From the NCBI GenBank assembly GCA_007693505.1, contig REDL01000045.1, positions 62,001-126,000 of the forward strand: 64,000 nucleotides of DNA, written 5' to 3'. This document shows, in pieces, positions 1 through 64,000 of this stretch. This stretch comes from Desulfovibrionales bacterium (GTDB lineage Bacteria; Desulfobacterota; Desulfovibrionia; Desulfovibrionales; Desulfonatronaceae). A program made the position numbers and the translations under genes. Each line of letters starts with the position of its first letter. The stretch's first letter is position 1. The notes beneath the pieces are model-generated. The model was not told where the DNA came from. It saw only the letters and a list, made by a program, of their open reading frames with translations, and ran no database searches.

Positions 1-1058
1 GCCAGAGCCGGGTCCTTCTCGAAGTATTTCTTGTATTCTTTCCACGTGGTCGCGGCGCAGGTCTTGATTTCGCCCCGGGCCAGAGCCGGTTTGAGCATAT
101 TGGCTGCGTCCGAGCCTCCGGCCGAACCGCCCGCACCCACCAGGGTGTGGGCTTCGTCGATAAACAAAACAATGGGCTTTTCACTGGACTTGATCTCGTC
201 CAGCACGCCCTTCAAGCGGCGTTCAAACTCCCCCTTCATTCCGGCACCGGCCTCCAGCAGGCCCATGTCCAGACCAAGCAGAGTCACGCCTTCCAGCACT
301 TCCGGAACGTCTCCCTGGGTGATGCGCAAGGCCAGCCCCTCGATCACAGCGGTCTTGCCCACCCCGGGTTCACCCACCAGGATCGGGTTGTTCTTCCGCC
401 GCCGGGCCAGAATGTCCACGATTTTGCGGATTTCCGTATCACGGCCAAAAACCGCGTCGATCTTTCCATCCTTGGCCTTGGCGGTGAAATCCTCGCAGAA
501 TTTGGCGATGAAACTCTCCCCAGCCGCCTCATGCGCACGGCCCGGCTCACCGGCGGCCCTGGCCGCCGGACCTTCCCCCGCGCTTTCCGTGGACACCTTG
601 GCCAGTTCCCAGAAATGCTTTTGCAGATCCTCCCGGTTAATTTGGCCGATCACGTCCGAATAACCGCCCTGAGCGTACAAAGCGGGCTTGCGCAGAAAGG
701 CCAGCAAGACGGCTCCGGAGCGGATTCGGGTCAGCCCGAGATCCACCGAGGCCACCAGCCAAGCCGCTTCCAGAAGCTCCATGAGCAGAGGCGAAAATAC
801 CGGCCGGGAAGAATTGCCGGCCCGAAAATCTTCCATGCTGCCGTTTACGGCCGCCTTCAGCCGCCCGACATCCACGCCAAATCGGTTCAGAGCCAAAGGA
901 ATGTCCGCGCTTTGATCCTCCAGGCAAGCCAACAACAGATGTTCCACCGTGACCTCGTAATGGGTGCGGTTCACGGTCAGTCCGGCGGCCGTATGCAGGG
1001 CCTGGGTGCAGTAGCCGTTGCACTTCTCCAGCAGGGCTTTCATGTCCACGCCGATCAT
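1..1058 (-). CDS. clpV: ClpV-type AAA+ ATPase of the type VI secretion system (N-terminal part, runs off the window)
   Basis: This is the first ~352 residues of the ClpV/TssH ATPase, which disassembles contracted TssB/TssC sheaths so that they can be reused. A Clp N-terminal repeat domain covers roughly residues 1-150. The first AAA domain has Walker A (GEPGVGKT, about residues 226-233) and Walker B (FIDEAH, about residue 300). The start ATG at 1058 overlaps the tssG stop as ATGA and has AAGGAG upstream. An alternative in-frame ATG lies at 1043. The second AAA domain lies beyond the left edge. The position at the end of a tss operon separates it from housekeeping ClpB. Confidence 0.93.
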   Translation of the reverse strand, partial: MIGVDMKALLEKCNGYCTQALHTAAGLTVNRTHYEVTVEHLLLACLEDQSADIPLALNRFGVDVGRLKAAVNGSMEDFRAGNSSRPVFSPLLMELLEAAWLVASVDLGLTRIRSGAVLLAFLRKPALYAQGGYSDVIGQINREDLQKHFWELAKVSTESAGEGPAARAAGEPGRAHEAAGESFIAKFCEDFTAKAKDGKIDAVFGRDTEIRKIVDILARRRKNNPILVGEPGVGKTAVIEGLALRITQGDVPEVLEGVTLLGLDMGLLEAGAGMKGEFERRLKGVLDEIKSSEKPIVLFIDEAHTLVGAGGSAGGSDAANMLKPALARGEIKTCAATTWKEYKKYFEKDPAL

Positions 1059-2218
1059 AGCACGATGCTCCTTTGTTGATGATCATCCCAAATTCGTCTG
1101 CGTTCGGGAAAAACAGCCCATCCTTCAGCCAGTGGTTCCGCTGTCAGCCAGACATCACACCCCAGTCGAGACCAGCGACCGTCACCCAGCCTCCCCGGCT
1201 GGGCTTCCTGTGGAGCCAAAATGAACTCCAGATCGAACTCCAGGGGCTGGGTGCAATAAAAGCGAACCAACTTGATCACTTCGTCATGGCCTGTCTCCCC
1301 AGGCACTCCCCACTGAAATGTATCCGCATCCAGTGGGCCGATAACAATCCGGATTTTCCCCATGGCGTCCGCCACCCGATCTCCGATCCAGGCACTCCTG
1401 CCCAGGACATTGGCCTCCCGACCGAGACGGCAACGCTGGTCTTCTGGTATCGTGGCCATTCGCGGCTGACATGGCACGACCTGAACTGGGGCGCCGATCC
1501 GGTCGGAGAGCACCCCTCGCAGCCCCACGGCGGAACGGGGAAACTGGGTCAAAAGGCCAGTGGCCCGAAGCAGGGCACCCGGCTGATCAAAGGCATGGTC
1601 GCGCATCTCCTGGTGACCCAGTCCCACCAGGGCGAACAAACGCAGCAGGATATCCTCATCCTGTTTTTCACAGGCCTGCTGGCACAGTCTGTAGTGGGCG
1701 TCGGCCAGAGCGAACAGCACGAAAAAGCCGTGATTCAAGATATCCAGAAAATCACGGCTGACTTTGCTGTCCTCGTTCTGTTCGTCCAGGAGCTCCTCGG
1801 TGTAGAAGGTGGGCAATGGAGAAGACGGTCCGTACAGCCCCAGGAACGTGGCCGTCATCTGGAACCGTCGCAACGCATCCGACTGTTGGGTTTTCTCGCC
1901 GGAAATTTCCTTGATTTCAACCAAATCCGTTGGCGGGAAGCCCAGGGAAAGGTAGGGACGAACCCGAAGTTGTTCCCGCAGGAAGGTTCGTTCACCCGAG
2001 ATCCCCGGCCCACCATAAGCCTGGCGCAACAACCGCAGGGCTTGCACGTAAGAAAAACCCCGCGGATCGGCAATCAGATTTTCCAAAACGGAACGCCGCC
2101 GCTTGCCGTCGGATCGAGAGCCAATGGCCTCCGAACCAGCCCTAGCCTCCGTGACAGTGCCCGAAGTTGAAGCGGATGTTTTCAAAGGAGAATGCGATCG
2201 CCCAGCCGGATCGGCCAT
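1055..2218 (-). CDS. tssG: Type VI secretion baseplate protein TssG
   Basis: This 387-residue protein matches TssG (ImpH/VasB), a wedge component of the T6SS baseplate that works with TssF, TssE and TssK. Family features include an N-terminal segment with ENLIADPRGFSYVQALRLL near residues 45-63 and the later FLGLYGPSSPLPTFY motif. The first ~40 residues are low-complexity and charged, so the true start may be further in. It overlaps tssF upstream by 37 nt and clpV downstream by 4 nt, which suggests translational coupling. Assignment rests on motif and operon context. Confidence 0.92.
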   Translation of the reverse strand: MADPAGRSHSPLKTSASTSGTVTEARAGSEAIGSRSDGKRRRSVLENLIADPRGFSYVQALRLLRQAYGGPGISGERTFLREQLRVRPYLSLGFPPTDLVEIKEISGEKTQQSDALRRFQMTATFLGLYGPSSPLPTFYTEELLDEQNEDSKVSRDFLDILNHGFFVLFALADAHYRLCQQACEKQDEDILLRLFALVGLGHQEMRDHAFDQPGALLRATGLLTQFPRSAVGLRGVLSDRIGAPVQVVPCQPRMATIPEDQRCRLGREANVLGRSAWIGDRVADAMGKIRIVIGPLDADTFQWGVPGETGHDEVIKLVRFYCTQPLEFDLEFILAPQEAQPGRLGDGRWSRLGCDVWLTAEPLAEGWAVFPERRRIWDDHQQRSIVL

Positions 2219-3912
2219 GTGAACTGCTCCTTGCGCAGGGTATCGGTGACATTCAGGCGGGTATAGGCGTTGATGGCGGCATAATTGCCCAAAAAGACAT
2301 CCAGTACCGAGCCGAACAGGTGCATATCCCCCTCACCGGTGAACCCCTGACGGTCCAGCTGGATCTGGATGTCCTGGCCGCGCAGCAGATACCCTTGGAC
2401 AAAGCGATCCGTGGCCCGCAGATCCATATCCACGATCCCTTCAACACGCTGGGTATTGGCCAACACCGTGGCCCGATCCCGGGTTTCCGTAAAAATGTAC
2501 AACTTGAGCACCGAGCGCAGGTTCTCGGCCGTGGCCACGGACAGGTAATTCAGGAAAAGATGGGAAAGCAGTCGCCAGAGCAGATTCTTGCCCAGGGGAG
2601 GCTGGACCGGTGATGTCGGGGAGCGAATGTTGGCGAATTCAGCCAGCTCCGACGAGGATTCCGTGGGTATGCGCACGTCTCCGACCCGCAGGGTGTCCGG
2701 TAAGGAGGCGTTGGTGCAAAGGATGTCCAGAGAGAGTGTCTCCAGGCTGGGTTCTTTGTTGCCGCCCGGATAGGCCACGGAAAGGTGCATTTCCGCCTTG
2801 CCGTCCAAGGGAGAGAGTCGATGATGCACGGCATAGACCGGCGTGGCTTCCACCTGAGGATTGAACAGTTCAAATGGCAGATACTCGCGCTCCTGGACCG
2901 TCCCCTGGACAAAGCCGACAACCTTGTCCACCGAATAAATCTGATAGTGCCGTGGATTTTCCCCACTGGCCCGAATTGGGTAGTCTGCCCGTTTATGATC
3001 CAGCAGGATCGGGTCGGCTTGATGGGGAAAGAGATTCAAGGCCGGGGTGACGAACAGTTGAAAGTGTTCCGCCCGCATGGGTGGGAGGTCCGCGGGCAAA
3101 TCGACGAAATCAAACTCCAGCGCGAACCCGGACCCCGTGCCGCGATGACGCCAATTGCTCAGGCCGTTCACGTCGAAAAAAAGAAATTTTTCAGGCAAGA
3201 TAAAGTATTCCTGAAGAATACGGTAGCCGGGAAAGGAGCGGGCCGGAAAAGGAATCAGGGATTCGTTCTCACCGAAACCGACAGGAGTCACGGCCTGCCG
3301 CCCCAGGGGCACGATCTTGCCGTCCGTGGACACCAGCCGAACATCGCGTAACCGGGTGAACAGCAGCCAATTCCGCCGGGAAGCCTCGGTGTACACTCCG
3401 GCCAAGTGAAAACGCAGAAAGTCCATGGATAATGAGGCCGTATCCAAGCCGGCCAGGTCCAGGTCGATACGCAACCTGCCGTGGCCACCTCCCGGAGCAT
3501 TGAAGGACACCGCGGCCACTGACAGGGGCAGCAGTTGCACGTTGTAGCTGGTGGTGAAGGTGCAACGGGTACCCTCGCTCTCCACCGAATCTATGGCCGT
3601 GCCTTTCTTGATTTCAATGATTTCTCGCAGGCTACGCTTGGGAGTGAAGCGAATCAGAGTGGCTGAGGGAATCGGCCGCAAATAGTGGGGAAAGATGAGT
3701 TGGATCAAGCCATGGACAATCTCTGGAAAATCATCGTCCAGTTTTTCATAAATCAACCCGGACAGAAAAGCCGTTCCTTCCAACAACCGTTCCGCGTCCG
3801 GATCCGCGGACTGGCCCGTTAACATCGGAGCCAAGGCCGGGTGGGCCTTGGCAAATTCGGAAGCCAGATCCCGCAGATTGGAAAGTTCCCGCTGATAGTA
3901 CTTCTCGATCAC
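2182..3912 (-). CDS. tssF: Type VI secretion baseplate protein TssF
   Basis: This 576-residue protein is TssF (ImpG/VasA), the large baseplate wedge subunit that pairs with TssG. The N-terminus is typical of the family: YYQRELSNLRDLASEFAKAHP, followed by a DPDAERLLEGTAFLSG stretch and LIQLIFPHYLRPIPS. The length is normal for the family. It begins 5 nt after the tssE stop and its 3' end overlaps tssG. It carries no signal peptide or membrane segment, as expected for a cytoplasmic baseplate protein. Confidence 0.94.
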   Translation of the reverse strand: MIEKYYQRELSNLRDLASEFAKAHPALAPMLTGQSADPDAERLLEGTAFLSGLIYEKLDDDFPEIVHGLIQLIFPHYLRPIPSATLIRFTPKRSLREIIEIKKGTAIDSVESEGTRCTFTTSYNVQLLPLSVAAVSFNAPGGGHGRLRIDLDLAGLDTASLSMDFLRFHLAGVYTEASRRNWLLFTRLRDVRLVSTDGKIVPLGRQAVTPVGFGENESLIPFPARSFPGYRILQEYFILPEKFLFFDVNGLSNWRHRGTGSGFALEFDFVDLPADLPPMRAEHFQLFVTPALNLFPHQADPILLDHKRADYPIRASGENPRHYQIYSVDKVVGFVQGTVQEREYLPFELFNPQVEATPVYAVHHRLSPLDGKAEMHLSVAYPGGNKEPSLETLSLDILCTNASLPDTLRVGDVRIPTESSSELAEFANIRSPTSPVQPPLGKNLLWRLLSHLFLNYLSVATAENLRSVLKLYIFTETRDRATVLANTQRVEGIVDMDLRATDRFVQGYLLRGQDIQIQLDRQGFTGEGDMHLFGSVLDVFLGNYAAINAYTRLNVTDTLRKEQFTWPIRLGDRILL

Positions 3913-3917
3913 CCCGG

Positions 3918-4334
3918 CTACTCCAATACGGTGATGTGTCCATCGGGGTTGAGTACGGTCTCGAAGACCACGGGCATCTCTCGGCCCTCCACCCGCACCG
4001 TGGCGGTCAGCTTGAAGGCAATCATGAACGGTTTGTCCGGCTTGGGTTCAAAGTGCACTTTCACATGGACCAGCCGAGGTTCGTATTTGGTAATCACTTT
4101 GCTGATGGAATCCTCGATTTCCGGCAGGGAATCCGTGCCAAAGGAGCTGGCGATACTGGTGAAGTCCGGTACACCGTAATCCTCGGCAATCGGCGCGCTG
4201 CCCTGTCGTGTATTCAAAATCTTGCCCAAATGCTCCAGAACCGAAGAGATGGCCACCTTGGGGTCCGCTTCACCACGCCAGTCCGGATCAGCCTCAATAG
4301 CCCGCAATCGCTCCAATAGCCGTTTTTCTCGCAT
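3918..4334 (-). CDS. tssE: Type VI secretion baseplate protein TssE (gp25-like)
   Basis: This 138-residue protein is a gp25-like T6SS baseplate component that links the wedge to the sheath and starts sheath polymerisation. It begins MREKRLLERL and contains the conserved GVPDFTSIASSF and ISKVITKYEPRL segments, which match the lysozyme-like gp25 fold. The gene is separated from hcp upstream by ~320 nt that holds a large hairpin, and from tssF downstream by only 5 nt. It may therefore be expressed at a lower level than hcp. Confidence 0.92.
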   Translation of the reverse strand: MREKRLLERLRAIEADPDWRGEADPKVAISSVLEHLGKILNTRQGSAPIAEDYGVPDFTSIASSFGTDSLPEIEDSISKVITKYEPRLVHVKVHFEPKPDKPFMIAFKLTATVRVEGREMPVVFETVLNPDGHITVLE

Positions 4335-4656
4335 GGATTATCGAGGATCCTTTCCAGGCCAGGTTCACCCAAAATTCTCACAACGATGAATATAAATCGA
4401 TCATCACCATGAAACTCCGTTCTCCGGCCACCTGTATATCGATTCCACTTCGGCCAGAGATAATTAGCCTCATTCGAAACGGCCTCCGCAGTGACGACCT
4501 GGCCACCAGAGAAAATTCTCACCCCTGGATGATGGGCTTGCCTGTCATCGCCTTTGGATCAGCGAGCATGTTTGCGGAAATGTTCCTGACAGTTTCACCA
4601 CCACTTCGCAGGGGAGAGACTCTCTCCTCTGCAAAGTGATGAACCAATACCGAGGA
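4335..4656. other. hcp-tssE intergenic region, no confident gene
   Basis: The 322 bases between tssE and hcp hold a strong inverted repeat near the hcp end (separate entry). A minus-strand open frame of about 60 codons precedes the tssE overlap. It starts MRIFSGGQVVTAEAV, but I recognise no family and see no good ribosome binding site, so I do not call it. Confidence 0.5.
4602..4638 (-). promoter_or_regulatory. Large intercistronic hairpin between hcp and tssE
   Basis: The arms 4602-4618 and 4622-4638 pair over 17 positions with one mismatch and one G-U wobble around a 3-nt loop. There is no U-run on either side, so it is not a canonical intrinsic terminator. It lies just downstream of hcp in the direction of transcription. 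It could block 3' decay of the hcp part of the transcript or partly attenuate readthrough into tssE-clpV. That would fit the high Hcp demand, but the role is inferred. Confidence 0.55.
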
Positions 4657-5136
4657 CTATTTTTTCCAGTCGTCCGTATATTCGATATTGCCGTCGTTGA
4701 AGGTCCAGGTAATCTTGGAATATGTCATGGCCACCTCTTCCATGTCATGGAAGGGCTTGTTCTCGGCGAGAAAGGTCATGGGAGTGTATTCACGCATGCT
4801 GACGATGATCGCATTCTCCATTTTCACGGTGTAATACTTCTCCTCAGTCCCGTCGTCCTTGATCCGGTAATAGTCCAGGGTCACCTCGCATTGCTCCCCG
4901 GTGCAGCAAGCCTTGAACAGCTTTGGCGAAGCCGGGTCCTTATGCTTGGTGATGCTGAAAGGGTGGTGGATGCGCTGGCCGGTGGGCAATCCGGTATGGG
5001 TGTCCTTGGGAATTTCTACCACATGGTCTGAAGCATAGACCAGAATCTTGTCCTTCTTATCCCCGCCCTGAACGCAATCGCCCTTGATATCCCCCTGGGA
5101 GTTGCCTTTTACCGCCATGTACGCCGTCATTGCCAT
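4657..5136 (-). CDS. hcp: Hcp, type VI secretion tube protein
   Basis: This 159-residue protein is Hcp, which forms stacked hexameric rings of the secreted inner tube. Seen in the sequence are an N-terminal TAYMAVKGNSQGDIKG segment, a central HHPFSITKHKDPASPKL, and a C-terminal MTYSKITWTFNDGNIEYTDDW. All three are typical of Hcp1-like proteins. There is no signal peptide. The gene sits 48 nt downstream of tssC with a clear GAGGG ribosome binding site. It is followed by the hairpin at 4602-4638. Confidence 0.95.
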   Translation of the reverse strand: MAMTAYMAVKGNSQGDIKGDCVQGGDKKDKILVYASDHVVEIPKDTHTGLPTGQRIHHPFSITKHKDPASPKLFKACCTGEQCEVTLDYYRIKDDGTEEKYYTVKMENAIIVSMREYTPMTFLAENKPFHDMEEVAMTYSKITWTFNDGNIEYTDDWKK

Positions 5137-5183
5137 TGTGAAACCCTCCAGTTGCTATTTATGTGAATAAAAAAAGAGTGTGG

Positions 5184-6665
5184 CTATTCCTTATCCAATT
5201 TACCGACCAGGGAGAGGGTGAAGCTGGCACCCATGTATTTGAAGTGCGGCCTGGCCTTCAGGCTGACCGAGTACCAGCCTGGGTCTCCGGCAACGTCGTG
5301 GACCTCGATCTGGGCCATGCGCAGCGGACGTTTGCTGCGCGTGGTGGGATCGGGATTGTCCATCTCGGTGACATATTGGCTGATCCACTTGTTCAGTTCA
5401 CGCTCCAGGTCCACCCGCTCCTTCCAGGTCCCGATATTCTCGCGTTGAATGACCTTGATATAGTGGGCCAGACGGTTCATGACCATCATATACGGCAATT
5501 GAGTGGACAGCTTGAAATTCAGCTCCGCGGCCTTGCCCTCCGGGGTATCCGGAAAGACCTTGGCCGCCTGGGCCGAATTGGCGGAAAAGAAAGACGCGTT
5601 ATCCGAGCCCTTGCGCATGGTCAGGGCAATGAACCCCTCCTCGGCCAGTTCATACTCCCGCCGCTCGGAGATCAGCACCTGGGTAGGAATCTTTGTCTGG
5701 GTCTGGCCCATTGCCTCGAACTGGTAGAGAGGCAGGTTGTCCACCTCGCCGCCGCCCTGGGGACCAATGATGTTGGCGCACCAACGGTACTTGGCAAAGC
5801 TGTCCGTCAGGCGGGAGGCAAAGGCAAAGGCCGTGTTTCCCCAGCAAAAGTCATCATTATCATGGGCCTCTTCCCGGAAGGAAAAGCTCTTGGCCGGAAC
5901 CGTGGTCGGCGAATAGGGCAGACGGAGCAAAAACTTGGGCAGTGTCAGCCCAACGTAGCGAGCATCTTCGGATTCCCGAAATGATCGCCATTTCGTGTAC
6001 TGAGGCATGTCGAAAATGGAGTGCAGGTCTTTCAGGTTGGGAAGCTGTTCCCAGGTTTCGATGCCGAAAAAATCTTTCCCGGCCGCGGCGATGAACGGTG
6101 CATGGGCCATGGCCGAAACAGAGGCCACATACTGCAACAGCGAGATGTCCTGTGGTCCGGGACCAAAATCATAGTTGGCCACCATTGCGCCGATGGGCTT
6201 GCCCCCGAACTGGCCGTATTCCGCAGTATAGACCTGCTTGTAGAGGCCAGACTTGACCACTTCCGGAGCGTCTTCAAAATCCGAAAGCAAATCCTCCTTG
6301 GAAACATTGATGAACTCGACCTTGATATTCTGGCGAAAATCCGTTCGGTCCACCAGGAATTTCAATGAGCGCCATGAGCTCTCCAATTGCTGGAACTGCT
6401 TGTCGTGCATCACCGTGTTCACCTGGGACGAGAGCCGTTGATCAATCTCGGCGATCATATCGTCCACCAGGGCCCCAGAGACCTTGGCATCGGTCTTGCG
6501 TTCCACGATCTGCCGCAAAAAGGCCTGCAAACCGGCCTTGGTCATGGAATAACCTTCGTCCGAAGGCTTGACCTTAGATGCCTCGACGATTTCATCCAGG
6601 AGACTGGCCCCCTCGACAGCTTGAGCTCCGGCTGTTTCCTGGGCTTGAACCTGTTCGTCTGCCAT
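5184..6665 (-). CDS. tssC: Type VI secretion contractile sheath large subunit TssC
   Basis: This 493-residue protein is TssC (VipB/ImpC), which forms the contractile sheath with TssB. Diagnostic segments include the N-terminal SLLDEIVEASKVKPSD region, SSWRSLKFLVDRTDF, NYDFGPGPQDISLLQYVASV and the C-terminal RPLRMAQIEVHDVAGDPGWY. The length is standard. It begins 12 nt after tssB with GGGAGGATCA upstream of the ATG, so the two sheath subunits are probably made in step. Confidence 0.96.
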   Translation of the reverse strand: MADEQVQAQETAGAQAVEGASLLDEIVEASKVKPSDEGYSMTKAGLQAFLRQIVERKTDAKVSGALVDDMIAEIDQRLSSQVNTVMHDKQFQQLESSWRSLKFLVDRTDFRQNIKVEFINVSKEDLLSDFEDAPEVVKSGLYKQVYTAEYGQFGGKPIGAMVANYDFGPGPQDISLLQYVASVSAMAHAPFIAAAGKDFFGIETWEQLPNLKDLHSIFDMPQYTKWRSFRESEDARYVGLTLPKFLLRLPYSPTTVPAKSFSFREEAHDNDDFCWGNTAFAFASRLTDSFAKYRWCANIIGPQGGGEVDNLPLYQFEAMGQTQTKIPTQVLISERREYELAEEGFIALTMRKGSDNASFFSANSAQAAKVFPDTPEGKAAELNFKLSTQLPYMMVMNRLAHYIKVIQRENIGTWKERVDLERELNKWISQYVTEMDNPDPTTRSKRPLRMAQIEVHDVAGDPGWYSVSLKARPHFKYMGASFTLSLVGKLDKE

Positions 6666-6677
6666 GATTGATCCTCC

Positions 6678-7163
6678 CTACCCTTCGATTCCCAGTTCCT
6701 TGAGCAACTTCGCCCGTGCGCCCTCGTCCTTGACCAGTTCCTGCACCTTCTTGCGAAAATCCGGTACATTGGCCAGGGGTCCTTTGAGTGCCTTGAGCGC
6801 CTCGCGCAATTCCATCAACTTGGCCAATTCCGGTATTTTTTGAACAATGGCGTCCGGCTCAAAGTCCTTGAGGCTCTCGAACTTGAGATTCACGGCCATT
6901 TGCGCATCGTCCTCGTCGGAAAGCCGGTTGGGAACATTCAGATTCAGTTCCAAACCCTGGGCTTTGAGCACATCGTTGAAATTGTCCTTGTCCACGGAGA
7001 TGGGATCTCGATCCTCAACCATCCGGTCGTCGGGACGTTGCGCGAAATCCCCCAAGATCATCATCTTCAGCGGCAATTCCACCTCTTCCTTGGCGTCGCC
7101 TGTGGCTGGACGATACACGATATTCACCCGCTCCTTGGGAGCAATGGACCCTTCCTTCGTCAT
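6678..7163 (-). CDS. tssB: Type VI secretion contractile sheath small subunit TssB
   Basis: This 161-residue protein is TssB (VipA/ImpB). It begins MTKEGSIAPKERVNIVYRPA and contains the conserved ELPLKMMILGDF segment and a C-terminal LRALKGPL-like helix region. TssB and TssC interlock to form the sheath that drives the Hcp tube outward. The ATG has an excellent GAGGAGG ribosome binding site 6 nt upstream. The preceding 129 nt up to the tssA stop contain no gene and could hold an internal promoter, but I see no convincing one. Confidence 0.95.
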   Translation of the reverse strand: MTKEGSIAPKERVNIVYRPATGDAKEEVELPLKMMILGDFAQRPDDRMVEDRDPISVDKDNFNDVLKAQGLELNLNVPNRLSDEDDAQMAVNLKFESLKDFEPDAIVQKIPELAKLMELREALKALKGPLANVPDFRKKVQELVKDEGARAKLLKELGIEG

Positions 7164-7292
7164 TGAGAACCTCCTCGAAAAAACATGGCGTTCATGGTGT
7201 TACCCAAAACAAAACTCCGATTAACCGGTCACCACGCATGCATATTTTATTGTTCTAGCCCCTGGCAAGAAAAAACTTGCTCCTCGACGGTA

Positions 7293-8960
7293 TTAAATCG
7301 CCAACGTCAAGGCGGAGGCTGGGCGTATTCGGCCAACCAGTGCAGCCAGTTCCCTGGCTCTGGCCAAATTGTCCTCCCCACCTTTGCCCACATAGGCCCC
7401 ATGACAGGCCCGCAACATATCCACGACAAGTTCCGGAGCCCATGTTGGAAGATCGCGTCGTTCCATTTCCGTCAGGAGCTCCTCGGCAAGGGCAACAGCC
7501 AACGCAAAGCGCCCGGAGCGAGCCAAAATATCCATCTGGGCCAGACGCAGTCGTATCCTCACAGAGCCTTCGGGTGCGTCCCGTAATGCCCTGGAGAGGA
7601 CGTCCAGAGCCCCGGACTCATCTTTTTGCGCATACCTGGATTCGGCGAGTTCCCGGGCATGGTGTACAACATCTTCCTCAGCGGAGATTCCTTTTTGACT
7701 TGTTCCGTTCCGCGGCCCGCTGGTCAGCTTTGCGATCCAGGCCTTGGTCTCAGGATCGGCAAAGGGCGTTCCGTCGGCAAAAGACAGCTGGTCCAGGCCT
7801 TGAAAGCGTGCCAGCAATACCCGCAACTCCCCCTGAACCACGTCCAATGCGGAAGCATATTCCACACCCATTTTCTCGAGGGACAAGGCCACGACCTGTT
7901 GCAGGTCGAACCAAAAAATCGCGCCCAGGAAGCGACGCTCTGCGGCTAAAGCGGCTTCGAGGAACTTGCCCTCGGCAAACTGCCTGCGCAAGGCGGTCTT
8001 GATGTCCGCATCCGGGGCCGGGATCATGGTCTGTCCGCCCTGGTTTGGCGGCAAGGTCTTTACGTTGAGCCAAGCTGCCATTCTGGCCGCCTTCCAGCAC
8101 CAGGGATCCGTGAGATCAACATCTCGCCCGAGATCGGCAAACTCTCGCGCCACTTCCACCAGGACCTTGCGTGCCGCGGTCGCATCCTCAGACAGAACAG
8201 CTTCCTGCCGCATGGAATGGGTGGACGCGACAACAGCAGCTGGGGACGTAGATGGGGATGTCAGTGGGGAGCCGGAAGACCGATCGGCGAATTGCTCCTG
8301 ACCATCCTGTTGCTCCTCCGGCGCTATGGGCTGATCTGTCTCAGGGGGGCCGGACGAAGATGGCCCTGGTTGCACTGTCCCAACCTGGTCCACGGTGAGG
8401 GGGGAAACCGTATCCTGGGGCGGCGCGGCGATGGGAAGTCGTTTAAGCGCGGTGAGCAAATCCCGCAGAGGCGGAAGGTCGGGCAACAGCTCCGCCAGTG
8501 CCGTGTCCAACGCCGTGACATTTTCCATGACGGTTCGGTGCAGCTCAGACGAAGTGGGGTCCGGCGGCATCCCCTTCACCAAGGCCACGGTTTTCTCCTG
8601 CCACCAGGAAAAAGCGTTCATCCTTCCCCGCAAACGCTTTTTGGGAGGAAAACACGTATCCCAGTACATGGCGACCATGTCCCGCAAGACCTGACTCCCG
8701 GTGGCCAGTCCTTGCAGGCCGGTTTCATGCTGTAACCCGACGGACATGTACACCGCGGCCAGCAAATCCTTGGATTTGGTCGCAAGAATACCCGAAGCCG
8801 CTTCCACGACCCGTCTCCAACTGACTTCCGCAAGATTGGTCACGGAATTCAGCTTATCGATTTCTGCTTGCAGCTGATCATATTCCGGATCATACCGGGC
8901 ATCCTGCCCTGCCGGACTCGGTCCTGGAATCGGCTCCTGTCCAAGAGTTCTCAGATCCAT
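7293..8960 (-). CDS. tssA: Type VI secretion protein TssA (ImpA N-terminal domain)
   Basis: This 555-residue protein is a TssA-type cap/baseplate-associated protein. The N-terminal ImpA domain (about residues 1-130) shows the family pattern, including DPEYDQLQAEIDKL and the later DTCFPPKKRLRGRMNAFSWW. A low-complexity linker rich in Pro, Ser and Gln covers roughly residues 200-270. The C-terminal region, about residues 270-555, resembles the long VasJ-type form. It is the first gene of the operon on the minus strand and is divergent from the photolyase at 9190. Confidence 0.9.
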   Translation of the reverse strand: MDLRTLGQEPIPGPSPAGQDARYDPEYDQLQAEIDKLNSVTNLAEVSWRRVVEAASGILATKSKDLLAAVYMSVGLQHETGLQGLATGSQVLRDMVAMYWDTCFPPKKRLRGRMNAFSWWQEKTVALVKGMPPDPTSSELHRTVMENVTALDTALAELLPDLPPLRDLLTALKRLPIAAPPQDTVSPLTVDQVGTVQPGPSSSGPPETDQPIAPEEQQDGQEQFADRSSGSPLTSPSTSPAAVVASTHSMRQEAVLSEDATAARKVLVEVAREFADLGRDVDLTDPWCWKAARMAAWLNVKTLPPNQGGQTMIPAPDADIKTALRRQFAEGKFLEAALAAERRFLGAIFWFDLQQVVALSLEKMGVEYASALDVVQGELRVLLARFQGLDQLSFADGTPFADPETKAWIAKLTSGPRNGTSQKGISAEEDVVHHARELAESRYAQKDESGALDVLSRALRDAPEGSVRIRLRLAQMDILARSGRFALAVALAEELLTEMERRDLPTWAPELVVDMLRACHGAYVGKGGEDNLARARELAALVGRIRPASALTLAI

Positions 8961-9189
8961 GGCGTTCCATACCTCGTGACTATCTCGCGCTCTGCGCGGA
9001 CATTGACCGTGAACGTCGACATCATTCTGGAAAACCTATACGTCTGAACGAGGTGTTTTGCCAACCACAAAAAACATGGCGCAACAACTCAATACCGGAA
9101 GGCAAACTTCAACACGCAGTTCCATGCCCCGAATGCTGCATCATCAGCCAATTGCGACATATTCCACGCCAGCACCTGAATCGTGAGCT

Positions 9190-10605
9190 ATGACCTCCAT
9201 GTCCACATCCATCCATCCTGCCCGTATCACTCAGCTCAACCATGGAGCCGAACCCGGCGCAGGCCCTGTCCTCTACTGGATGAGTCGGGACCAGCGCACC
9301 CAGGACAACTGGGCCCTGCTTTTCGCCGCTGAATTGGCTATGAAGCGCAATGTCCCCCTGCATGTTGCGTTTTGTCTTGCTCCGACCTTCCTGGATGCGA
9401 CCATTCGCCAGTACGGTTTTCTCCTCAAGGGTCTGGCCGAGGTGGAAACGGAGCTGCGCAAACGCAACATCACCTTCCACCTCAGGCTGGGTGCGCCACC
9501 CGCGAGCCTGTTGGGGCTGGTCCAGGAACTCCAAGTCGGTATTTTGGTTACGGATTTTGACCCAATGCGCATCAAGCTGCATTGGAAAAAGGACGTACTT
9601 GCCGAACTTCGCATCCCTTGCCACGACGTGGATGCCCACAACATCGTACCCTGTCTCGTGACTTCGAACAAACAAGAGTATGCCGCGCGAACCATTCGGC
9701 CGAAAATTCACCGCCTCCTGGACGAGTATCTGACTTCGTTCCCGGATTTGCCAACTGTGCCCAATGGCAATGGTTCCCGAAGAGGCGATTCCGTTCCTCC
9801 GGTGGATTGGGACACCGTCTGGAAAAGCCTGCGGGTCGATACCAATGTGGCCGCAATTGATTGGCTTAAACCCGGAGCACAAGCCGGGGCAAAAGTGCTT
9901 GAGGAATTCTTGGAGCACCGTCTGGAACACTATGAACAACGCAACAATCCCAACGCCCAGGTACTCTCCAACCTCTCGCCCTACCTGCATTTCGGCCAGG
10001 TTTCCGCCCAACGTGTCGCCCTGGAAATAATGCGTTCGGACAAGCCCGCTGCATCTCGGGAAGCTTTTTTGGAGGAACTCATTGTCCGCCGGGAACTAGC
10101 CGAAAATTTCTGCTGGTACAACCAGGCCTATGACAGAGTGGACGGTTTTCCGGACTGGGCCAGAAAGACCCTGAACGATCACCGCCGCGACAAAAGACCG
10201 TACAGATATGACATCAAGGAATTCGCAACCGCGGCAACGCACGACCCCCTTTGGAACGCAGCTCAGCGGGAAATGACCCAAACAGGAAAAATGCACGGCT
10301 ACATGCGCATGTACTGGGCCAAAAAAATCCTGGAGTGGACTCCGTCTCCGGAGGAGGCCATGGAGGTGGCCATTCGGCTCAATGACACCTATGAATTGGA
10401 TGGTCGTGATCCTAACGGATATACCGGCATTGCCTGGAGCATCGGCGGCGTGCATGACCGGCCTTGGTTTGAACGACCGATTTTTGGAAAAATCCGCTTT
10501 ATGAGTGCCTCAGGCTGCGCCCGAAAATTTTCCGTCCAGGACTATATCGACCGCTACTGTCTCGACAATTGTCCCCCAAATTCGAACCATGTTCACAAGC
10601 AGTGA
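9190..10605 (+). CDS. phrB: Class II deoxyribodipyrimidine photolyase
   Basis: This 471-residue protein repairs cyclobutane pyrimidine dimers with light and a reduced FAD. The N-terminal photolyase domain contains VLYWMSRDQRTQDNWAL, and the class II signature TIRPKIHRLLDEYL follows near residue 165. The FAD-binding region includes LSPYLHFGQVSAQRVAL and ends with a Trp-rich MRMYWAKKILEWT and NDTYELDGRDPNGYTGIAW. These are strong class II features. The start at 9190 has no strong ribosome binding site and an ATG at 9199 is an alternative. A light-dependent repair enzyme suggests a sunlit habitat. Confidence 0.93.
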   Translation: MTSMSTSIHPARITQLNHGAEPGAGPVLYWMSRDQRTQDNWALLFAAELAMKRNVPLHVAFCLAPTFLDATIRQYGFLLKGLAEVETELRKRNITFHLRLGAPPASLLGLVQELQVGILVTDFDPMRIKLHWKKDVLAELRIPCHDVDAHNIVPCLVTSNKQEYAARTIRPKIHRLLDEYLTSFPDLPTVPNGNGSRRGDSVPPVDWDTVWKSLRVDTNVAAIDWLKPGAQAGAKVLEEFLEHRLEHYEQRNNPNAQVLSNLSPYLHFGQVSAQRVALEIMRSDKPAASREAFLEELIVRRELAENFCWYNQAYDRVDGFPDWARKTLNDHRRDKRPYRYDIKEFATAATHDPLWNAAQREMTQTGKMHGYMRMYWAKKILEWTPSPEEAMEVAIRLNDTYELDGRDPNGYTGIAWSIGGVHDRPWFERPIFGKIRFMSASGCARKFSVQDYIDRYCLDNCPPNSNHVHKQ

Positions 10606-10750
10606 CTTGCTGGCCGATTTGGCTTGTCTGCGTCATATTCATGCACACCGCTGCACGTGACGGCCATGTGACTTTTCCTGACTGAGCTCGCAATTTCTTG
10701 AACCGCGCCTTCTGATCATTTTCCCCATCAATCACGAAGCACCTGCCCCC

Positions 10751-11905
10751 ATGCCAAAACTATTGCTGGCCGGCGCCGGCCATGCCCATATGGCCGTGAT
10801 AGCCGCCATTCAGGAGCTGAGGGCCAGAGGCCACCACGTGACGGTTATCGGACATGGCCAACGTCACGCTTATTCCGGCATGGGCCCTGGCATGCTCGGA
10901 GGCGCATACCAGCCTGAAGAAATCAGTTTTCCGGTTCGAAGCATGGTCGAAAACCGTGGGGGTGAATTCATAACGGGCAAGATCGCAGCTATTGATCCGC
11001 AGTGCTGCCGTGTTGTCCTGGAAAGCGGACAGAAGGTGTTGTATGATGTATTGAGCTGTAATTTAGGCAGCTTTGTTCCCGATGATGTTGTCGTATCAGA
11101 TCCAGGCGAGCCCGGCATGCATGCGCAGGCAAGCCGTACTATTTTCACGGTCAAGCCGATTGAGCGTCTATGGTGGGCCCGACGACGGATTCAGGAGCTG
11201 AGCCAGGACCGTCAGGTCCGGATCGGTGTGTGCGGGGGAGGGGCGGCGGCTGTGGAAGTCGCTGGCAATGCCTGGGCCGCGGCGATGGAAAGAGGTGGCA
11301 AGGGAGGCACTGTCCAGCTATTCGCGCGGGGAAGCCTTCTGAAAACCATGCCGGGAAAAGTCCGTAGGCTGGTTCGGAAAACCTTTCGGGATCGGAAAAT
11401 GGAGATTTTCGAGGAAAGCCCCGTGCGTTCCGTTCACGATGGAAGCATTCAGCTGGCCAACGGGCAAAACCATGGGCAGGATGTGATCTTTCTGGCCCTG
11501 GGTGTCAAACCGTCACCGGTATCTCGGGCATCGGGGTTGGAGGTGAGTCAGGATGGGGGGTTGCTGGTCAACCAGTTTCTGCAATGCCCTGCGCACCCGG
11601 ACATCTTCGGTGGAGGCGATTGCATCACCTTCTCCCCGCAACCTCTGGCCAAAGTCGGCGTGTACGCGTTACGGCAAAATCCAGTGCTCCGCCACAATCT
11701 GCAAGCCCAGCTGGAGGGGCGACGTTTGAAATCTTTTGATCCGGGTGGCAGGTATCTGTTGATCTTCAATCTCGGAGACGGCTACGGCATCCTGCACAAA
11801 AACGGATTTGCCTTCGGCGGGCGGGCGGCTTTCTGGATCAAGGACTATATTGACCGTAAATTTATCCGAAACTACGGGCCAATCTCTCCTGCGGAGAAAA
11901 CCTGA
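10751..11905 (+). CDS. FAD/NAD(P)-dependent disulfide-oxidoreductase-fold protein of the GHAH type
   Basis: This 384-residue flavoprotein starts MPKLLLAGAGHAHMAVI, a dinucleotide-binding loop with the GHAH signature. A second nucleotide-binding site lies at IGVCGGGAAAVEVAG (about residues 158-172) and an FAD-closing motif at DIFGGGDCITF (about 284-294). It resembles the family found N-terminal to selenide,water dikinase (SelD) in some bacteria, and more loosely sulfide:quinone reductase or type II NADH dehydrogenase. The substrate is unknown. It stands alone, between the photolyase and a convergent amidase. The resemblance to the SelD-linked family is from memory of family motifs. Confidence 0.75.
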   Translation: MPKLLLAGAGHAHMAVIAAIQELRARGHHVTVIGHGQRHAYSGMGPGMLGGAYQPEEISFPVRSMVENRGGEFITGKIAAIDPQCCRVVLESGQKVLYDVLSCNLGSFVPDDVVVSDPGEPGMHAQASRTIFTVKPIERLWWARRRIQELSQDRQVRIGVCGGGAAAVEVAGNAWAAAMERGGKGGTVQLFARGSLLKTMPGKVRRLVRKTFRDRKMEIFEESPVRSVHDGSIQLANGQNHGQDVIFLALGVKPSPVSRASGLEVSQDGGLLVNQFLQCPAHPDIFGGGDCITFSPQPLAKVGVYALRQNPVLRHNLQAQLEGRRLKSFDPGGRYLLIFNLGDGYGILHKNGFAFGGRAAFWIKDYIDRKFIRNYGPISPAEKT

Positions 11906-11972
11906 GGAGTCCTGCCAGCTCGCGATTCTTGCATCCGCCAACCGCACAAGCGATCACGGCCACTCTTCAGAC

Positions 11973-13811
11973 CTAAAGCTTTGCATGCCGCTCGATATGG
12001 TCGCGGTACGCCATGACCCCCTGGAGAAGGTTCGAGGCCAAGGTCCGCAAATAGGCATCTGTACCCAAAAGCCGCGCCTCCTCCCGGTTGGTCAGATACC
12101 CCATTTCGATCAGTACCGCCGGCATTTTGGCTCCCATCAACACATAGAACGGGGCTTCCCGCACCCCCCTGTCCGCCAAGTTGGGGTGGGTACGCCGCAT
12201 ACCCGGGATGGTCCTGCCATGGATCTTGGTGGCCAGTTCACGGGATTCCGTGATTTTGGAGTTGAGCATCAGATCCGTGAGAATCAACTGTAAATCACTG
12301 ATATTTTTTGTTGAAACCGCGTTTTCCCTGGCGGCGATCCGCACAGCGTCCTGGTTTCTCGCCAGATTCAGCGAATAAATCTCGAACCCTTTCATGTTCG
12401 GATTCGGATGGGCGTTGGCATGAATGGAGAGGAACAGATCCGCTTTTTGGGCATTGGCCATGGCTGTTCGCTCTTCCAGCGGGATGAAGACATCCGTTGT
12501 CCGGGTATACAGGACCCGAAACCCCTTTTCTTCCAGCATTCTCCCCAAAATCCTGGACATGCGCAGATTAACGTCTTTTTCCTTCAGGCCATTGGCCACG
12601 GCCCCGGGATCTTTTCCTCCATGACCGGGATCGATCATGATCGTTCTAACCTTCAGTCCGAGTTGCTCGATCAGGCTGCCAGCAACGTCCCCGGATCTCG
12701 GCGTGATCTGCGGAGAAGTGGATGCCCCCCCTGACGGGCGAGAAGATTGCGGCGGTTGCACGCCGGCCATGGTTGTTGTCCCGCCCCCTCCGCTGATGTC
12801 CACAACTATCCGAAACGGCCCTTCCAGGGTAAAGACGCGAAAATCCGCCAAACGCTGGATGTCCAGAACGACCCGGCTGACATCCGGCTGATTCTGGCCG
12901 GTCCGCACCTGACGTAAAATTCCGTCGGCCACGGAGAGCTGTGCAGGGGCTTCCGGCCCAAGGACCGTGCCCTGCAGGTCGATCATCAGCCGGTGCGGCG
13001 TACCCAGTTCAGGATCCGGATTGAGCAGCCGGTGAGTATAGTCCACGTCGGCATCCACATCCAGAACGACCCGGGTGTACTCATCACTGCTCCAGTAGCG
13101 GACCTGCATCAACCGGGCCTCTCCGCTATTCTGTACTGTGGGCCGTGGCCGTGACGCTGTGATATCGCTTAAAGCCGCCTGGACAACAGGTGCGTTGGCC
13201 GAAGATGACGTTGCGCCGCGGGTCGGGTTCGGACTGGAGGCTGTGGCCGCCGCAGCGGAGCCCGATCCGGAGCCGGAAGCGTTGACCTTGGCCAGAAAGG
13301 CTGAATCCAGCTCCCGGAGCATGGCTTGGGCCTTCGGGGCCATATCGCCCTTGGAGTGGTTGTGAACGATGGAGAGCAGATCAATATAGGCTTGGGCAGA
13401 ATCGTTCATGTGTTCCAGATGGATTTTGGCCTTGCGCAGCAGCGCGTCGTCCGCCCAGGTGTGGTTGGCGAACCGCAGGGCCACGCGTCCGTAATAGTCA
13501 ACGGCCTGGGCGAAGTCCGTATTCTGCCCAAAGCGGACTCCCATTTCCTCATGAACGCGTCCGAGGTAAAACAGGGATTTCGGGGCCTCCGGGCCTTGCG
13601 GGGCTTTTTGGAAGGCGCTGTTGAACATATTGCGCACGGCCAGCCAAGCGTTCCGGTCCCGGGCCTGTCCGGAATCCTTGAGCAGGCGATGGAACTCGTT
13701 CCACCCATTGGTATAGTCGCGCTCGGCACTGGCATGACCGCTCTTCACCAATGGGCCGCCACACATGACTCCCAGAACAAGGATGAACATCCAAAAATGA
13801 CGTATGGGCAT
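11973..13811 (-). CDS. amiC: N-acetylmuramoyl-L-alanine amidase with AMIN domain (AmiC-like)
   Basis: This 612-residue exported cell-wall amidase cleaves the amide bond between muramic acid and the stem peptide during cell separation. An N-terminal signal peptide (about residues 1-28) is followed by a TPR-like helical region (about 30-175) and a Ser/Ala-rich linker. The AMIN domain lies around 225-345. The C-terminal Amidase_3 domain (about 385-605) shows MIDPGHGGKDPGA, LFLSIHANAHPN and AVLIEMGYLTNREEA, which hold the zinc ligands and catalytic Glu. The extra TPR region suggests protein partners. It is convergent with the gene ending at 11905. Confidence 0.92.
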   Translation of the reverse strand: MPIRHFWMFILVLGVMCGGPLVKSGHASAERDYTNGWNEFHRLLKDSGQARDRNAWLAVRNMFNSAFQKAPQGPEAPKSLFYLGRVHEEMGVRFGQNTDFAQAVDYYGRVALRFANHTWADDALLRKAKIHLEHMNDSAQAYIDLLSIVHNHSKGDMAPKAQAMLRELDSAFLAKVNASGSGSGSAAAATASSPNPTRGATSSSANAPVVQAALSDITASRPRPTVQNSGEARLMQVRYWSSDEYTRVVLDVDADVDYTHRLLNPDPELGTPHRLMIDLQGTVLGPEAPAQLSVADGILRQVRTGQNQPDVSRVVLDIQRLADFRVFTLEGPFRIVVDISGGGGTTTMAGVQPPQSSRPSGGASTSPQITPRSGDVAGSLIEQLGLKVRTIMIDPGHGGKDPGAVANGLKEKDVNLRMSRILGRMLEEKGFRVLYTRTTDVFIPLEERTAMANAQKADLFLSIHANAHPNPNMKGFEIYSLNLARNQDAVRIAARENAVSTKNISDLQLILTDLMLNSKITESRELATKIHGRTIPGMRRTHPNLADRGVREAPFYVLMGAKMPAVLIEMGYLTNREEARLLGTDAYLRTLASNLLQGVMAYRDHIERHAKL

Positions 13812-14352
13812 AGTCGCCTCGGCGTGTCAGAGAGGGCTACCGACACCTGTCGAAGGTACGAAGAAAGCTTGGGACGAAGAATCAAACACGAAATCTGACT
13901 CGAAACGGCGGCAAGTCGTCAAGAAAGATGTCCACGACAGAAGAAACAGTCGCACGGTTTAAATTGGCCATCATCAAAGGGAAAGTCAAGGTTTTCATTG
14001 ACGTTACGTGATATTCCCCGAAACAGGGCCCCGGGAGAGCGCATCATCCTGGAAAACAGACTCCGCCACGACCTTGCCTGCAAGACATGTTCATAGCTGC
14101 ATAATATTACGAAAAAATTGGACATTTATCGCACATGCCCGGTGCAGGTTACCCTCCTGACTGAAGCAGGAGTCATCCAGCACAGCGTCGCCCGGCGCAA
14201 GAAGCATGCATTTTCTTTGGCAATGACACAGGAGTGGTGAACGGAACTTGGTACGTGTGTACGTAGTTGCGAGTTATTCACTACTACAAGATGAATGATT
14301 CTGCGCTACAAGGAAAGTGTAGAGCGAAAAATTATCCAGTACATGGCTGAAA
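13812..14352. other. Intergenic region with no recognised gene
   Basis: The 541 bases between the amidase start and the rdgB stop are less GC-rich than the flanks and contain no open frame with both a ribosome binding site and a family match. A 68-codon minus-strand frame at 13919-14125 is basic and Cys-rich but has no ribosome binding site. The region presumably holds the amidase promoter. I could not pick out a convincing one. Confidence 0.5.
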
Positions 14353-14970
14353 TCATCCCTGAGCACCGACCTCCTTCATGAATTGCGGCCAGGACTGCGC
14401 CAATTGGCGTAACGCCATGGCTCTGTGACTGCGATTGTTTTTTTCACCGGACTCCAGTTGGGCCGCAGTCAGTCCCACATCCTCGTCAAGAAATAGTGGG
14501 TCATAGCCGAACCCGTTTGTTCCCTGCGAACGGGTGGCGATCCGCCCGGACCATGTACCCCGAGACAGCAGTTCCTTGCCCCCAAGAATCGGGGCGTGCA
14601 CCGCGATCACGCTGACAAAACGCGCCCCCCTCTCTGCCCAGGGAACGCCTTCGAGCTTGGCTAGCAGTAGGGCGTTATTCGTTGCATCCGTCGCATCCTG
14701 CCCGCTGAACCGGGCGGAGTAGACCCCAGGAGCACCGGCCAGTGCATCCACCTCCAGACCGGAATCATCCGCCAAAGCCGTCAATCCGGTCAGCCTGGCC
14801 ACGGTTCGCGCCTTGATCAGTGCGTTCTCCTCAAAGGTAACCCCGGTTTCCGGGATATCACCAATTTCCGGAAAGACATCCATGGTCAGCACGTTCACGC
14901 CAAAATCCCGCAACAATGCAAAAATTTCAGCCGCCTTCCCTCTATTTTTGCTGGCAATGATCAGATCCAC
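14353..14970 (-). CDS. rdgB: XTP/dITP diphosphatase (RdgB/HAM1 family)
   Basis: This 205-residue enzyme hydrolyses non-canonical purine triphosphates (dITP, XTP) to monophosphates and so keeps them out of DNA. The N-terminal IASKNRGKAAEI motif, the central TFEENALIKARTVA and ALADDSGLEVDALAGAPGVYSAR, and the C-terminal GFGYDPLF plus NRSHRAMAL are the classic substrate and Mg-binding elements. GAGGAG lies upstream of the ATG. The next gene downstream on the same strand is the amidase, 541 nt away. Confidence 0.96.
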   Translation of the reverse strand: MDLIIASKNRGKAAEIFALLRDFGVNVLTMDVFPEIGDIPETGVTFEENALIKARTVARLTGLTALADDSGLEVDALAGAPGVYSARFSGQDATDATNNALLLAKLEGVPWAERGARFVSVIAVHAPILGGKELLSRGTWSGRIATRSQGTNGFGYDPLFLDEDVGLTAAQLESGEKNNRSHRAMALRQLAQSWPQFMKEVGAQG

Positions 14971-15058
14971 TTGACGTTCTCCTCAGTACAGGCTGCGTTT
15001 GCTTGTTGACGTTGCTGCATGACAAATTTGGTGCGCCAGAAATCATTTCAAGGCAGGC

Positions 15059-16573
15059 TCAAGGTGATCCGGCCTCACCCCCCAAAACCTTGGGAAGTCG
15101 TAGCGTGGCCAATGTTCCGAATTCGGTGCCGCTCTCCAAATACAGCTCCCCTCCCAGGTCGATCATGATTTTTCGGGTCATGGCCAACTCCAGGCTCGTG
15201 AATGGATTGAAGGGATGCTCCAAGACGTCGCTGGGCAGACCCTCACCATTGTCCGCCACAGTCAGAAAAACGCTGTCCGCATCCTCTCGGGGGGATATTC
15301 GCAACTCCCCCCCGGAAGGCATAGTGGAGAGGGAATTCTTGACCAGATTCTTCAAACACTGTTGAACCATTTCCGGGTCCGTCACGATCGCGGGAAGTGA
15401 GGGAAATGGTTCCATACGTACGTCAACACTCGCTGCCTGCAACGAAGCAGCCAGGGACGCAATGGTCTCGCTCACCAGATCGTCGATGCGCACCGAGCTC
15501 ATGGTCAGCTCCAATGGCCTGGAAAAATTGATGAATGTCCGCAAAATATCATCCAAACGCTTGGACTCGCTGAGGATGATCTGGACTTTCTGTTGGCTGG
15601 TGTCATCCATGCCTGGCGCACGCACCAGCGTGTTGGCAAATCCGCCGATGGCGAACAGCGGGTTACGAATTTCATGGGCAATATAGGTGGAAAACTCACC
15701 GATGGCGGCGTATTTTTCCGCGGTTTTGAGACGCTGAACCATGGTGGAGAGATTATGACCCAGCTCGCTGATTTCATCCGCCCCCTGGACACTGAAGTCT
15801 TCCGTGTAGTTTCCCTGACGAATGGCCTGGCTGATTCGAGAAAGATTGCTGATGCGATCCAGCAACCGAACGCGCAGGTAAAACAAGACGCAGGTCAGGA
15901 GCACGGCGAGTCCTCCCAGGGCCAACAGGCCGCCGTACATCTGCATTGTGCGCAACTGGGCAAAATCCTCGTGCATGTCCTGAAACTCGAATAATGCACC
16001 CAGGATCGGTTGGCTGGCACCGTGGCAATGGTGACACTCCGGTGCGTTGGCAATGCTCTGAACCCGAAGATAATACGGCCTGCCCCGCAGCTCCAAAAGC
16101 GTGCCCGAGTCCGTTCCTTCCCGGATACCCAGGTCGAGCATGTCCTGAATTTCCGGGCTGTCGTAGAGATCAAGCAGATCTCGGCGCAGCACGTCGGGTT
16201 CGGTGGAATAGGTGATATTGCCGCGAAAATCGGTCAAATGGACCCGGATGTCCATGAACAGATCAGCAACAAGCCGAAATTGCTCATGGGTCCCTGGATT
16301 GTCTCCCCGGCGCATCGGCCCGTCAATGGCCATACTCAGCAGTTCGGAGACACGCAGGCCCATCCTGTCGATCTGCTGGATGGTGATTTCCTGCTTCCAG
16401 GAATAATTAGCCGCAAAAAGAACTAGAAAGACCAAACAGGTCGCCAGGGATATCACTCCCAGAATTTTCACTCCCAGGGAAGTTCGCGGTCGTCGCACGG
16501 CAACGCTCCTTCGAAATATTCTATGGATATCTCTGGCATACTCAGGCTTGACCTTTGTTTCAACCCCCGGCAT
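15059..16573 (-). CDS. Sensor histidine kinase with a periplasmic heme-c motif
   Basis: With the start at 16573 (AGGTGG just upstream) this kinase has 504 residues. A longer frame to 16768 would run into the divergent glycosyltransferase and looks non-coding. A first membrane helix lies at about 35-55. The periplasmic domain (about 56-210) contains CHHCH at 180-184, a CXXCH heme-c attachment motif. A second helix lies at about 213-233, then HAMP. The DHp phosphoacceptor His is at about 300 (AHEIRNPL), and the ATPase domain has NLVKNS and DNGEGLP. It may sense redox state, O2 or NO. No response regulator gene is adjacent. Confidence 0.85.
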   Translation of the reverse strand: MPGVETKVKPEYARDIHRIFRRSVAVRRPRTSLGVKILGVISLATCLVFLVLFAANYSWKQEITIQQIDRMGLRVSELLSMAIDGPMRRGDNPGTHEQFRLVADLFMDIRVHLTDFRGNITYSTEPDVLRRDLLDLYDSPEIQDMLDLGIREGTDSGTLLELRGRPYYLRVQSIANAPECHHCHGASQPILGALFEFQDMHEDFAQLRTMQMYGGLLALGGLAVLLTCVLFYLRVRLLDRISNLSRISQAIRQGNYTEDFSVQGADEISELGHNLSTMVQRLKTAEKYAAIGEFSTYIAHEIRNPLFAIGGFANTLVRAPGMDDTSQQKVQIILSESKRLDDILRTFINFSRPLELTMSSVRIDDLVSETIASLAASLQAASVDVRMEPFPSLPAIVTDPEMVQQCLKNLVKNSLSTMPSGGELRISPREDADSVFLTVADNGEGLPSDVLEHPFNPFTSLELAMTRKIMIDLGGELYLESGTEFGTLATLRLPKVLGGEAGSP

Positions 16574-16670
16574 GCCACCTGGCCGACACCGTGCACTGCT
16601 GTATTCAACCAGAACACGCCGCTCCTGTCCCCTTGCGGCCCAGAACACAATGAGAGAGGACATTTTCTCA

Positions 16671-17774
16671 ATGATTTCTGTTCTACTGCCCGTGCGCAAC
16701 GCCGCCGCCACCCTGCCTGCGGCCCTAGACAGCCTGTTGGCCCCTTCAAGCGAGAATCTTGAAGTCATCGCCGTGAATGACGGTTCCGACGATATGCCGG
16801 AAGATCACTTGGAAACAGGTACCGAAAAGGAAAGGGGAAAAAGGCGCGTTCAGAAACCGGAACAAATGGCCATCATCTCCGACCATTGCGCCACCGGCAG
16901 GGTTCTAGGAGAGTATGCCCGCAGGGATTCTCGGCTACGTGTTGTCAGTATGGCCCATGGAGGCATTGCGCAGGCCCTGAACCGTGGGTTGGCCCACGCT
17001 CAAGGCGAGTTCATCGCCCGAATGGATGCTGATGACGTGAGTCTGCCGGGACGGTTGCAAAAGCAGGCTGCTTTCCTGCGGCAAAACCCGCATATTGGTC
17101 TCGTTGCCTGCCGAGCAGCGTTCGGCGGAAATGGAGAGCAGGCTGGCGGATACAAACGCCACCTGGACTGGACCAACACCCTGCTCACCCATGAGCAAAT
17201 CAGCATGGGCCGCTTCCGGGAAGCCCCCCTGGTCCATCCCACGGTCATGTTTCGCAAAAGCCTGATCCGTCGATTTGGCGGTTACCGTGACGGCCCATTT
17301 CCGGAAGACTATGAACTCTGGCTGCGCTGGCTCAACTTCGGCGTATGCATGGCCAAGTTGTCTGAAACGCTCTACCTCTGGAACGATCCACCACATCGCC
17401 TTTCCCGCACCCATCCCAGATATGGAATCCGGCAATTCTACGCCACCAAGGCCGTTTATCTGGCCGAATGGTTGAAGCGGAATAATCCCCACCACCCCAG
17501 AGTCATGATTCTGGGCGCGGGGCGGATCACACGACGCCGCGCGGAGTTACTGGTGGACCATGGGGTGGACATCAGCGCATGGCTGGACATTGATCCGCGC
17601 AAAGTCAACCGTAGCGTGAATGGCCGCCCCGTCATCCATCGCAACGACATCCCACCCGTCGGCCACGTGTTCCTGGTTTCCTATGTCGCCAGCCATGGCG
17701 CTGCCGAGGACATTGCCCGTTTTCTGGACAGTCGCGGATATCGACCTGGCCGCGACTACCTGCTGGCGGCGTGA
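16671..17774 (+). CDS. Family 2 glycosyltransferase with a C-terminal nucleotide-binding-like domain
   Basis: This 367-residue protein starts MISVLLPVRNAAATLPAAL, the GT2 GT-A fold opening. The start was chosen at 16671 because GAGAGGA lies upstream and the domain begins there. ARMDADDVSLPGRLQKQ holds the DXD motif. An unusual insertion of about 40 residues follows VNDGSDD near residue 35. After the GT-A domain (about 270 residues) comes VMILGAGRITRRRAELL, a Rossmann-like GXGXXXR motif, and a short domain ending at residue 367. Acceptor and pathway are unknown. No glycan cluster surrounds it. Confidence 0.82.
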   Translation: MISVLLPVRNAAATLPAALDSLLAPSSENLEVIAVNDGSDDMPEDHLETGTEKERGKRRVQKPEQMAIISDHCATGRVLGEYARRDSRLRVVSMAHGGIAQALNRGLAHAQGEFIARMDADDVSLPGRLQKQAAFLRQNPHIGLVACRAAFGGNGEQAGGYKRHLDWTNTLLTHEQISMGRFREAPLVHPTVMFRKSLIRRFGGYRDGPFPEDYELWLRWLNFGVCMAKLSETLYLWNDPPHRLSRTHPRYGIRQFYATKAVYLAEWLKRNNPHHPRVMILGAGRITRRRAELLVDHGVDISAWLDIDPRKVNRSVNGRPVIHRNDIPPVGHVFLVSYVASHGAAEDIARFLDSRGYRPGRDYLLAA

Positions 17775-17816
17775 TCCCGCGAGACGATCAAGCACCCCTT
17801 GATTCAGGCAGTTCCC

Positions 17817-19793
17817 TCACCGGGCCATAAAGGCCGTCTCCAGGGCCTGCTCCAATTGTCCCAAGGTAAACAGATCCCGAAGAATCAGTGGACGCTCGGC
17901 CGATGGGCCATGATCAAAAATCGCCACCAGAGGAATGCTTTGACTGCCCAATCCTCGCAATAGGGCCATGCCATCAGGGTGGTCATGGGTCAGGTCCACC
18001 CTGACTAGGCGAAAGCCATACCGGTCCTGAAGTGGGGCAAGGTTGCCCGGTGTCAGCACGGTTTTTTCCAGAAACTTGCAGTTCGGGCACCATTCAGCGG
18101 TAAACTCCACAAGCATCCGATCGCTGCCCAGCGCCTGGACGAATTCATCCGCGGAAAACATCTCCCACTCGCTGGACACAGGTTTGGCGCTGAGGGCCCA
18201 GCCACCGGTGGCCAGCAGAAGCACCAGGGCACCCGCCCGTATCGACCAGCGCCGCAATGCCGAGTGGGAAAGGTTCGTCCACCCGCCCCAGATCCAGGCG
18301 GCCATGCCGGTGACCCAAAACAGAATCAGCACCGGAAACAGAAACTCCTCGGGCAGAAACGTCAGCAGGTAGATACAGGTAGCCAACAGAAGAAATCCCA
18401 GGGCTTTCTCCAAATAGAGCGTCCAATTTCCCGGCTTGGGCAGGAAACGAACCAGGCTTGGAAAAAAACTGACCACGAAATACGGGGAAGCCATGCCCAA
18501 ACCCACGCAAAAAAATACTCCGGCCACCACCAGTGGCGGCTGGATCAGGGTCCAGGCCAAAACACCGCCCAGAAACGGTCCACTACAGGGCGTGGCCAGC
18601 AGCGTGGCCAGCATGCCAGTGAAATACGCCTGCCCCTCGCTGGACAAGGAGGAGTCTCCCTTGCGGCCCATCTTCAGATCGATCACCGGCAGGTTGAAAA
18701 CGCCGAACAGGCTCAGACTCAAGGCCAGCAAGAGTGTTGCCAAGACAATGACCGTGGACGGACTCTGAAAAATCTGCCCCCAGACCATCCCGGTCAAGGA
18801 AAGCAGAAAGGCCAGAAACATGAAAAATGTCAGAATACCCAACGCGAAAAGCTGGTTATGGTCTCGAAAGGCCTTGCGCTGTGTTTCCAGGTCACCGGAG
18901 GAGGCGTCCGGAATCAGCCCGCGCAGCTTCAGACTGACCACGGGGAGGACACAGGGCGTCAGGTTCAGGATCAATCCACCGAGCAGGGCCAGCAACAGGG
19001 CTTTGCCCAACCCGCGGACTTCCAGGCCGGGTTGATAGGAAATGGGTTCCAAACGGTGCGGTGCGAATTCCGCCGACGCCGTTGACTCTTCGACCAAAGG
19101 CGATGATTCGGGCCGGACAAAAGGGGTCGTCGTTGCCCCAGGAAAGGCGGTTTGCAGAAAATCCAACCACTCTCTGTCAGCTGGATCGAACATGTCGACA
19201 TCGCGCGAACGTGCAATCAGATCAGCCGGATCGTGCTCCTCCCGCACGTCAATGGGCCAGCAACTGCGATCGGAGCAGAGCAGCATCCGCAGATGGGTCT
19301 GGAGGACATCCTGTTCCAGCAAGTCCTCTGCTTCCGGTAAAACCATGAAGAGCGGAGTGCTCCCGGTAAAGGCCTCCACCATGACCCCGGGCTCAAGACT
19401 GTCCTCAATTTCTATACCCGACGGATACCAAACCCGGAGAAAGGTATTGTCCGGTGCGAGCATGGCCTGGAGCGTTGTCGGCAATCCTGTGGCTCCCGGA
19501 GTATGGCCGTAGACATACCAGCCTGGCGCAGGGGTAACCCAGAAGACCCCGAGTGTCGTCCCCGCTGGAAATGTGCCGATGTCTTCCGTCAGAAAACGGA
19601 TTTCCAGCCTGGATGAGTACGGTGCCGCAGCCACCTCGCCATGAACCTGTTGTGACCAGGGACCCAAAAACACCCCAATCAATACAAGCAGGGCCAGACA
19701 AAGCCTCACTGTCCGGCACGGCCATGAAAAATCCTGCCGACCAAGACGACCATGACGGCGTGACCACAGGCTTTCCATAAAAGTGCGCTTCAT
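17817..19793 (-). CDS. dsbD: Thiol:disulfide interchange protein DsbD
   Basis: This 658-residue protein carries electrons from cytoplasmic thioredoxin to periplasmic disulfide proteins. The start at 19793 has GGAGAGGAC directly upstream. A signal/anchor helix is followed by a periplasmic N-terminal domain with LLCSDRSCWPID, then eight predicted membrane helices with LNLTPCVLPVVSLK and ATPCSGPFLGG carrying the transmembrane Cys pair. The C-terminal thioredoxin domain carries AEWCPNCKFLE (CXXC). All three redox Cys pairs are therefore visible. It is convergent with the glycosyltransferase, 42 nt away. Confidence 0.94.
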   Translation of the reverse strand: MKRTFMESLWSRRHGRLGRQDFSWPCRTVRLCLALLVLIGVFLGPWSQQVHGEVAAAPYSSRLEIRFLTEDIGTFPAGTTLGVFWVTPAPGWYVYGHTPGATGLPTTLQAMLAPDNTFLRVWYPSGIEIEDSLEPGVMVEAFTGSTPLFMVLPEAEDLLEQDVLQTHLRMLLCSDRSCWPIDVREEHDPADLIARSRDVDMFDPADREWLDFLQTAFPGATTTPFVRPESSPLVEESTASAEFAPHRLEPISYQPGLEVRGLGKALLLALLGGLILNLTPCVLPVVSLKLRGLIPDASSGDLETQRKAFRDHNQLFALGILTFFMFLAFLLSLTGMVWGQIFQSPSTVIVLATLLLALSLSLFGVFNLPVIDLKMGRKGDSSLSSEGQAYFTGMLATLLATPCSGPFLGGVLAWTLIQPPLVVAGVFFCVGLGMASPYFVVSFFPSLVRFLPKPGNWTLYLEKALGFLLLATCIYLLTFLPEEFLFPVLILFWVTGMAAWIWGGWTNLSHSALRRWSIRAGALVLLLATGGWALSAKPVSSEWEMFSADEFVQALGSDRMLVEFTAEWCPNCKFLEKTVLTPGNLAPLQDRYGFRLVRVDLTHDHPDGMALLRGLGSQSIPLVAIFDHGPSAERPLILRDLFTLGQLEQALETAFMAR

Positions 19794-19881
19794 GTCCTCT
19801 CCACCTTGACAATACACTGGGCTAAAGTCTAAAAGTCTCGTCTTGCCGCAAGCGGCAGGCTTCCCATGCCGGAAGTTTCTC

Positions 19882-19957
19882 GGGTCACTAGCTCAACTGG
19901 CAGAGCAGCGGACTCTTAATCCGGAGGTTCAAGGTTCGATTCCTTGGTGACCCACCA
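19882..19957 (+). tRNA. tRNA-Lys (anticodon CUU)
   Basis: The acceptor stem GGGTCAC (19882-19888) pairs with GTGACCC (19947-19953), followed by discriminator A and an encoded CCA. The anticodon loop is CTCTTAA with anticodon CTT, and the T-loop is GGTTCGATTCC. One anticodon-stem base pair (the outermost) appears mismatched. A strong terminator follows 8 nt downstream. Confidence 0.96.
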
Positions 19958-19965
19958 AGAAAATC

Positions 19966-19999
19966 AAGGCTTACAGTCTACCCTGTAAGCCTTTTTTTT
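19966..19999 (+). terminator. Intrinsic terminator after tRNA-Lys
   Basis: AAGGCTTACAG (19966-19976) pairs with CTGTAAGCCTT (starting at 19983) around a 6-nt loop, followed by a run of eight T. It ends the tRNA-Lys transcript. Confidence 0.9.
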
Positions 20000-20381
20000 G
20001 TTCTTTGTTCCACACAGCCTGTTTGTTTCCTGCACGGTTCCTCTCCGCATCAACACCACTCTCCGTCAATGGCTACTTTTTTCTTCAATTTTTAAAGGTA
20101 TCGCCCGGCAAGTATTTGCGCAAGCGAACTTGCGTGAACTTTGGACCTGAACGTATTGTCCAGAGCAGCAGTGGCAAGATACGTCAATGGGCCTTCCTTC
20201 CCCACATCAATCGGATTCAAAGTGTGACCCTTGCCGATTCCTCCAGTAAATGTTCAAACTCCGCGCTCACCCGCTGGCACAGCGCCCCGGATCTCTCTTC
20301 AGCGCCAGGGCTCGACGTTCCGAATATCTGGGAAGTGAGGCATGATGAACACCTGGCAGACACGTGGTGGTCATTGGACAC
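20000..20381. other. Spacer between two tRNA terminators, no gene seen
   Basis: These 382 bases lie between the terminators of two converging tRNA genes. The open frames present lack ribosome binding sites and resemble no family. I see no integrase, repeat or attachment-like duplication of the tRNA 3' ends, so there is no sign of an integrated element here. Confidence 0.55.
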
Positions 20382-20407
20382 AAAAAAGCCGCCCCCAAAG
20401 GGCGGCT
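20382..20407 (-). terminator. Intrinsic terminator after tRNA-Ser
   Basis: On the minus strand AGCCGCCC (20407-20400) pairs perfectly with GGGCGGCT (20394-20387) around a 5-nt loop, followed by T6. It lies 15 nt downstream of tRNA-Ser. Confidence 0.9.
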
Positions 20408-20422
20408 GATTGCTTGAAATAC

Positions 20423-20514
20423 TGGCGGAGAGGGAGAGATTCGAACTCTCGGCACGGGGTTAGCGTGCACACGATTTCCAATCGTGCTCCTTCGGCCAGC
20501 TCGGACACCTCTCC
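20423..20514 (-). tRNA. tRNA-Ser (anticodon GGA)
   Basis: The minus strand reads GGAGAGG at 20514 and CCTCTCC-G-CCA at the 3' end, a complete acceptor stem with encoded CCA. The anticodon loop is TTGGAAA with anticodon GGA, flanked by a CACGA/TCGTG stem. The long variable arm (class II tRNA) fits Ser, and the T-loop is TTCGAAT. Confidence 0.96.
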
Positions 20515-20602
20515 TGCTTGAAAAAAAATTACATAAAGAATTGTTCAGAACTTGGCAAGTATTATTTTTCTCGATGATTTCGAAACCTGTCCAGGTGCAG
20601 CC

Positions 20603-20785
20603 TTATTCGCGTTTCTCCTGTTTTTGTCTCTTTTTTGACTTCTCCTGCTTCGACTCCGGATTCTTCGGCTGCGTACCGCAACCATTGGCCGGGCCTCAAC
20701 CGGAAAAACCTCCGCCTTTGCGCATAATAAACGCGAAAACGACCACAACCAGGATAATGAAGATCGAAGACAGAATGGTTTCCAT
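20603..20785 (-). CDS. Predicted 60-residue single-span membrane selenoprotein (in-frame TGA read as Sec)
   Basis: The ATG at 20785 follows a perfect AAGGAGG (20790-20796), 4 nt away. The first 29 codons encode METILSSIFI, a continuous hydrophobic helix to about residue 21, then MRKGGGFSG. TGA at 20696-20698 follows. The same frame continues for 30 codons, GPANGCGTQPKNPESK and then a Lys/Glu/Gln-rich tail, to TAA at 20603. A Cys sits six residues after the proposed Sec30, giving U-X5-C. The positive residues after the helix predict a cytoplasmic tail. A SECIS-like hairpin begins directly after the TGA. It lies 28 nt downstream of ruvX and is probably cotranscribed. The function is unknown. 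If TGA is simply a stop, the product is a 29-residue peptide. Confidence 0.72.
20656..20698 (-). promoter_or_regulatory. Candidate bacterial SECIS element downstream of the in-frame TGA
   Basis: After the TGA (20698-20696), an outer CCGG/CCGG stem (20692-20689 with 20659-20656) encloses an internal loop. An inner stem GGTTGC/GCAGCC (20683-20678 with 20672-20667, one G-U) is capped by loop GGTAC (20677-20673). The first loop G is 19 nt after the TGA, within the window known for bacterial SECIS hairpins. The E. coli fdhF element has the same GGUUGC arm and a GGU in its apical loop. In bacteria SelB binds this hairpin to deliver Sec-tRNA. That it works here is inferred. Confidence 0.7.
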
Positions 20786-20813
20786 GACGCCTCCTTGTCT
20801 TTTCCGATCAGGT

Positions 20814-21239
20814 TCAAGGGAGTTGAGACTGTCTGATGCATTCCAGATAGTCGTTGAGGATGACAACGGCGGCCTGTTGGTCGAGCACGGCCTTGATCTT
20901 TCGGCCGCAACGGATCCCCTCGCGCAGATTGCTCTCGGCCTCCACCGAACTGAAGGCTTCGCCCTGAAACACTACCGGCACGTCCGTTCGACGCCGCAGA
21001 CTTTCAGCGAAATTTCGGACCTGGCGGGTCGTTTCCGTATCCTGACCGTTCAGTGCTTGGGGAAGACCAAGCACAATTGTCTGAACGCTCTTCTGGGCCA
21101 CGATGGCCAATAAGTCGGCAAACAGCCGTTCCCGGGTGGTCCGCTCCAGGGTCGCATAGGGATGGGCCAAAAGTCCCAGCCCGTCGCTCAGGGCCAGTCC
21201 CACCCGCTTCGTGCCGTAGTCGATGCCCAATATTCGCAT
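20814..21239 (-). CDS. ruvX: RuvX/YqgF putative pre-16S rRNA nuclease (Holliday junction resolvase-like)
   Basis: This 141-residue RNase H-fold protein starts MRILGIDYGTKRVGLALSD, whose first Asp is a catalytic metal ligand. ETTRQVRNFAESLRRR and the conserved GEAFSSVEAE follow, and the C-terminal KAVLDQQAAVVILNDYL supplies the last acidic residues. In E. coli YqgF acts in 16S rRNA 5' maturation. The length is normal. The proposed selenoprotein follows 28 nt downstream on the same strand, and malic enzyme ends 117 nt upstream. Confidence 0.94.
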   Translation of the reverse strand: MRILGIDYGTKRVGLALSDGLGLLAHPYATLERTTRERLFADLLAIVAQKSVQTIVLGLPQALNGQDTETTRQVRNFAESLRRRTDVPVVFQGEAFSSVEAESNLREGIRCGRKIKAVLDQQAAVVILNDYLECIRQSQLP

Positions 21240-21356
21240 ACCCAGGCCCTATTTGCCAAATGACTTCGTGGAATAACGACCTCTTTGCCCTCTCTCTCTG
21301 GAAGAGGGCCGGGGCAAGCAGGCAATTTCCGAAAAGATTCTCTCCTGGAAATCGCC

Positions 21357-22763
21357 TTAGATTCTGGCAACTCCAGAGTCCCGGGCCGCCTGCTCGACTC
21401 GCTCGGCCACGGCATCGGCGACACCTGGATGAAAGGCGCTGGGAATGATGATCCCCTGTCTCAGCTGTTCGTCGTCCACACAATCCGCGATGGCCTGGGC
21501 CGCGGCCAATTTCATGGCTTCGTTGATGTCCGAGGCCCGACAATCCAAGGCCCCCCGAAAGATACCGGGAAAGCACAGCACGTTGTTGATCTGGTTCGGG
21601 TAGTCGGAACGGCCGGTGGCGATCAGGCTGTCCAGGTCCGCGATTTCCTCGGGCAGGATTTCCGGAATGGGATTGGCCATGGCAAAGATGATCGGCTTGG
21701 GAGCCATCTTCAGCACGTCTTCCCGTTTCAGGGTTCCCGGTCCGGATACGCCCACGAAGATGTCCGCACCCTTGATCACATCGGCAAGGGTTCCCTGCTC
21801 GTTGTCCGGGTTGAAAATCCGGGCGCACTCCTCCTTGACCGGATTCATGCCCTTGGTCCGGCCACGATACACCACCCCGGTACGGTCGCAAGGAATGATG
21901 TTTTTCACCCCGGCCTCGGCGAACATCTTGGCGCAGGCCACTCCGGCGGCCCCGAACCCGTTGACCACCATGCGCAGATCTTCAATCTTCTTGCCGGTCA
22001 ACTTCAGGGCATTGAGCAGGGCGGCCAGAGCCACCACCGCGGTGCCGTGCTGGTCATCGTGAAACACCGGGATGTCCAGCCGCTTCTTCAGCTCCTGCTC
22101 CACGATGAAGCAGTTCGGAGCGGCTACATCTTCCAGGTTGATGCCACCAAAGGACGGGGCGACCTTTTCCACGAAGTCGATCAGTTCCTCCGGGGTCTTG
22201 GTCTTCACACACAGCGGAAAGGCGTCCACTCGGCCAAAGGCCTTGAACAGCACGGCCTTGCCTTCCATCACGGGCATGGCCGCCAGCGGCCCGATGTCCC
22301 CCAACCCCAGAACCGCCGTGCCGTCGGAAACCACGGCCACGCAGTTCTGGCGGATGGTCAGGTCAAAGGCCCGTTCCGGCTCCTTGTGGATTGCCTGGCA
22401 GACCCTGGCCACACCGGGGGTGTAGGCCATGGCCAACTCGTCAGCGTTGTCCACGCTGGATGTGGGGACGATCTCCAGCTTCCCGCCGTCATGTATGGCC
22501 ATGGTTGTATCTGCTGCCCAGGAGTCAAGGACGAACGGCAGGGCCTGCAGCGCAGCGGCCACTTTTTCTCCGTGTTCCACGGAGGTGGCATAGAATTCCA
22601 AGGTTATTTCCTCGGCCACCGTATCTTCGCCCAAGCGCAGAAACTGAACCAGACGCGCTCCCTCGCGGCCCATGGTTTCCAGGAGCAAAGTGCGGTTCTC
22701 CTGCTTATTCTCCATGCGAATATCCATGGTAAAACTGAAGCTTGCGGAAAAGTGGGTGCTCAT
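21357..22763 (-). CDS. Malic enzyme (oxaloacetate-decarboxylating malate dehydrogenase) with an N-terminal ACT-like domain
   Basis: This 468-residue enzyme converts malate to pyruvate and CO2 with NAD(P). An N-terminal ACT-like segment (about residues 25-90) could sense an amino acid or other ligand. Malic-domain signatures follow: AYTPGVARVCQAI, VAVVSDGTAVLGLGDIGPLAAMPVMEGK and FHDDQHGTAVV. The NAD-binding domain shows VVNGFGAAGVACAKMF (about residues 235-250) and FAMANPIPEILPEE. Cofactor preference cannot be read reliably. The gene stands alone on the minus strand. Confidence 0.93.
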   Translation of the reverse strand: MSTHFSASFSFTMDIRMENKQENRTLLLETMGREGARLVQFLRLGEDTVAEEITLEFYATSVEHGEKVAAALQALPFVLDSWAADTTMAIHDGGKLEIVPTSSVDNADELAMAYTPGVARVCQAIHKEPERAFDLTIRQNCVAVVSDGTAVLGLGDIGPLAAMPVMEGKAVLFKAFGRVDAFPLCVKTKTPEELIDFVEKVAPSFGGINLEDVAAPNCFIVEQELKKRLDIPVFHDDQHGTAVVALAALLNALKLTGKKIEDLRMVVNGFGAAGVACAKMFAEAGVKNIIPCDRTGVVYRGRTKGMNPVKEECARIFNPDNEQGTLADVIKGADIFVGVSGPGTLKREDVLKMAPKPIIFAMANPIPEILPEEIADLDSLIATGRSDYPNQINNVLCFPGIFRGALDCRASDINEAMKLAAAQAIADCVDDEQLRQGIIIPSAFHPGVADAVAERVEQAARDSGVARI

Positions 22764-22824
22764 GACGAGTAGGGCTCCTCTTGCTGAGTGTTGACCTGAG
22801 CATCGGCCTCAGGAAATAAAATAC

Positions 22825-23166
22825 CTAGGATATCCGGACACGTTCTCCCCTGACGGTGATAATGGCGCCTTTTAATAAATGCTCTTGGTGTCGAAGAATC
22901 AACGTACGCATGATTTCCATCCTCATCTCGCTCCTTACGTCAGGAAGGCGTACAATGCCGCGGTGCATCTCGCCCGAGACATAAACAAGCTTCCAAAAGT
23001 CGGAATCAAGAGTCACCAAGATCCCTTCTTCAGCTGCAGCTTGTTACAACAAAACCAAGTCTCCTGGGTCAGGCCCCAAGGAGGCTACCGAAATTGTATC
23101 ATACCCCTCGCTTTGCAACCATTTTGCCAGCTTCCATCCCGCACAGCGATCAACAAGAAACTTCAC
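22825..23166 (-). pseudogene. DUF5615-family PIN-like toxin gene with an in-frame TAA
   Basis: From a GTG at 23166 the frame reads VKFLVDRCAGWKLAKWLQSE through GDLVLL (40 codons) and meets TAA at 23044-23046. The same frame continues QAAAEEGILVTLDSDFWKLV to RVRIS and a stop at 22825. The parts together match DUF5615 proteins end to end: an N-terminal FLVD metal site, then LVTxDxDF, then a C-terminal VRI. The TAA replaces a single residue, so one point mutation explains it. The gene overlaps the 3' end of a frameshifted DUF433 antitoxin gene by 17 nt. Restart at the downstream GTG would give only the C-terminal half. Confidence 0.83.
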
Positions 23167-23430
23167 CGGTCGTCCATTCTTGTTGTGGAGAGGTGTGCAC
23201 GACAAGGCTGTCGATGGAGTCGTGAGCTACGATTGTGTGGACATAGGCGATACAGGCCAGAATATCTTCCTGTTCAAGTTCCGGATAGACTTCAAGTCCT
23301 CCATCGAAGCCCCTTGAGCCAGAAGGCTCAGGATCGACTCGACGGAAATGCGCATGGCGCGGATGATCGGCTTGCCGCAAAATATTTCGGAGGTTGCGGT
23401 TATTCTGGAAAGAATGCTTTGCACGCTCAT
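23150..23430 (-). pseudogene. DUF433-family antitoxin gene with a frameshift
   Basis: The ATG at 23430 has GGGGGTGG upstream and starts MSVQSILSRITATS, followed by EIFCGKPIIRAMRISVESIL and LLAQGASMEDL, the DUF433 core. At about 23293-23294 the frame is lost. The neighbouring frame continues EVYPELEQEDILACIAYVHT to a stop at 23150, which is the rest of the same family pattern. Loss of one G would explain it. DUF433 proteins are usually antitoxins paired with DUF5615 toxins, exactly as found here. Both genes are broken, so the module is probably dead unless the lesions are assembly errors. Confidence 0.82.
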
Positions 23431-23456
23431 ATTGTCCACCCCCTTGCAATGACGCA

Positions 23457-26400
23457 TCACCGCTCCGGTACAAACCGAGCCTGCACAATGCGCTTTACGG
23501 CGTTCTTTTCCCAGTCCAGGCCGCCGAGCAGGGAGGCAAGATATTCGACGGTATGCCGAACCTCTCGTGGCCTTCCCAGTTCGTTCAGGCATCTTGTCAA
23601 TCCGATGCGGCAGGACGGGCATCCAACAAGGATCGGCTCGGGTGAATCCACTTGAGCAATGTCCGTGCGCAACTGATCGATCTTCCGCCGACGCAACTTA
23701 TTGTAGATGGCTGGAGAGGTCATGGCTCCCAGGCCGCTCTCACCGCAACAGTGCGGGCTGACCCGCACCGTCACACCAAGAAGTTTGCCCAGGGATTCGG
23801 CGTAAATCCTGGCTGCCTTGACTCCGTCCACCCCAGACCATTCACTATGGCATGCGGCATGATAGAGCACTTCCCGAACATCTGCCAGGGATTCCGCCTG
23901 CCGGGTCAATCGCGGGCCATGCTTCTGGCCGAGACGCTGGAGCAGAAACTGCAACGCGTCCTGGTGCTCAAGTACCGGACCGGAGGACGATGCCAGGTTA
24001 TACTCCCGCAGGCCTTCACGGCAGGATCCGCATGCCGTAATCACATGGGAAACCGTGAAACCCTGAGCCCTTGCCTTGTTCAACAGGCGGGTCAACGCGG
24101 CAATGTTCTGTTCCCGGTTGGCTCCGAAAGCCAGCTCCCCGCCCCCGGCCAAAAGCGGATATCCGCAGCAGAGGTGGGTTTCCGGGAGGAGAACCTGGCA
24201 GTCCGCATCCAGGAGCAGGGAAACGGTGGCCACGCCGATGGAACGAAAAAACAGTCCGGCACCGCATCCGGGAAAGTAGAGGACCGTTTCCTTGGCCTGG
24301 ACGGAGCGACCATTGCCGGCGGGAAGAAAAAATCCACCTTTGCCCAGATCCAGGGTTTCAGCCAAATTCTTCATTTCCATGGCCGGCCCCCGGCCTTGAA
24401 AAAGCGGATTTTCCGCCCGTTGCCGCCACCTGGATGGAATCAGCCCCACGGCCGCATTCTGAATGCCTTGGGCCACAGCCAGAAATTTAGCGGCCCGAGG
24501 CAGACGAGACGCCGGCTCCTTGGCCAAGTAGTCCAGAATCCGGTTTTTGAACGGATGCCCATCCGCGCCCTTCCCCTTCAGGTAGCCGCGCAGATCCAGG
24601 ATCACGTCCGGTGTGTTGATCTTTACCGGACAGGCGGACATGCATTTGCCGCAACCAGTGCAATGCTCCATCAGCTTGCCCAACTCCTTGAGCAGGCGCT
24701 GATCCGGTTGCCCGGATTGCAGTTGGGTATAGAAGACCGCCTCGATCATCGCCCCCATGCTGATGTTCTTGTTTCGAGGATGAAACAGCAGCCCCTTCTC
24801 CGGGAGATACATGGGGCAGACCTGTTTGCATTTGCCGCATCGGGAACACGTCTGAATGTTGGTCAACAATTTGATCAGCCGCGCCCGTTCCGGCAGGCCA
24901 CTTTGAGACAAGTCCTGGATCAACCGGTTGAACGAAAAGGTAAAGGGCTGAAACGGTTGTTCACGCTGGGTCAGTTTGCCGGGATTGATAATATTCTTGG
25001 GGTCCACCCGGAACTTGTAGTCTCGCAGGGCCTTGATCTTTTCCTCGGGCAGGAAGGCGATTTTGGTGATGCCGATACCGTGCTCCCCGGACACCGCCCC
25101 TTTCAGTTCCAAAACCTTTTTGAACACCTCACCGGCCGCTTCCTCGGCCTGATGCAGCATACTCGCGTCATTGGAGTTCACCGGGATGTTCACGTGACAG
25201 TTGCCATCTCCGGCATGCATATGGTTGGCCACGATGACCCGGGTGTTTCGCATCCGGGAAAGGATGGCATCCAGCTGCGGCTGCTGACGCGGATAGCGAT
25301 TGCGCAGATCCTGGAAAAAGAACTGGGTCTGGATCTCAAACTCCTGGTCGGAGAGTTCCTTGGCCGTGATCTCACCACGCAGAATCCGGGCACAGTAGTC
25401 CAGCTCCATCTCCACGAACTCGTCGCTGTCCGGAAGCCCTTCCAGACTGCCCACTTCATGCAGCGCCTTGCGATAAGCCTTGGCCAAATATCGCAAGTTG
25501 AGTTGCTCCAGGAAGTCGGAGAACTCCGGGATCACCTTCAAAGGAATGACGATGTCCTCGTTGATTTTGAACCCACTGGTCCGTCGCGTAATGGCACTCA
25601 GACGATGCCGGTCTTCCCAGAACACCTCGGCCTGACGGGCGTCTCTGGCGGTGAACACCTCCACGTTCTCATAAGGTCCGACGATATCCACCACCATGCC
25701 CACGGCCCCGTCCAGAGCGGCCTCGTCGTCGGAGTCCATCTGGATGAGCAAAACCGAAATCGGGTCACCCTCGTAGTGGGTGGACTTCTTCTGGTATTCA
25801 ATGGCCTGGACGTATTTCGGTCCGAACTCCTCCAAGGCTGACATCTTCACCAGGTCGCCCTGTTTTCGGATGGTATCGCGCATCCCTACCAGGTCGTTGA
25901 TCACCAGCATGGCCGGATGCATGCTCCGACCATAAAATTCCAGACAGAGCGTCCGGGAGTGGATCGGCTTGGGATGCAACGTGAAGCAGGCTTCCGTGAT
26001 AACTCCGTCCACGCCTTCCTTCTGGATGCCCGGCAAACCACCAAGATACTTGTTGGAAACGTCCTTGCCCAAATCCGCACCCCGGATATCGCTGCCATGC
26101 AGGGCAATGGTTTCCGTGACCTGGCCATGATCATCCAGAATTTCAAAAACCGCGACTTCATCAGATAGAATCTTATGTCGTGGATGATCCTTGCGACGGA
26201 CCTCGATCCGTTCTCCACTGGGCAGAACCAGCACGTAGCTCAGGATATTGTCCAGAGTGGTTCCGTATTCAAAGGCGAACGGGCCGCCGGCATTCTCGGA
26301 AATGTTTCCGCCAAGGGACGAGGCCGCCTTGGAAGCCGGGTCCACGGTGAAGAGCAAGCCCTTGGACGCCGCGGCCTGAATTGCATTCAGGGTGATCATC

Positions 26401-27029
26401 CCACTCTGGGCACAGATCATCTGGGCCTGAACATCGATGCCCAGGACGGACTTCATTCGGCTCAAGCTGAGGATTGCGGTCCGTCGTCCGGCAGGTATGG
26501 CGCCCCCAGTCAGCCCGGAACCGCCGCCGCGGGGCACGAGGCTGAACTTCAACTCGTTGGCCAGTTGCAGAATGCACTGCACCTGTTCAGTATTCTCCGG
26601 GGCCAGAACCAGCATGGGCAGTTCCAGGCGCAAATCCGTAGCATCAGTGGAGCATTCCACCAGCGCATTGGGCTGGTTATTGATGCACTCTTCCGGCAGA
26701 CACTTCCGAAGCCGTTGGATCACAGTGTTCTTGAACCGCTGTTCGGCCTCATAGTCTTGCCAAAAATACGCCACAGCCTCTTGCAGGGCAGAGGCATATT
26801 CCGCGGCCAAAGAAGGAACGATGACCGCCAGCTGGTTGTCGACGCTTTTGCGAACCATCTCCTGGGGGATAAATGGATTATAGCGAAGCAGAAACAGTTC
26901 GGCGGCCAAGTCCACGGCCAATGTCCGGACGGTTTCCGGCCAGGACTCAACCTGGTCCTGGGTCAGATTGAAGACACGGGGCAAAAGACGAATATGGGGA
27001 ACGGAGAGATGTGGGCCGCGCTGCGTCAT
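23457..27029 (-). CDS. Very large FAD-linked dehydrogenase/Fe-S oxidoreductase (D-lactate or glycolate dehydrogenase-like)
   Basis: This 1190-residue protein fuses modules that are often separate subunits. A DUF3683-like N-terminal domain (about 1-130) leads to an FAD_binding_4 domain (about 130-330) with VPRGGGSGLTGGAIPAG and SLGGNISENAGGPFAFEYG. The FAD-oxidase C domain (about 330-700) has HMHAGDGNCHVNIPV and SGEHGIG. A dicluster ferredoxin domain follows (CSRCGKCKQVCP, CTGCGKCMSACPV, about 745-830). Two CCG domains close it (YFPGCG...CCGYP and YHAACH...CCGESG). The substrate is probably a 2-hydroxyacid, but which one cannot be read. It is the first gene of its strand here. Confidence 0.88.
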   Translation of the reverse strand: MTQRGPHLSVPHIRLLPRVFNLTQDQVESWPETVRTLAVDLAAELFLLRYNPFIPQEMVRKSVDNQLAVIVPSLAAEYASALQEAVAYFWQDYEAEQRFKNTVIQRLRKCLPEECINNQPNALVECSTDATDLRLELPMLVLAPENTEQVQCILQLANELKFSLVPRGGGSGLTGGAIPAGRRTAILSLSRMKSVLGIDVQAQMICAQSGMITLNAIQAAASKGLLFTVDPASKAASSLGGNISENAGGPFAFEYGTTLDNILSYVLVLPSGERIEVRRKDHPRHKILSDEVAVFEILDDHGQVTETIALHGSDIRGADLGKDVSNKYLGGLPGIQKEGVDGVITEACFTLHPKPIHSRTLCLEFYGRSMHPAMLVINDLVGMRDTIRKQGDLVKMSALEEFGPKYVQAIEYQKKSTHYEGDPISVLLIQMDSDDEAALDGAVGMVVDIVGPYENVEVFTARDARQAEVFWEDRHRLSAITRRTSGFKINEDIVIPLKVIPEFSDFLEQLNLRYLAKAYRKALHEVGSLEGLPDSDEFVEMELDYCARILRGEITAKELSDQEFEIQTQFFFQDLRNRYPRQQPQLDAILSRMRNTRVIVANHMHAGDGNCHVNIPVNSNDASMLHQAEEAAGEVFKKVLELKGAVSGEHGIGITKIAFLPEEKIKALRDYKFRVDPKNIINPGKLTQREQPFQPFTFSFNRLIQDLSQSGLPERARLIKLLTNIQTCSRCGKCKQVCPMYLPEKGLLFHPRNKNISMGAMIEAVFYTQLQSGQPDQRLLKELGKLMEHCTGCGKCMSACPVKINTPDVILDLRGYLKGKGADGHPFKNRILDYLAKEPASRLPRAAKFLAVAQGIQNAAVGLIPSRWRQRAENPLFQGRGPAMEMKNLAETLDLGKGGFFLPAGNGRSVQAKETVLYFPGCGAGLFFRSIGVATVSLLLDADCQVLLPETHLCCGYPLLAGGGELAFGANREQNIAALTRLLNKARAQGFTVSHVITACGSCREGLREYNLASSSGPVLEHQDALQFLLQRLGQKHGPRLTRQAESLADVREVLYHAACHSEWSGVDGVKAARIYAESLGKLLGVTVRVSPHCCGESGLGAMTSPAIYNKLRRRKIDQLRTDIAQVDSPEPILVGCPSCRIGLTRCLNELGRPREVRHTVEYLASLLGGLDWEKNAVKRIVQARFVPER

Positions 27030-27339
27030 AAGCTATCAACTCGAATAAGGAAAAAGGCGAAAAAGAGAGAAGGTTAGCCAAGACTTGATGAAAAGACAAG
27101 GCGTGTTTTTGAAGACTTCTTGGTGAAAATGTGCAGACCTTGCAGACGTCTCACCCTTCTAAGCGAACGCCTGAAAGACCATTTCGGCATATGCCCGGAA
27201 CCCGGGCGTGGAGCATGCAATGCACAAAGATGATTCAGGAAGGCGTCGCACTCTTCACGGTTTAACGGGGGGAGCAGAGCGTCTTAATGAATGCCCCCCC
27301 CGTAGCACCTCGACTGGTGTGGAGGGCCGTAGGGCCGGA
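27030..27339. other. Intergenic region, no gene seen
   Basis: These 310 bases separate the FAD/Fe-S gene start from the hypF stop. I see no open frame with a ribosome binding site. On the minus strand ACGGGGGG and CCCCCCGT (about 27304-27267) could pair after hypF around a long loop, but no U-run follows, so I do not call a terminator. Confidence 0.5.
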
Positions 27340-29706
27340 TCAACCCTGGACAGCCTTGATCCGTCCGTACATGGCCTGCCCCAAAGATATGCAGGCATCA
27401 TTGGGCGGGAGCTGGGTGTGCACCAGCGGCGTCAGGCCCCTCTTGGCCAGGACACGCGGCAACTGGCCGCTGAAAGTTCCATTTTGCATGACCCCGCCGC
27501 TCAGGCCCACGGTGCGCACTCCGGTGCGGAGAGCCAGCACTCCGGCCAGATCCCCAAGGCCATCAAGCAGGCCCATATGAAAGCGTCGACTGATGACATC
27601 GGCCGGCACTCCCGCCTCCCAGTCGGCATGGACCTGACGGAACAACAGCAGGGTATCCAACTGCACAGGGTCTCTCTTGGCCAGGACCGGGCAGGAATAG
27701 GGCGCGGACCGATCGTCATGGTTTTGGATCCGCTCCAGCAGGATCGCGGCCTGCCCTTCGTAGGCCATGACGCTTTTCAGGCCCAATAGCCCAGCCACGG
27801 CATCGAACAGGCGCCCGCAACTGGTGGTTGTCGGGCAGTTGATCCGTTTCTCCAGCATGGTTTGCACAAAGGCGTCAGCCTGGGCGTGTTCGTCAAGCCA
27901 GGGCCACGGGCGACTCCCGGGTTCGGTGATGCCGATGCTCCACAAGTAACTCCGGGCCATGCGCCAGGGCTCCCTGGCCGCGACTTCGCCGCCGGGCTGG
28001 GCTACAGACGTGAAATGGCCGGTGCGGCTGCACTCCCCACTCCGTGGATCCACCCAAAGGACCTCCCCGCCCCAGATGGTCCGGTCCGTGCCCAAACCGG
28101 CGCCATCCAAGGCCAGCCCCAGACTTGGCTGTTCATGCCGGTTTTCGGCCAGGACCGAGAGAATATGGGCCATGTGGTGCTGGACGTGCACCAGTGGCAC
28201 TGCTTCTTGCTCGCTCAGCTCTTTGCCATACCCGGTGCTCAGATAGTCCGGATGCAGATCCGCGACCACCAGCTCGGGCTTCACCCGCAAAATGGATTGC
28301 AGGTGGCGGATGGTATCCTGGTAAAAGGCGAATGTTTCCAGGTTGGTCAGATCCCCCACGTGCTGACTGACAAAAGCCTGATCTCCTTTTGTCAGGCAAA
28401 TGGTCGTCTTGAGTTCCGGTCCAAGCCCCAGCATGCACGGCCCGCCTCGGCTGAGAAAAACGGGTGTCGGCGTGTAGCCCCTGGCGCGACGAAATGGTTC
28501 CGCCTGGAGGGTTGTCCGGTTCAGCCGCAGGACCGAGTCGTCGCATCGCACCAGAATGTCCCGGTCATGGAACAGGAACAGATCAACCAGGGGCGCGAGC
28601 CGCTCCAGAGCTTCCCGGTTGCCCAGAGCTATTGGCTCGCTACTCAGGTTGCCGGAGGTCATGACCAGGATCGGCAGTCGATGGAGGCCCACGGCACTCC
28701 GGAATGCAACCAGAAGGACATGGTGCAGCGGCGTATAGGGCAGCATCAGTCCCAGATGATCCGTGTCCGGCGCAAGGTGGATTGACAGTCCTTGCGTGGA
28801 AACATCATGCCTCATACGTTTTGGCAACAACACGATGGGCCGCTGCGCAGACAGCAGCAGCTCCCGTTCGGCGGCGGTCGTATCCACCACCTGATGCGCG
28901 GTGTCCAGGTCCGGAGCCATCACGGCCAGAGGCTTTTCCCAGCGATGCTTGCGACGTCGCAGCTCGAAAACGGCTGCATCGCTGCCCGCGTCGCAGACCA
29001 GATGAAATCCGCCCAACCCTTTCAGTGCCAGAATGCGCCCTGAGGCCAATGCCCTCGCCGCCCCTTCCACGGCATCGTCCTCGACAGCGAGTTGCTCCCC
29101 CACGGGAGATGCCAGCCAGACCATCGGGCCGCAAACAGGACAACAGTTCGGCTGGGCATGAAAACGGCGATCCAGGGGATCTTCATATTCCCGCAGACAC
29201 TGTGGACACTGCGAAAAACAGGCCATGGAGGTCATGGGCCTGTCGTAGGGAATGCTCCGGGTGATAGTCAGCCGCGGCCCACAATTCGTGCAATTAATGA
29301 ATGGATAGAGAAAGCGGCGGTCTTGCGGATCGAACAATTCCTGCAAGCAGTCCTCGCATGTGGCCGTGTCCGGACTGATCAGCACCTGATGGTCCTCGCC
29401 GGTGGTACTGTGCTGGATTTGAAAGGACGACTCTCCCGCAATGGGTGTTATATCCTGCACCTCAAGTCCGGTAATGCGCGCAAGCGGCGGCAGAGCATCT
29501 TGGAGATTTGGGGCAAAGGTACGGACCGGAGAGTCTGATGATTCAGGCGAATCCGGCCCCTGGATCTCGATGATCACGCCTTCGGCTGCATTGCGCACCA
29601 CACCAGTCAGTCCGGATCGGTGCGCCAGTTTGTAGACCGTGGGGCGGAACCCTACACCCTGAACCTGACCAGTCACGACCAGGCGCTGACGAATCATGGA
29701 AGCCAT
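27340..29706 (-). CDS. hypF: Hydrogenase maturation carbamoyltransferase HypF
   Basis: With the start at 29706 (MASMIRQRLVVTG) the protein has 788 residues. HypF uses carbamoyl phosphate and ATP to make the thiocarbamate on HypE that becomes the CN ligands of [NiFe] hydrogenase. The acylphosphatase domain has GQVQGVGFRPTVYKLA. Two zinc-finger pairs follow (CEDC...CTNC and CPQC...CPVC), then a YrdC-like domain and a C-terminal Kae1-like domain with HHMAHILSVLAE. A longer upstream reading to 29808 is unlikely. No other hyp gene is in the window. Confidence 0.95.
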   Translation of the reverse strand: MASMIRQRLVVTGQVQGVGFRPTVYKLAHRSGLTGVVRNAAEGVIIEIQGPDSPESSDSPVRTFAPNLQDALPPLARITGLEVQDITPIAGESSFQIQHSTTGEDHQVLISPDTATCEDCLQELFDPQDRRFLYPFINCTNCGPRLTITRSIPYDRPMTSMACFSQCPQCLREYEDPLDRRFHAQPNCCPVCGPMVWLASPVGEQLAVEDDAVEGAARALASGRILALKGLGGFHLVCDAGSDAAVFELRRRKHRWEKPLAVMAPDLDTAHQVVDTTAAERELLLSAQRPIVLLPKRMRHDVSTQGLSIHLAPDTDHLGLMLPYTPLHHVLLVAFRSAVGLHRLPILVMTSGNLSSEPIALGNREALERLAPLVDLFLFHDRDILVRCDDSVLRLNRTTLQAEPFRRARGYTPTPVFLSRGGPCMLGLGPELKTTICLTKGDQAFVSQHVGDLTNLETFAFYQDTIRHLQSILRVKPELVVADLHPDYLSTGYGKELSEQEAVPLVHVQHHMAHILSVLAENRHEQPSLGLALDGAGLGTDRTIWGGEVLWVDPRSGECSRTGHFTSVAQPGGEVAAREPWRMARSYLWSIGITEPGSRPWPWLDEHAQADAFVQTMLEKRINCPTTTSCGRLFDAVAGLLGLKSVMAYEGQAAILLERIQNHDDRSAPYSCPVLAKRDPVQLDTLLLFRQVHADWEAGVPADVISRRFHMGLLDGLGDLAGVLALRTGVRTVGLSGGVMQNGTFSGQLPRVLAKRGLTPLVHTQLPPNDACISLGQAMYGRIKAVQG

Positions 29707-29852
29707 GCACAGGAACCAAGGCTGCGTTCGGGCTGATGCCAAGCAAACATCATCAAAGCCCGGAAGTAGGCAAAAATGCCCCGCGACCGAACCACGGCCT
29801 CGGGGCATTGGGGAGGGAGGAAGATTGGTTCGATAATACAGACAAGGCGGCG

Positions 29853-30335
29853 TTACAGTCCCGTGAGCATATTTTGCTCACCTTTGCTCAGAAGCCGATC
29901 CAGGTCAAGCAGAATCAGCAGGCGATCAGCCAGCTTGCCGACGCCGCTGATATACTCGGACTCAATCCCGGAGATGATCGGCGGTGGTGGCTCCACGGTG
30001 TTCGCCGGGATGCGCAGCACCTCTGACACCGAATCAACGACAAAACCGACAATGACCTTGTTGATCTCGATGACAATGATCCGGGTATGTTTGCTGTGCT
30101 CCTGGGCGGCCATGCCGAAGCGTTTGCGCAGATCAATAATCGGGATGACCTTGCCCCGCAGATTGATCACGCCTTCGACAAAATCCGGAGCCTTGGGTAC
30201 CCGGGTGATGCCCATCATCCGGATGATTTCCTGGACCTTGAGAATCTCCACGCCGAATTCTTCGTCACCGATATGAAAGGTGACCAACTGAAGCAGGGCG
30301 CTGTCTTTTTCCTGCCGAGTGTACTGTTCTTGCAT
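29853..30335 (-). CDS. cheW: CheW chemotaxis coupling protein
   Basis: This 160-residue protein is a single CheW domain that couples chemoreceptors to CheA. It shows LVTFHIGDEEFGVEILKVQEII, then VINLRGKVIPIIDLRKRFGM (about residues 60-79), and VGFVVDSVSEVLRIP. It ends with LIILLDLDRLL-type residues, as usual. It lies 77 nt downstream of the chemoreceptor gene on the same strand, so the two are likely a receptor-adaptor pair. CheA is not in the window. Confidence 0.95.
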   Translation of the reverse strand: MQEQYTRQEKDSALLQLVTFHIGDEEFGVEILKVQEIIRMMGITRVPKAPDFVEGVINLRGKVIPIIDLRKRFGMAAQEHSKHTRIIVIEINKVIVGFVVDSVSEVLRIPANTVEPPPPIISGIESEYISGVGKLADRLLILLDLDRLLSKGEQNMLTGL

Positions 30336-30412
30336 GGCGATCTCTCCAGAAACGGTAAAAGGCTTGTGACCGATGACTGTTCCATACCATCCGCAACGCG
30401 GACCGGCAACAC

Positions 30413-32440
30413 CTAAACGCTTTTCAGATCCTGGACAAGATTCTGCAGATCCTGGGCTTGCCTGGCCAGCTCGGAGATGGCCTGGGCGGACTGGTTCATG
30501 ACCTCACTGGTCTCTGATGCAATCCGGTTGATGTCCTCCACCCCGCGATTGATCTCTTCACTCGTGGCGGACTGCTCCTCCGCGGCAGTGGCAATGGACC
30601 GGACCTGGTCCGCGGCCTGTTCGGCCAAGGCCAGGATTTCTCGTAGTGCCTGACCGGACTTGTCGGCGAGCCTCGTTGCCTCGCCAATAGACCCCACAGC
30701 CTGGTCCATGCCATCGATATTGGTCCTGGTGCCCTGTTGAATGGCGGAAATGGCCTCCCCCACTTCCTTGGTGGCGTTCATGGTCTTTTCCGCCAGCTTG
30801 CGCACCTCATCGGCCACCACGGCAAACCCCCGCCCGGCATCGCCGGCCCGGGCCGCTTCGATGGCCGCGTTCAGGGCCAGCAAATTGGTCTGGTCAGCGA
30901 TGTCTTCGATCACGGTCATGATCCGGCCAATCTGTTCGGCTTGGCGTCCCAGGTCATTAAGATTATCCTTCATTTTAGCGGCCTGTTGCTGAACTGTATT
31001 GATGGCTTCCACCGAGGCGCTGACGACTTTTGCACCATCTTCGGCCTTTGTTCGAGCCTGGTCCGATGCCTCGGCGGCCTGGGAGGCGTTCCTGGCCACC
31101 TCCAGCACCGTGGCGTTCATCTCTTCCATGGCCGTGGCTGTTTCCCCGGTCCGGGCGCGCTGCTCCTCGGAACCGCGACTGGCCTGCTCCACCTGGGCGG
31201 CCAACTGGTCCGAGGCCGAGGTCATCTGCTCCACCACGCCCTCAATCTGCCCCGCGGCCTGCAGCATGCCGTCCCGTCTGGCCTGTTCGGCCCGTTGTTT
31301 GGCCTCCTCGGCTTCCTGGGTGGCCAGGTTGGCCTCATGGGTCTTTTCTTCGGCCACCAGGGCCTTTTCATCCGCCTCGCGAATTTTGGCCTTGAGATTG
31401 CCCACCATGGTATTCAAGGCTTGGGCCAACGACCCGATCTCGTCCTTGTTCGTCACCGTCAGTTCCATTTCCAGATTGCCCTGGGCGACCTGGGACGCGA
31501 AGTTCGTGGTCCGGGCAATGGGACGAGAGATCGTCCGGGCGAAAAGAATGCCCATGGCGATCATGACGGCTCCAACGATCAGGCTGACAACAAGAATGGA
31601 CATCAGGATGCTGCTCTGCGCCTCCTCCACGACATCGCGGGGAATGCCGATGAAGAACATGCCGCCGACATCGCCGGCGGCATTGACCAGTGGCCAATAG
31701 GCGGTGTCGTAGTTGCGCCCCAGGATATGGTTGCGATCGAAAAAGACCTGTCGCTGCTGGATGACCGTGGCAAGGACGGCGGGATTGTCCATTCTCGTTC
31801 CCACAACCCGCTGCCCGTCGCGCATGATCGTCGTGGCCAGCCGGGTGTCTCCCTCGAAAACCGTGGCCTCCACACCGAAGCGTCGCTTTACGTCGTCCAC
31901 AAAGTCGAAGGACCCCAAATCAAGACCAGGGGTAATGGCCCCAATGACCCGGCCGCCCATTTTGACCGGGTATCCGGCGCGCAAGGAGAATTTGATCACT
32001 GTCCCGGACTCGATGCCCACCGTCGCTTCGCCACGCAGGGCTCGCTGCACATTGCGCTGGTTCATGACGCTGTCGCCGAACTGCTCCGAGTGGCCGCGGG
32101 CGACGACATTGCCGTTTCTGTCGGACAGCGTGATGAACTCCACCCCGGTTTGGTGCATGACCTCCTGGGCAAACCGTTGCAGGAACGCGGTATTGCCGTC
32201 GTCCAGAGCGTGTTGAACCTCGAAGTTGCTGGCCATCAGGAAACCTACGTTCTGCAGCAATGTTTCCAGATCTTGAATCTGCGCCTCCACGGCCCCCTTG
32301 AAGTTGTTCAGTTCCTCCAGGGCCTTTTCGTCAAAACCTTTGGTAACGAAATGGTTGGTGGTCAAAAAAAGGACGCCGCTGGTCAAAACGACCGCAACGA
32401 CAATTATCCCGACCAACTTGCCGAGGATGGATACACGCAT
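30413..32440 (-). CDS. Methyl-accepting chemotaxis protein with a periplasmic Cache-type domain
   Basis: This 675-residue chemoreceptor has an N-terminal membrane helix (about 7-28) and a periplasmic ligand domain of about 250 residues that resembles single Cache (sCache_3) domains. It includes [16 protein letters not shown] and [17 protein letters not shown] second helix lies at about 283-305, then HAMP. The cytoplasmic signalling coil contains the hairpin tip [23 protein letters not shown]-type sequence. Heptad-rich segments precede it around 350-400. The ligand is unknown. CheW follows immediately. Confidence 0.94.
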
Positions 32441-32835
32441 GCGTCATGCCCCTTACTAAAATTTGAGTGAAAAAAATGGCTCCCCGCTCAAAAGTATCGA
32501 AATATCCAGCACTGCCAAACAAATTCCGAAAAAAGCAGGAGAAAAGAAAAACGGCAAGCAAAGCCCAAAAAGACGAAAGAAAACACAAAAAGGAACTCAC
32601 AGGTTTTTTCCTAGCATGCGCGTCGGAATACTGTAAAGAACTTCCCACTTGCCGTGCATCGCTCACCCCGTCGCTTTTCATGCTGCAGCTTGGAAATGGG
32701 TCGCTCTGCGAAACGATAGCGAATTTTCGAAAAAAAAACTTGCAATATCCACCCTGCTTGGCTACAATCGGACTCTTTTCGAAAGATTTCCTCACAAGAC
32801 ATTCCCCATACGTGAGGCCGGGAGGTGAAGACAAC
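32441..32835. other. Divergent regulatory region between the chemoreceptor gene and rpsU
   Basis: These 395 bases include an A-rich stretch around 32510-32590 and a good sigma70 promoter for rpsU (separate entry). A plus-strand frame reads continuously from 32467 into rpsU, but its upstream part is Lys-rich low-complexity sequence with no family match. I treat it as non-coding. Confidence 0.6.
32740..32768 (+). promoter_or_regulatory. Sigma70-type promoter of the rpsU-yqeY-mutS2-dnaG-rpoD block
   Basis: TTGCAA (32740-32745) and TACAAT (32763-32768) are separated by exactly 17 nt, and the TTG start of rpsU follows 67 nt later. A run of A precedes the -35 box and could act as an UP-like element. 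Confidence 0.7.
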
Positions 32836-33039
32836 TTGCCAGGAATTGTACTCAGCGAAAATGATCACTTTGATTTTGCCTTGCGTAAATTCAAGAAACA
32901 GGTGGAGAAGGCCGGCATCCTCTCTGAACTGAAAAAGCGGCAGCACTATGAAAAGCCCAGCGTTCAGAAGAAGAAAAAGGAAGCTGCCGCCCGGAAACGC
33001 GCCGTCAAAAAATCCCGAAAAATGAACTCGTCGCGATGA
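32836..33039 (+). CDS. rpsU: 30S ribosomal protein S21 (TTG start)
   Basis: This 67-residue basic protein is S21, a small-subunit protein involved in translation initiation. It reads [20 protein letters not shown], then [20 protein letters not shown], and ends in a Lys/Arg tail. The start is TTG at 32836 with GGGAGGTG 10 nt upstream. No ATG lies at this site and the family pattern begins right there. Its last bases overlap the yqeY start as ATGA, so the two are translationally coupled. Confidence 0.94.
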
Positions 33040-33482
33040 GCCTTCTCGAACGGATTGAACGCGATTTCCTTGCCGCCTACAAAAACAAGGATACCGACTT
33101 GGTGGCTGTCTTGCGCATGCTCAAGACAGCCGCCAAGAATCGTCACGTGGAAATCCAGCGCCCCCTGACCGACGACGAGGTCCTTGACCTCGTACTCAAG
33201 CAGATCAAGCAGCGCCAGGAATCTATTGACATGTACTCCAAGGCCGGCCGGGAGGAGCTGGCCGCCAAGGAGGCCGCGGAACTGCAATTGTTGCGCGCCT
33301 ACCAGCCTCAGCCCCTTTCCGAGGGTGAGCTGACAACTCTGATCGAAACCCTGATCGCCGAACAGGGAGCTGCGTCCATCAAAGACATGGGGCGGGTTAT
33401 CCAGGCGATCATGAACACCCACAAGGGGCGGGTAGACGGCAAGGCCGTCAGCGAACTGGTGCGGAACCGCCTTTCTTCTTGA
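33036..33482 (+). CDS. yqeY: YqeY/GatB-tail domain protein
   Basis: This 148-residue helical protein belongs to the YqeY family, which resembles the tRNA-binding tail of GatB. It begins [19 protein letters not shown] and has [40 protein letters not shown] and [12 protein letters not shown], which are family hallmarks. The precise role is not established; an effect on tRNA-dependent amidation is only a guess. It sits between rpsU and mutS2, a location known from several bacteria. Confidence 0.93.
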
Positions 33483-33507
33483 AAAACACGCCCGGTTCCA
33501 TTTTGCG

Positions 33508-35910
33508 ATGGAATCCAGAACACTGCTTCTTCTTGAATTTCCCAAAATCCTCGAGGCACTGGCTGCCTGTTGTCGATCTGAATCCGGGGCCCGGTCAGCC
33601 TGCTTGATTGCTCCGTCCTCGAGCCAAGAGGATGTCTCCCGACGGCAGTCCCGGTTGCGTCAAGCCCTGGCCTGGGTGGACGAAACACGCGTCGATTGTC
33701 CGGTCTTTCCTGATTTGAGCGGAGTGTGGACCCACGTTCAGTCCGAAATCCATGCAATGCCAAAGGGCTATCCTGGTGAACACCAGCCTCTCGACCCGTC
33801 CTCGACCGACCACCCCGCCCCCTCCTCCCGCATGCTCCCCTCCCGAACGCTGGACTTGGACGCCCTGTGGGCCATGGGCCGGTTTCTTGGCGCAGCCAGG
33901 GAGATTCGTAGCGGACTGCTCACGGCGGACGCGCCCCGCTGGCCGGACTTGCGCCTGGATGCTGAATCCCTCTCATGGCCGGAGCGCACGGCCGCGGCGC
34001 TCAAACGCTGTGTCGGCGATGACGGCCGACTCAAGGATGAAAGCTCCCCGGAACTGTGGTCCATACGCCAGGAGATCCGCCAGATTCATCAACATTGCAC
34101 AAGGCGGGTCAAGGATTTTGTCCTGGATCAGGGCATTGGTCACTATCTCCAGGACGACTTCATGACCATCTCCTCGGATCGCTATGTCCTGCCGCTGAAA
34201 AGCAACTTCAAGGGAAAGGTGGCCGGGATCATCCACGATTATTCACAGACCGGAGAGACCTGCTATATTGAGCCCATGTTTTTGGTGGAGGTCAACAACA
34301 AACTCCAGGAGTTGAAACAGGATGAACGAGAGGCCGAGAACCGTATCCTGGCTCAACTCACCGCCTTGGTCCGTCAGGAACTGAATCAGCTGCAGCCTCT
34401 TTTCCTGTGGTTGACAAACATGGACCTTCTCCTGGCCTCGGTTAAATTGGCCCAAAACTTGGAAGCCCGGCCCGTGGACGTTGCTGAGGACGGGGAACTG
34501 GATCTCAAACAGGCCCGACACCCGTTGCTGCTCCTCGCCGGTCACACTGCCAAGCCCCTGGATCTTCAACTCAATGGCAACCAACGGATCCTGATCATCA
34601 GCGGGGGCAATGCCGGCGGCAAGACCGTGGCTCTGAAAACCGCCGGCCTTTTGGCGGTGATGGCCTTTTCCGGGCTGGCCGTGCCCGTGGCCGAAGGCGG
34701 AACCCTGCCGCTGTGGCGAGACATCCATGTGTTCATGGGTGATGAGCAAAGCCTGGAAGGGCAGTTGAGCACGTTCTCCGCCCAGATCAGCCATGTGGCT
34801 GCTGTTTGGGACCGGATCGACACGAACAGCCTGGTCCTTCTGGATGAGTTCGGAGCCGGAACCGACCCCAGCCAGGGAGCGGCCCTGGCCCAGGCCGTGG
34901 TGGACGGGCTGCTGGACCGAGGCGCATGGGCCGCGGTCGCCACGCACTTCCCTTCGCTGAAGGCCTACTCCCTGACCCGCGAAGGCGTACGCTCCGCTTC
35001 CGTGCTTTTCGATCCCCAAACCAATAAGCCCCTGTACACCCTGGCCTACGATCAGGTCGGTGCCAGCCAGGCCATGGAAGTGGCCAAGGAATACGGCCTG
35101 CCGGGCTCAATCCTGGCCAAGGCTGAGCAATACCTGCTTCTGGACGGGGCGGATACCACTTTGCTGATAGAGCGCCTCAATGCTTTGGCCGTGGAGCGGG
35201 AAAAGGAACTGGCCGAACTGGCCGAGTTGCGCGCGGACCTGCGCCGGCGCAAGGCCAAGTTGCGAGCCGAGTTCGACCGGGACAAGTCTGCCCTGCTCCT
35301 GGACATCAAGAAACAATCCCAAAACGTTCTGGCCAAACTGCGCGAAGAAAAAATCTCCCGTCGCCAGGCCCTGCGCGATTTGGCTGAGACCCGGAAAAAA
35401 CTGGAGACCGATTCCAGACCCTGCACACCACCAGGACACCCCGGTACTGCCTGGGAAGACCACCATGTCGGAGATCGGATCTACTATCCAGCCTGGAACA
35501 AGACTGGAACAATCCAGGAAAAGGACGAGCGCAGACAGGCTTTGAAGGTGGAACTGGGCGGTGTTTCGCTCTGGCTGCCTCACCGGGAGGTCATGCCGGC
35601 TGCTCCACAGGAATCACCGGCATCCAGTCCCGCAAAAACGGTGGCCCGTCCTGACCAATCCACACCGGTTTCCCTGCGCCTGGATTTGCGTGGCAAACGT
35701 GCCGACGAGGCTCTCAGTGAACTGGCCGTCTTCCTGGATCGGGCCTTGCTGCGCGGCGCGGAACAGGTGGATATTATCCACGGTCGGGGAACCGGTGCCT
35801 TGCGCCGGGAGGTCCACCAGTTTCTCAAGGGGCATCCCGTGGTCACTGCCTTTGCTGTTGCCAACGAAGATCAGGGCGGCGATGGAATGACCGTTGCCTC
35901 GCTGCACTAG
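33508..35910 (+). CDS. mutS2: Endonuclease MutS2
   Basis: This 800-residue MutS-family ATPase lacks the mismatch-recognition domain. The core and clamp region (about 100-340) precedes the ATPase, with Walker A variant SGGNAGGKTVALKTAG (about 365-380) and LLDEFGAGTDPSQGAALA (about 448-465). A coiled-coil segment (about 550-640) leads to a C-terminal Smr nuclease domain with LDLRGKRADEALSELAVFLD and HGRGTG (about 755-760). MutS2 proteins suppress recombination or act on stalled ribosomes, depending on species. It sits between yqeY and dnaG. Confidence 0.95.
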   Translation: MESRTLLLLEFPKILEALAACCRSESGARSACLIAPSSSQEDVSRRQSRLRQALAWVDETRVDCPVFPDLSGVWTHVQSEIHAMPKGYPGEHQPLDPSSTDHPAPSSRMLPSRTLDLDALWAMGRFLGAAREIRSGLLTADAPRWPDLRLDAESLSWPERTAAALKRCVGDDGRLKDESSPELWSIRQEIRQIHQHCTRRVKDFVLDQGIGHYLQDDFMTISSDRYVLPLKSNFKGKVAGIIHDYSQTGETCYIEPMFLVEVNNKLQELKQDEREAENRILAQLTALVRQELNQLQPLFLWLTNMDLLLASVKLAQNLEARPVDVAEDGELDLKQARHPLLLLAGHTAKPLDLQLNGNQRILIISGGNAGGKTVALKTAGLLAVMAFSGLAVPVAEGGTLPLWRDIHVFMGDEQSLEGQLSTFSAQISHVAAVWDRIDTNSLVLLDEFGAGTDPSQGAALAQAVVDGLLDRGAWAAVATHFPSLKAYSLTREGVRSASVLFDPQTNKPLYTLAYDQVGASQAMEVAKEYGLPGSILAKAEQYLLLDGADTTLLIERLNALAVEREKELAELAELRADLRRRKAKLRAEFDRDKSALLLDIKKQSQNVLAKLREEKISRRQALRDLAETRKKLETDSRPCTPPGHPGTAWEDHHVGDRIYYPAWNKTGTIQEKDERRQALKVELGGVSLWLPHREVMPAAPQESPASSPAKTVARPDQSTPVSLRLDLRGKRADEALSELAVFLDRALLRGAEQVDIIHGRGTGALRREVHQFLKGHPVVTAFAVANEDQGGDGMTVASLH

Positions 35911-35917
35911 GAGTCTT

Positions 35918-37657
35918 ATGGACAGAACAGTTGTGCAGCGGATCAAATCCCGGCTAGACTTCGTGGCCCTGGCCCAGCGTTATCTGGAATTGCGACCCAA
36001 TGGAGAACGCTGGAGCGGGCCATGTCCGTTCCATCAGGAGAGCAACCCCTCCTTTCATGTCAATCCAGGCCAGGGTTTTTACTATTGCTTTGGATGCCAG
36101 GCCTCCGGGGACGTGATCGATTTCTATGCCCGCATCAATGGTCTGGACTTCAGGCAGGCCCTGGTTCAATTGGCCAGGGAGAGTGGGATTGAACTGGACA
36201 TGGGCCCAGTCAGTCCCCAGGAACGCAAGGAAATTGCCGCGCGGGATGTCTCCTTGCGTATGGCCGGGCTTGCCGCGACGCACTTCCAGGACAACCTCGC
36301 TGCCTCAAGTGGAGCACCTGCCAGGGAGTACCTCAGCCGTCGCGGCGTCAGTCCGGAGATGCTGACAATGTTTCAGGTCGGCTTCAGTCGCGCGGATTGG
36401 CATGGCTTGGAGCATTTTCTGCTCAGCCAAGGATTCGAGCGCGATCAGGCCGTGGGCTGTGGGCTGCTGGTGCGTAACGACAACGGCAAAGTCTACGATC
36501 GTTTCCGAGGCCGTATCATGTTTCCCATCCATGATTTGACCGGACAGGTCATTGCCTTCGGCGGTCGGGCCATTGACAGCGAGGAACCGAAATATATCAA
36601 CAGCAGTGAATCGCCGATCTACACCAAAGGCCAACACCTCTACGGTCTGCACCAGGCCCGCAAGACAATTGTCCGCGAAAAACGGGCCTTGTTGACCGAG
36701 GGCTACCTGGACGTGATCGCCTTGCACCAATTCGGCTTCAGTGCGGCCGTGGGCGTTCTGGGTACGGCCTTGACCCCGGAGCAGGTCAAGCGGTTGGCTG
36801 GATTCTGCTCCCGTGTGGATCTGCTTTTTGACGGCGACCAAGCCGGACAAAAAGCCGCATTGCGTGCTACGGAAATGTTTCTCGGTCAAGGTTTGGCCTG
36901 TAGGGTGGCCGCCCTGCCAGATGGCGACGACGTGGACAGTTTGCTGCATGTCCAGGGCCCGGAAGCTTTACAAAACCTGCTTGATGCGGGTCGTGACGGG
37001 CTGGAATTCTGCGTCCGGACCGTCTCCAAAACGTTCGCCCCCCGGGAGATCATGGCCTGGGTCCGCCGTTTTCTCGATGGCGTTGTAGCCGATGACCTAC
37101 GGGGATTCTATCTTCCCCGGCTTGCCGCTGGACTGGGCATGTCCGAGACCGAACTGCGCCGGGGACACCCAGCTTCCGCACCAAAGGCTCCACGTCCTGC
37201 GGCAGAACGTTCTTCACCGCCCCGTTTGACGACCCGAGACCGACAACTGCTCGCCTTTGCCGTGAGTTGTCCGGAATATCGTCCGGAATTGGCCGCTTCA
37301 GGGCTGGACGCCGTGTTGGAGGACTCCTGGGCCAAGACGTTGTGGAACAACCTGTGCCGTCTGGATGCGTCTTCCAACATGCATGAAATTCCCCTGGACG
37401 CAAGAGGTTACGACTATTCTGCCCTGGAAGAGGAAGAACGCTGTCTGTGCTACCAGCTTTTGGCGGAAGCCCCACACCGAGATCATGCTGATCGAGCGGC
37501 GTTTTGGGCTGAAGTCCGAGATTTTTTGTTGAAAAATCAATTCAAGAAACAACAGCAAGCCATGCTGGAAGAGTTGCGTGATGCCCAAAACCAGGGCAAC
37601 ACGCAACGCGTGTCGGCGCTTCTTCAAGCCTATCAAGATCTCGCCATGGAGGCATAA
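35918..37657 (+). CDS. dnaG: DNA primase DnaG
   Basis: This 579-residue primase makes RNA primers for replication. The start at 35918 has AGGAG 5 nt upstream. The N-terminal CHC2 zinc finger has CPFH and CFGC ligands (about residues 38-63). The Toprim catalytic core has [13 protein letters not shown], the acidic DGDQAG and the [10 protein letters not shown] motif. The C-terminal helicase-binding domain (about 430-579) is less conserved, as usual. The stop overlaps the rpoD start (TAATG), which suggests coupling. Confidence 0.96.
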
Positions 37658-39423
37658 TGAGTAATATCAAGGAAATCCAACAGATCAAGACGCTGATCGC
37701 CGAGGGAACCAAAAAGGGGTTCCTGACCTTCGAAGAGTTGAACAAAGCGTTGCCTTCGGAAATCAGCAACCCGGAGCAGATTGAAGAAGTCATCAATATT
37801 TTTGATCAGTTGGACATCACCATTATTGATGCCGGCAAGGTGACCAAAGGCGTCCTGACTGAAGAAATCGAAGAACCCTCCGGATCCGAGACCACGGGAG
37901 TCCAGTTCACCGAAGGTGATGATGCCGACTACGCCCCGCGAGGGTCGGACCCGGTCCGGATGTACTTGCGCGAAATGGGTGCGGTTCCCTTGTTGGACCG
38001 GGAAGGTGAAGTGCACATCGCCAAAAAGATCGAAGTTGGGGAGTTGGAAGTTCTCTACGCCCTGGTGGAGGTCCCGGTTGTCATTGAGGAGTTGATCAAG
38101 ATCGGTGAGGATCTCAAGCAGGGACGCATCAAGCTCAAGGATGTGGTCAAGACCATTGAGGAAGACGACCCATCCGAGGACCAGATGAACCAGCGCCAAC
38201 GGGTGCTTTTTTTGTTGGACGAAATCCGCTCCGTGTTCAAGAAAAAGCGCAAGGTCTATCAAAAGTTGGATCAGTGCGCCCGTCTGGATCGCCGAGTTTA
38301 TGGGATGCAGATGGAAATCGTGGCCTTCAAGGAAGAAATCGTCAACTCCCTGCGGGACATCAAGCTGGAAAAGACCCTTATCGACCGGCTGATCGAGACC
38401 GTGGAGGATTTTGTTCGCCAGATGCACAACTGCCAGCGGGACATCACCGCCTACATCCTGTCCGTGGGCAAGAACCAAAGCGAAATCAAGGAAATTTTCG
38501 GGCAGCTGGACAAGCGGGAAATCAGTCCGGTTGCCGCTGCCGACGCATTGAACATGACCATGGACGAGCTCTTTTCCTTCAAGGAAATGCTCGCCGGGAA
38601 AATGGAAATTCTGGAACGATTGCGGGAACAATGCCACCACAACGTGCACGACCTGGAAGAAGTCCTCTGGCGGGCCAAACGCGGCAACATCGCCGCCCTG
38701 GCCGCCAAACAGGAGCTGATTCGCTCCAACCTGCGGCTGGTGGTCAGCATTGCCAAAAAGTACACCAACCGCGGCCTGCAGTTTTTGGACCTGATCCAGG
38801 AGGGCAACATCGGGTTGATGAAGGCCGTGGACAAGTTTGAATACCAACGCGGGTACAAGTTCTCCACCTATGCCACGTGGTGGATTCGCCAGGCCATAAC
38901 CAGAGCCATCGCCGACCAGGCCCGGACCATTCGGATTCCGGTGCACATGATCGAAACCATCAATAAACTGATCCGCACCTCCCGCTACCTGGTCCAGGAG
39001 TTGGGGCGCGACCCCTCGCCGGAAGAAATCGCCGAGCGCATGGACTACCCCCTGGACAAGGTCAAAAAGGTGCTCAAGATTGCCAAGGAGCCCATTTCCC
39101 TGGAGACGCCCATTGGCGAGGAAGAAGACAGCAGCCTGGGAGATTTTATCGAGGACAAGAAGGCCTTGGCCCCGGCTGAGGAAGTGGTCAACGCCAAACT
39201 TTCCGAGCAAATCGCTGAAATTCTCTCCGAACTGACGCCCCGTGAAGAACAGGTGCTCCGCAAGCGCTTTGGGATCGGCGAGCCCTCGGACCATACCCTG
39301 GAGGAAGTGGGCAAGCTGTTCAACGTTACCCGGGAGCGCATTCGTCAAATCGAGGCCAAGGCCCTGCGCAAGCTTCGCCATCCCGGCCGAAGCAACGTCC
39401 TGCGCTCCTTTTACGACGGCTGA
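37657..39423 (+). CDS. rpoD: RNA polymerase primary sigma factor RpoD (sigma70)
   Basis: This 588-residue protein is the housekeeping sigma factor. Region 1.1 occupies about 1-80, region 1.2 begins with [16 protein letters not shown] (about 102), and a non-conserved region follows. Region 2 has [20 protein letters not shown] and [19 protein letters not shown] (-10 recognition and melting). Region 3 and region 4 ([20 protein letters not shown], -35 recognition) complete it. The rpsU-dnaG-rpoD order is a classic macromolecular-synthesis arrangement. Confidence 0.97.
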
Positions 39424-39456
39424 TCACCGCGGCCGCAAGTCCTGGAGGTTCCCTTC

Positions 39457-40122
39457 ATGCCCCTGTTTCCCGTGACTCTCCCTGTTGCAAGGGCTCTGCT
39501 CTTAGCCCTGTTGAGCCTGATATGGGTCATGCCTGTCTCGGCCTCCGGGGCTCGGGTGCAGTGGATACCGGATGGCGATACCATTCACTTGGAGGATGGC
39601 CAGCAAGTACGTCTGTTGGGCATCGACGCTCCGGAGATGGGGCGGGATGGGGAACCGGATCAGTACTACGCGCGGGAATCCCGGGACTATCTGCGACGTC
39701 TGATCGGCGGGCAACCCGTCCACCTGGAAAGCGACGGCCAGGGACTGGATCGCTATGGCCGCCTTCTGGCATACGCCTTTTTGCCGGACGGACGCATGGT
39801 CAATGAGGTGCTCGTCGAGGAAGGGCTGGCTTTTTTTTATCCACACACCCACCAGGACCGGGAGTTCCAGCGGCGCATGCTGGAAGCCCAAAAACGAGCG
39901 ATCATGGCCCGCAAGGGATTCTGGCCACGCATTCTCGCCTTGCCCCAACCGCCCACCGGCTGGGTGGGCAACCGCCGCAGCAAGCGTTTTCACCATCCGG
40001 ATAGCCATTACACTGATCGAATCAGCCCTCGAAACCGGGTGACCTTGTCCTCTCTGGAACAGGCCTTTCTGCACGGTTTCGCCCCGGCGCGCACCAGCTC
40101 CCCCTGGCCCGACGCCAACTGA
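39457..40122 (+). CDS. Secreted thermonuclease-like (SNase) protein
   Basis: This 221-residue protein has a signal peptide (about 1-30, ending near VSASG) and a staphylococcal-nuclease domain. Seen are WIPDGDTIHLEDGQQVRLLGIDAPE, then YARESRDYLRRLIGG, DRYGRLLAYAFLPDG and VNEVLVEEGLAF. The Asp and Arg active-site positions of the family are present. A C-terminal extension of about 50 residues has no clear family. A GGAGG ribosome binding site lies 8 nt before the ATG. It probably degrades nucleic acid in the periplasm or outside, or processes it at the envelope. Confidence 0.9.
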   Translation: MPLFPVTLPVARALLLALLSLIWVMPVSASGARVQWIPDGDTIHLEDGQQVRLLGIDAPEMGRDGEPDQYYARESRDYLRRLIGGQPVHLESDGQGLDRYGRLLAYAFLPDGRMVNEVLVEEGLAFFYPHTHQDREFQRRMLEAQKRAIMARKGFWPRILALPQPPTGWVGNRRSKRFHHPDSHYTDRISPRNRVTLSSLEQAFLHGFAPARTSSPWPDAN

Positions 40123-40229
40123 AGAACAGCTCTGGACAGGAACGGACCTGCGCCAGAGCATGAGCCAAACCAAAGGCTGACCCATGCTCCGACAGTCCAT
40201 TGGCAATCTACCGATAATCTCCGGGCAAC

Positions 40230-40670
40230 CTATTTATCCAACTCTGCTTTCAGATGCTTCTGGATCTCGGGGGCCGTCAAGGCAGAAATGTTTTTAGGCA
40301 CCTCAAGGAGGAGGGCGCCTGCCACGGCCTTGGTCATTTGGTCGCGGAGCATTCCCAGAAAGGCCGGGGCAGCAAAGAGAATCAACTGATCATATTCCTG
40401 ACGTGAATGGGCCTTGTCCAGAACATCGGCGACAATCCGGGAAAAAATCACCGCCTCCTGCTTTTTGGGATCCGACGACGGCTCCAATCCGTGCCGGCCC
40501 TGCCCGCCACCATCCAAGGCCAGCCCTGGACGATCCCTGCTCATATCCTGTTCCGGAAGCCGACTTTCCGGATGTGTCAGTGTTTCCACCTCTTCCAGAT
40601 TCCTCCCCTGGGGTGCCGCAAAAATTCGAGCCCTGCTGCTGTCCGCGACAACAATCCAGCGTTTCTTCAT
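40230..40670 (-). CDS. Host-attachment (baeRF-type) family protein
   Basis: This 146-residue protein begins MKKRWIVVADSSRARIFAAP, the opening of the host-attachment/peptide-release-factor-like family, and ends with ALLLEVPKNISALTAPEIQKHL. I chose 40670 over the tandem ATG at 40673 because AAAGGAGG lies 5 nt before it. Family members are described in plant-associated bacteria as attachment proteins and by domain analysis as RF-1-like. The real role here is unknown. It ends the minus-strand group with the sensor kinase and the ferritin-like gene. Confidence 0.8.
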   Translation of the reverse strand: MKKRWIVVADSSRARIFAAPQGRNLEEVETLTHPESRLPEQDMSRDRPGLALDGGGQGRHGLEPSSDPKKQEAVIFSRIVADVLDKAHSRQEYDQLILFAAPAFLGMLRDQMTKAVAGALLLEVPKNISALTAPEIQKHLKAELDK

Positions 40671-40794
40671 CATTTCCTCCTTTTGTACATGCACTGTTTC
40701 ACAATGGTGAAGCAGTCGATTAACAAAACTCCCATTGCCACGCTGCCGGGTTTGAGGGCCTTGGTTGGACTGCGGATCAAGGCTTTTTTCAGCA

Positions 40795-42597
40795 TCAGAT
40801 CCACCTGCCATCCGTCTCGCGCCTGGGGATCGTCACCGTCACGAGCGTTCCCTGCGATGCGCTGGTGGTGAAGGAGATCCGCCCCCCATGCGACCGGGCG
40901 ATAAGCATGGCGCTGTAGGTTCCCAGTCCCGTTCCACCCGGTTTGCCGGCCGTAACATATCGATCAAAAAATCGATCCCGAATTTCTTCCGGCACAATTC
41001 CCAGGTTGTGCGTCTCCATGACCCAGGTTTCCTCCATGCGCTGGATGCGTAATGTAACTTCACTGCCATGAGGCGCGGCCTCCAAGGCATTATTCAGTAT
41101 ATTCAGCAACATGGAGTGAATTTTTTGCCGTTCAGCGTACATTTCCAGGGAACGGTTCCAGTCCAACTGCCCATTCTCCCAGGCAAAGATCAGTTCCACA
41201 CCCCGTTGTCGGCACAACTCCCGGGTTTCATTCTCTAGTAACCGGAGCATGACCGTCAAATCAAATGCCGCAGGCCGCAACACGTAGCGGCCCTGTTCCA
41301 TATTGAACAGATCCATGGAGTTGTTCAGCATATCCAGCATCCGACGTCCTGATTCCAGTATATGGCCCGAAAATGTTCGCAACTGTTCCGGATTCTGTAC
41401 CTGGTCATGCGACAACAACTCCGCCAAACCGATGATTCCTACCAGCGGGGACTTGAGGTCGTGGAGCACGATCCGCTCCACGTCCCGACGCAGATTGGCC
41501 AGACGACGTTGTTCTGTAATGTCCTGTTGCACCAGAACCATCTGTGGTGGATGTTCATTGACTTCATTGCTAACCGGCCACGTCGTCATCTCCAAAAACA
41601 AGGTTTCTCCGGCATTCGTGGGATATTGAAACTGAAGCGATGAGGGCTTACCGTTTTCCCAGGAGAGCACCAGGGGATGATGATCAGGATTCCCGCTCCA
41701 CCGTTCATCACCCCGGGCAACATCCCGAAGGGACAGCCCGAGAAGTTCATCCCGGTGACGTCTGTAAAAGGCTGCAAAGGCGTCGTTCACGTCCAGAATG
41801 GAAGATGATGGCATGTCCACCAGAGCGATGGCATCGGGGATGCTGGTCAAAATGGTTCTGCTGAGCGTTTCCGACCGTCGCAGGGCGGCGGTCCGCTTCT
41901 GAACCAGATCTTCCAGATGGGCTTGGTGTTGTTCTAAAGCATGGATGTTCGCGACCAAGGCCTGATCTCGGCGATGCAGCGCTGCGGCAAGCACCCCGAT
42001 TTCGTCGGTCCGGTGTTCTCCGGGATATTCCGGCAACACCTGACCAAGATCCGTCTCCACTTGTTCGGTCAGTCGGGTAAGATCCAGAAGGGACCGGCCG
42101 CTGACCCGCCAAACAAGGTAAATGAATAATGGAACAAAACCGATAAACAACAGAACCCCGACACCCAAAACATATATCATTCCGGATTGTACCGGCCGAT
42201 TGGAAAAACTGATCTCGATCCAACCGGTAATACTCTCCTCGGCCATGATGGGCTCGGTGAGGAGGTTTTTGTTCATGGTGCCGCGTTCCATAAGGATATG
42301 GCTGTTTTGGTCAAGAACCCGGACCCCGACAATCCCCTCGTATTCCATGACCAAATCAAGCTGACGCCGCAGCCCAAGGTAGTCAATGGACAATACAGAA
42401 GGAGCCAGGGCCACCGAGGCCAATCGCATATGAGAACTGATGCTCGCTTGATGGCTGCGCGTCAGATAGGCGGTGCCGGACCAGAATCCGAACCCCACGC
42501 CTACGGCCGTCATGACGGCGGCGATCAAGGCGATCCGAACAGCGAGGCGCGTACGCAGTGAGATACCGGAAAACCGGCCGGAAAACCGGTTGGACAT
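40795..42597 (-). CDS. Membrane-bound PAS sensor histidine kinase
   Basis: This 600-residue kinase has a first membrane helix at about 18-42, a periplasmic domain (about 43-138), a second helix at about 139-162 and a HAMP-like segment. A PAS domain covers about 245-370 (SRTILTSIPDAIALVD). The DHp box IVLHDLKSPLVGIIGLAELL holds the phosphoacceptor His at about 384. The ATPase domain has NILNNALEAAP and the G-box GGTGLGTYSAMLIARSHGG. No response regulator is adjacent. The start is 12 nt after the stop of the ferritin-like gene, so they probably share a transcript. Confidence 0.9.
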   Translation of the reverse strand: MSNRFSGRFSGISLRTRLAVRIALIAAVMTAVGVGFGFWSGTAYLTRSHQASISSHMRLASVALAPSVLSIDYLGLRRQLDLVMEYEGIVGVRVLDQNSHILMERGTMNKNLLTEPIMAEESITGWIEISFSNRPVQSGMIYVLGVGVLLFIGFVPLFIYLVWRVSGRSLLDLTRLTEQVETDLGQVLPEYPGEHRTDEIGVLAAALHRRDQALVANIHALEQHQAHLEDLVQKRTAALRRSETLSRTILTSIPDAIALVDMPSSSILDVNDAFAAFYRRHRDELLGLSLRDVARGDERWSGNPDHHPLVLSWENGKPSSLQFQYPTNAGETLFLEMTTWPVSNEVNEHPPQMVLVQQDITEQRRLANLRRDVERIVLHDLKSPLVGIIGLAELLSHDQVQNPEQLRTFSGHILESGRRMLDMLNNSMDLFNMEQGRYVLRPAAFDLTVMLRLLENETRELCRQRGVELIFAWENGQLDWNRSLEMYAERQKIHSMLLNILNNALEAAPHGSEVTLRIQRMEETWVMETHNLGIVPEEIRDRFFDRYVTAGKPGGTGLGTYSAMLIARSHGGRISFTTSASQGTLVTVTIPRRETDGRWI

Positions 42598-42608
42598 GGC
42601 CGGTAGAC

Positions 42609-43235
42609 TTACACCTTCTCAAGCAGGTCGTTGAAAATGTTCCGGTGCAGAATTTCTGCGTCCCGGATGCTCGTGATGGCCGTTCGCAAGGTCGGGTCCA
42701 GATCGTGCTCCAGCATCTGCGTATACAATTCCACGGCACCTTGCTCCGCGGCGATGTCCATAAGTATCAGTTCACGAGCCTGGTCTCCGGAACGTGGCGG
42801 CCAGACCGCGAGCGTTGGAGTAAGGCCTCTGACAGCCAGGGCATTGACCAGGGTCACGGTGTGTTCGACCTCGTCGGCAATGATATCCTGGATGGATGTG
42901 GCGAAGATCGGGTTGATCCAGTGGGACAACAGACCGGCATGGTTGGCATATTGTATCATGGCCCCATGCTCGTGTTGCAAGGCCAAAGCCATCAGTTCCT
43001 CCAAGCTCCCCCGCCCGCTGATGGTTGCCACTTCTGCCTGAACCGCCCGTGTCCGCCCCGCGGCTTCACTCCGAAAAAGCAAAGAGGCCGGTCCCGCAAG
43101 AAGCATCCCCCCGATGCCGATACCGACCTGGAGCAGTCTTCGGCGGTTGCCAGTCATACGTTTTGAATGGCAGGATACGTCATCCATGTTGGTGAGTCGA
43201 TAATCCTCTGGCTTCTGAAGCATGGTCCGTGCCAC
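42609..43235 (-). CDS. Tat-exported ferritin-like di-iron protein
   Basis: With a GTG start at 43235, preceded by AGGAGG 8 nt away, the protein has 208 residues. A twin-arginine signal is visible at GNRRRLLQVGIGIGGMLLAG. After it, a four-helix ferritin-like fold is suggested by EHGAMIQYANHAGLL, ADEVEHTVTLVNAL, AAEQGAVELYTQML and RDAEILHRNIFNDLL. The acidic and ExxH residues are placed as di-iron ligands. It may be a periplasmic peroxide or iron-handling protein. A linked sensor kinase follows at 42597. A later ATG at 43157 would keep only the Tat peptide. Confidence 0.78.
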   Translation of the reverse strand: MARTMLQKPEDYRLTNMDDVSCHSKRMTGNRRRLLQVGIGIGGMLLAGPASLLFRSEAAGRTRAVQAEVATISGRGSLEELMALALQHEHGAMIQYANHAGLLSHWINPIFATSIQDIIADEVEHTVTLVNALAVRGLTPTLAVWPPRSGDQARELILMDIAAEQGAVELYTQMLEHDLDPTLRTAITSIRDAEILHRNIFNDLLEKV

Positions 43236-43398
43236 GGAGCGTTCCTCCTGACCAGAATTTATTGGGTGTGATGTGATTGACTGTCCACGCATGCTAGTGC
43301 GAACGGCAAAACAATTCAATCCGACACGTCCAGCGAAGCAGGCGGTATTCGGGCAAGGTAGCCCCTGCAAACCCAAACCATGAACAGGACAACACTGC

Positions 43399-44424
43399 AT
43401 GCTTTTGCAAACCGGTCAAACGACCTGCTATGATGAACAGGGCCGGGAAGTGGATTGCCGGGAGACCTTCCAGGACGGATGGTTTCGTCACGGTCTGGCC
43501 TGGCCGCAACCCCGCTTTCAGGTGGACGGTCAACTGGTCACGGACCGGCTGACCGGCTTGGTCTGGCCGCAGGACGCCAACCTCGGTGAATTCCCCCTTA
43601 CTTGGTCGGAAACCCTGGAGACTATTGCCCAAATGAACCGCGAGCAGGCTTTGGGCCATAGCGACTGGCGCCTGCCTAATCGCCGGGAACTGCGCAGCCT
43701 GGTCAGCTACCAAGCCAGACGCCCAGCCATGCCCGAGGGTCACCCCTTCGTCAATGTCATTCGCGGCTGGTACTGGACTTCCACCACCGCGGCCATAAAT
43801 CCAGCCTACGCATGGTATGTCCACCTGGATGGAGCCCGGATGTTCTATGGCCGCAAGGATCAGTACTTTTTGATGTGGCCGGTTCGGGCCGGAGATAGCT
43901 CCCGTTTTTTTCAAACGGGGCAGGACCGTTGTTACGACCCAGACGGCTTGGAGATCCATTGCAACGGCTCCGGGCAGGACGGGGATGTTCGCTTTGGCCA
44001 GACCTGGCCCTCGTCGCGATTTGTTGCACGATCCGATATAGTCCGGGACGACCTGACCGGATTGTATTGGCCGGTTCACGCGGACCTGACCGGCCGCCCA
44101 GGCACCTGGAACGAAGCCTTGAGCACCGTGGCACAGCTCCGGAAATCCCGTTTCGCCGGCCGGGACGACTGGAGACTTCCCAACATTAATGAGCTGGAGT
44201 CTCTGGTCGACTGCGCGACCCACTCGCCGGCCCTGCCCCTGGGCCACCCCTTCCGTCACGTTGGCGAAGGCTACTGGTCCTCCACCACCAGCTTTTTCGA
44301 GACGGACTGGGCCTGGGTGCTGTATCTGCGCAAGGGGGCTCTGGGTGTCGGTTTCAAGCGAAATCCGGATTTTCTGGTCTGTCCGGTTGCCGGCACACCG
44401 GCCTCGTCTTCCGGTTCGCCCTGA
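43399..44424 (+). CDS. Protein with two tandem DUF1566 (Lcl-type) domains
   Basis: This 341-residue protein is an internal duplication of a DUF1566 domain. Repeat 1 (about 1-170) has LQTGQTTCYDEQGREVDCRE, LTGLVWPQDANLG and DWRLPNRRELRSLV. Repeat 2 (about 171-341) has FQTGQDRCYDPDGLEIHCNG, LTGLYWPVHADL and DWRLPNINELESLV. Both carry paired Cys in the first segment. No signal peptide is visible, and no strong ribosome binding site precedes the ATG. The domain is known from surface-associated proteins, but its function here is unknown. Confidence 0.85.
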   Translation: MLLQTGQTTCYDEQGREVDCRETFQDGWFRHGLAWPQPRFQVDGQLVTDRLTGLVWPQDANLGEFPLTWSETLETIAQMNREQALGHSDWRLPNRRELRSLVSYQARRPAMPEGHPFVNVIRGWYWTSTTAAINPAYAWYVHLDGARMFYGRKDQYFLMWPVRAGDSSRFFQTGQDRCYDPDGLEIHCNGSGQDGDVRFGQTWPSSRFVARSDIVRDDLTGLYWPVHADLTGRPGTWNEALSTVAQLRKSRFAGRDDWRLPNINELESLVDCATHSPALPLGHPFRHVGEGYWSSTTSFFETDWAWVLYLRKGALGVGFKRNPDFLVCPVAGTPASSSGSP

Positions 44425-44598
44425 TGAAGGTTGTGGAATTGTGAGGTGGCGGGTAAGGAATATCTCTGCATCAGGGATGACGCCTTACGGCAGTATCTTT
44501 GATTTTAGACCAACGTATCAACACGCCTTGTGCCCCGATACCGGGCAACATGGCTACGAGCATGCCAGGCCGACCTTTTTGCTGGCGGCGGAGACGAT

Positions 44599-45075
44599 AT
44601 GGCGACAACACAACGCACCAAGATCGCAAAGCTCGACATGACCGAAATTTTTGAAAATCATGGCCGTAGCCGAGACAACCTTATTCCCCTGCTCCAGGAA
44701 ATCCAGGAACACCTGGACTATCTGCCCCCGGAAGCCATCAGCCGGGTGGCCGACCATCTTGGACTCTCGGAAAACGACGTTTACGGCGTGGCCACGTTCT
44801 ACGCCCAGTTTCGGTTCCACCCTCCTGGTCGGCACCGGATCAAGGTCTGCCAGGGCACGGCCTGCCATGTACGCGGCGGTGGCATGGTCCTGGACGCCAT
44901 TTCCCGAAAGATTGGCATTGTTCCGGGAGAAACCAGCCCGGACGGAAATTTCAGCCTGGAACGGGTCGCCTGTTTTGGCTCCTGCGCCCTGCCTCCTGTC
45001 GTTGTCGTGGATGACACGGTTTATGGGCGGATGACCGCTCGAAAAACTGAAAAACTCATCGAGGGGCTGGAATGA
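44599..45075 (+). CDS. NuoE-like thioredoxin-fold [2Fe-2S] subunit
   Basis: This 158-residue subunit of the NuoE/HydC type carries electrons between NADH and the other clusters. It has LIPLLQEIQEHLDYLPPEAI, DVYGVATFYAQFRF, KVCQGTACHVRGG and ERVACFGSCALPPVVVVDD, which supply the four Cys of the [2Fe-2S] cluster. The start at 44599 (MATTQRTKIA) was chosen because GGAG lies upstream. An earlier reading adds 23 Cys-bearing residues of no family character. The next gene overlaps its stop (ATGA), so it is tightly coupled to the NuoF-like subunit. Confidence 0.9.
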   Translation: MATTQRTKIAKLDMTEIFENHGRSRDNLIPLLQEIQEHLDYLPPEAISRVADHLGLSENDVYGVATFYAQFRFHPPGRHRIKVCQGTACHVRGGGMVLDAISRKIGIVPGETSPDGNFSLERVACFGSCALPPVVVVDDTVYGRMTARKTEKLIEGLE

Positions 45076-46940
45076 GCTTCGCCGAGATCCAGCAAAAAGC
45101 TGGTCGCAGCTGGGATCGGTTTCAGAGTGGAGAGACCCCCCGGGTGCTGGTGGGCGCGGCCACCTGCGGTCGGGCCGCGGGAGCCATGGAAGTCATGCAG
45201 GCGTTTCAGCAAGGCTGTGCCACAGACACGACGCTGACACCCGTCGAGATCCATGAGGTGGGTTGTCTCGGGATGTGCTACGCCGAGCCGCTGATCGAAA
45301 TCCGAGGGCCTGCGGGGGACCGGGTGCTCTACGAAAGCGTGACGCCGGCCATGGTCCCTGATATGATTCGGAACCACCTGGGCCAAGGCCGCCCGGTGGC
45401 CGAATACGCACTCTGCCGCATGCTGCCCCAGGAGTATGGCCACACCGGGGAACATATCCCCGTCTTCACCGATCTGCCCATGATCCGCCATCAGTTGCGC
45501 ATCGTCGTCCGCAACTGCGGGTTCATCGACCCCACAGACATTGATCATTACATTGCCCGGGGCGGATATTCCGGCATCCTCCGGGCCATGGACCTGGGCC
45601 CGGAAGCGACCACCGAGGAAGTCAAGCTCTCCGGGTTGCGCGGCCGGGGTGGGGCCGGCTTTCCCACGGGACTCAAATGGAGCTTCGCCCGCAAGGCATC
45701 TGGAAGCCCGAAATATGTGATCTGTAACGCGGACGAAGGTGATCCCGGCGCATTCATGGACCGCTCCGTCCTGGAGGGAGATCCCCATGCCGTCTTGGAG
45801 GGGCTGCTCATCGCCGGGTACGCCATCGGAGCGAACCACGGCTATGTCTACTGTAGAGCCGAATATCCGCTGGCGTTGGAACGGCTACGTACGGGGATCG
45901 CCCAAATGCGTGCAAATGGACTCCTTGGCGAGGACATCCTCGGCTCCGGTTTTCGCTTTGACGTGACCATCAAGATGGGGGCCGGAGCCTTTGTCTGCGG
46001 CGAGGAAACGTCCCTGATGCAAAGCATCGAGGGCCGCAGGGGCATGCCTCGGCCCCGGCCACCCTTTCCAGCCCATGCCGGCCTCTTCGGCAACCCGACG
46101 AATATCAACAACGTGGAGACCCTGGCCGCGGTTTCCGCGATCCTGGAAAAAGGGGGCCCATGGTACGCCGGGATCGGCACGGAAAAAAGCAAAGGCACCA
46201 AGACCTTTTCCCTGGCCGGAAAAATCACCCGCACTGGGTTGATCGAAGTCCCCATGGGCATCAGCCTGCGCACCATCATCGAGGACATCGGCGGCGGCGT
46301 CCTGGACGGCAAAGGCTTCAAGGCCGTGCAAACCGGCGGTCCATCCGGCGGTTGCGTTCCTGCCAAACATTATGACCTGCCCGTGGACTACGAGCACCTG
46401 GCCCAGGTGGGTTCGATCATGGGCTCGGGAGGGATGATCGTCATTGACGAGGAATCCTGCATGGTGGACGTGGCCAAGTATTTTCTGGGCTTCACCGAAA
46501 ACGAATCCTGCGGCAAATGCGTGCCCTGCCGCATGGGCACCCAGCACCTGCTGCGCCTGCTCACCGCGATTGCGGACGGCCAGGCCGAGGAGAACGACCT
46601 GGAAACCATCCGCAGGATCGGGGACACCATGAAAAAGGCCTCGCTCTGCGGCCTGGGTCAGACCGCCCCCAACCCGGCTCTGACCACTCTGGATGCCTTC
46701 ATGGACGAGTACCTGGCCCATATTCGGGACCACAGATGTCCGGCCGGAGTCTGCAAGGCCCTGATCAGCTTTGCCATTGACCCCAAAGCCTGTACCGGGT
46801 GCATGGCCTGCGCCAAGGTCTGTCCCGTGGAGGCCATCACCGGATCCAAAAAACAGCCCCACGCCGTTGACCAGCAAACCTGCATCCGCTGCGGCGCCTG
46901 CCGCCAAGCCTGCAAGTTCGGCGCGGTGCGGGTGGAGTAG
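45072..46940 (+). CDS. NuoF-like NADH-binding FMN/Fe-S subunit
   Basis: This 622-residue flavoprotein has an N-terminal thioredoxin-like [2Fe-2S] domain (about 20-110). The NADH/FMN core (about 150-420) has GLRGRGGAGFPTGLKWSFA and NADEGDPGAFMDRSVLEGDPH. A [4Fe-4S] site follows in NESCGKCVPCRMGTQHLLRL (about 475-495). The C-terminus adds two ferredoxin clusters, CTGCMACAKVCPVEA and CIRCGACRQACKFGA. This is the domain set of HydB/HndC-type subunits of bifurcating enzymes. It overlaps the NuoE gene and is 3 nt from the fusion gene. Confidence 0.93.
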   Translation: MSFAEIQQKAGRSWDRFQSGETPRVLVGAATCGRAAGAMEVMQAFQQGCATDTTLTPVEIHEVGCLGMCYAEPLIEIRGPAGDRVLYESVTPAMVPDMIRNHLGQGRPVAEYALCRMLPQEYGHTGEHIPVFTDLPMIRHQLRIVVRNCGFIDPTDIDHYIARGGYSGILRAMDLGPEATTEEVKLSGLRGRGGAGFPTGLKWSFARKASGSPKYVICNADEGDPGAFMDRSVLEGDPHAVLEGLLIAGYAIGANHGYVYCRAEYPLALERLRTGIAQMRANGLLGEDILGSGFRFDVTIKMGAGAFVCGEETSLMQSIEGRRGMPRPRPPFPAHAGLFGNPTNINNVETLAAVSAILEKGGPWYAGIGTEKSKGTKTFSLAGKITRTGLIEVPMGISLRTIIEDIGGGVLDGKGFKAVQTGGPSGGCVPAKHYDLPVDYEHLAQVGSIMGSGGMIVIDEESCMVDVAKYFLGFTENESCGKCVPCRMGTQHLLRLLTAIADGQAEENDLETIRRIGDTMKKASLCGLGQTAPNPALTTLDAFMDEYLAHIRDHRCPAGVCKALISFAIDPKACTGCMACAKVCPVEAITGSKKQPHAVDQQTCIRCGACRQACKFGAVRVE

Positions 46941-46943
46941 CCG

Positions 46944-49478
46944 ATGTCCCAGATCAACCTGACCATTGACGGCAAGTCCGTGGCCGTGGAACCCGGGGCC
47001 ACCGTGCTGGAGGCGGCGCGGCGGGCGGGCGTGGCCGTTCCGACCATCTGCGATCATAAGGACTTGAGTCCTTACGGAGCCTGTCGGATGTGCATCGTGG
47101 AAATCGAGGGCGTACGCGGCTTTCCAACCTCCTGCACCACGCCTGCGGCCGAGGGCATGCAGGTCCGGACAGCATCGCCGGAATTGGAGTCCTTGCGCAA
47201 GCGCACCATGGAGCTGATGCTCTCCGGACACCCCAACAGCTGCCTGGTCTGTCCACACCGGGAGGCTTGCGAGTCCATGCGGCCCAAGGCGACCAAGGCC
47301 GGGAGAAGCACGCGCTGCGGGTTCTGCAGCAACAAGGAGGAGTGTGACATCCGGACCATGGCCCTGGAAGCCGGGAGCCGCGATCTAAACCTGCCCACGC
47401 TCTACGCCGCGCACAACCTGGAACGGGGTGATCCGTTCATGGACCGGGACTACAATCTGTGCATTCTCTGCGCCCGGTGCTGGCGGATCTGCGAAAAGAT
47501 CCACGGCAAGCCGGCCATCAGCATCATCAACCGGGGCAAGGACGCTCGAGTGGGCACAGCCTTTCACAAAAGCCACGTCCATTCCGGCTGTACCTTTTGC
47601 GGATCGTGTATCGACATCTGTCCCACCGGCACCCTCACGGACCGCTTCGCCCGCTGGTACGGCAAGCCGGACGCCAAGACGCCCTCTGCCTGCCTGCTCT
47701 GTCCCGAAGGCTGCGCCCTTATTGCCCAAACCCACTCTGGAAAACTGGTGGCCGCAACCATGACCGCCTTCCAGTCCGAAGCCAGCCTGTGCGCTCTGGG
47801 CCGGTTCGGCATGGCCCAGATCGTCAACGCCTCAACCCGCCTGCTCCGACCGGCCATCCGGGAAAACGACGAAGCCTTCACCGTGGACTGGGATACCGCC
47901 CTGGACAGCGCGGCCAACGGTCTGAAACAACACGCCGGACGCGTCGGCATCCTGATCAGCGCGGCCACGACTCGGGAAGAGCGGCATCTCTACGCCCGGC
48001 TCGCCGCCGGGCTCAACGGCCGCTTCGCCGTGGTCCCGACGCTGCCCGTCGACCCGCTGCCCGCTGGCCAGGGCACACCGTTGCCGGAATGGCTCGCGGA
48101 TATCCAAAGCGGCAAGATCACGGCCCTGATCCTGGGCGGAGACTTCCTGGAACGAGAACTGGCGAGGAGTCTGGATTTTCTTCTGGTCATCGACGGGCTG
48201 CCGGTCCGGGTCCAAGATCAGGCCGATGTCGTGCTGCCCGCAGCTCTTTTGGCGGAGAGCGCCGGAACCCTGCGCACTGCCGCCGGACAAATCAGGTCTT
48301 TGGCCCGAATCAGCCGGGCTCCGGGCCAGGCCAAGTCGGAATGGGAAATCCTGCGGGACATCGGCCAAAAGTTGGACATCGCGGAGATGCATTTCGACAC
48401 GCTGCAGGACGTCACTGCGGCAATCACGGATGATGCACCGCCCGCATCGTTCCCGGGCAGGCCCCGTCAGGACGTCTTCTCTCTCCCGGCCACGTACCGC
48501 GGCCACCTTCTGGCAGACATCATCCCGGCTCTGAGTGCCTTTGGCCTGCCGACAACCTATGATCCGTCACAGGAAGTCCAGCCGACGGAAGGTTTCGAGT
48601 TGCTGGAAATCCGAGAACTGGTTCCGAACATGCACCTGCTCCGGATTCACGCACCCCAGGTGGCGGCCCATGCCAAGCCCGGCCAGTTCGTGATCCTGAT
48701 GGCCAGAGAAACCTCGGAGCGCGCCCCGTTCACTCTGGCGGACTGGGACGCGGCGACCGGGAGCATCACCCTGATCATCGAGGAAGTCGGCCGCTCCAGC
48801 CGGGAGCTGATCTCACTGTCCCAGGGTGCGCGCCTGGCCCATGTCAGCGGTCCCCTGGGCCAGGCTTTTCCTGTTGAGCGCAAGGGCACCGTGGTCCTGG
48901 GTGGCGGATGCTACGGCATCGGGGCCATTCTGCCCCTGGCCCGAGCCCTGAAGGAAGCCGGGAATCGGGTGATCAGCGTCATCGAAGGCTCCAGCGCCTA
49001 CCTGCTCTACTGGGAGGACAAGATCCGCGCCGTGAGTGACGAACTGCGCATCGCCACCAAAGACGGAACGCGGGGGACCTACGGAGGCGTGCAGGAAGTC
49101 TTTCAGGAAATTCGCGAACGGGAAGAGGACCAGGGCGCCGCCATCAACATGATCGTCGCCGTGGGCTGCACCTTCATGATGCGCATGGTTTCCGAACTGA
49201 CCAAACCCTGGGACGTGTCCACCTTCGTGGCCCTGAATCCGATCATGGTCGACGGTACGGGCATGTGCGGAGCCTGCCGGGTCTCCATTCACGACGAAAC
49301 AAAATTCGCCTGTATCGATGGCCCGTTTTTCGACGCCCACGGAGTGGACTGGGATGAGTTGGCCTGCCGCCGCGGCGCCTACGCCCGGGAAGAAGTCGAG
49401 GCCCTGCCCCAAACCGTGGACCTGAACACCCTGATGTTCCCGGAAACCGCGAAACAAGGTTGCGGGTGCGGAGGATAG
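46944..49478 (+). CDS. Fusion of a NuoG-like Fe-S/molybdopterin-remnant protein to an NfnA-like reductase
   Basis: This 844-residue protein starts with a [2Fe-2S] domain (Cys 36, 47, 50, 64). A His-Cys cluster (H96, C100, C103, C109) and an extra Cys group at 125-134 follow. Two ferredoxin clusters are seen (C173-183 and C216-226). A short molybdopterin-oxidoreductase-like part begins CLLCPEGC (250-257) and runs to about 500, too short for a normal catalytic subunit. The last ~250 residues are a ferredoxin-reductase-like NfnA/PyrK domain with APFTLADWD, VLGGGCYGIGAI and a terminal [2Fe-2S] site (CGACRV). No hydrogenase H-cluster motif is present. Confidence 0.85.
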   Translation: MSQINLTIDGKSVAVEPGATVLEAARRAGVAVPTICDHKDLSPYGACRMCIVEIEGVRGFPTSCTTPAAEGMQVRTASPELESLRKRTMELMLSGHPNSCLVCPHREACESMRPKATKAGRSTRCGFCSNKEECDIRTMALEAGSRDLNLPTLYAAHNLERGDPFMDRDYNLCILCARCWRICEKIHGKPAISIINRGKDARVGTAFHKSHVHSGCTFCGSCIDICPTGTLTDRFARWYGKPDAKTPSACLLCPEGCALIAQTHSGKLVAATMTAFQSEASLCALGRFGMAQIVNASTRLLRPAIRENDEAFTVDWDTALDSAANGLKQHAGRVGILISAATTREERHLYARLAAGLNGRFAVVPTLPVDPLPAGQGTPLPEWLADIQSGKITALILGGDFLERELARSLDFLLVIDGLPVRVQDQADVVLPAALLAESAGTLRTAAGQIRSLARISRAPGQAKSEWEILRDIGQKLDIAEMHFDTLQDVTAAITDDAPPASFPGRPRQDVFSLPATYRGHLLADIIPALSAFGLPTTYDPSQEVQPTEGFELLEIRELVPNMHLLRIHAPQVAAHAKPGQFVILMARETSERAPFTLADWDAATGSITLIIEEVGRSSRELISLSQGARLAHVSGPLGQAFPVERKGTVVLGGGCYGIGAILPLARALKEAGNRVISVIEGSSAYLLYWEDKIRAVSDELRIATKDGTRGTYGGVQEVFQEIREREEDQGAAINMIVAVGCTFMMRMVSELTKPWDVSTFVALNPIMVDGTGMCGACRVSIHDETKFACIDGPFFDAHGVDWDELACRRGAYAREEVEALPQTVDLNTLMFPETAKQGCGCGG

Positions 49479-49531
49479 GCCGATGCTGATCCTCTTGAAA
49501 TTGTTCTTTTTGACATGCTGCGAGTAAGCTG

Positions 49532-50992
49532 ATGCACGCTGAACACGATATTGCGTCCCCCAAGGACAACATCAATCCGAAGCGGCCCAAGCGCCCCAAA
49601 ACCCCACGTCAACCTATGCCGGAGCAGGATCCCAGGCGGCGGCGGTATAATTTCGAGGAGGTACCTCGGGGGTATTCCGAGGAAGCCGCCAGGCTGGAGG
49701 CGTCCCGGTGTTTGCAATGCAAGAATGCGGGGTGCATCAAGGGCTGCCCGGTGAACATCAACATCCCGGCCTTTATCGACCTGATCGCCAAGGGGCACTT
49801 TGCCGAAGCCGCGGACAAGCTCAAGGAACAGAACGCCCTGCCCGCGGTCTGCGGGCGGGTCTGTCCGCAGGAGAGCCAGTGCGAGGCCGGGTGCATCCTG
49901 GGCAAGAAGGGCGATCCCGTGGCCATCGGCCGGCTGGAGCGCTTTGCCGCGGACTATGCCCGCAACCACGGCCATGAGCCACCGGTCTGCACCGCGGCGC
50001 CCACCGGGAAAAAGGTGGCCGTGGTCGGGGCCGGCCCGGCGGGAATCACCGTGGCCGGAGATATGGTCCGCTGGGGCCATGAGGTGGTGATGTTCGAAGC
50101 CTTGCATCTGGCCGGCGGGGTACTGATGTACGGAATTCCCCAATTCCGCCTGCCCAAGGAGATTGTCCAGTACGAGATCAACACTCTGAAAAAGAGTGGG
50201 GTGAAGATCCGCACGGACATGGCCATCGGCATGACCCAGACCGTGGACCAGCTTCTGGAAAGCGGGTTTGACGCCGTATTCGTGGGCACCGGGGCTGGAC
50301 TGCCCAGTTTTTTGAACATTCCCGGAGAGAATGCCATCGGGGTATTCTCGGCCAACGAATTTCTGACCCGGGTCAACCTGATGAAGGCTTACGACTTCCC
50401 GCGGTACGCCACGGCTCCGATCCGGCCCAGGCGAGCCATCACCGTCGGTGGTGGAAACGTGGCCATGGATTCGGCCCGCACGGCACTGCGCCTGGGTGCG
50501 GAATCGGTGATCGTCTATCGTCGCAGCCTAGAGGAGATGCCGGCCCGGGCCGAAGAGGTGCATCACGCCCAGGAAGAAGGCGTGGAGTTCCATCTGCTCA
50601 CCGCGCCCAAAAGGATTGTTACGGATGACCGAAACCGGGTCACGGGCATGGAATGTCTGCGCATGAAACTGGGCGAGCCGGACGCGTCGGGCCGACGCCG
50701 GCCCATGCCCATGGAAAACAGCGAGCTTGTGATCCAGGCGGACACGATCATCGTGGCCGTGGGCAACCAGCCCAACCCCCTGGTTCCCAGAACGTCCTCG
50801 GGCATCGAGGTGGGCATACGCGGAACCATCGTCGCGGATGCGGAAACCATGGCCACCACCAAGCCCGGAGTCTTTGCCGGGGGAGACATCGTCTCCGGCG
50901 CGGCCACGGTGATCAGCGCCATGGGCCAGGGCAAGCAGGCGGCCCGGGCCATGCACCGCTATCTGGTCGGAGACGAGCCGCCCTGCGTATAA
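49532..50992 (+). CDS. nfnB: NfnB-like NADPH/FAD [4Fe-4S] subunit (SudA/GltD family)
   Basis: This 486-residue protein resembles NfnB, the bifurcating-flavin subunit of NADH-dependent ferredoxin:NADP oxidoreductase, and the GltD small subunit. The Fe-S domain has CLQCKNAGCIKGCPVNI, then VCGRVCPQESQCEAGC (about residues 65-125). FAD and NADPH sites follow at VVGAGPAGITVAGDM (about 160-175) and TVGGGNVAMDSARTALRLGA (about 310-330). It lies 53 nt after the NfnA-like fusion, so it completes the pair. GltD alone is less likely because no GltB is present. Confidence 0.88.
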   Translation: MHAEHDIASPKDNINPKRPKRPKTPRQPMPEQDPRRRRYNFEEVPRGYSEEAARLEASRCLQCKNAGCIKGCPVNINIPAFIDLIAKGHFAEAADKLKEQNALPAVCGRVCPQESQCEAGCILGKKGDPVAIGRLERFAADYARNHGHEPPVCTAAPTGKKVAVVGAGPAGITVAGDMVRWGHEVVMFEALHLAGGVLMYGIPQFRLPKEIVQYEINTLKKSGVKIRTDMAIGMTQTVDQLLESGFDAVFVGTGAGLPSFLNIPGENAIGVFSANEFLTRVNLMKAYDFPRYATAPIRPRRAITVGGGNVAMDSARTALRLGAESVIVYRRSLEEMPARAEEVHHAQEEGVEFHLLTAPKRIVTDDRNRVTGMECLRMKLGEPDASGRRRPMPMENSELVIQADTIIVAVGNQPNPLVPRTSSGIEVGIRGTIVADAETMATTKPGVFAGGDIVSGAATVISAMGQGKQAARAMHRYLVGDEPPCV

Positions 50993-51153
50993 ATCCAAGA
51001 AAATTAAATGGGATAAATCCTCACATGGTCCAGGATGGGCCAACAGTCATCGAAATCGATTTTTGGCAACTTTCCGTTTTCGATACCGCCCAGAGTCCCC
51101 GTAATTCAAGAACAAAAACACCCTGAACCAGAGAACGACAAAGGAGACGCGTC

Positions 51154-52584
51154 GTGTCCGCGTATGAAGCCGTGATCGGCCTGGAGGTGCATGCCCAGTT
51201 GCGCACCAGGACCAAAATATTCTGCTCCTGTTCGACCGAATTCGGTCGGGAACCCAATTCCAACGTCTGTCCGGTCTGTACGGGCATGCCCGGCGTGCTG
51301 CCTGTGCTCAATCGCCGGGCCGTGGAGTACGCGGTAAAAATGGGGCTGGCCGTCGACTGCACGGTCAATCCTCGCTCGGTTTTCGCCCGCAAGAACTATT
51401 TTTATCCGGACCTGCCCAAAGCGTATCAGATCTCCCAGTACGAACTGCCCTTGGCCGAACATGGTCGCTTGCGAATCGCCACCAACGGGGATGAAAAGAC
51501 CATCGGCATCACCCGGATCCACATGGAGGAAGACGCCGGCAAGTCCATCCACTCTGCCACGGAAAACAAGAGTTTCGTGGATCTGAACCGCACCGGGGTG
51601 CCACTCATTGAGATCGTCAGTGAACCGGATCTGCGCAGCGCGGACGAGGCCGTGGCCTATCTCAAGGCCCTGCGTGCGATCCTGGTCTACCTGGAGATCT
51701 GCGACGGCAACATGGAAGAAGGCAGTTTCCGTTGCGACGCGAACGTGTCCATCCGCCCCAAGGGGGCCCTGGAACTGGGCACCCGGGCCGAGCTGAAAAA
51801 CCTGAATTCCTTCCGCCACGTGCACAAAGCCATCGAATACGAGATTTCCCGTCAGGCCGTTTTGCTGGTGGACGGCGAAAAGGTGACTCAGGAAACCCGG
51901 CTCTTCGACGTGGACAAGGGGATCACCGTGTCCATGCGCGGCAAGGAGGAAGCCCACGACTACCGGTATTTCCCGGACCCCGACCTAGTCCCACTGCTGA
52001 TCGCCCCGGAATTGCTGGCCGACATGGGACGTTCCATTCCGGAACTGCCCCAGGCCCGGGAGGCAAGGTTCATCACCGAATACGGTCTGCCTGAAGCCGC
52101 AGCCCAGACGCTGACCGCTGAAAAGGACCTGGCGGATTATTTTGAAGCTGCGACACGACTGTATCCGGAACCGCAAAAGGTCAGCAACTGGATCCTTTCC
52201 GACCTGTTGCGGGAACTGAACCAGGCCAAGACCGCCGCGGTTGACTCGCCCCTGACGCCGGAGCACTTGGCCGAGCTTTTGGGCATGATCGATTCCGGCC
52301 AGATCAGCTCGCGCATTGCCAAACAGATCTTCCCGGACGTCTTCACCACCAAGGCATCCCCGCAGGAGATCGTTGAGCGCAAGGGGCTGGCCCAGATTTC
52401 GGACACCGGGACCCTGGAGGCCGTGGTGGATTCCATCCTGACCGCCAATCCCAAGGAGGTCGAGGCCTTCAAAAGCGGCAAGACCAAACTGATGGGCTTC
52501 TTCGTCGGTCAGGTCATGCGCCAGACCAAGGGTCAGGCCAATCCGGATCTGGTGAACAAACTGATCATGGAGAAACTACAATAA
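51154..52584 (+). CDS. gatB: Aspartyl/glutamyl-tRNA amidotransferase subunit B
   Basis: This 476-residue protein is GatB, which activates misacylated Glu-tRNA(Gln) or Asp-tRNA(Asn) for amidation with GatA and GatC. It has [20 protein letters not shown], a zinc-type [36 protein letters not shown] and [11 protein letters not shown]. The C-terminal YqeY-like tail closes it. The start is GTG at 51154 with AAAGGAG 10 nt upstream. gatA and gatC are not next to it. It is unlinked to yqeY at 33036, though the tails are homologous. Confidence 0.96.
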
Positions 52585-52611
52585 TCCATTGATGCTGAAG
52601 AAGTAACGCTG

Positions 52612-52806
52612 ATGGAACACAAAATGACAATCACGTATTGGCAGGATGGAGAATTCTGGCTGGGATACCTCAATGCACACCCCGAATACATGATCCAGGG
52701 CATGACCCTGGAAAAGTTGAGAGACAACTTGAAGGATATTTATCTTGATCTTCACTCGGGTCAGATTCCTTGTCCACGATAACAAGCAGATCTGGTTTTC
52801 GTGTGA
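52612..52806 (+). pseudogene. hicB: HicB-family antitoxin gene truncated by an in-frame TAA
   Basis: From ATG 52612 the frame reads MEHKMTITYWQDGEFWLGYL through LRDNLKDIYLDLHSGQIP to CPR, then TAA at 52780-52782. Seven further codons (QADLVFV) lead to TGA at 52804. That TGA overlaps the hicA GTG as GTGA, the usual coupling of this pair, so the TAA is most likely a late nonsense mutation. Family members end around this extra segment. The truncated protein might keep its partial HicB fold, but it has lost its C-terminal strand. It follows gatB by 27 nt. Confidence 0.8.
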
Positions 52807-52993
52807 AACGAAAGCATCTCGTCAGAATACTGAGCGATATGGGCTATGATTTAACCTCCATGGAGGGAAGCACGACTGGTATCAAAACCCCAAAACAAAA
52901 ATGTCTCAACCAATTCCCAGGCACAGCGAAATCAACGAAAATCTTGCACGCAATATACTCAACAAATTGCATGATGATTATTTGACACCCTAA
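52803..52993 (+). pseudogene. hicA: HicA-family mRNA interferase toxin gene with a frameshift
   Basis: From GTG 52803 the frame reads VKRKHLVRILSDMGYDL. Near 52857-52859 it loses phase. The neighbouring frame then reads HGGKHDWYQNPKTKMSQPIP, followed by RHSEINENLARNILNKL, to TAA at 52991. Joined, these give a normal HicA of about 62 residues with the HGGKHDW toxin His. One lost base explains the shift. The unshifted frame ends at 52985 in unrelated sequence. HicA toxins cleave mRNA and are controlled by HicB. Both genes here are damaged. Confidence 0.82.
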
Positions 52994-53006
52994 GAGCGAG
53001 AACACA

Positions 53007-54038
53007 ATGCACCCGCACATCCAATTCAAGCCCGCGGTCAATGAACTGCATCTGCTGGATCAGCGCCTCTTGCCGCTGACCGAGGATTGGTTCGTCTGCC
53101 GGAACATGGCCGACATCATTACCGCGCTCAAGGAAATGGTTATCCGCGGCGCTCCGGCCATCGGCGTGACCGCGGCCTATGGCTGCTGCATCGCTGCCGG
53201 CACGATCGATCCGAACTCCCCGTCATGGCAAGCGGAACTGGATGCCCAGTTGACGGAACTGGCCCAGGCCAGGCCCACGGCTGTGAACCTGACCTGGGCC
53301 GTGACCCTGATGCGCCAAACCTGGCAAGATCATCCGGAAATGGACCTGAAAGCGCTCCGCACGGCCTGGATCACCCAGGCCGTTGCAATGCACCGCCATG
53401 ACGAGGATGTGAATCGGGAGATGGGCCGGCATGGTGCGGCCCTGCTCCGAGACGGCGACACGGTGATGACCCACTGCAATGCCGGAGCTCTGGCCACGGG
53501 AGCCTACGGCACGGCCCTTGGAGTAATCCGGGCCGCCGTGGAATCCGGAAAGAATATTGCCGTGTTGGCCAACGAGACCCGGCCTTTTTTACAGGGTGCG
53601 CGGCTGACCGCCTATGAGCTGGCCCAGGATCATATCCCGGTAACCGTTTGCTGCGACAATGCCGTGGGCCTGCTCATGACCAAGGGCAAGGTCCAGGCGG
53701 TGGTCGTGGGCGCGGACCGGGTGGCGGCCAATGGCGACGCGGCCAACAAGATCGGGACGTACACCGTGGCCGTCCTGGCAAAGCGCCACGGTGTGCCGTT
53801 TTACGTTGCGGTTCCCTTTTCCACCATCGACTTTGCCACGCCTTCGGGTGCGGAGATTCCCATTGAAGAGCGCACGCCCCGGGAGGTGACCCACATCCAG
53901 GATCGACGCATCTCGCCCGAGAGCGTTCCCGTGCTCAATTTTGCCTTTGACGTCACCCCGGCCGAGCTGATCACCGCCCTGATCACCGAAAAAGGCGTGA
54001 TCAAGCCATCTGACCTGCGGCAATACGCATCAACATAA
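53007..54038 (+). CDS. mtnA: S-methyl-5-thioribose-1-phosphate isomerase
   Basis: This 343-residue enzyme converts methylthioribose-1-phosphate to methylthioribulose-1-phosphate in methionine salvage. It has [40 protein letters not shown] (with the catalytic Cys), [36 protein letters not shown] and [15 protein letters not shown]. These are diagnostic and separate it from eIF2B-like homologs. No other salvage gene (mtnB, mtnC) is near. It lies after the decayed hicBA pair. Confidence 0.96.
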
Positions 54039-54053
54039 GGATTCCCAAACTCC

Positions 54054-55481
54054 ATGCATCACGAACTGCCCGTCGTGGCCCTGATCGGTCGGCCCAATGT
54101 CGGCAAATCCTCCCTGTTCAACCGACTGTTGCGGTCTTCCAAGGCCTTGACCCACAATCTCCCCGGCGTGACCCGGGACCGGATCTACGGTGAGGTGCTC
54201 CGCGGCACCAAGCCCTACGCCCTGGTGGACACCGGCGGCCTGGAGCCGGAATCCAACGAGGACATCAAACAGGCCGTACTGGGCCAAGCCCGGGAGGCCC
54301 TGCTGGAGGCGACCCTGGTGCTGATGGTCGTGGATGGCCGGGAAGGACCGAATGCGCTGGACGAGCAGGTGGCCGATCTGCTGCGTGCGGCCAATAAGCC
54401 GGTGCTGCTGATCGTCAACAAGGTGGATGGCGCGGAGAAGGAAGACCTGCTCACCGCGGACTTTCACCAGTTCGGCTTCCCTCTTTTCGCCGTGTCCGCG
54501 GCCCACGGCCACGGTCTGAATCAACTGCGGGATACGATCATGGACCGGCTGCCAACCTCGACGGTCGAGGACCTTGGGTCACTCGACCTGTCCACCTTGG
54601 AACAAGGCGGATCAAGCGGACAAAACGAACATGGCCAACGAGGCGAGGAGGAAGAGCCGGACGAAACGGAGCCCAAGTCTGGAGGATTGCGCCTCGCACT
54701 GCTCGGACGGCCCAACGTGGGCAAATCCTCCTTGATCAACACCCTGATCGGCTATCACCGGGTGATCGTCTCCAACGAGGCCGGAACCACCCGGGACAGC
54801 GTGGACGTGACTTGGCGGGCCGGGGACAAGATCTACACCCTGGTGGACACTGCCGGAGTACGCAAGCGCACCCGCATTCTGGACAGCCTAGAGCGCTTCA
54901 GCGTCCTGAAATCCCTGCGCAGCAGCAAAAAAGCCCAGATCACCCTGCTGGTCCTGGACGCGGTGGAGGGCTTGACCGGACAGGACAAAAAGCTGTTCTC
55001 CTTCCTGGACCGCGAAAAGGCTCCGCTGGTCGCGGTGATCAACAAGATCGACCTGGTCCCCCGCAAGGAGCTGAACGCTTTGAAGAAACAGTTCAAGGAC
55101 GAATTGTCCTTTGCCGGGCACGTCCCCCTGGTCTTCACCTCCACCATAACCAGGGCCGGACTCGGCGGCCTGCTGCCCCTTGCGGAACGGATCTGGGAAC
55201 AGTGTCAGACCAGGATTTCCACGGGCCAGCTGAACCGCATCCTCGGCGAGGCCACCCAGAAACATCAACCCGCCGTGGTCCAGCGCCGCCGGGCCAAATT
55301 CTTCTACGTCACCCAAAGCGACGTGGCCCCGCCAACATTCGTCTTTTTCGTCAACGACCCCGATCTGGTCAAGCCAGCCTACTCCCGATACCTGGAAAAC
55401 CAAATCCGCAAGCGCTTCAACCTGAACCTGACCCCGTTGCAACTCTATTTCCGCTCCAGCCATGATCAGAATAAAAAGTAG
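54054..55481 (+). CDS. der: Ribosome biogenesis GTPase Der (EngA), two GTPase domains
   Basis: This 475-residue protein has two consecutive G domains. The first has GRPNVGKSSLFNRLL, the DTGG loop and NKVDG. The second (about 210-385) has GRPNVGKSSLINTLIG, DTAG and NKIDL. The C-terminal KH-like domain (about 390-475) follows. Der is needed for 50S subunit assembly. A Gln/Glu-rich spacer (about 190-205) separates the G domains. It starts 15 nt after mtnA. Confidence 0.97.
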   Translation: MHHELPVVALIGRPNVGKSSLFNRLLRSSKALTHNLPGVTRDRIYGEVLRGTKPYALVDTGGLEPESNEDIKQAVLGQAREALLEATLVLMVVDGREGPNALDEQVADLLRAANKPVLLIVNKVDGAEKEDLLTADFHQFGFPLFAVSAAHGHGLNQLRDTIMDRLPTSTVEDLGSLDLSTLEQGGSSGQNEHGQRGEEEEPDETEPKSGGLRLALLGRPNVGKSSLINTLIGYHRVIVSNEAGTTRDSVDVTWRAGDKIYTLVDTAGVRKRTRILDSLERFSVLKSLRSSKKAQITLLVLDAVEGLTGQDKKLFSFLDREKAPLVAVINKIDLVPRKELNALKKQFKDELSFAGHVPLVFTSTITRAGLGGLLPLAERIWEQCQTRISTGQLNRILGEATQKHQPAVVQRRRAKFFYVTQSDVAPPTFVFFVNDPDLVKPAYSRYLENQIRKRFNLNLTPLQLYFRSSHDQNKK

Positions 55482-55544
55482 CCCTCATCCTGGAATCGAC
55501 CCGAAATCCTTGCCGCCCAAAGCTCCCGACAAACAGGACATCCC

Positions 55545-55703
55545 GTGCCGCTGATCAATATAATCATCCCGGTCCTGGTCGCGGCCACCGTCTTCGGCCT
55601 ACTGCTACGCAAAAAGGGCTCGCGCTGCTTGCCCTGACTGTACATTTATGGCCCGCTGGGAGCGGGCTTGCTCACGTATTATCTCATGACCAGGCTTTTC
55701 TGA
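55545..55703 (+). other. Small two-helix membrane ORF interrupted by in-frame TGA
   Basis: A GTG-start frame reads PLINIIIPVLVAATVFGLLL, then RKKGSRCLP, and meets TGA at 55635-55637. The same frame continues LYIYGPLGAGLLTYYLMTRL and F to TGA at 55701. Both halves look like membrane helices with a short basic loop. A perfect 7-bp hairpin (GCCCGCT/AGCGGGC, loop GGG) starts 13 nt after the TGA. The TGA may be Sec in a CLPU (CXXU) motif, a TGG-to-TGA nonsense mutation, or a real stop. No strong ribosome binding site is seen. Confidence 0.4.
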
Positions 55704-55847
55704 ACTACAGCGTTTGCCGCAACAAGCTTCGCGGACTTTTTTCAGCGTGAACCATACCCGGTTGCTGATTTGTCAGTGTCATGGGAATCGATTAGAAAAA
55801 GACCTTTCGCGATTACCAACCACATTCTGCAAACAGCCTCCGCTTCC

Positions 55848-57854
55848 ATGTCCCACGTCCAACTCACCGCCAAGTACCGCCCTCAAACCTTTGCCCAGGT
55901 CGCCGGGCAGGAGGAGATTCGGGCTATCTTGTCCCGGGCCGCGGCCCAGGATCGCGTGGCCGCGGCCTATTTGTTCAGCGGCACCCGGGGCGTGGGCAAG
56001 ACCACCCTGGCACGCATATTCGCCAAGGCATTGAACTGCGTCACCGCCCCCACGACCGAGCCATGCAACAAGTGTCACCACTGCCGCCAGATCACCATTG
56101 GTTCCGCCCCGGATGTGGCCGAGATCGACGGAGCTTCCAACCGGGGCATTGAACAGGCTCGACGACTCAAGGAGGACGTGGGCTACGCCCCGATGGATTG
56201 CCGCTACAAAGTAATCATCATCGACGAAGCGCACATGCTGACCAAGGAGGCCTTCAATGCGCTGCTCAAAACCATGGAGGAGCCGCCACCTCGGGTGACC
56301 TTCATCATGGCCACCACCGAGCCGCACAAATTTCCAGCTACGATCATCAGTCGGAGCCAGCACTACGTTTTCAAGATGCTCTCCCAGCAAGGGCTGCAGT
56401 CCCACATGGAACACATCTTGAAAATGGAGGACCGTGAATTCGAACCGGCTGCCGTGGCCCTGCTGGCTCGCCGGGCAGCGGGCAGCGTCCGGGACGGCAT
56501 GTCCTTGCTCGAACAGGTACTGACCATCAGCGACCAGACTCTGCGCCTAGAGGATGTCCGGAGGATTCTGGGCTTGGCAGGTGGGGAGCTTTTCCAGCGG
56601 CTTATCCAGGCCATGCACGAGCAGGACTGCATTGCCGTGCACGACGTCCTGGGCGATCTGCTGCGTCAGGGACTGGATCTTGGTTTTTTCCTGCGCGAAT
56701 TGGCCGGACTGTGGCGCAATCTTTTCCTGCTGCGCCAAGCTGGCAACAAGGCCCTCCCTCTTCTGGAATTGCCGGAGGAGGAGGGGCTTGCATGGCTGAG
56801 GGTGGCCAGTGAACTTTCTCCCACCTATATCCATGCCGCGTGGCAGATTACCCTGGAGGGCCAGCGCAAGGTCCTGACCAGCCTGGAGCCAGCCCAGGCT
56901 CTGGAAATGCTCCTCTTGAACCTGACCTATCTGCCGGCCCTGGTTCCTCTGGAACAGGGATTTGCTGCTCCTCCCGGCCAGTCCGGCATGGCCGGAAGGA
57001 AAAACATGTCACCCGGGGAGAGCCGTCACGCTGATTCAGGAAAACCCTCAGTGGGAGGGACAACATCCAGACAACCCTGGTCGGAAAGAATCCAGAGTGG
57101 CCCCGCGACGACGGCCGCATCGAAAGCGGAACGACCGCCCAGGCCAGCGGTACTCAACTCGACACCAGCGCAGGACGTGCCCCAGGAAACGCGCTTTGCG
57201 GATGCATCCCACTGTGTCGCCCCCCCTTCTGCACCTAGAAGAAATCCTGGCACCTCTCCGGAGAAATTGCCCAGGACGATGCACGATCATCCTCCGGATT
57301 CCGGCTACCCGCCAGCACCTCAGCACCCAACAGCCAGGTTTGCGCAGGAAACCAGTCAACAGGCAGCCAGACCGCCCCAGAAAGAAAACCAAGACCAAAA
57401 TCGGGATCAGAATGTCCCGGCAACGCGTGATGCGCCAAGTCTTGCAAAAATGCCGGAGTTGTCCGTTTCAAGCAAGACCTGGGATGGCTTCCTGGAACAC
57501 TACGATCGGCTTTGTCGCAACGATCAGGCCTGCTTTCCGGGGCTACGCCAAATCGAATGCTCCATGACGGAACAGGGCTTGATCCTCCGTTGTCGCCACA
57601 TGGTCCAGTTCAATGGACTGAGCGACCCCAGCAAGCGACGGGCCCTGGAAAATCTGGTCAGTGAATATTTTGGCCGTGCTCTGCAGGTGGACCTGCTCGC
57701 ACCGCACATCAGCCAAGCCTCCAGGGCGGCCGCCACGGTGACAACATCTTTGGACAATCATCCATTGGTTGCCGATTTCGTCGAACATTTCAAGGCAAAA
57801 GTGGTTTCCATGGAACCACGATCCACCGGCAACACCTCAGCCCGGTCCACGTAA
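55848..57854 (+). CDS. dnaX: DNA polymerase III subunit gamma/tau
   Basis: This 668-residue clamp-loader ATPase starts at MSHVQLTAKYRPQTF, the usual family opening. An ATG at 55770 would add 26 residues of no character, and neither site has a clear ribosome binding site. Walker A is GTRGVGKTTLARIFAKAL. The zinc-binding CNKCHHC (about residues 73-79) and the Walker B VIIIDEAHMLTKEAFNALL follow. A proline-rich, low-complexity linker (about 380-530) leads to a C-terminal domain. A perfect 11-bp inverted repeat spans the stop codon (separate entry). Confidence 0.95.
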   Translation: MSHVQLTAKYRPQTFAQVAGQEEIRAILSRAAAQDRVAAAYLFSGTRGVGKTTLARIFAKALNCVTAPTTEPCNKCHHCRQITIGSAPDVAEIDGASNRGIEQARRLKEDVGYAPMDCRYKVIIIDEAHMLTKEAFNALLKTMEEPPPRVTFIMATTEPHKFPATIISRSQHYVFKMLSQQGLQSHMEHILKMEDREFEPAAVALLARRAAGSVRDGMSLLEQVLTISDQTLRLEDVRRILGLAGGELFQRLIQAMHEQDCIAVHDVLGDLLRQGLDLGFFLRELAGLWRNLFLLRQAGNKALPLLELPEEEGLAWLRVASELSPTYIHAAWQITLEGQRKVLTSLEPAQALEMLLLNLTYLPALVPLEQGFAAPPGQSGMAGRKNMSPGESRHADSGKPSVGGTTSRQPWSERIQSGPATTAASKAERPPRPAVLNSTPAQDVPQETRFADASHCVAPPSAPRRNPGTSPEKLPRTMHDHPPDSGYPPAPQHPTARFAQETSQQAARPPQKENQDQNRDQNVPATRDAPSLAKMPELSVSSKTWDGFLEHYDRLCRNDQACFPGLRQIECSMTEQGLILRCRHMVQFNGLSDPSKRRALENLVSEYFGRALQVDLLAPHISQASRAAATVTTSLDNHPLVADFVEHFKAKVVSMEPRSTGNTSARST

Positions 57855-57883
57855 GCCGTACGCACTCCTGCTCGGCTTACGTG
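57848..57883 (+). repeat. Perfect 11-bp inverted repeat across the dnaX stop codon
   Basis: CACGTAAGCCG (57848-57858) and CGGCTTACGTG (57873-57883) pair perfectly around a 14-nt loop and include the dnaX stop. No U-run follows. ybaB begins 40 nt later, so it may be an mRNA-processing or stability hairpin in a dnaX-ybaB-recR transcript. Confidence 0.6.
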
Positions 57884-57922
57884 CACAGACCGGACAACAC
57901 CAACCATTGAAAGGAGCGTGTC

Positions 57923-58237
57923 ATGATGAAAGGCATGGGCGACCTGGTTCGCCAGGCGCAGATGATGCAGAACAAGATCTCTAAATTGCAGGAAGAAGTC
58001 GGTCAACGAACCGTTGAGGCGGCGGCTGGTGGTGGCATGGTCACGGTCACGGCCAACGGCGCCCAGGAAATCCTGGCCGTGAAGATTGATCCGGCCGTGA
58101 TCAACCCCGATGACGTGGACATGTTGCAGGATCTGGTTCTGGCCGCGGTGAACGAGGCATTGAAAAAGGCCGGCGACATGATGAAGGAAGAGATGGCTCA
58201 GGTGACCGGCGGGATCAAGATTCCCGGCATGTTCTAG
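57923..58237 (+). CDS. ybaB: YbaB/EbfC nucleoid-associated protein
   Basis: This 104-residue DNA-binding protein starts MMKGMGDLVRQAQMMQNKI and contains GGGMVTVTANGAQEILAVKI and LQDLVLAAVNEALKKAGDMM. The family forms a tweezer-shaped dimer on DNA. A GGAG ribosome binding site lies before the ATG. It is placed between dnaX and recR, the conserved order of many bacteria. Confidence 0.95.
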   Translation: MMKGMGDLVRQAQMMQNKISKLQEEVGQRTVEAAAGGGMVTVTANGAQEILAVKIDPAVINPDDVDMLQDLVLAAVNEALKKAGDMMKEEMAQVTGGIKIPGMF

Positions 58238-58245
58238 GAATCAGC

Positions 58246-58851
58246 GTGCGCGAACTGCCGCAGACCCTGCAGAACGTGGTGGATCAATTAGCCGGACTGC
58301 CGGGTCTTGGCCCAAAGTCAGCCCTGCGTGTGGCCTTGACCTTGCTGAAATGGCCCAAGGAGCGCACCTCGGAACTGGGACGGGGCATCTTCGAACTGCG
58401 GGACAAACTGTGCTTATGCCGCTCGTGTGCCGGAATTGCCGACCAGGATCCATGTGCGATCTGTTCCGACCCAGGCCGTGCATCGGAACAGCTCTGCCTG
58501 GTGGCCGAATGGGACTCCATGCTCCTGATGGAGCAGTCCGGGGGCTACCGCGGCAAATACCTGGTCCTGGGAGGACTTTTGTCACCTCTGGATGGCATCA
58601 AGCCGGAAACCCTGGAAATAGCCCGCCTGCGGGAACGCTTGGCCGAGAACCATGTTCGGGAGTTGATCCTGGCCCTGGGAACGACCCTGGAGTCGGAATC
58701 CACGGGGTCATACATCAAGAACTTCGTCGAGCGAGACTACCCAGCCATCCAGGTCACCCGACTGGCCCAGGGCATTCCCCTGGGCACGGACCTGAAGTTC
58801 ATCGACAAGGAAACCCTGCGTCAATCCATCACTTACCGACAAACACTATAA
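58246..58851 (+). CDS. recR: Recombination protein RecR
   Basis: This 201-residue protein works with RecF and RecO to load RecA. The start is GTG at 58246, 8 nt after the ybaB stop. A helix-hairpin-helix region (LAGLPGLGPKSALRVAL) is followed by a C4 zinc finger (CLCRSCAG...CAICSD) and a Toprim domain with VAEWDSMLLMEQSGGYRGKY. The conserved GLLSPLDGIKPE segment is also present. The length is normal. Confidence 0.96.
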   Translation: MRELPQTLQNVVDQLAGLPGLGPKSALRVALTLLKWPKERTSELGRGIFELRDKLCLCRSCAGIADQDPCAICSDPGRASEQLCLVAEWDSMLLMEQSGGYRGKYLVLGGLLSPLDGIKPETLEIARLRERLAENHVRELILALGTTLESESTGSYIKNFVERDYPAIQVTRLAQGIPLGTDLKFIDKETLRQSITYRQTL

Positions 58852-58884
58852 CCGTGACGACTTCCGTTGTCGTGGTGCCTTGCA

Positions 58885-58923
58885 TAAAAAACCAGCGGCC
58901 TGAAGCATGCCAGGCCGCTGGTT
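58885..58923 (-). terminator. Intrinsic terminator for the M23 peptidase gene (possibly bidirectional)
   Basis: A perfect 13-bp stem (58890-58902 with 58911-58923) around an 8-nt loop is followed on the minus strand by a T-run. It lies 65 nt after the M23 peptidase stop and 38 nt after recR, so it may also slow transcription from recR. Confidence 0.85.
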
Positions 58924-58987
58924 CTCAATCCTCGGATCGCCGTGCCGAGTCCTCCAGTAAAAAATCGTGAACAGGTTTTTACTCTGT

Positions 58988-60460
58988 TCACTCCTCGCGG
59001 ATCGGCGCATCCACCGGGATCGTTTCGGCAACGACTCGTCCAGCCAGGGAGGCATACTGTGCCTGAACCTGCTTGGTCATGGCCTCGAACCGTTTCAGGT
59101 CCTCGCCGGCCAGCGTCCGGCCGGGAGGTGAATTCACGGAAGCCGGGTTGACATGTTGGCCGCGGAGATGGACTTCGTAGTGCAGATGCGGCCCGGTGGA
59201 CATGCCCGTGCTGCCGACATAGCCGATCACTTGGCCCTGCGTGACCCGGGCGCCCCGGCTGATACCGCGGCCCAGCCGGCTCATATGCGCATATAATGTC
59301 GTGTATTCATTGGGGTGCCGCAGTTCAACCGTAATGCCATAATTCCCCTTGCGGCCGGCATGGGTAACGACACCATTACCGGCAGCCATGATAGGTGTTC
59401 CGGTGGGTGCGGCGAAGTCCAGCCCGGGGTGCATCCGACTGTAGCCAAGGATCGGATGTCGACGCATGCCGTAACCAGAGCTGATCCGCGCGCCGTCGAT
59501 GGGAGTCAGCATCAACGTTCTGCGGACACTCTGCCCACGTACGTTAAAGTAGTCCGTCTCCCCGTCCAGAGCGGTGTACCGAAAAATTTGCAGGGCCCGC
59601 CCACTGGTTTCCAGGTTGGCATACAGCAGAGCCCCGTCCCGTACGGCTTGGCCCTGATCATCCAGTTCGCGTTCAAACATCGCCTCAAAGCGGTCGCCGG
59701 GCTGGATGTCCCGCTGAAAATCCACGTCAAAGGACAGGGCCCGGATCATCTGGATCAGCACGGAGCTGGGCATGCCCGAACGGGCGGCCGCGGTATACAG
59801 GCTGGAGGTGATCTCTCCGTTGGCGACATGCGGAACGACTTGCAGTTCCCACTGCTCTTCTTTCGCCGCAAAATCCTCTTCTCCCTCACGCAGCACCAGG
59901 ACATTGCGGTCCACGTCCACCTGCATTCGCAGTCCGGCAAAAAAACCCTCGTCCTCCTGTTCTGAGCCGGGCACGAACGTCAAAACCACCTCGTGGCCTG
60001 GGCGTAATGAGCGAGGGTTATACACCTCCTGCAAGGCCGAAACCGCAGCATGGGCCTCGGAACGAGCCAGTCCTGCATCCAGAAGAATCCCCATCAGCGT
60101 GTCGCCACGGGCCACCTGAACGATTTTTTCCAGGACACTACTGGTCTCGTCCAGAACGGTCTCTTCTTCGCTGGCCAATATGTCCGAATCCGGGGGTACG
60201 GTTGCGACAGACTGCGAGGCGGATCGAGGAGATTGTTCTGCCCGTGACGAGGGGCTTCGCTCCATGGCAACCAGCTGGACGTGTTGCAGGTCAAGGGCGG
60301 AAGAAACCACGGGAGCGTTCGTCCCGGTCACAAAAGACGCGACCAGCATGGTCAGTTTGGGCAAAGCCAAAAGCAGGGCAATGACCAAGAAAATCCGTTT
60401 CCAGCGCATTCCCCGTGGCGATGAGGGGCGTGCTCGGTGAATGTAGTTGTTGCGTTTCAT
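58988..60460 (-). CDS. Membrane-anchored M23 family metallopeptidase (murein hydrolase-like)
   Basis: The start at 60460 follows GGAGG by 5 nt and gives 490 residues. A cytoplasmic N-terminus leads to a signal-anchor helix (about 24-46). A LysM/OapA-like region around 110-190 has VQVARGDTLMGILLDAGLA. The M23 peptidase domain (about 335-440) has HPILGYSRMHPGLDFAAPTG, whose His and Asp bind zinc, and GPHLHYEVHLRG. The zinc site is complete, so it may be an active DD- or LD-endopeptidase. The gene stands alone on the minus strand. Confidence 0.92.
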   Translation of the reverse strand: MKRNNYIHRARPSSPRGMRWKRIFLVIALLLALPKLTMLVASFVTGTNAPVVSSALDLQHVQLVAMERSPSSRAEQSPRSASQSVATVPPDSDILASEEETVLDETSSVLEKIVQVARGDTLMGILLDAGLARSEAHAAVSALQEVYNPRSLRPGHEVVLTFVPGSEQEDEGFFAGLRMQVDVDRNVLVLREGEEDFAAKEEQWELQVVPHVANGEITSSLYTAAARSGMPSSVLIQMIRALSFDVDFQRDIQPGDRFEAMFERELDDQGQAVRDGALLYANLETSGRALQIFRYTALDGETDYFNVRGQSVRRTLMLTPIDGARISSGYGMRRHPILGYSRMHPGLDFAAPTGTPIMAAGNGVVTHAGRKGNYGITVELRHPNEYTTLYAHMSRLGRGISRGARVTQGQVIGYVGSTGMSTGPHLHYEVHLRGQHVNPASVNSPPGRTLAGEDLKRFEAMTKQVQAQYASLAGRVVAETIPVDAPIREE

Positions 60461-60475
60461 GAATGCCTCCGGCAT

Positions 60476-60818
60476 GTAAACGTTCGCCCTCGATCAATTG
60501 CCAGTGGATCGGGGAGTGCAGGGCCAAACATCCAGTCTACCTGTACACGTCATCCAGACAAACCATTCTGAATCGTTCATCAGGTCCACTATCGCAACCT
60601 GAAGAACCACTTTCCGTGCTCATCCCGCACCTTCATTAATACGACATCAAGCTGCGTGAACCACGCCCATCAAAACTGCAGGGCGACGGAAGTCCGTTTC
60701 AAGACACGGTGTTGCCTAACCGCAATTCCCCCTTGGTGGCAAGTCTTGACATGACATTTCGGGTAATTATGGCGCCAGGACCTGAACGACAATATCAACG
60801 AGGAATATACAAAACCCC
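60476..60818. other. Divergent intergenic region, no gene seen
   Basis: These 343 bases separate the M23 peptidase from the divergent membrane protein at 60819. They hold a possible sigma70 promoter close to the latter. I see no ORF with a ribosome binding site and no strong repeat. Confidence 0.55.
60746..60773 (+). promoter_or_regulatory. Possible sigma70 promoter for the Gate-domain membrane protein gene
   Basis: A perfect TTGACA (60746-60751) and a weak TATGGC (60768-60773) are spaced by 16 nt, and the ATG follows 45 nt later. The -10 box is poor, so this is only tentative. Confidence 0.4.
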
Positions 60819-61772
60819 ATGGATATCCCTGAAATCTGGTCGGCTTTGGTCTGGCCTCTTCTCAAACTGACGATGTTCATCAGCCTGGGGCTGCTTTTTG
60901 GCCAACTGATAGAGGCCTTGAACTGGACCAAGGCAGTTGCTGCCGGAGTTTCTCCTTTGCTGCGCCTGGGGAGGCTTTCGGACATCGCCGGTGCCAGCTT
61001 TTCCCTGGCCTTTTTTTCCGGAATTTCCGCGAACTCCATGCTCGCGGATGCCTACGAACAAGGTCGAATCAGTCGTCGGGAGCTGATCATGAGCAACCTG
61101 TTCAACAGCCTTCCCACCTATTTCCTGCATCTGCCCAGTGTCTTTTTCATTCTGGCCCCATTGATCGGCACGGCAGCCGTTGTCTATCTCGGACTGACCA
61201 TTGGATCAGCACTGCTCCGAACCCTGTTTATCCTGCTTTTTTCCCGGTTTTTTCTGCCTCCACCCAAGGAACGATGTGTTTCTTGCCGACTGGATGAAAA
61301 AGGCCCGGTGACTTTTCGGGATGCGGTCAAACGAACTGTCCAGCGATTCAAAAAGCGCATCGTCCGGGTTCTCTCCATCACCGTGCCGATTTATGTCGGT
61401 TTTTTTCTGCTGAATCGCTGGGGGGCCTTTACAGCCATGGAGAACTTCATGGCCCAGAACCTGGGCTGGCTGTCCTGGCTTTCGCCGCAGGCCGTGGGTG
61501 TGGTCATTTTCCAGATGGCTGCCGAATTCTCAGCCGGCGCTGCTGCGGCCGGCGCGCTGCTTGCAGCTGGCAGCCTGGGCCAAAAAGAAGTCGTTCTCGC
61601 GCTCCTGGTGGGCAACATCCTTTCATCGCCCATGCGGGCCATTCGCCATCAATTTCCTTATTATGCAGGGATATTCAAACCTGCTCTGGCCGCAAAACTG
61701 ATCTTTTGGAACCAGGGGCTGCGGGTACTGAGCTTGCTGTTCGTGGGCACTGTCTATTCCATTGCCTTTTGA
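60819..61772 (+). CDS. Multi-pass membrane protein with nucleoside-recognition (Gate) domain
   Basis: This 317-residue protein has about eight membrane helices. It matches the nucleoside-recognition/Gate family (SpmA/SpmB-like), with repeated conserved GISANSMLADAYEQGRISR near residues 68-86 and QMAAEFSAGAAAAGALLAAG near 232-250. The two motifs may mark the two halves of an internal duplication. The transported or recognised substrate is unknown. It stands alone with its own likely promoter. Confidence 0.85.
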   Translation: MDIPEIWSALVWPLLKLTMFISLGLLFGQLIEALNWTKAVAAGVSPLLRLGRLSDIAGASFSLAFFSGISANSMLADAYEQGRISRRELIMSNLFNSLPTYFLHLPSVFFILAPLIGTAAVVYLGLTIGSALLRTLFILLFSRFFLPPPKERCVSCRLDEKGPVTFRDAVKRTVQRFKKRIVRVLSITVPIYVGFFLLNRWGAFTAMENFMAQNLGWLSWLSPQAVGVVIFQMAAEFSAGAAAAGALLAAGSLGQKEVVLALLVGNILSSPMRAIRHQFPYYAGIFKPALAAKLIFWNQGLRVLSLLFVGTVYSIAF

Positions 61773-61881
61773 CCCATCGCCTTCCAGGGTGAGCCAAGCT
61801 GCAGCCAATTTCCATCCCCCGAGACAACTAACTATCGGCACAGACCACTATGTGTTGTTTTAAGGAACACCGAGCCCCAGG

Positions 61882-61923
61882 TACCAGATATTGGGTATCA
61901 GATAGTGGATATCAGGTATCCAG
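61882..61923. repeat. Three tandem copies of a 14-bp unit
   Basis: TACCAGATATTGGG, TATCAGATAGTGGA and TATCAGGTATCCAG follow without gaps. The third copy overlaps the stop end of the small minus-strand gene at 61912. The copies differ at several positions, so this is an old or drifting repeat. No function is visible. Confidence 0.6.
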
Positions 61924-62130
61924 CAGGTTCTGACCTGTCAGGGAAAGTCGTTCGTTCAGCGAATTAACCCGTTCCTGAAGCATCTTACGCCGAAACGGAA
62001 CCGATTCCTGGTACAATTGTTTGAGTAGGAAGTTCCGACAGTGGAGCAACGTATGGCGCTCCTCCGGGCAATGAACCATTTTGCCGCAAACCGGACAAGC
62101 CCGGATGTTGGATCGCCCCAAAGTAGCCAT
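61912..62130 (-). CDS. Small Cys/His-containing protein of unknown function
   Basis: This 72-residue protein begins MATLGRSNIRACPVCGKMVH and has CPEERHTLLHCRNFLLKQ, a possible zinc-binding set (CPVC, then H, C, H and C residues). A charged helical C-terminus follows. I recognise no named family. Its ATG overlaps the stop of the upstream receiver-TPR gene (TGATG), so translation is coupled and the two probably act together. Confidence 0.65.
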   Translation of the reverse strand: MATLGRSNIRACPVCGKMVHCPEERHTLLHCRNFLLKQLYQESVPFRRKMLQERVNSLNERLSLTGQNLLDT

Positions 62131-63386
62131 CAGTCATTCGCTATTTGGTTGAGAGCCTTATTGTTTTCAGCAACCTTGGCCGACTTATCGTCGTTCCAAT
62201 CCACTTTGGTGAACAGCCGATACAGGTCCAGCGCTTCGGAATGATCAGCGTTCAATTCAAGGCACTTCCGGATGCTGCTCAAAGCATCATCGAATCGTTT
62301 GGCAAACATCTGGGCCTTGGCCAGGTTGTAATAGATGTTCTCGTCCTGGGGAGAAAGCTTGAGGGCATTGATGTATGCGTGAACGGCTTCGACATACAGT
62401 TTCTTGTGCCTCAACTCGATGCCCAGAGTATTGTAGGCGTTGGGCGCATGGATATCCTGCTTGGTAATCTTGGCGAAAACCCGTTTCACTTCGGCAAACT
62501 GATCCATCCTGGCATATTCATCAGCGGCTTTTTGCAGATATTCTTGATAATTTTGCATGTCTCCCCGCCCGCGATAGGCTTCGGCGAGTCCCTCGTAGGC
62601 CTTGATGAACAAGCTATTGAGTCGCAAGGCGTTGTTGAAGGCGACAATGGCCTTGCCGAATTTTCGTTCCAGCAGGTACTGCATACCCATTTCAAAGTAC
62701 CGCCGAGCCTCGTCACTTCCTTCGCTCTCCTTTTCAGCCACGATCTCCTTGAATTCACCAATGGCCGCCGCGTAATCCCCCGTAGCCAAGAGGCTTTGCC
62801 CCTGGGCCAACAACTCCTCGCTCACATGAACGGCGTCGGCTTCCGGTTTGATGCGCATATGGCGCTTAAGCGTGTCCAGAGTGTACGGCCTGATGATGAA
62901 CCCGGTACACCCGGCGGTGATGACGTCAACGACGAAATGCTCGGCGGATACATCGGAAATGACAAGCATGTTCAGTGGCGTGGCCCGCAAGTACTTGCGG
63001 ATCTGAAAAATCAGATCGGACAGATTGCATCCGGAAACAGATGAGTCGAGGATAATGGTCTGAATGGAGTTGTGCCGAATGAAGTCCAGAACTGCTCCGG
63101 CCGAAGTCAGGCGACAATTCATGATCATCCCCAACCTGCGGAGGTTTTCTCGGTCCTGCTCAAAGTTCACGTCATTGGATGTGGCGATGACGTAGGCAGG
63201 GAGCAGACTCCCGGGGGGGCTGCTGGAAGAGCCTAGCGTTGGTGCGACCGGGAGCCTTGTTCCGGTCTGGGTGGGTGCGTCGCTCGGTTGGTGAAGACCT
63301 GATTGACGCGACGCGGATTGAACCGGTTGCGGGCGTACATATTTTTTTTCCGGTGTGGAAGCAGGGGGTACTGGGGGCGATTTCAT
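62130..63386 (-). CDS. Receiver-like domain protein with TPR repeats
   Basis: This 418-residue protein has a Pro/Ser-rich N-terminal tail (about 1-60) and a CheY-like receiver fold (about 65-180). The likely phospho-accepting Asp is in TIILDSSVSG and the switch Lys position is less clear. Tetratricopeptide repeats (about 190-400) include AQGQSLLATGDYAAAIGEFK and AIVAFNNALRLNSLFIKAYE. It could be an atypical response regulator that signals through protein contacts. The N-terminal 60 residues are uncertain. Confidence 0.85.
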   Translation of the reverse strand: MKSPPVPPASTPEKKYVRPQPVQSASRQSGLHQPSDAPTQTGTRLPVAPTLGSSSSPPGSLLPAYVIATSNDVNFEQDRENLRRLGMIMNCRLTSAGAVLDFIRHNSIQTIILDSSVSGCNLSDLIFQIRKYLRATPLNMLVISDVSAEHFVVDVITAGCTGFIIRPYTLDTLKRHMRIKPEADAVHVSEELLAQGQSLLATGDYAAAIGEFKEIVAEKESEGSDEARRYFEMGMQYLLERKFGKAIVAFNNALRLNSLFIKAYEGLAEAYRGRGDMQNYQEYLQKAADEYARMDQFAEVKRVFAKITKQDIHAPNAYNTLGIELRHKKLYVEAVHAYINALKLSPQDENIYYNLAKAQMFAKRFDDALSSIRKCLELNADHSEALDLYRLFTKVDWNDDKSAKVAENNKALNQIAND

Positions 63387-63716
63387 GATCGAAAAGGTTG
63401 TCTCACAGAATCAAGAGGTCTCCAATTCTGCCTAACCGGCTTGGTCCCTGAAATCAAGACGGTGAACAGCCGCTATGTGAGCCCACGGAAAACGCTTCCC
63501 GCATGTTTCAATTGTCAATGCAGAATCTGGTCTGAGTGTCCAAGACACCTCCTGTGCAGGGGAGATCCTGCAAAAAACAGCAACAATCGCAGCCAAAGCG
63601 CAGCGAGGAACATCAATAATGACCAAACGAAAAGCCCCCATAAACGGACAAATTCCCGCTCACCTTGCGACTCTCGGGGGACATATCCCCAAAATTTTGC
63701 GGCCTTGGAGTTTCGC
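63387..63716. other. Intergenic region, no gene seen
   Basis: These 330 bases separate the receiver-TPR gene start from the Lon-type stop on the same strand. A short minus-strand GGGGA/TCCCC inverted repeat is present around 63670-63690. No ORF with a ribosome binding site and a family match was seen, and no convincing promoter. Confidence 0.5.
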
Positions 63717-64000
63717 TCACCGACGTTGAACCTCCGAGGCGGGTGACGGGACAGGGGTTTTCGTGCCCTTGGCCGCCCTGGTCGCCCTTTGTCGTGGTCT
63801 GCGAAAGGAAGAATCCCTGGTCGCCAGTTCCTCCAGTTCCTTGATTCGATCATCCGCTAGACGGTACAGGCTTCCTGCACTGAACGAGCCGTTCTTCAAG
63901 CGACGTCCGGCAGGCAGACCCGTCAGGACTTCCAGGGCCTGTTCAATGCAGCAGACCGGATAGATATGAAATCGCCCCTCGTCCACGGCCTGCACGACAT
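63717..64000 (-). CDS. C-terminus of a Lon-family ATP-dependent protease (runs off the window)
   Basis: The last ~93 residues of a larger protein end at 63717. They read VQAVDEGRFHIYPVCCIEQA, followed by LEVLTGLPAGRR, the C-terminal end of the Lon protease domain (compare the G+FHIWPV pattern of LonB-like proteins). The catalytic Ser and Lys lie beyond the right edge. The last ~60 residues (SLYRLADDRIKELEELATRD, then a basic tail) are an extra C-terminal extension. Confidence 0.7.
   Translation of the reverse strand, partial: VVQAVDEGRFHIYPVCCIEQALEVLTGLPAGRRLKNGSFSAGSLYRLADDRIKELEELATRDSSFRRPRQRATRAAKGTKTPVPSPASEVQRR

Follow-up and report, generated by a model that had tools for sequence, protein, structure and literature searches.

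A small gene downstream of ruvX

The window analysed here is a stretch of 64,000 nucleotides of contig REDL01000045.1, from the assembly GCA_007693505.1 of a Desulfovibrionales bacterium (family Desulfonatronaceae). Its minus strand carries a small gene that starts with an ATG at 20785, ends with a TAA at 20603-20605 and contains one in-frame UGA. Read through this codon as selenocysteine (Sec), the gene gives a product of 60 residues, METILSSIFIILVVVVFAFIMRKGGGFSG-U-GPANGCGTQPKNPESKQEKSKKRQKQEKRE, with Sec at position 30 and a Cys at position 36. The usual annotation would give a meaningless 29-residue fragment instead. The features of the locus are collected in Table 1.

A sequence-only reading of this DNA had proposed a small membrane selenoprotein at this place. 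The coordinates that it gave stand, but the strand has to be read as minus; the plus strand over 20603-20785 is unrelated to the selenoprotein gene. The AAGGAGG motif that it had noted 4 nt ahead of the ATG is seen on the minus strand, and translation returns the 60-residue chain that it had suggested, with a Cys six residues after Sec30. The adjacency to ruvX holds as well: the two genes are on the same strand, the selenoprotein gene lying downstream across a gap of 28 nt.

Table 1. Features of the selenoprotein locus, in positions of the window
Feature	Position	Strand	Basis
Selenoprotein gene, 60 codons and TAA, with in-frame UGA for Sec30	20603..20785	minus	translation and homologs
Ribosome binding site AAGGAGG, 4 nt 5' of the ATG	20790..20796	minus	kept in close Desulfonatronum homologs
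Codons of the single membrane helix, residues 2-23	20717..20782	minus	AlphaFold2
UGA codon for Sec30	20696..20698	minus	UGA in 106/106 homologs and Sec machinery
SECIS-like apical hairpin with GGU at the loop	20666..20684	minus	14-32 nt 3' of the first base of UGA; compensatory change in relatives
Codon of conserved Cys36 (Sec+6)	20678..20680	minus	first Cys at U+5/U+6 in 96/106 members
Codons of the Lys/Glu/Gln-rich tail, residues 41-60, predicted disordered and cytoplasmic	20606..20665	minus	composition; pLDDT 55-57
ruvX, upstream neighbour (genus-level context, not a conserved partner)	20814..21239	minus	Pfam RuvX, E 1e-38 (matched via L009)

Downstream of the gene, on the minus strand, there is a tRNA-Ser (gga) at 20423-20514, which was the only hit above cut-off when Rfam was searched over the locus. 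Between this tRNA and a plus-strand tRNA-Lys (ctt) at 19882-19957, no obvious gene is seen over about 460 bp.

The single membrane helix and the charged tail of the sequence-only reading both reappear in the structure prediction and in the composition of residues 41-60. AlphaFold2 places a helix at residues 2-23, with a mean pLDDT of about 90 over residues 1-20, while the remainder is modelled at low confidence (pTM 0.36), including the tail, which is predicted to be disordered. Over the family described below the mean charge is -0.7 for the N-terminus and +3.4 for the region after the helix, the latter being positive in 85% of members. By the positive-inside rule, a negative N-terminus and a positive tail predict an N-out/C-in protein, whose Sec would lie at the cytoplasmic face of the inner membrane.

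Distribution of the family and its genomic context

In Desulfonatronum an alignable homolog is present in 6 of the 7 other genomes, with TGA at the same place in each, and the downstream codons are also kept in all six of these intact homologs. Between the source gene and three close relatives, changes before the UGA fall mostly at third codon positions. When all pairs of six genomes are compared, the differences at first, second and third positions are 57, 13 and 145 before the UGA, and 27, 18 and 52 in the 12 codons after it. One relative has a whole codon inserted 3' of the UGA, and in L013 the stem of the hairpin that follows it is altered on both sides (GGUUGCGGUUCGCAACC). The seventh, which is the smallest of these Desulfonatronum genomes, has a copy after ruvX (L034, G002:C107:25807-25884) whose frame is broken ahead of the Sec motif, which reflects either a decaying gene or an assembly error. 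A scan of genome contigs with the source protein returned only one Desulfonatronum contig, the short-word method being unsuited to it.

The family was followed beyond the genus with three successive profiles: the genus profile detected it in other genera of the order, the second extended it to the phylum, and the third (A3) comprised 22 rows. Among 395 genomes sampled evenly across the phylum, A3 finds the family in 171 (43%), distributed over 113 of 246 genera, and all 150 of the matches listed contain at least one in-frame TGA. From these, 106 non-redundant members were extracted for the counts of codons, motifs and hairpins. Six profile matches (L051, L053, L040, L044, L060 and L045) were judged on reading to be chance or unrelated. 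A viral scan with a single family member found nothing, and neither did a search of plasmids.

In the consensus of the family a short N-terminus leads into a single hydrophobic helix, which ends in N[RK]W-[IVL]-LP[KR]LG[VI]x[ST]; the Sec, the motif MSxSC and a Lys-rich tail follow in this order. The pattern SG-U-GPANGCG, which the sequence-only reading had been unable to assign to a named family, does indeed match none, but it is a local variant of the phylum-wide LP[KR]LGx[ST]-U-MSxSC. The first Cys after Sec is at U+5 in 73 members and at U+6 in 23; a Cys occurs within 12 residues after Sec in 101 of the 106 members, and the other 5 have none in this interval. The tail after Sec measures 16-31 residues (5th to 95th percentiles).

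Some members and matches depart from this scheme. In four members of one clade (L064, L097, L104 and L124) two in-frame UGAs lie about 23-27 codons apart (PS-U-GAP ... PT-U-DGPSC), and a hairpin is predicted after each of them, less clearly for L097; these genes are predicted to encode tiny double selenoproteins. L037, L042 and L043, all of genus g20, share the pattern MxxIFSIxxLIFVVxFxAKxxRNGGG-U-CPxxxRGGS, in which the TGA is followed by a strong hairpin (CGGGGAGGCUCCCCG in L042), and two of the three have the N-terminal extension MSCSFFGGFG. They may represent a further selenoprotein family, related to the first and marked by a UC motif. L055, L062 and L065, one of which is in genome G659, are small TGA-free membrane proteins with Lys/Glu tails, whose helix ends in RGGxGCCGGGHSxx. 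They have no match in Pfam or NCBIfam and look like Cys (CC) counterparts of the GGG-UC group.

No universal operon partner emerges across clades. At 70 of 95 loci the gene upstream shares the strand, and at 64 of 97 the gene downstream is convergent, so that the selenoprotein gene usually closes a transcription unit. According to the clade, the upstream neighbour is ruvX, purC, gltX, an FmdB-type zinc ribbon gene, cytochrome c7 with ferredoxin-like genes, MerR or a thioredoxin-like gene. The cytochrome case belongs to one clade, in which the selenoprotein gene follows a cytochrome c7 gene (Pfam Cytochrome_C7) beside ferredoxin-like and, in relatives, NrfD-like genes. At L058, L087, L095, L106, L109, L123 and L127, which belong to one set of families, the end of gltX (glutamyl-tRNA synthetase) is at most about 20 bases from the selenoprotein start. 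A cluster of genes, an FmdB-type zinc ribbon gene among them, lies 46-150 nt upstream in 13 loci, and was recorded at L082, L083, L084, L092, L096, L102, L110, L113, L116, L136, L148 and L149; a functional link between this cluster and the selenoprotein gene is possible.

Decoding of the UGA codon

The sequence-only reading would have been contradicted by homologs that all stop at the Sec position, by codons without conservation beyond it, or by a genome lacking the Sec machinery, and the data speak otherwise in all three respects. The Sec column is UGA in 106 of 106 non-redundant members and never TAA, TAG or a Cys codon, so that the search for homologs at this position returned the TGA forms that had been anticipated and, within the phylum, none of the Cys forms. 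These 106 genes themselves end in TAA (38), TGA (36) or TAG (32), and TGA is the stop of 120 of 300 neighbouring genes; if the UGA were an ordinary stop, its fixation would have a probability of about 1e-42, relatedness being ignored. Conservation continues beyond the UGA: the majority residue accounts for 54, 47, 32, 52 and 69% of members at U+1 to U+5, as against 12-16% after the terminal stop. The frame is also kept open: 4 of the 106 members have an in-frame stop within 15 codons of the UGA, and for the two alternative frames the counts are 31 and 58. Since six other Desulfonatronum genomes keep both the UGA and the codons that follow, and all 106 members from the phylum keep the UGA, the locus cannot be attributed to chance.

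The UGA of the source gene is followed by the hairpin GGUUGCGGUACGCAGCC, within a 71-nt segment that folds with a z of -3.3 (1 of 200 shuffles was as stable). The spacing of this hairpin and its GGU loop resemble those of the E. coli fdhF SECIS. A hairpin was scored in the members when it had at least 6 bp and a G in the first two loop bases, the members not having been selected for folding. By this definition 75% of members have one, compared with 15% of the segments 3' of TGA stops in adjacent genes and 12% of coding segments picked at random in frame, and about a quarter of members lack it. The stem sequences are widely variable, whereas a GGA or GGU loop recurs. At a constant offset the stems covary: their pairing exceeds that of column shuffles (z about 8), and several types of pair are seen at each position.

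The machinery for Sec insertion is encoded in the source assembly. We found there tRNA-Sec (82 bits; called tRNA-SeC by ARAGORN), SelA (E 3e-163), SelB (E 1e-114) and SelD (E 5e-98); one in-frame TGA is present in SelD and one in the formate dehydrogenase alpha subunit (FdhA). In the phylum SelA is present in 355 of 395 genomes, that is in 163 of 171 family-positive and 192 of 223 family-negative genomes (Fisher p 0.002; one of the 395 is unaccounted for). Among the 8 family-positive genomes without a SelA match, 6 have SelB above cut-off and 1 has a SelB split over contigs; as these carry SelB, incomplete assemblies probably explain the exceptions. The eighth, G659, has no SelB either, and the family match there is a TGA-free Cys-rich protein that probably belongs to a different family.

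These data bear on a simpler explanation, namely that the UGA is an ordinary stop and the gene encodes a 29-residue membrane peptide followed by a structured 3' untranslated element. The 29-codon part has a good ribosome binding site and by itself contains the complete helix, and a hairpin 3' of a stop could be regulatory. However, an ordinary stop would have to be UGA in every one of the members and never TAA or TAG, and residue conservation would have to pass through it, over a frame that is kept open, and cease at the true stop. Some relatives, moreover, have a second UGA with its own predicted hairpin, and SelA or SelB is present in nearly all family-positive genomes. We reject this explanation on the fixation of the UGA and the conservation downstream, and hold it to be scarcely credible. 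The fixed UGA, the SECIS-like hairpin, the coding conservation beyond it and the Sec machinery of the genomes argue together that the UGA is decoded as Sec, and on this comparison of sequences the gene almost certainly encodes a genuine selenoprotein. What weighs on the other side is the quarter of members without a hairpin of the kind scored here, and the lack of a Cys homolog, which most selenoproteins possess.

Possible functions and known systems

We tend to think that this selenoprotein belongs to a large, unlisted and Sec-only family and acts as a membrane-tethered Sec-Cys redox tail; as to the chemistry, we lean, by analogy and with a shade less assurance, towards a Sec-Cys redox couple at the membrane. 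The N-terminal helix would anchor the protein, leaving Sec at the cytoplasmic face ahead of a disordered, Lys-rich tail. Sec30 and Cys36, and in the family at large Sec and the Cys 5-6 residues on, would form a reversible selenenylsulfide, which could exchange with the thiols of partners or reduce small oxidants at the membrane. The protein would thus be a redox tail that accepts partners, of a reductase or peroxidase type, acting in anaerobes and akin to the disordered tail of SELENOS. Against this stand the 5 members that have no Cys close behind Sec and the want of a conserved neighbour that would point to a substrate.

Two other functions would equally leave the selenoprotein claim in place. 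In one of them, which we regard as unlikely, Sec and Cys bind a soft metal (e.g. Cu, Hg, Ni or Fe) at the inner membrane, in a tiny metal-handling protein. Both residues are soft ligands, and the build is like that of the FeoB-associated Cys-rich membrane proteins, with one helix and then a Gly/Cys motif; two TGA-free low-scoring matches from the same searches fit PF12669 weakly, and FmdB-type zinc ribbons are common upstream. However, each chain has one Sec and usually one Cys, and therefore a metal site needs an oligomer or a partner; neither the source protein nor the A2 members match PF12669, and the neighbours include cytochromes and thioredoxin-like proteins too. Of equally low probability, in our judgement, is the reading that the protein docks, as a small accessory subunit, on a redox complex of the membrane, and that its Sec contributes to, or guards, the active site of that complex. 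Many small single-helix proteins are subunits, and in one clade the cytochrome c7 and ferredoxin-like (in relatives NrfD-like) genes adjoin, but this neighbourhood is not common to the clades and no co-occurring complex appeared in the tests run. With dsrA (dissimilatory sulfite reductase) the family is weakly associated (odds ratio 2, p 0.0008, phylogeny uncorrected), and this settles no pathway.

The protein might also serve as a selenium sensor, giving the 29-residue anchor when selenium is low and the 60-residue form when it is sufficient, the difference being the signal. As the UGA falls where the helix gives way to the tail, both products are plausible; against it, neither a regulatory partner nor a conserved gene downstream is seen, and the conserved Cys and motif after Sec suggest chemistry rather than mere control of length. 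We give this reading very little credence, and retain the membrane-tethered Sec-Cys redox tail as the working proposal.

That the protein fits no named family, as the sequence-only reading had held, is borne out for Pfam, for NCBIfam release 20 and for the 119-family prokaryotic inventory of 2026. No match above curated cut-offs was obtained in Pfam or NCBIfam release 20, and the matches below cut-off, to TMEM208, YesK and DUF6747 of Pfam and to NCBIfam models, were dismissed as low-complexity helix matches. The PDB contains no related chain. Our searches of the open literature found no description of such a family. The 2026 inventory resembles the present case in its in-frame UGAs and bacterial SECIS elements, and many of its families occur in the same phylum, but it lists no 45-60-residue single-helix protein with such a motif (PMC13188914).

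Nearly all known selenoprotein families have Cys homologs. The authors of deep-Sep state that the method may miss selenoproteins without them (PMC12013277). Tiny size and lack of Cys homologs would explain why the family was missed: a 29-codon fragment is discarded by gene callers, and programs that look for selenoproteins require Cys homologs. We consider this probable, jointly with the wider reading of the family given at the end of this section. Present in 43% of the sampled genomes of the phylum, the family would rank with the commonest selenoproteins there, but neither the current family libraries nor the 2026 inventory include it, which points to a systematic blind spot for tiny selenoproteins without a Cys homolog. 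As Sec is never swapped for Cys, the question of why selenium is used rather than sulfur becomes testable in a protein of 45-60 residues, within reach of peptide synthesis.

Two known groups invite comparison. The FeoB-associated proteins of PF12669 likewise have about 50 residues, one N-terminal helix and then a Gly/Cys motif, but among our sequences only the Cys-rich outliers L038 and L057 match this family, weakly and below cut-off, and the source protein and A2 members do not. FmdB-type genes are frequent upstream neighbours of the new family, and Sec forms of FmdB itself have been described in ocean metagenomes (PMC2398784); the new family, however, has a membrane helix and no zinc ribbon.

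The closest likeness in build is with the eukaryotic SELENOK and SELENOS, which are small and have a single N-terminal membrane helix and a disordered, Gly-rich and positively charged cytosolic tail that holds Sec. The tail of the new family is positive and predicted to be disordered, but is Gly-rich only just before Sec, in Desulfonatronum. For SELENOS, a review describes a single transmembrane segment, a disordered cytosolic tail and a disulfide in the Sec-to-Cys form, in which a Cys partners the Sec position as the Cys at Sec+5/+6 would in the new family, and the titles that it cites indicate a reductase activity in vitro (PMC10650576). The Sec of SELENOK and SELENOS is second or third from the C-terminus, whereas that of the new family is usually 16-31 residues from it; the new family has a bacterial SECIS, no Cys forms were found for it in the phylum, and the likeness drawn here is one of build. 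We judge it probable that these tiny membrane proteins form a Sec-only family that spans the phylum, a bacterial counterpart in build of SELENOK and SELENOS and one of the most widespread, though overlooked, selenoproteins of the phylum. Since Cys never takes the place of its Sec, these anaerobic bacteria, which cycle sulfur and metals, would require selenium chemistry itself for a function not yet described, exerted on the cytoplasmic side of the membrane.
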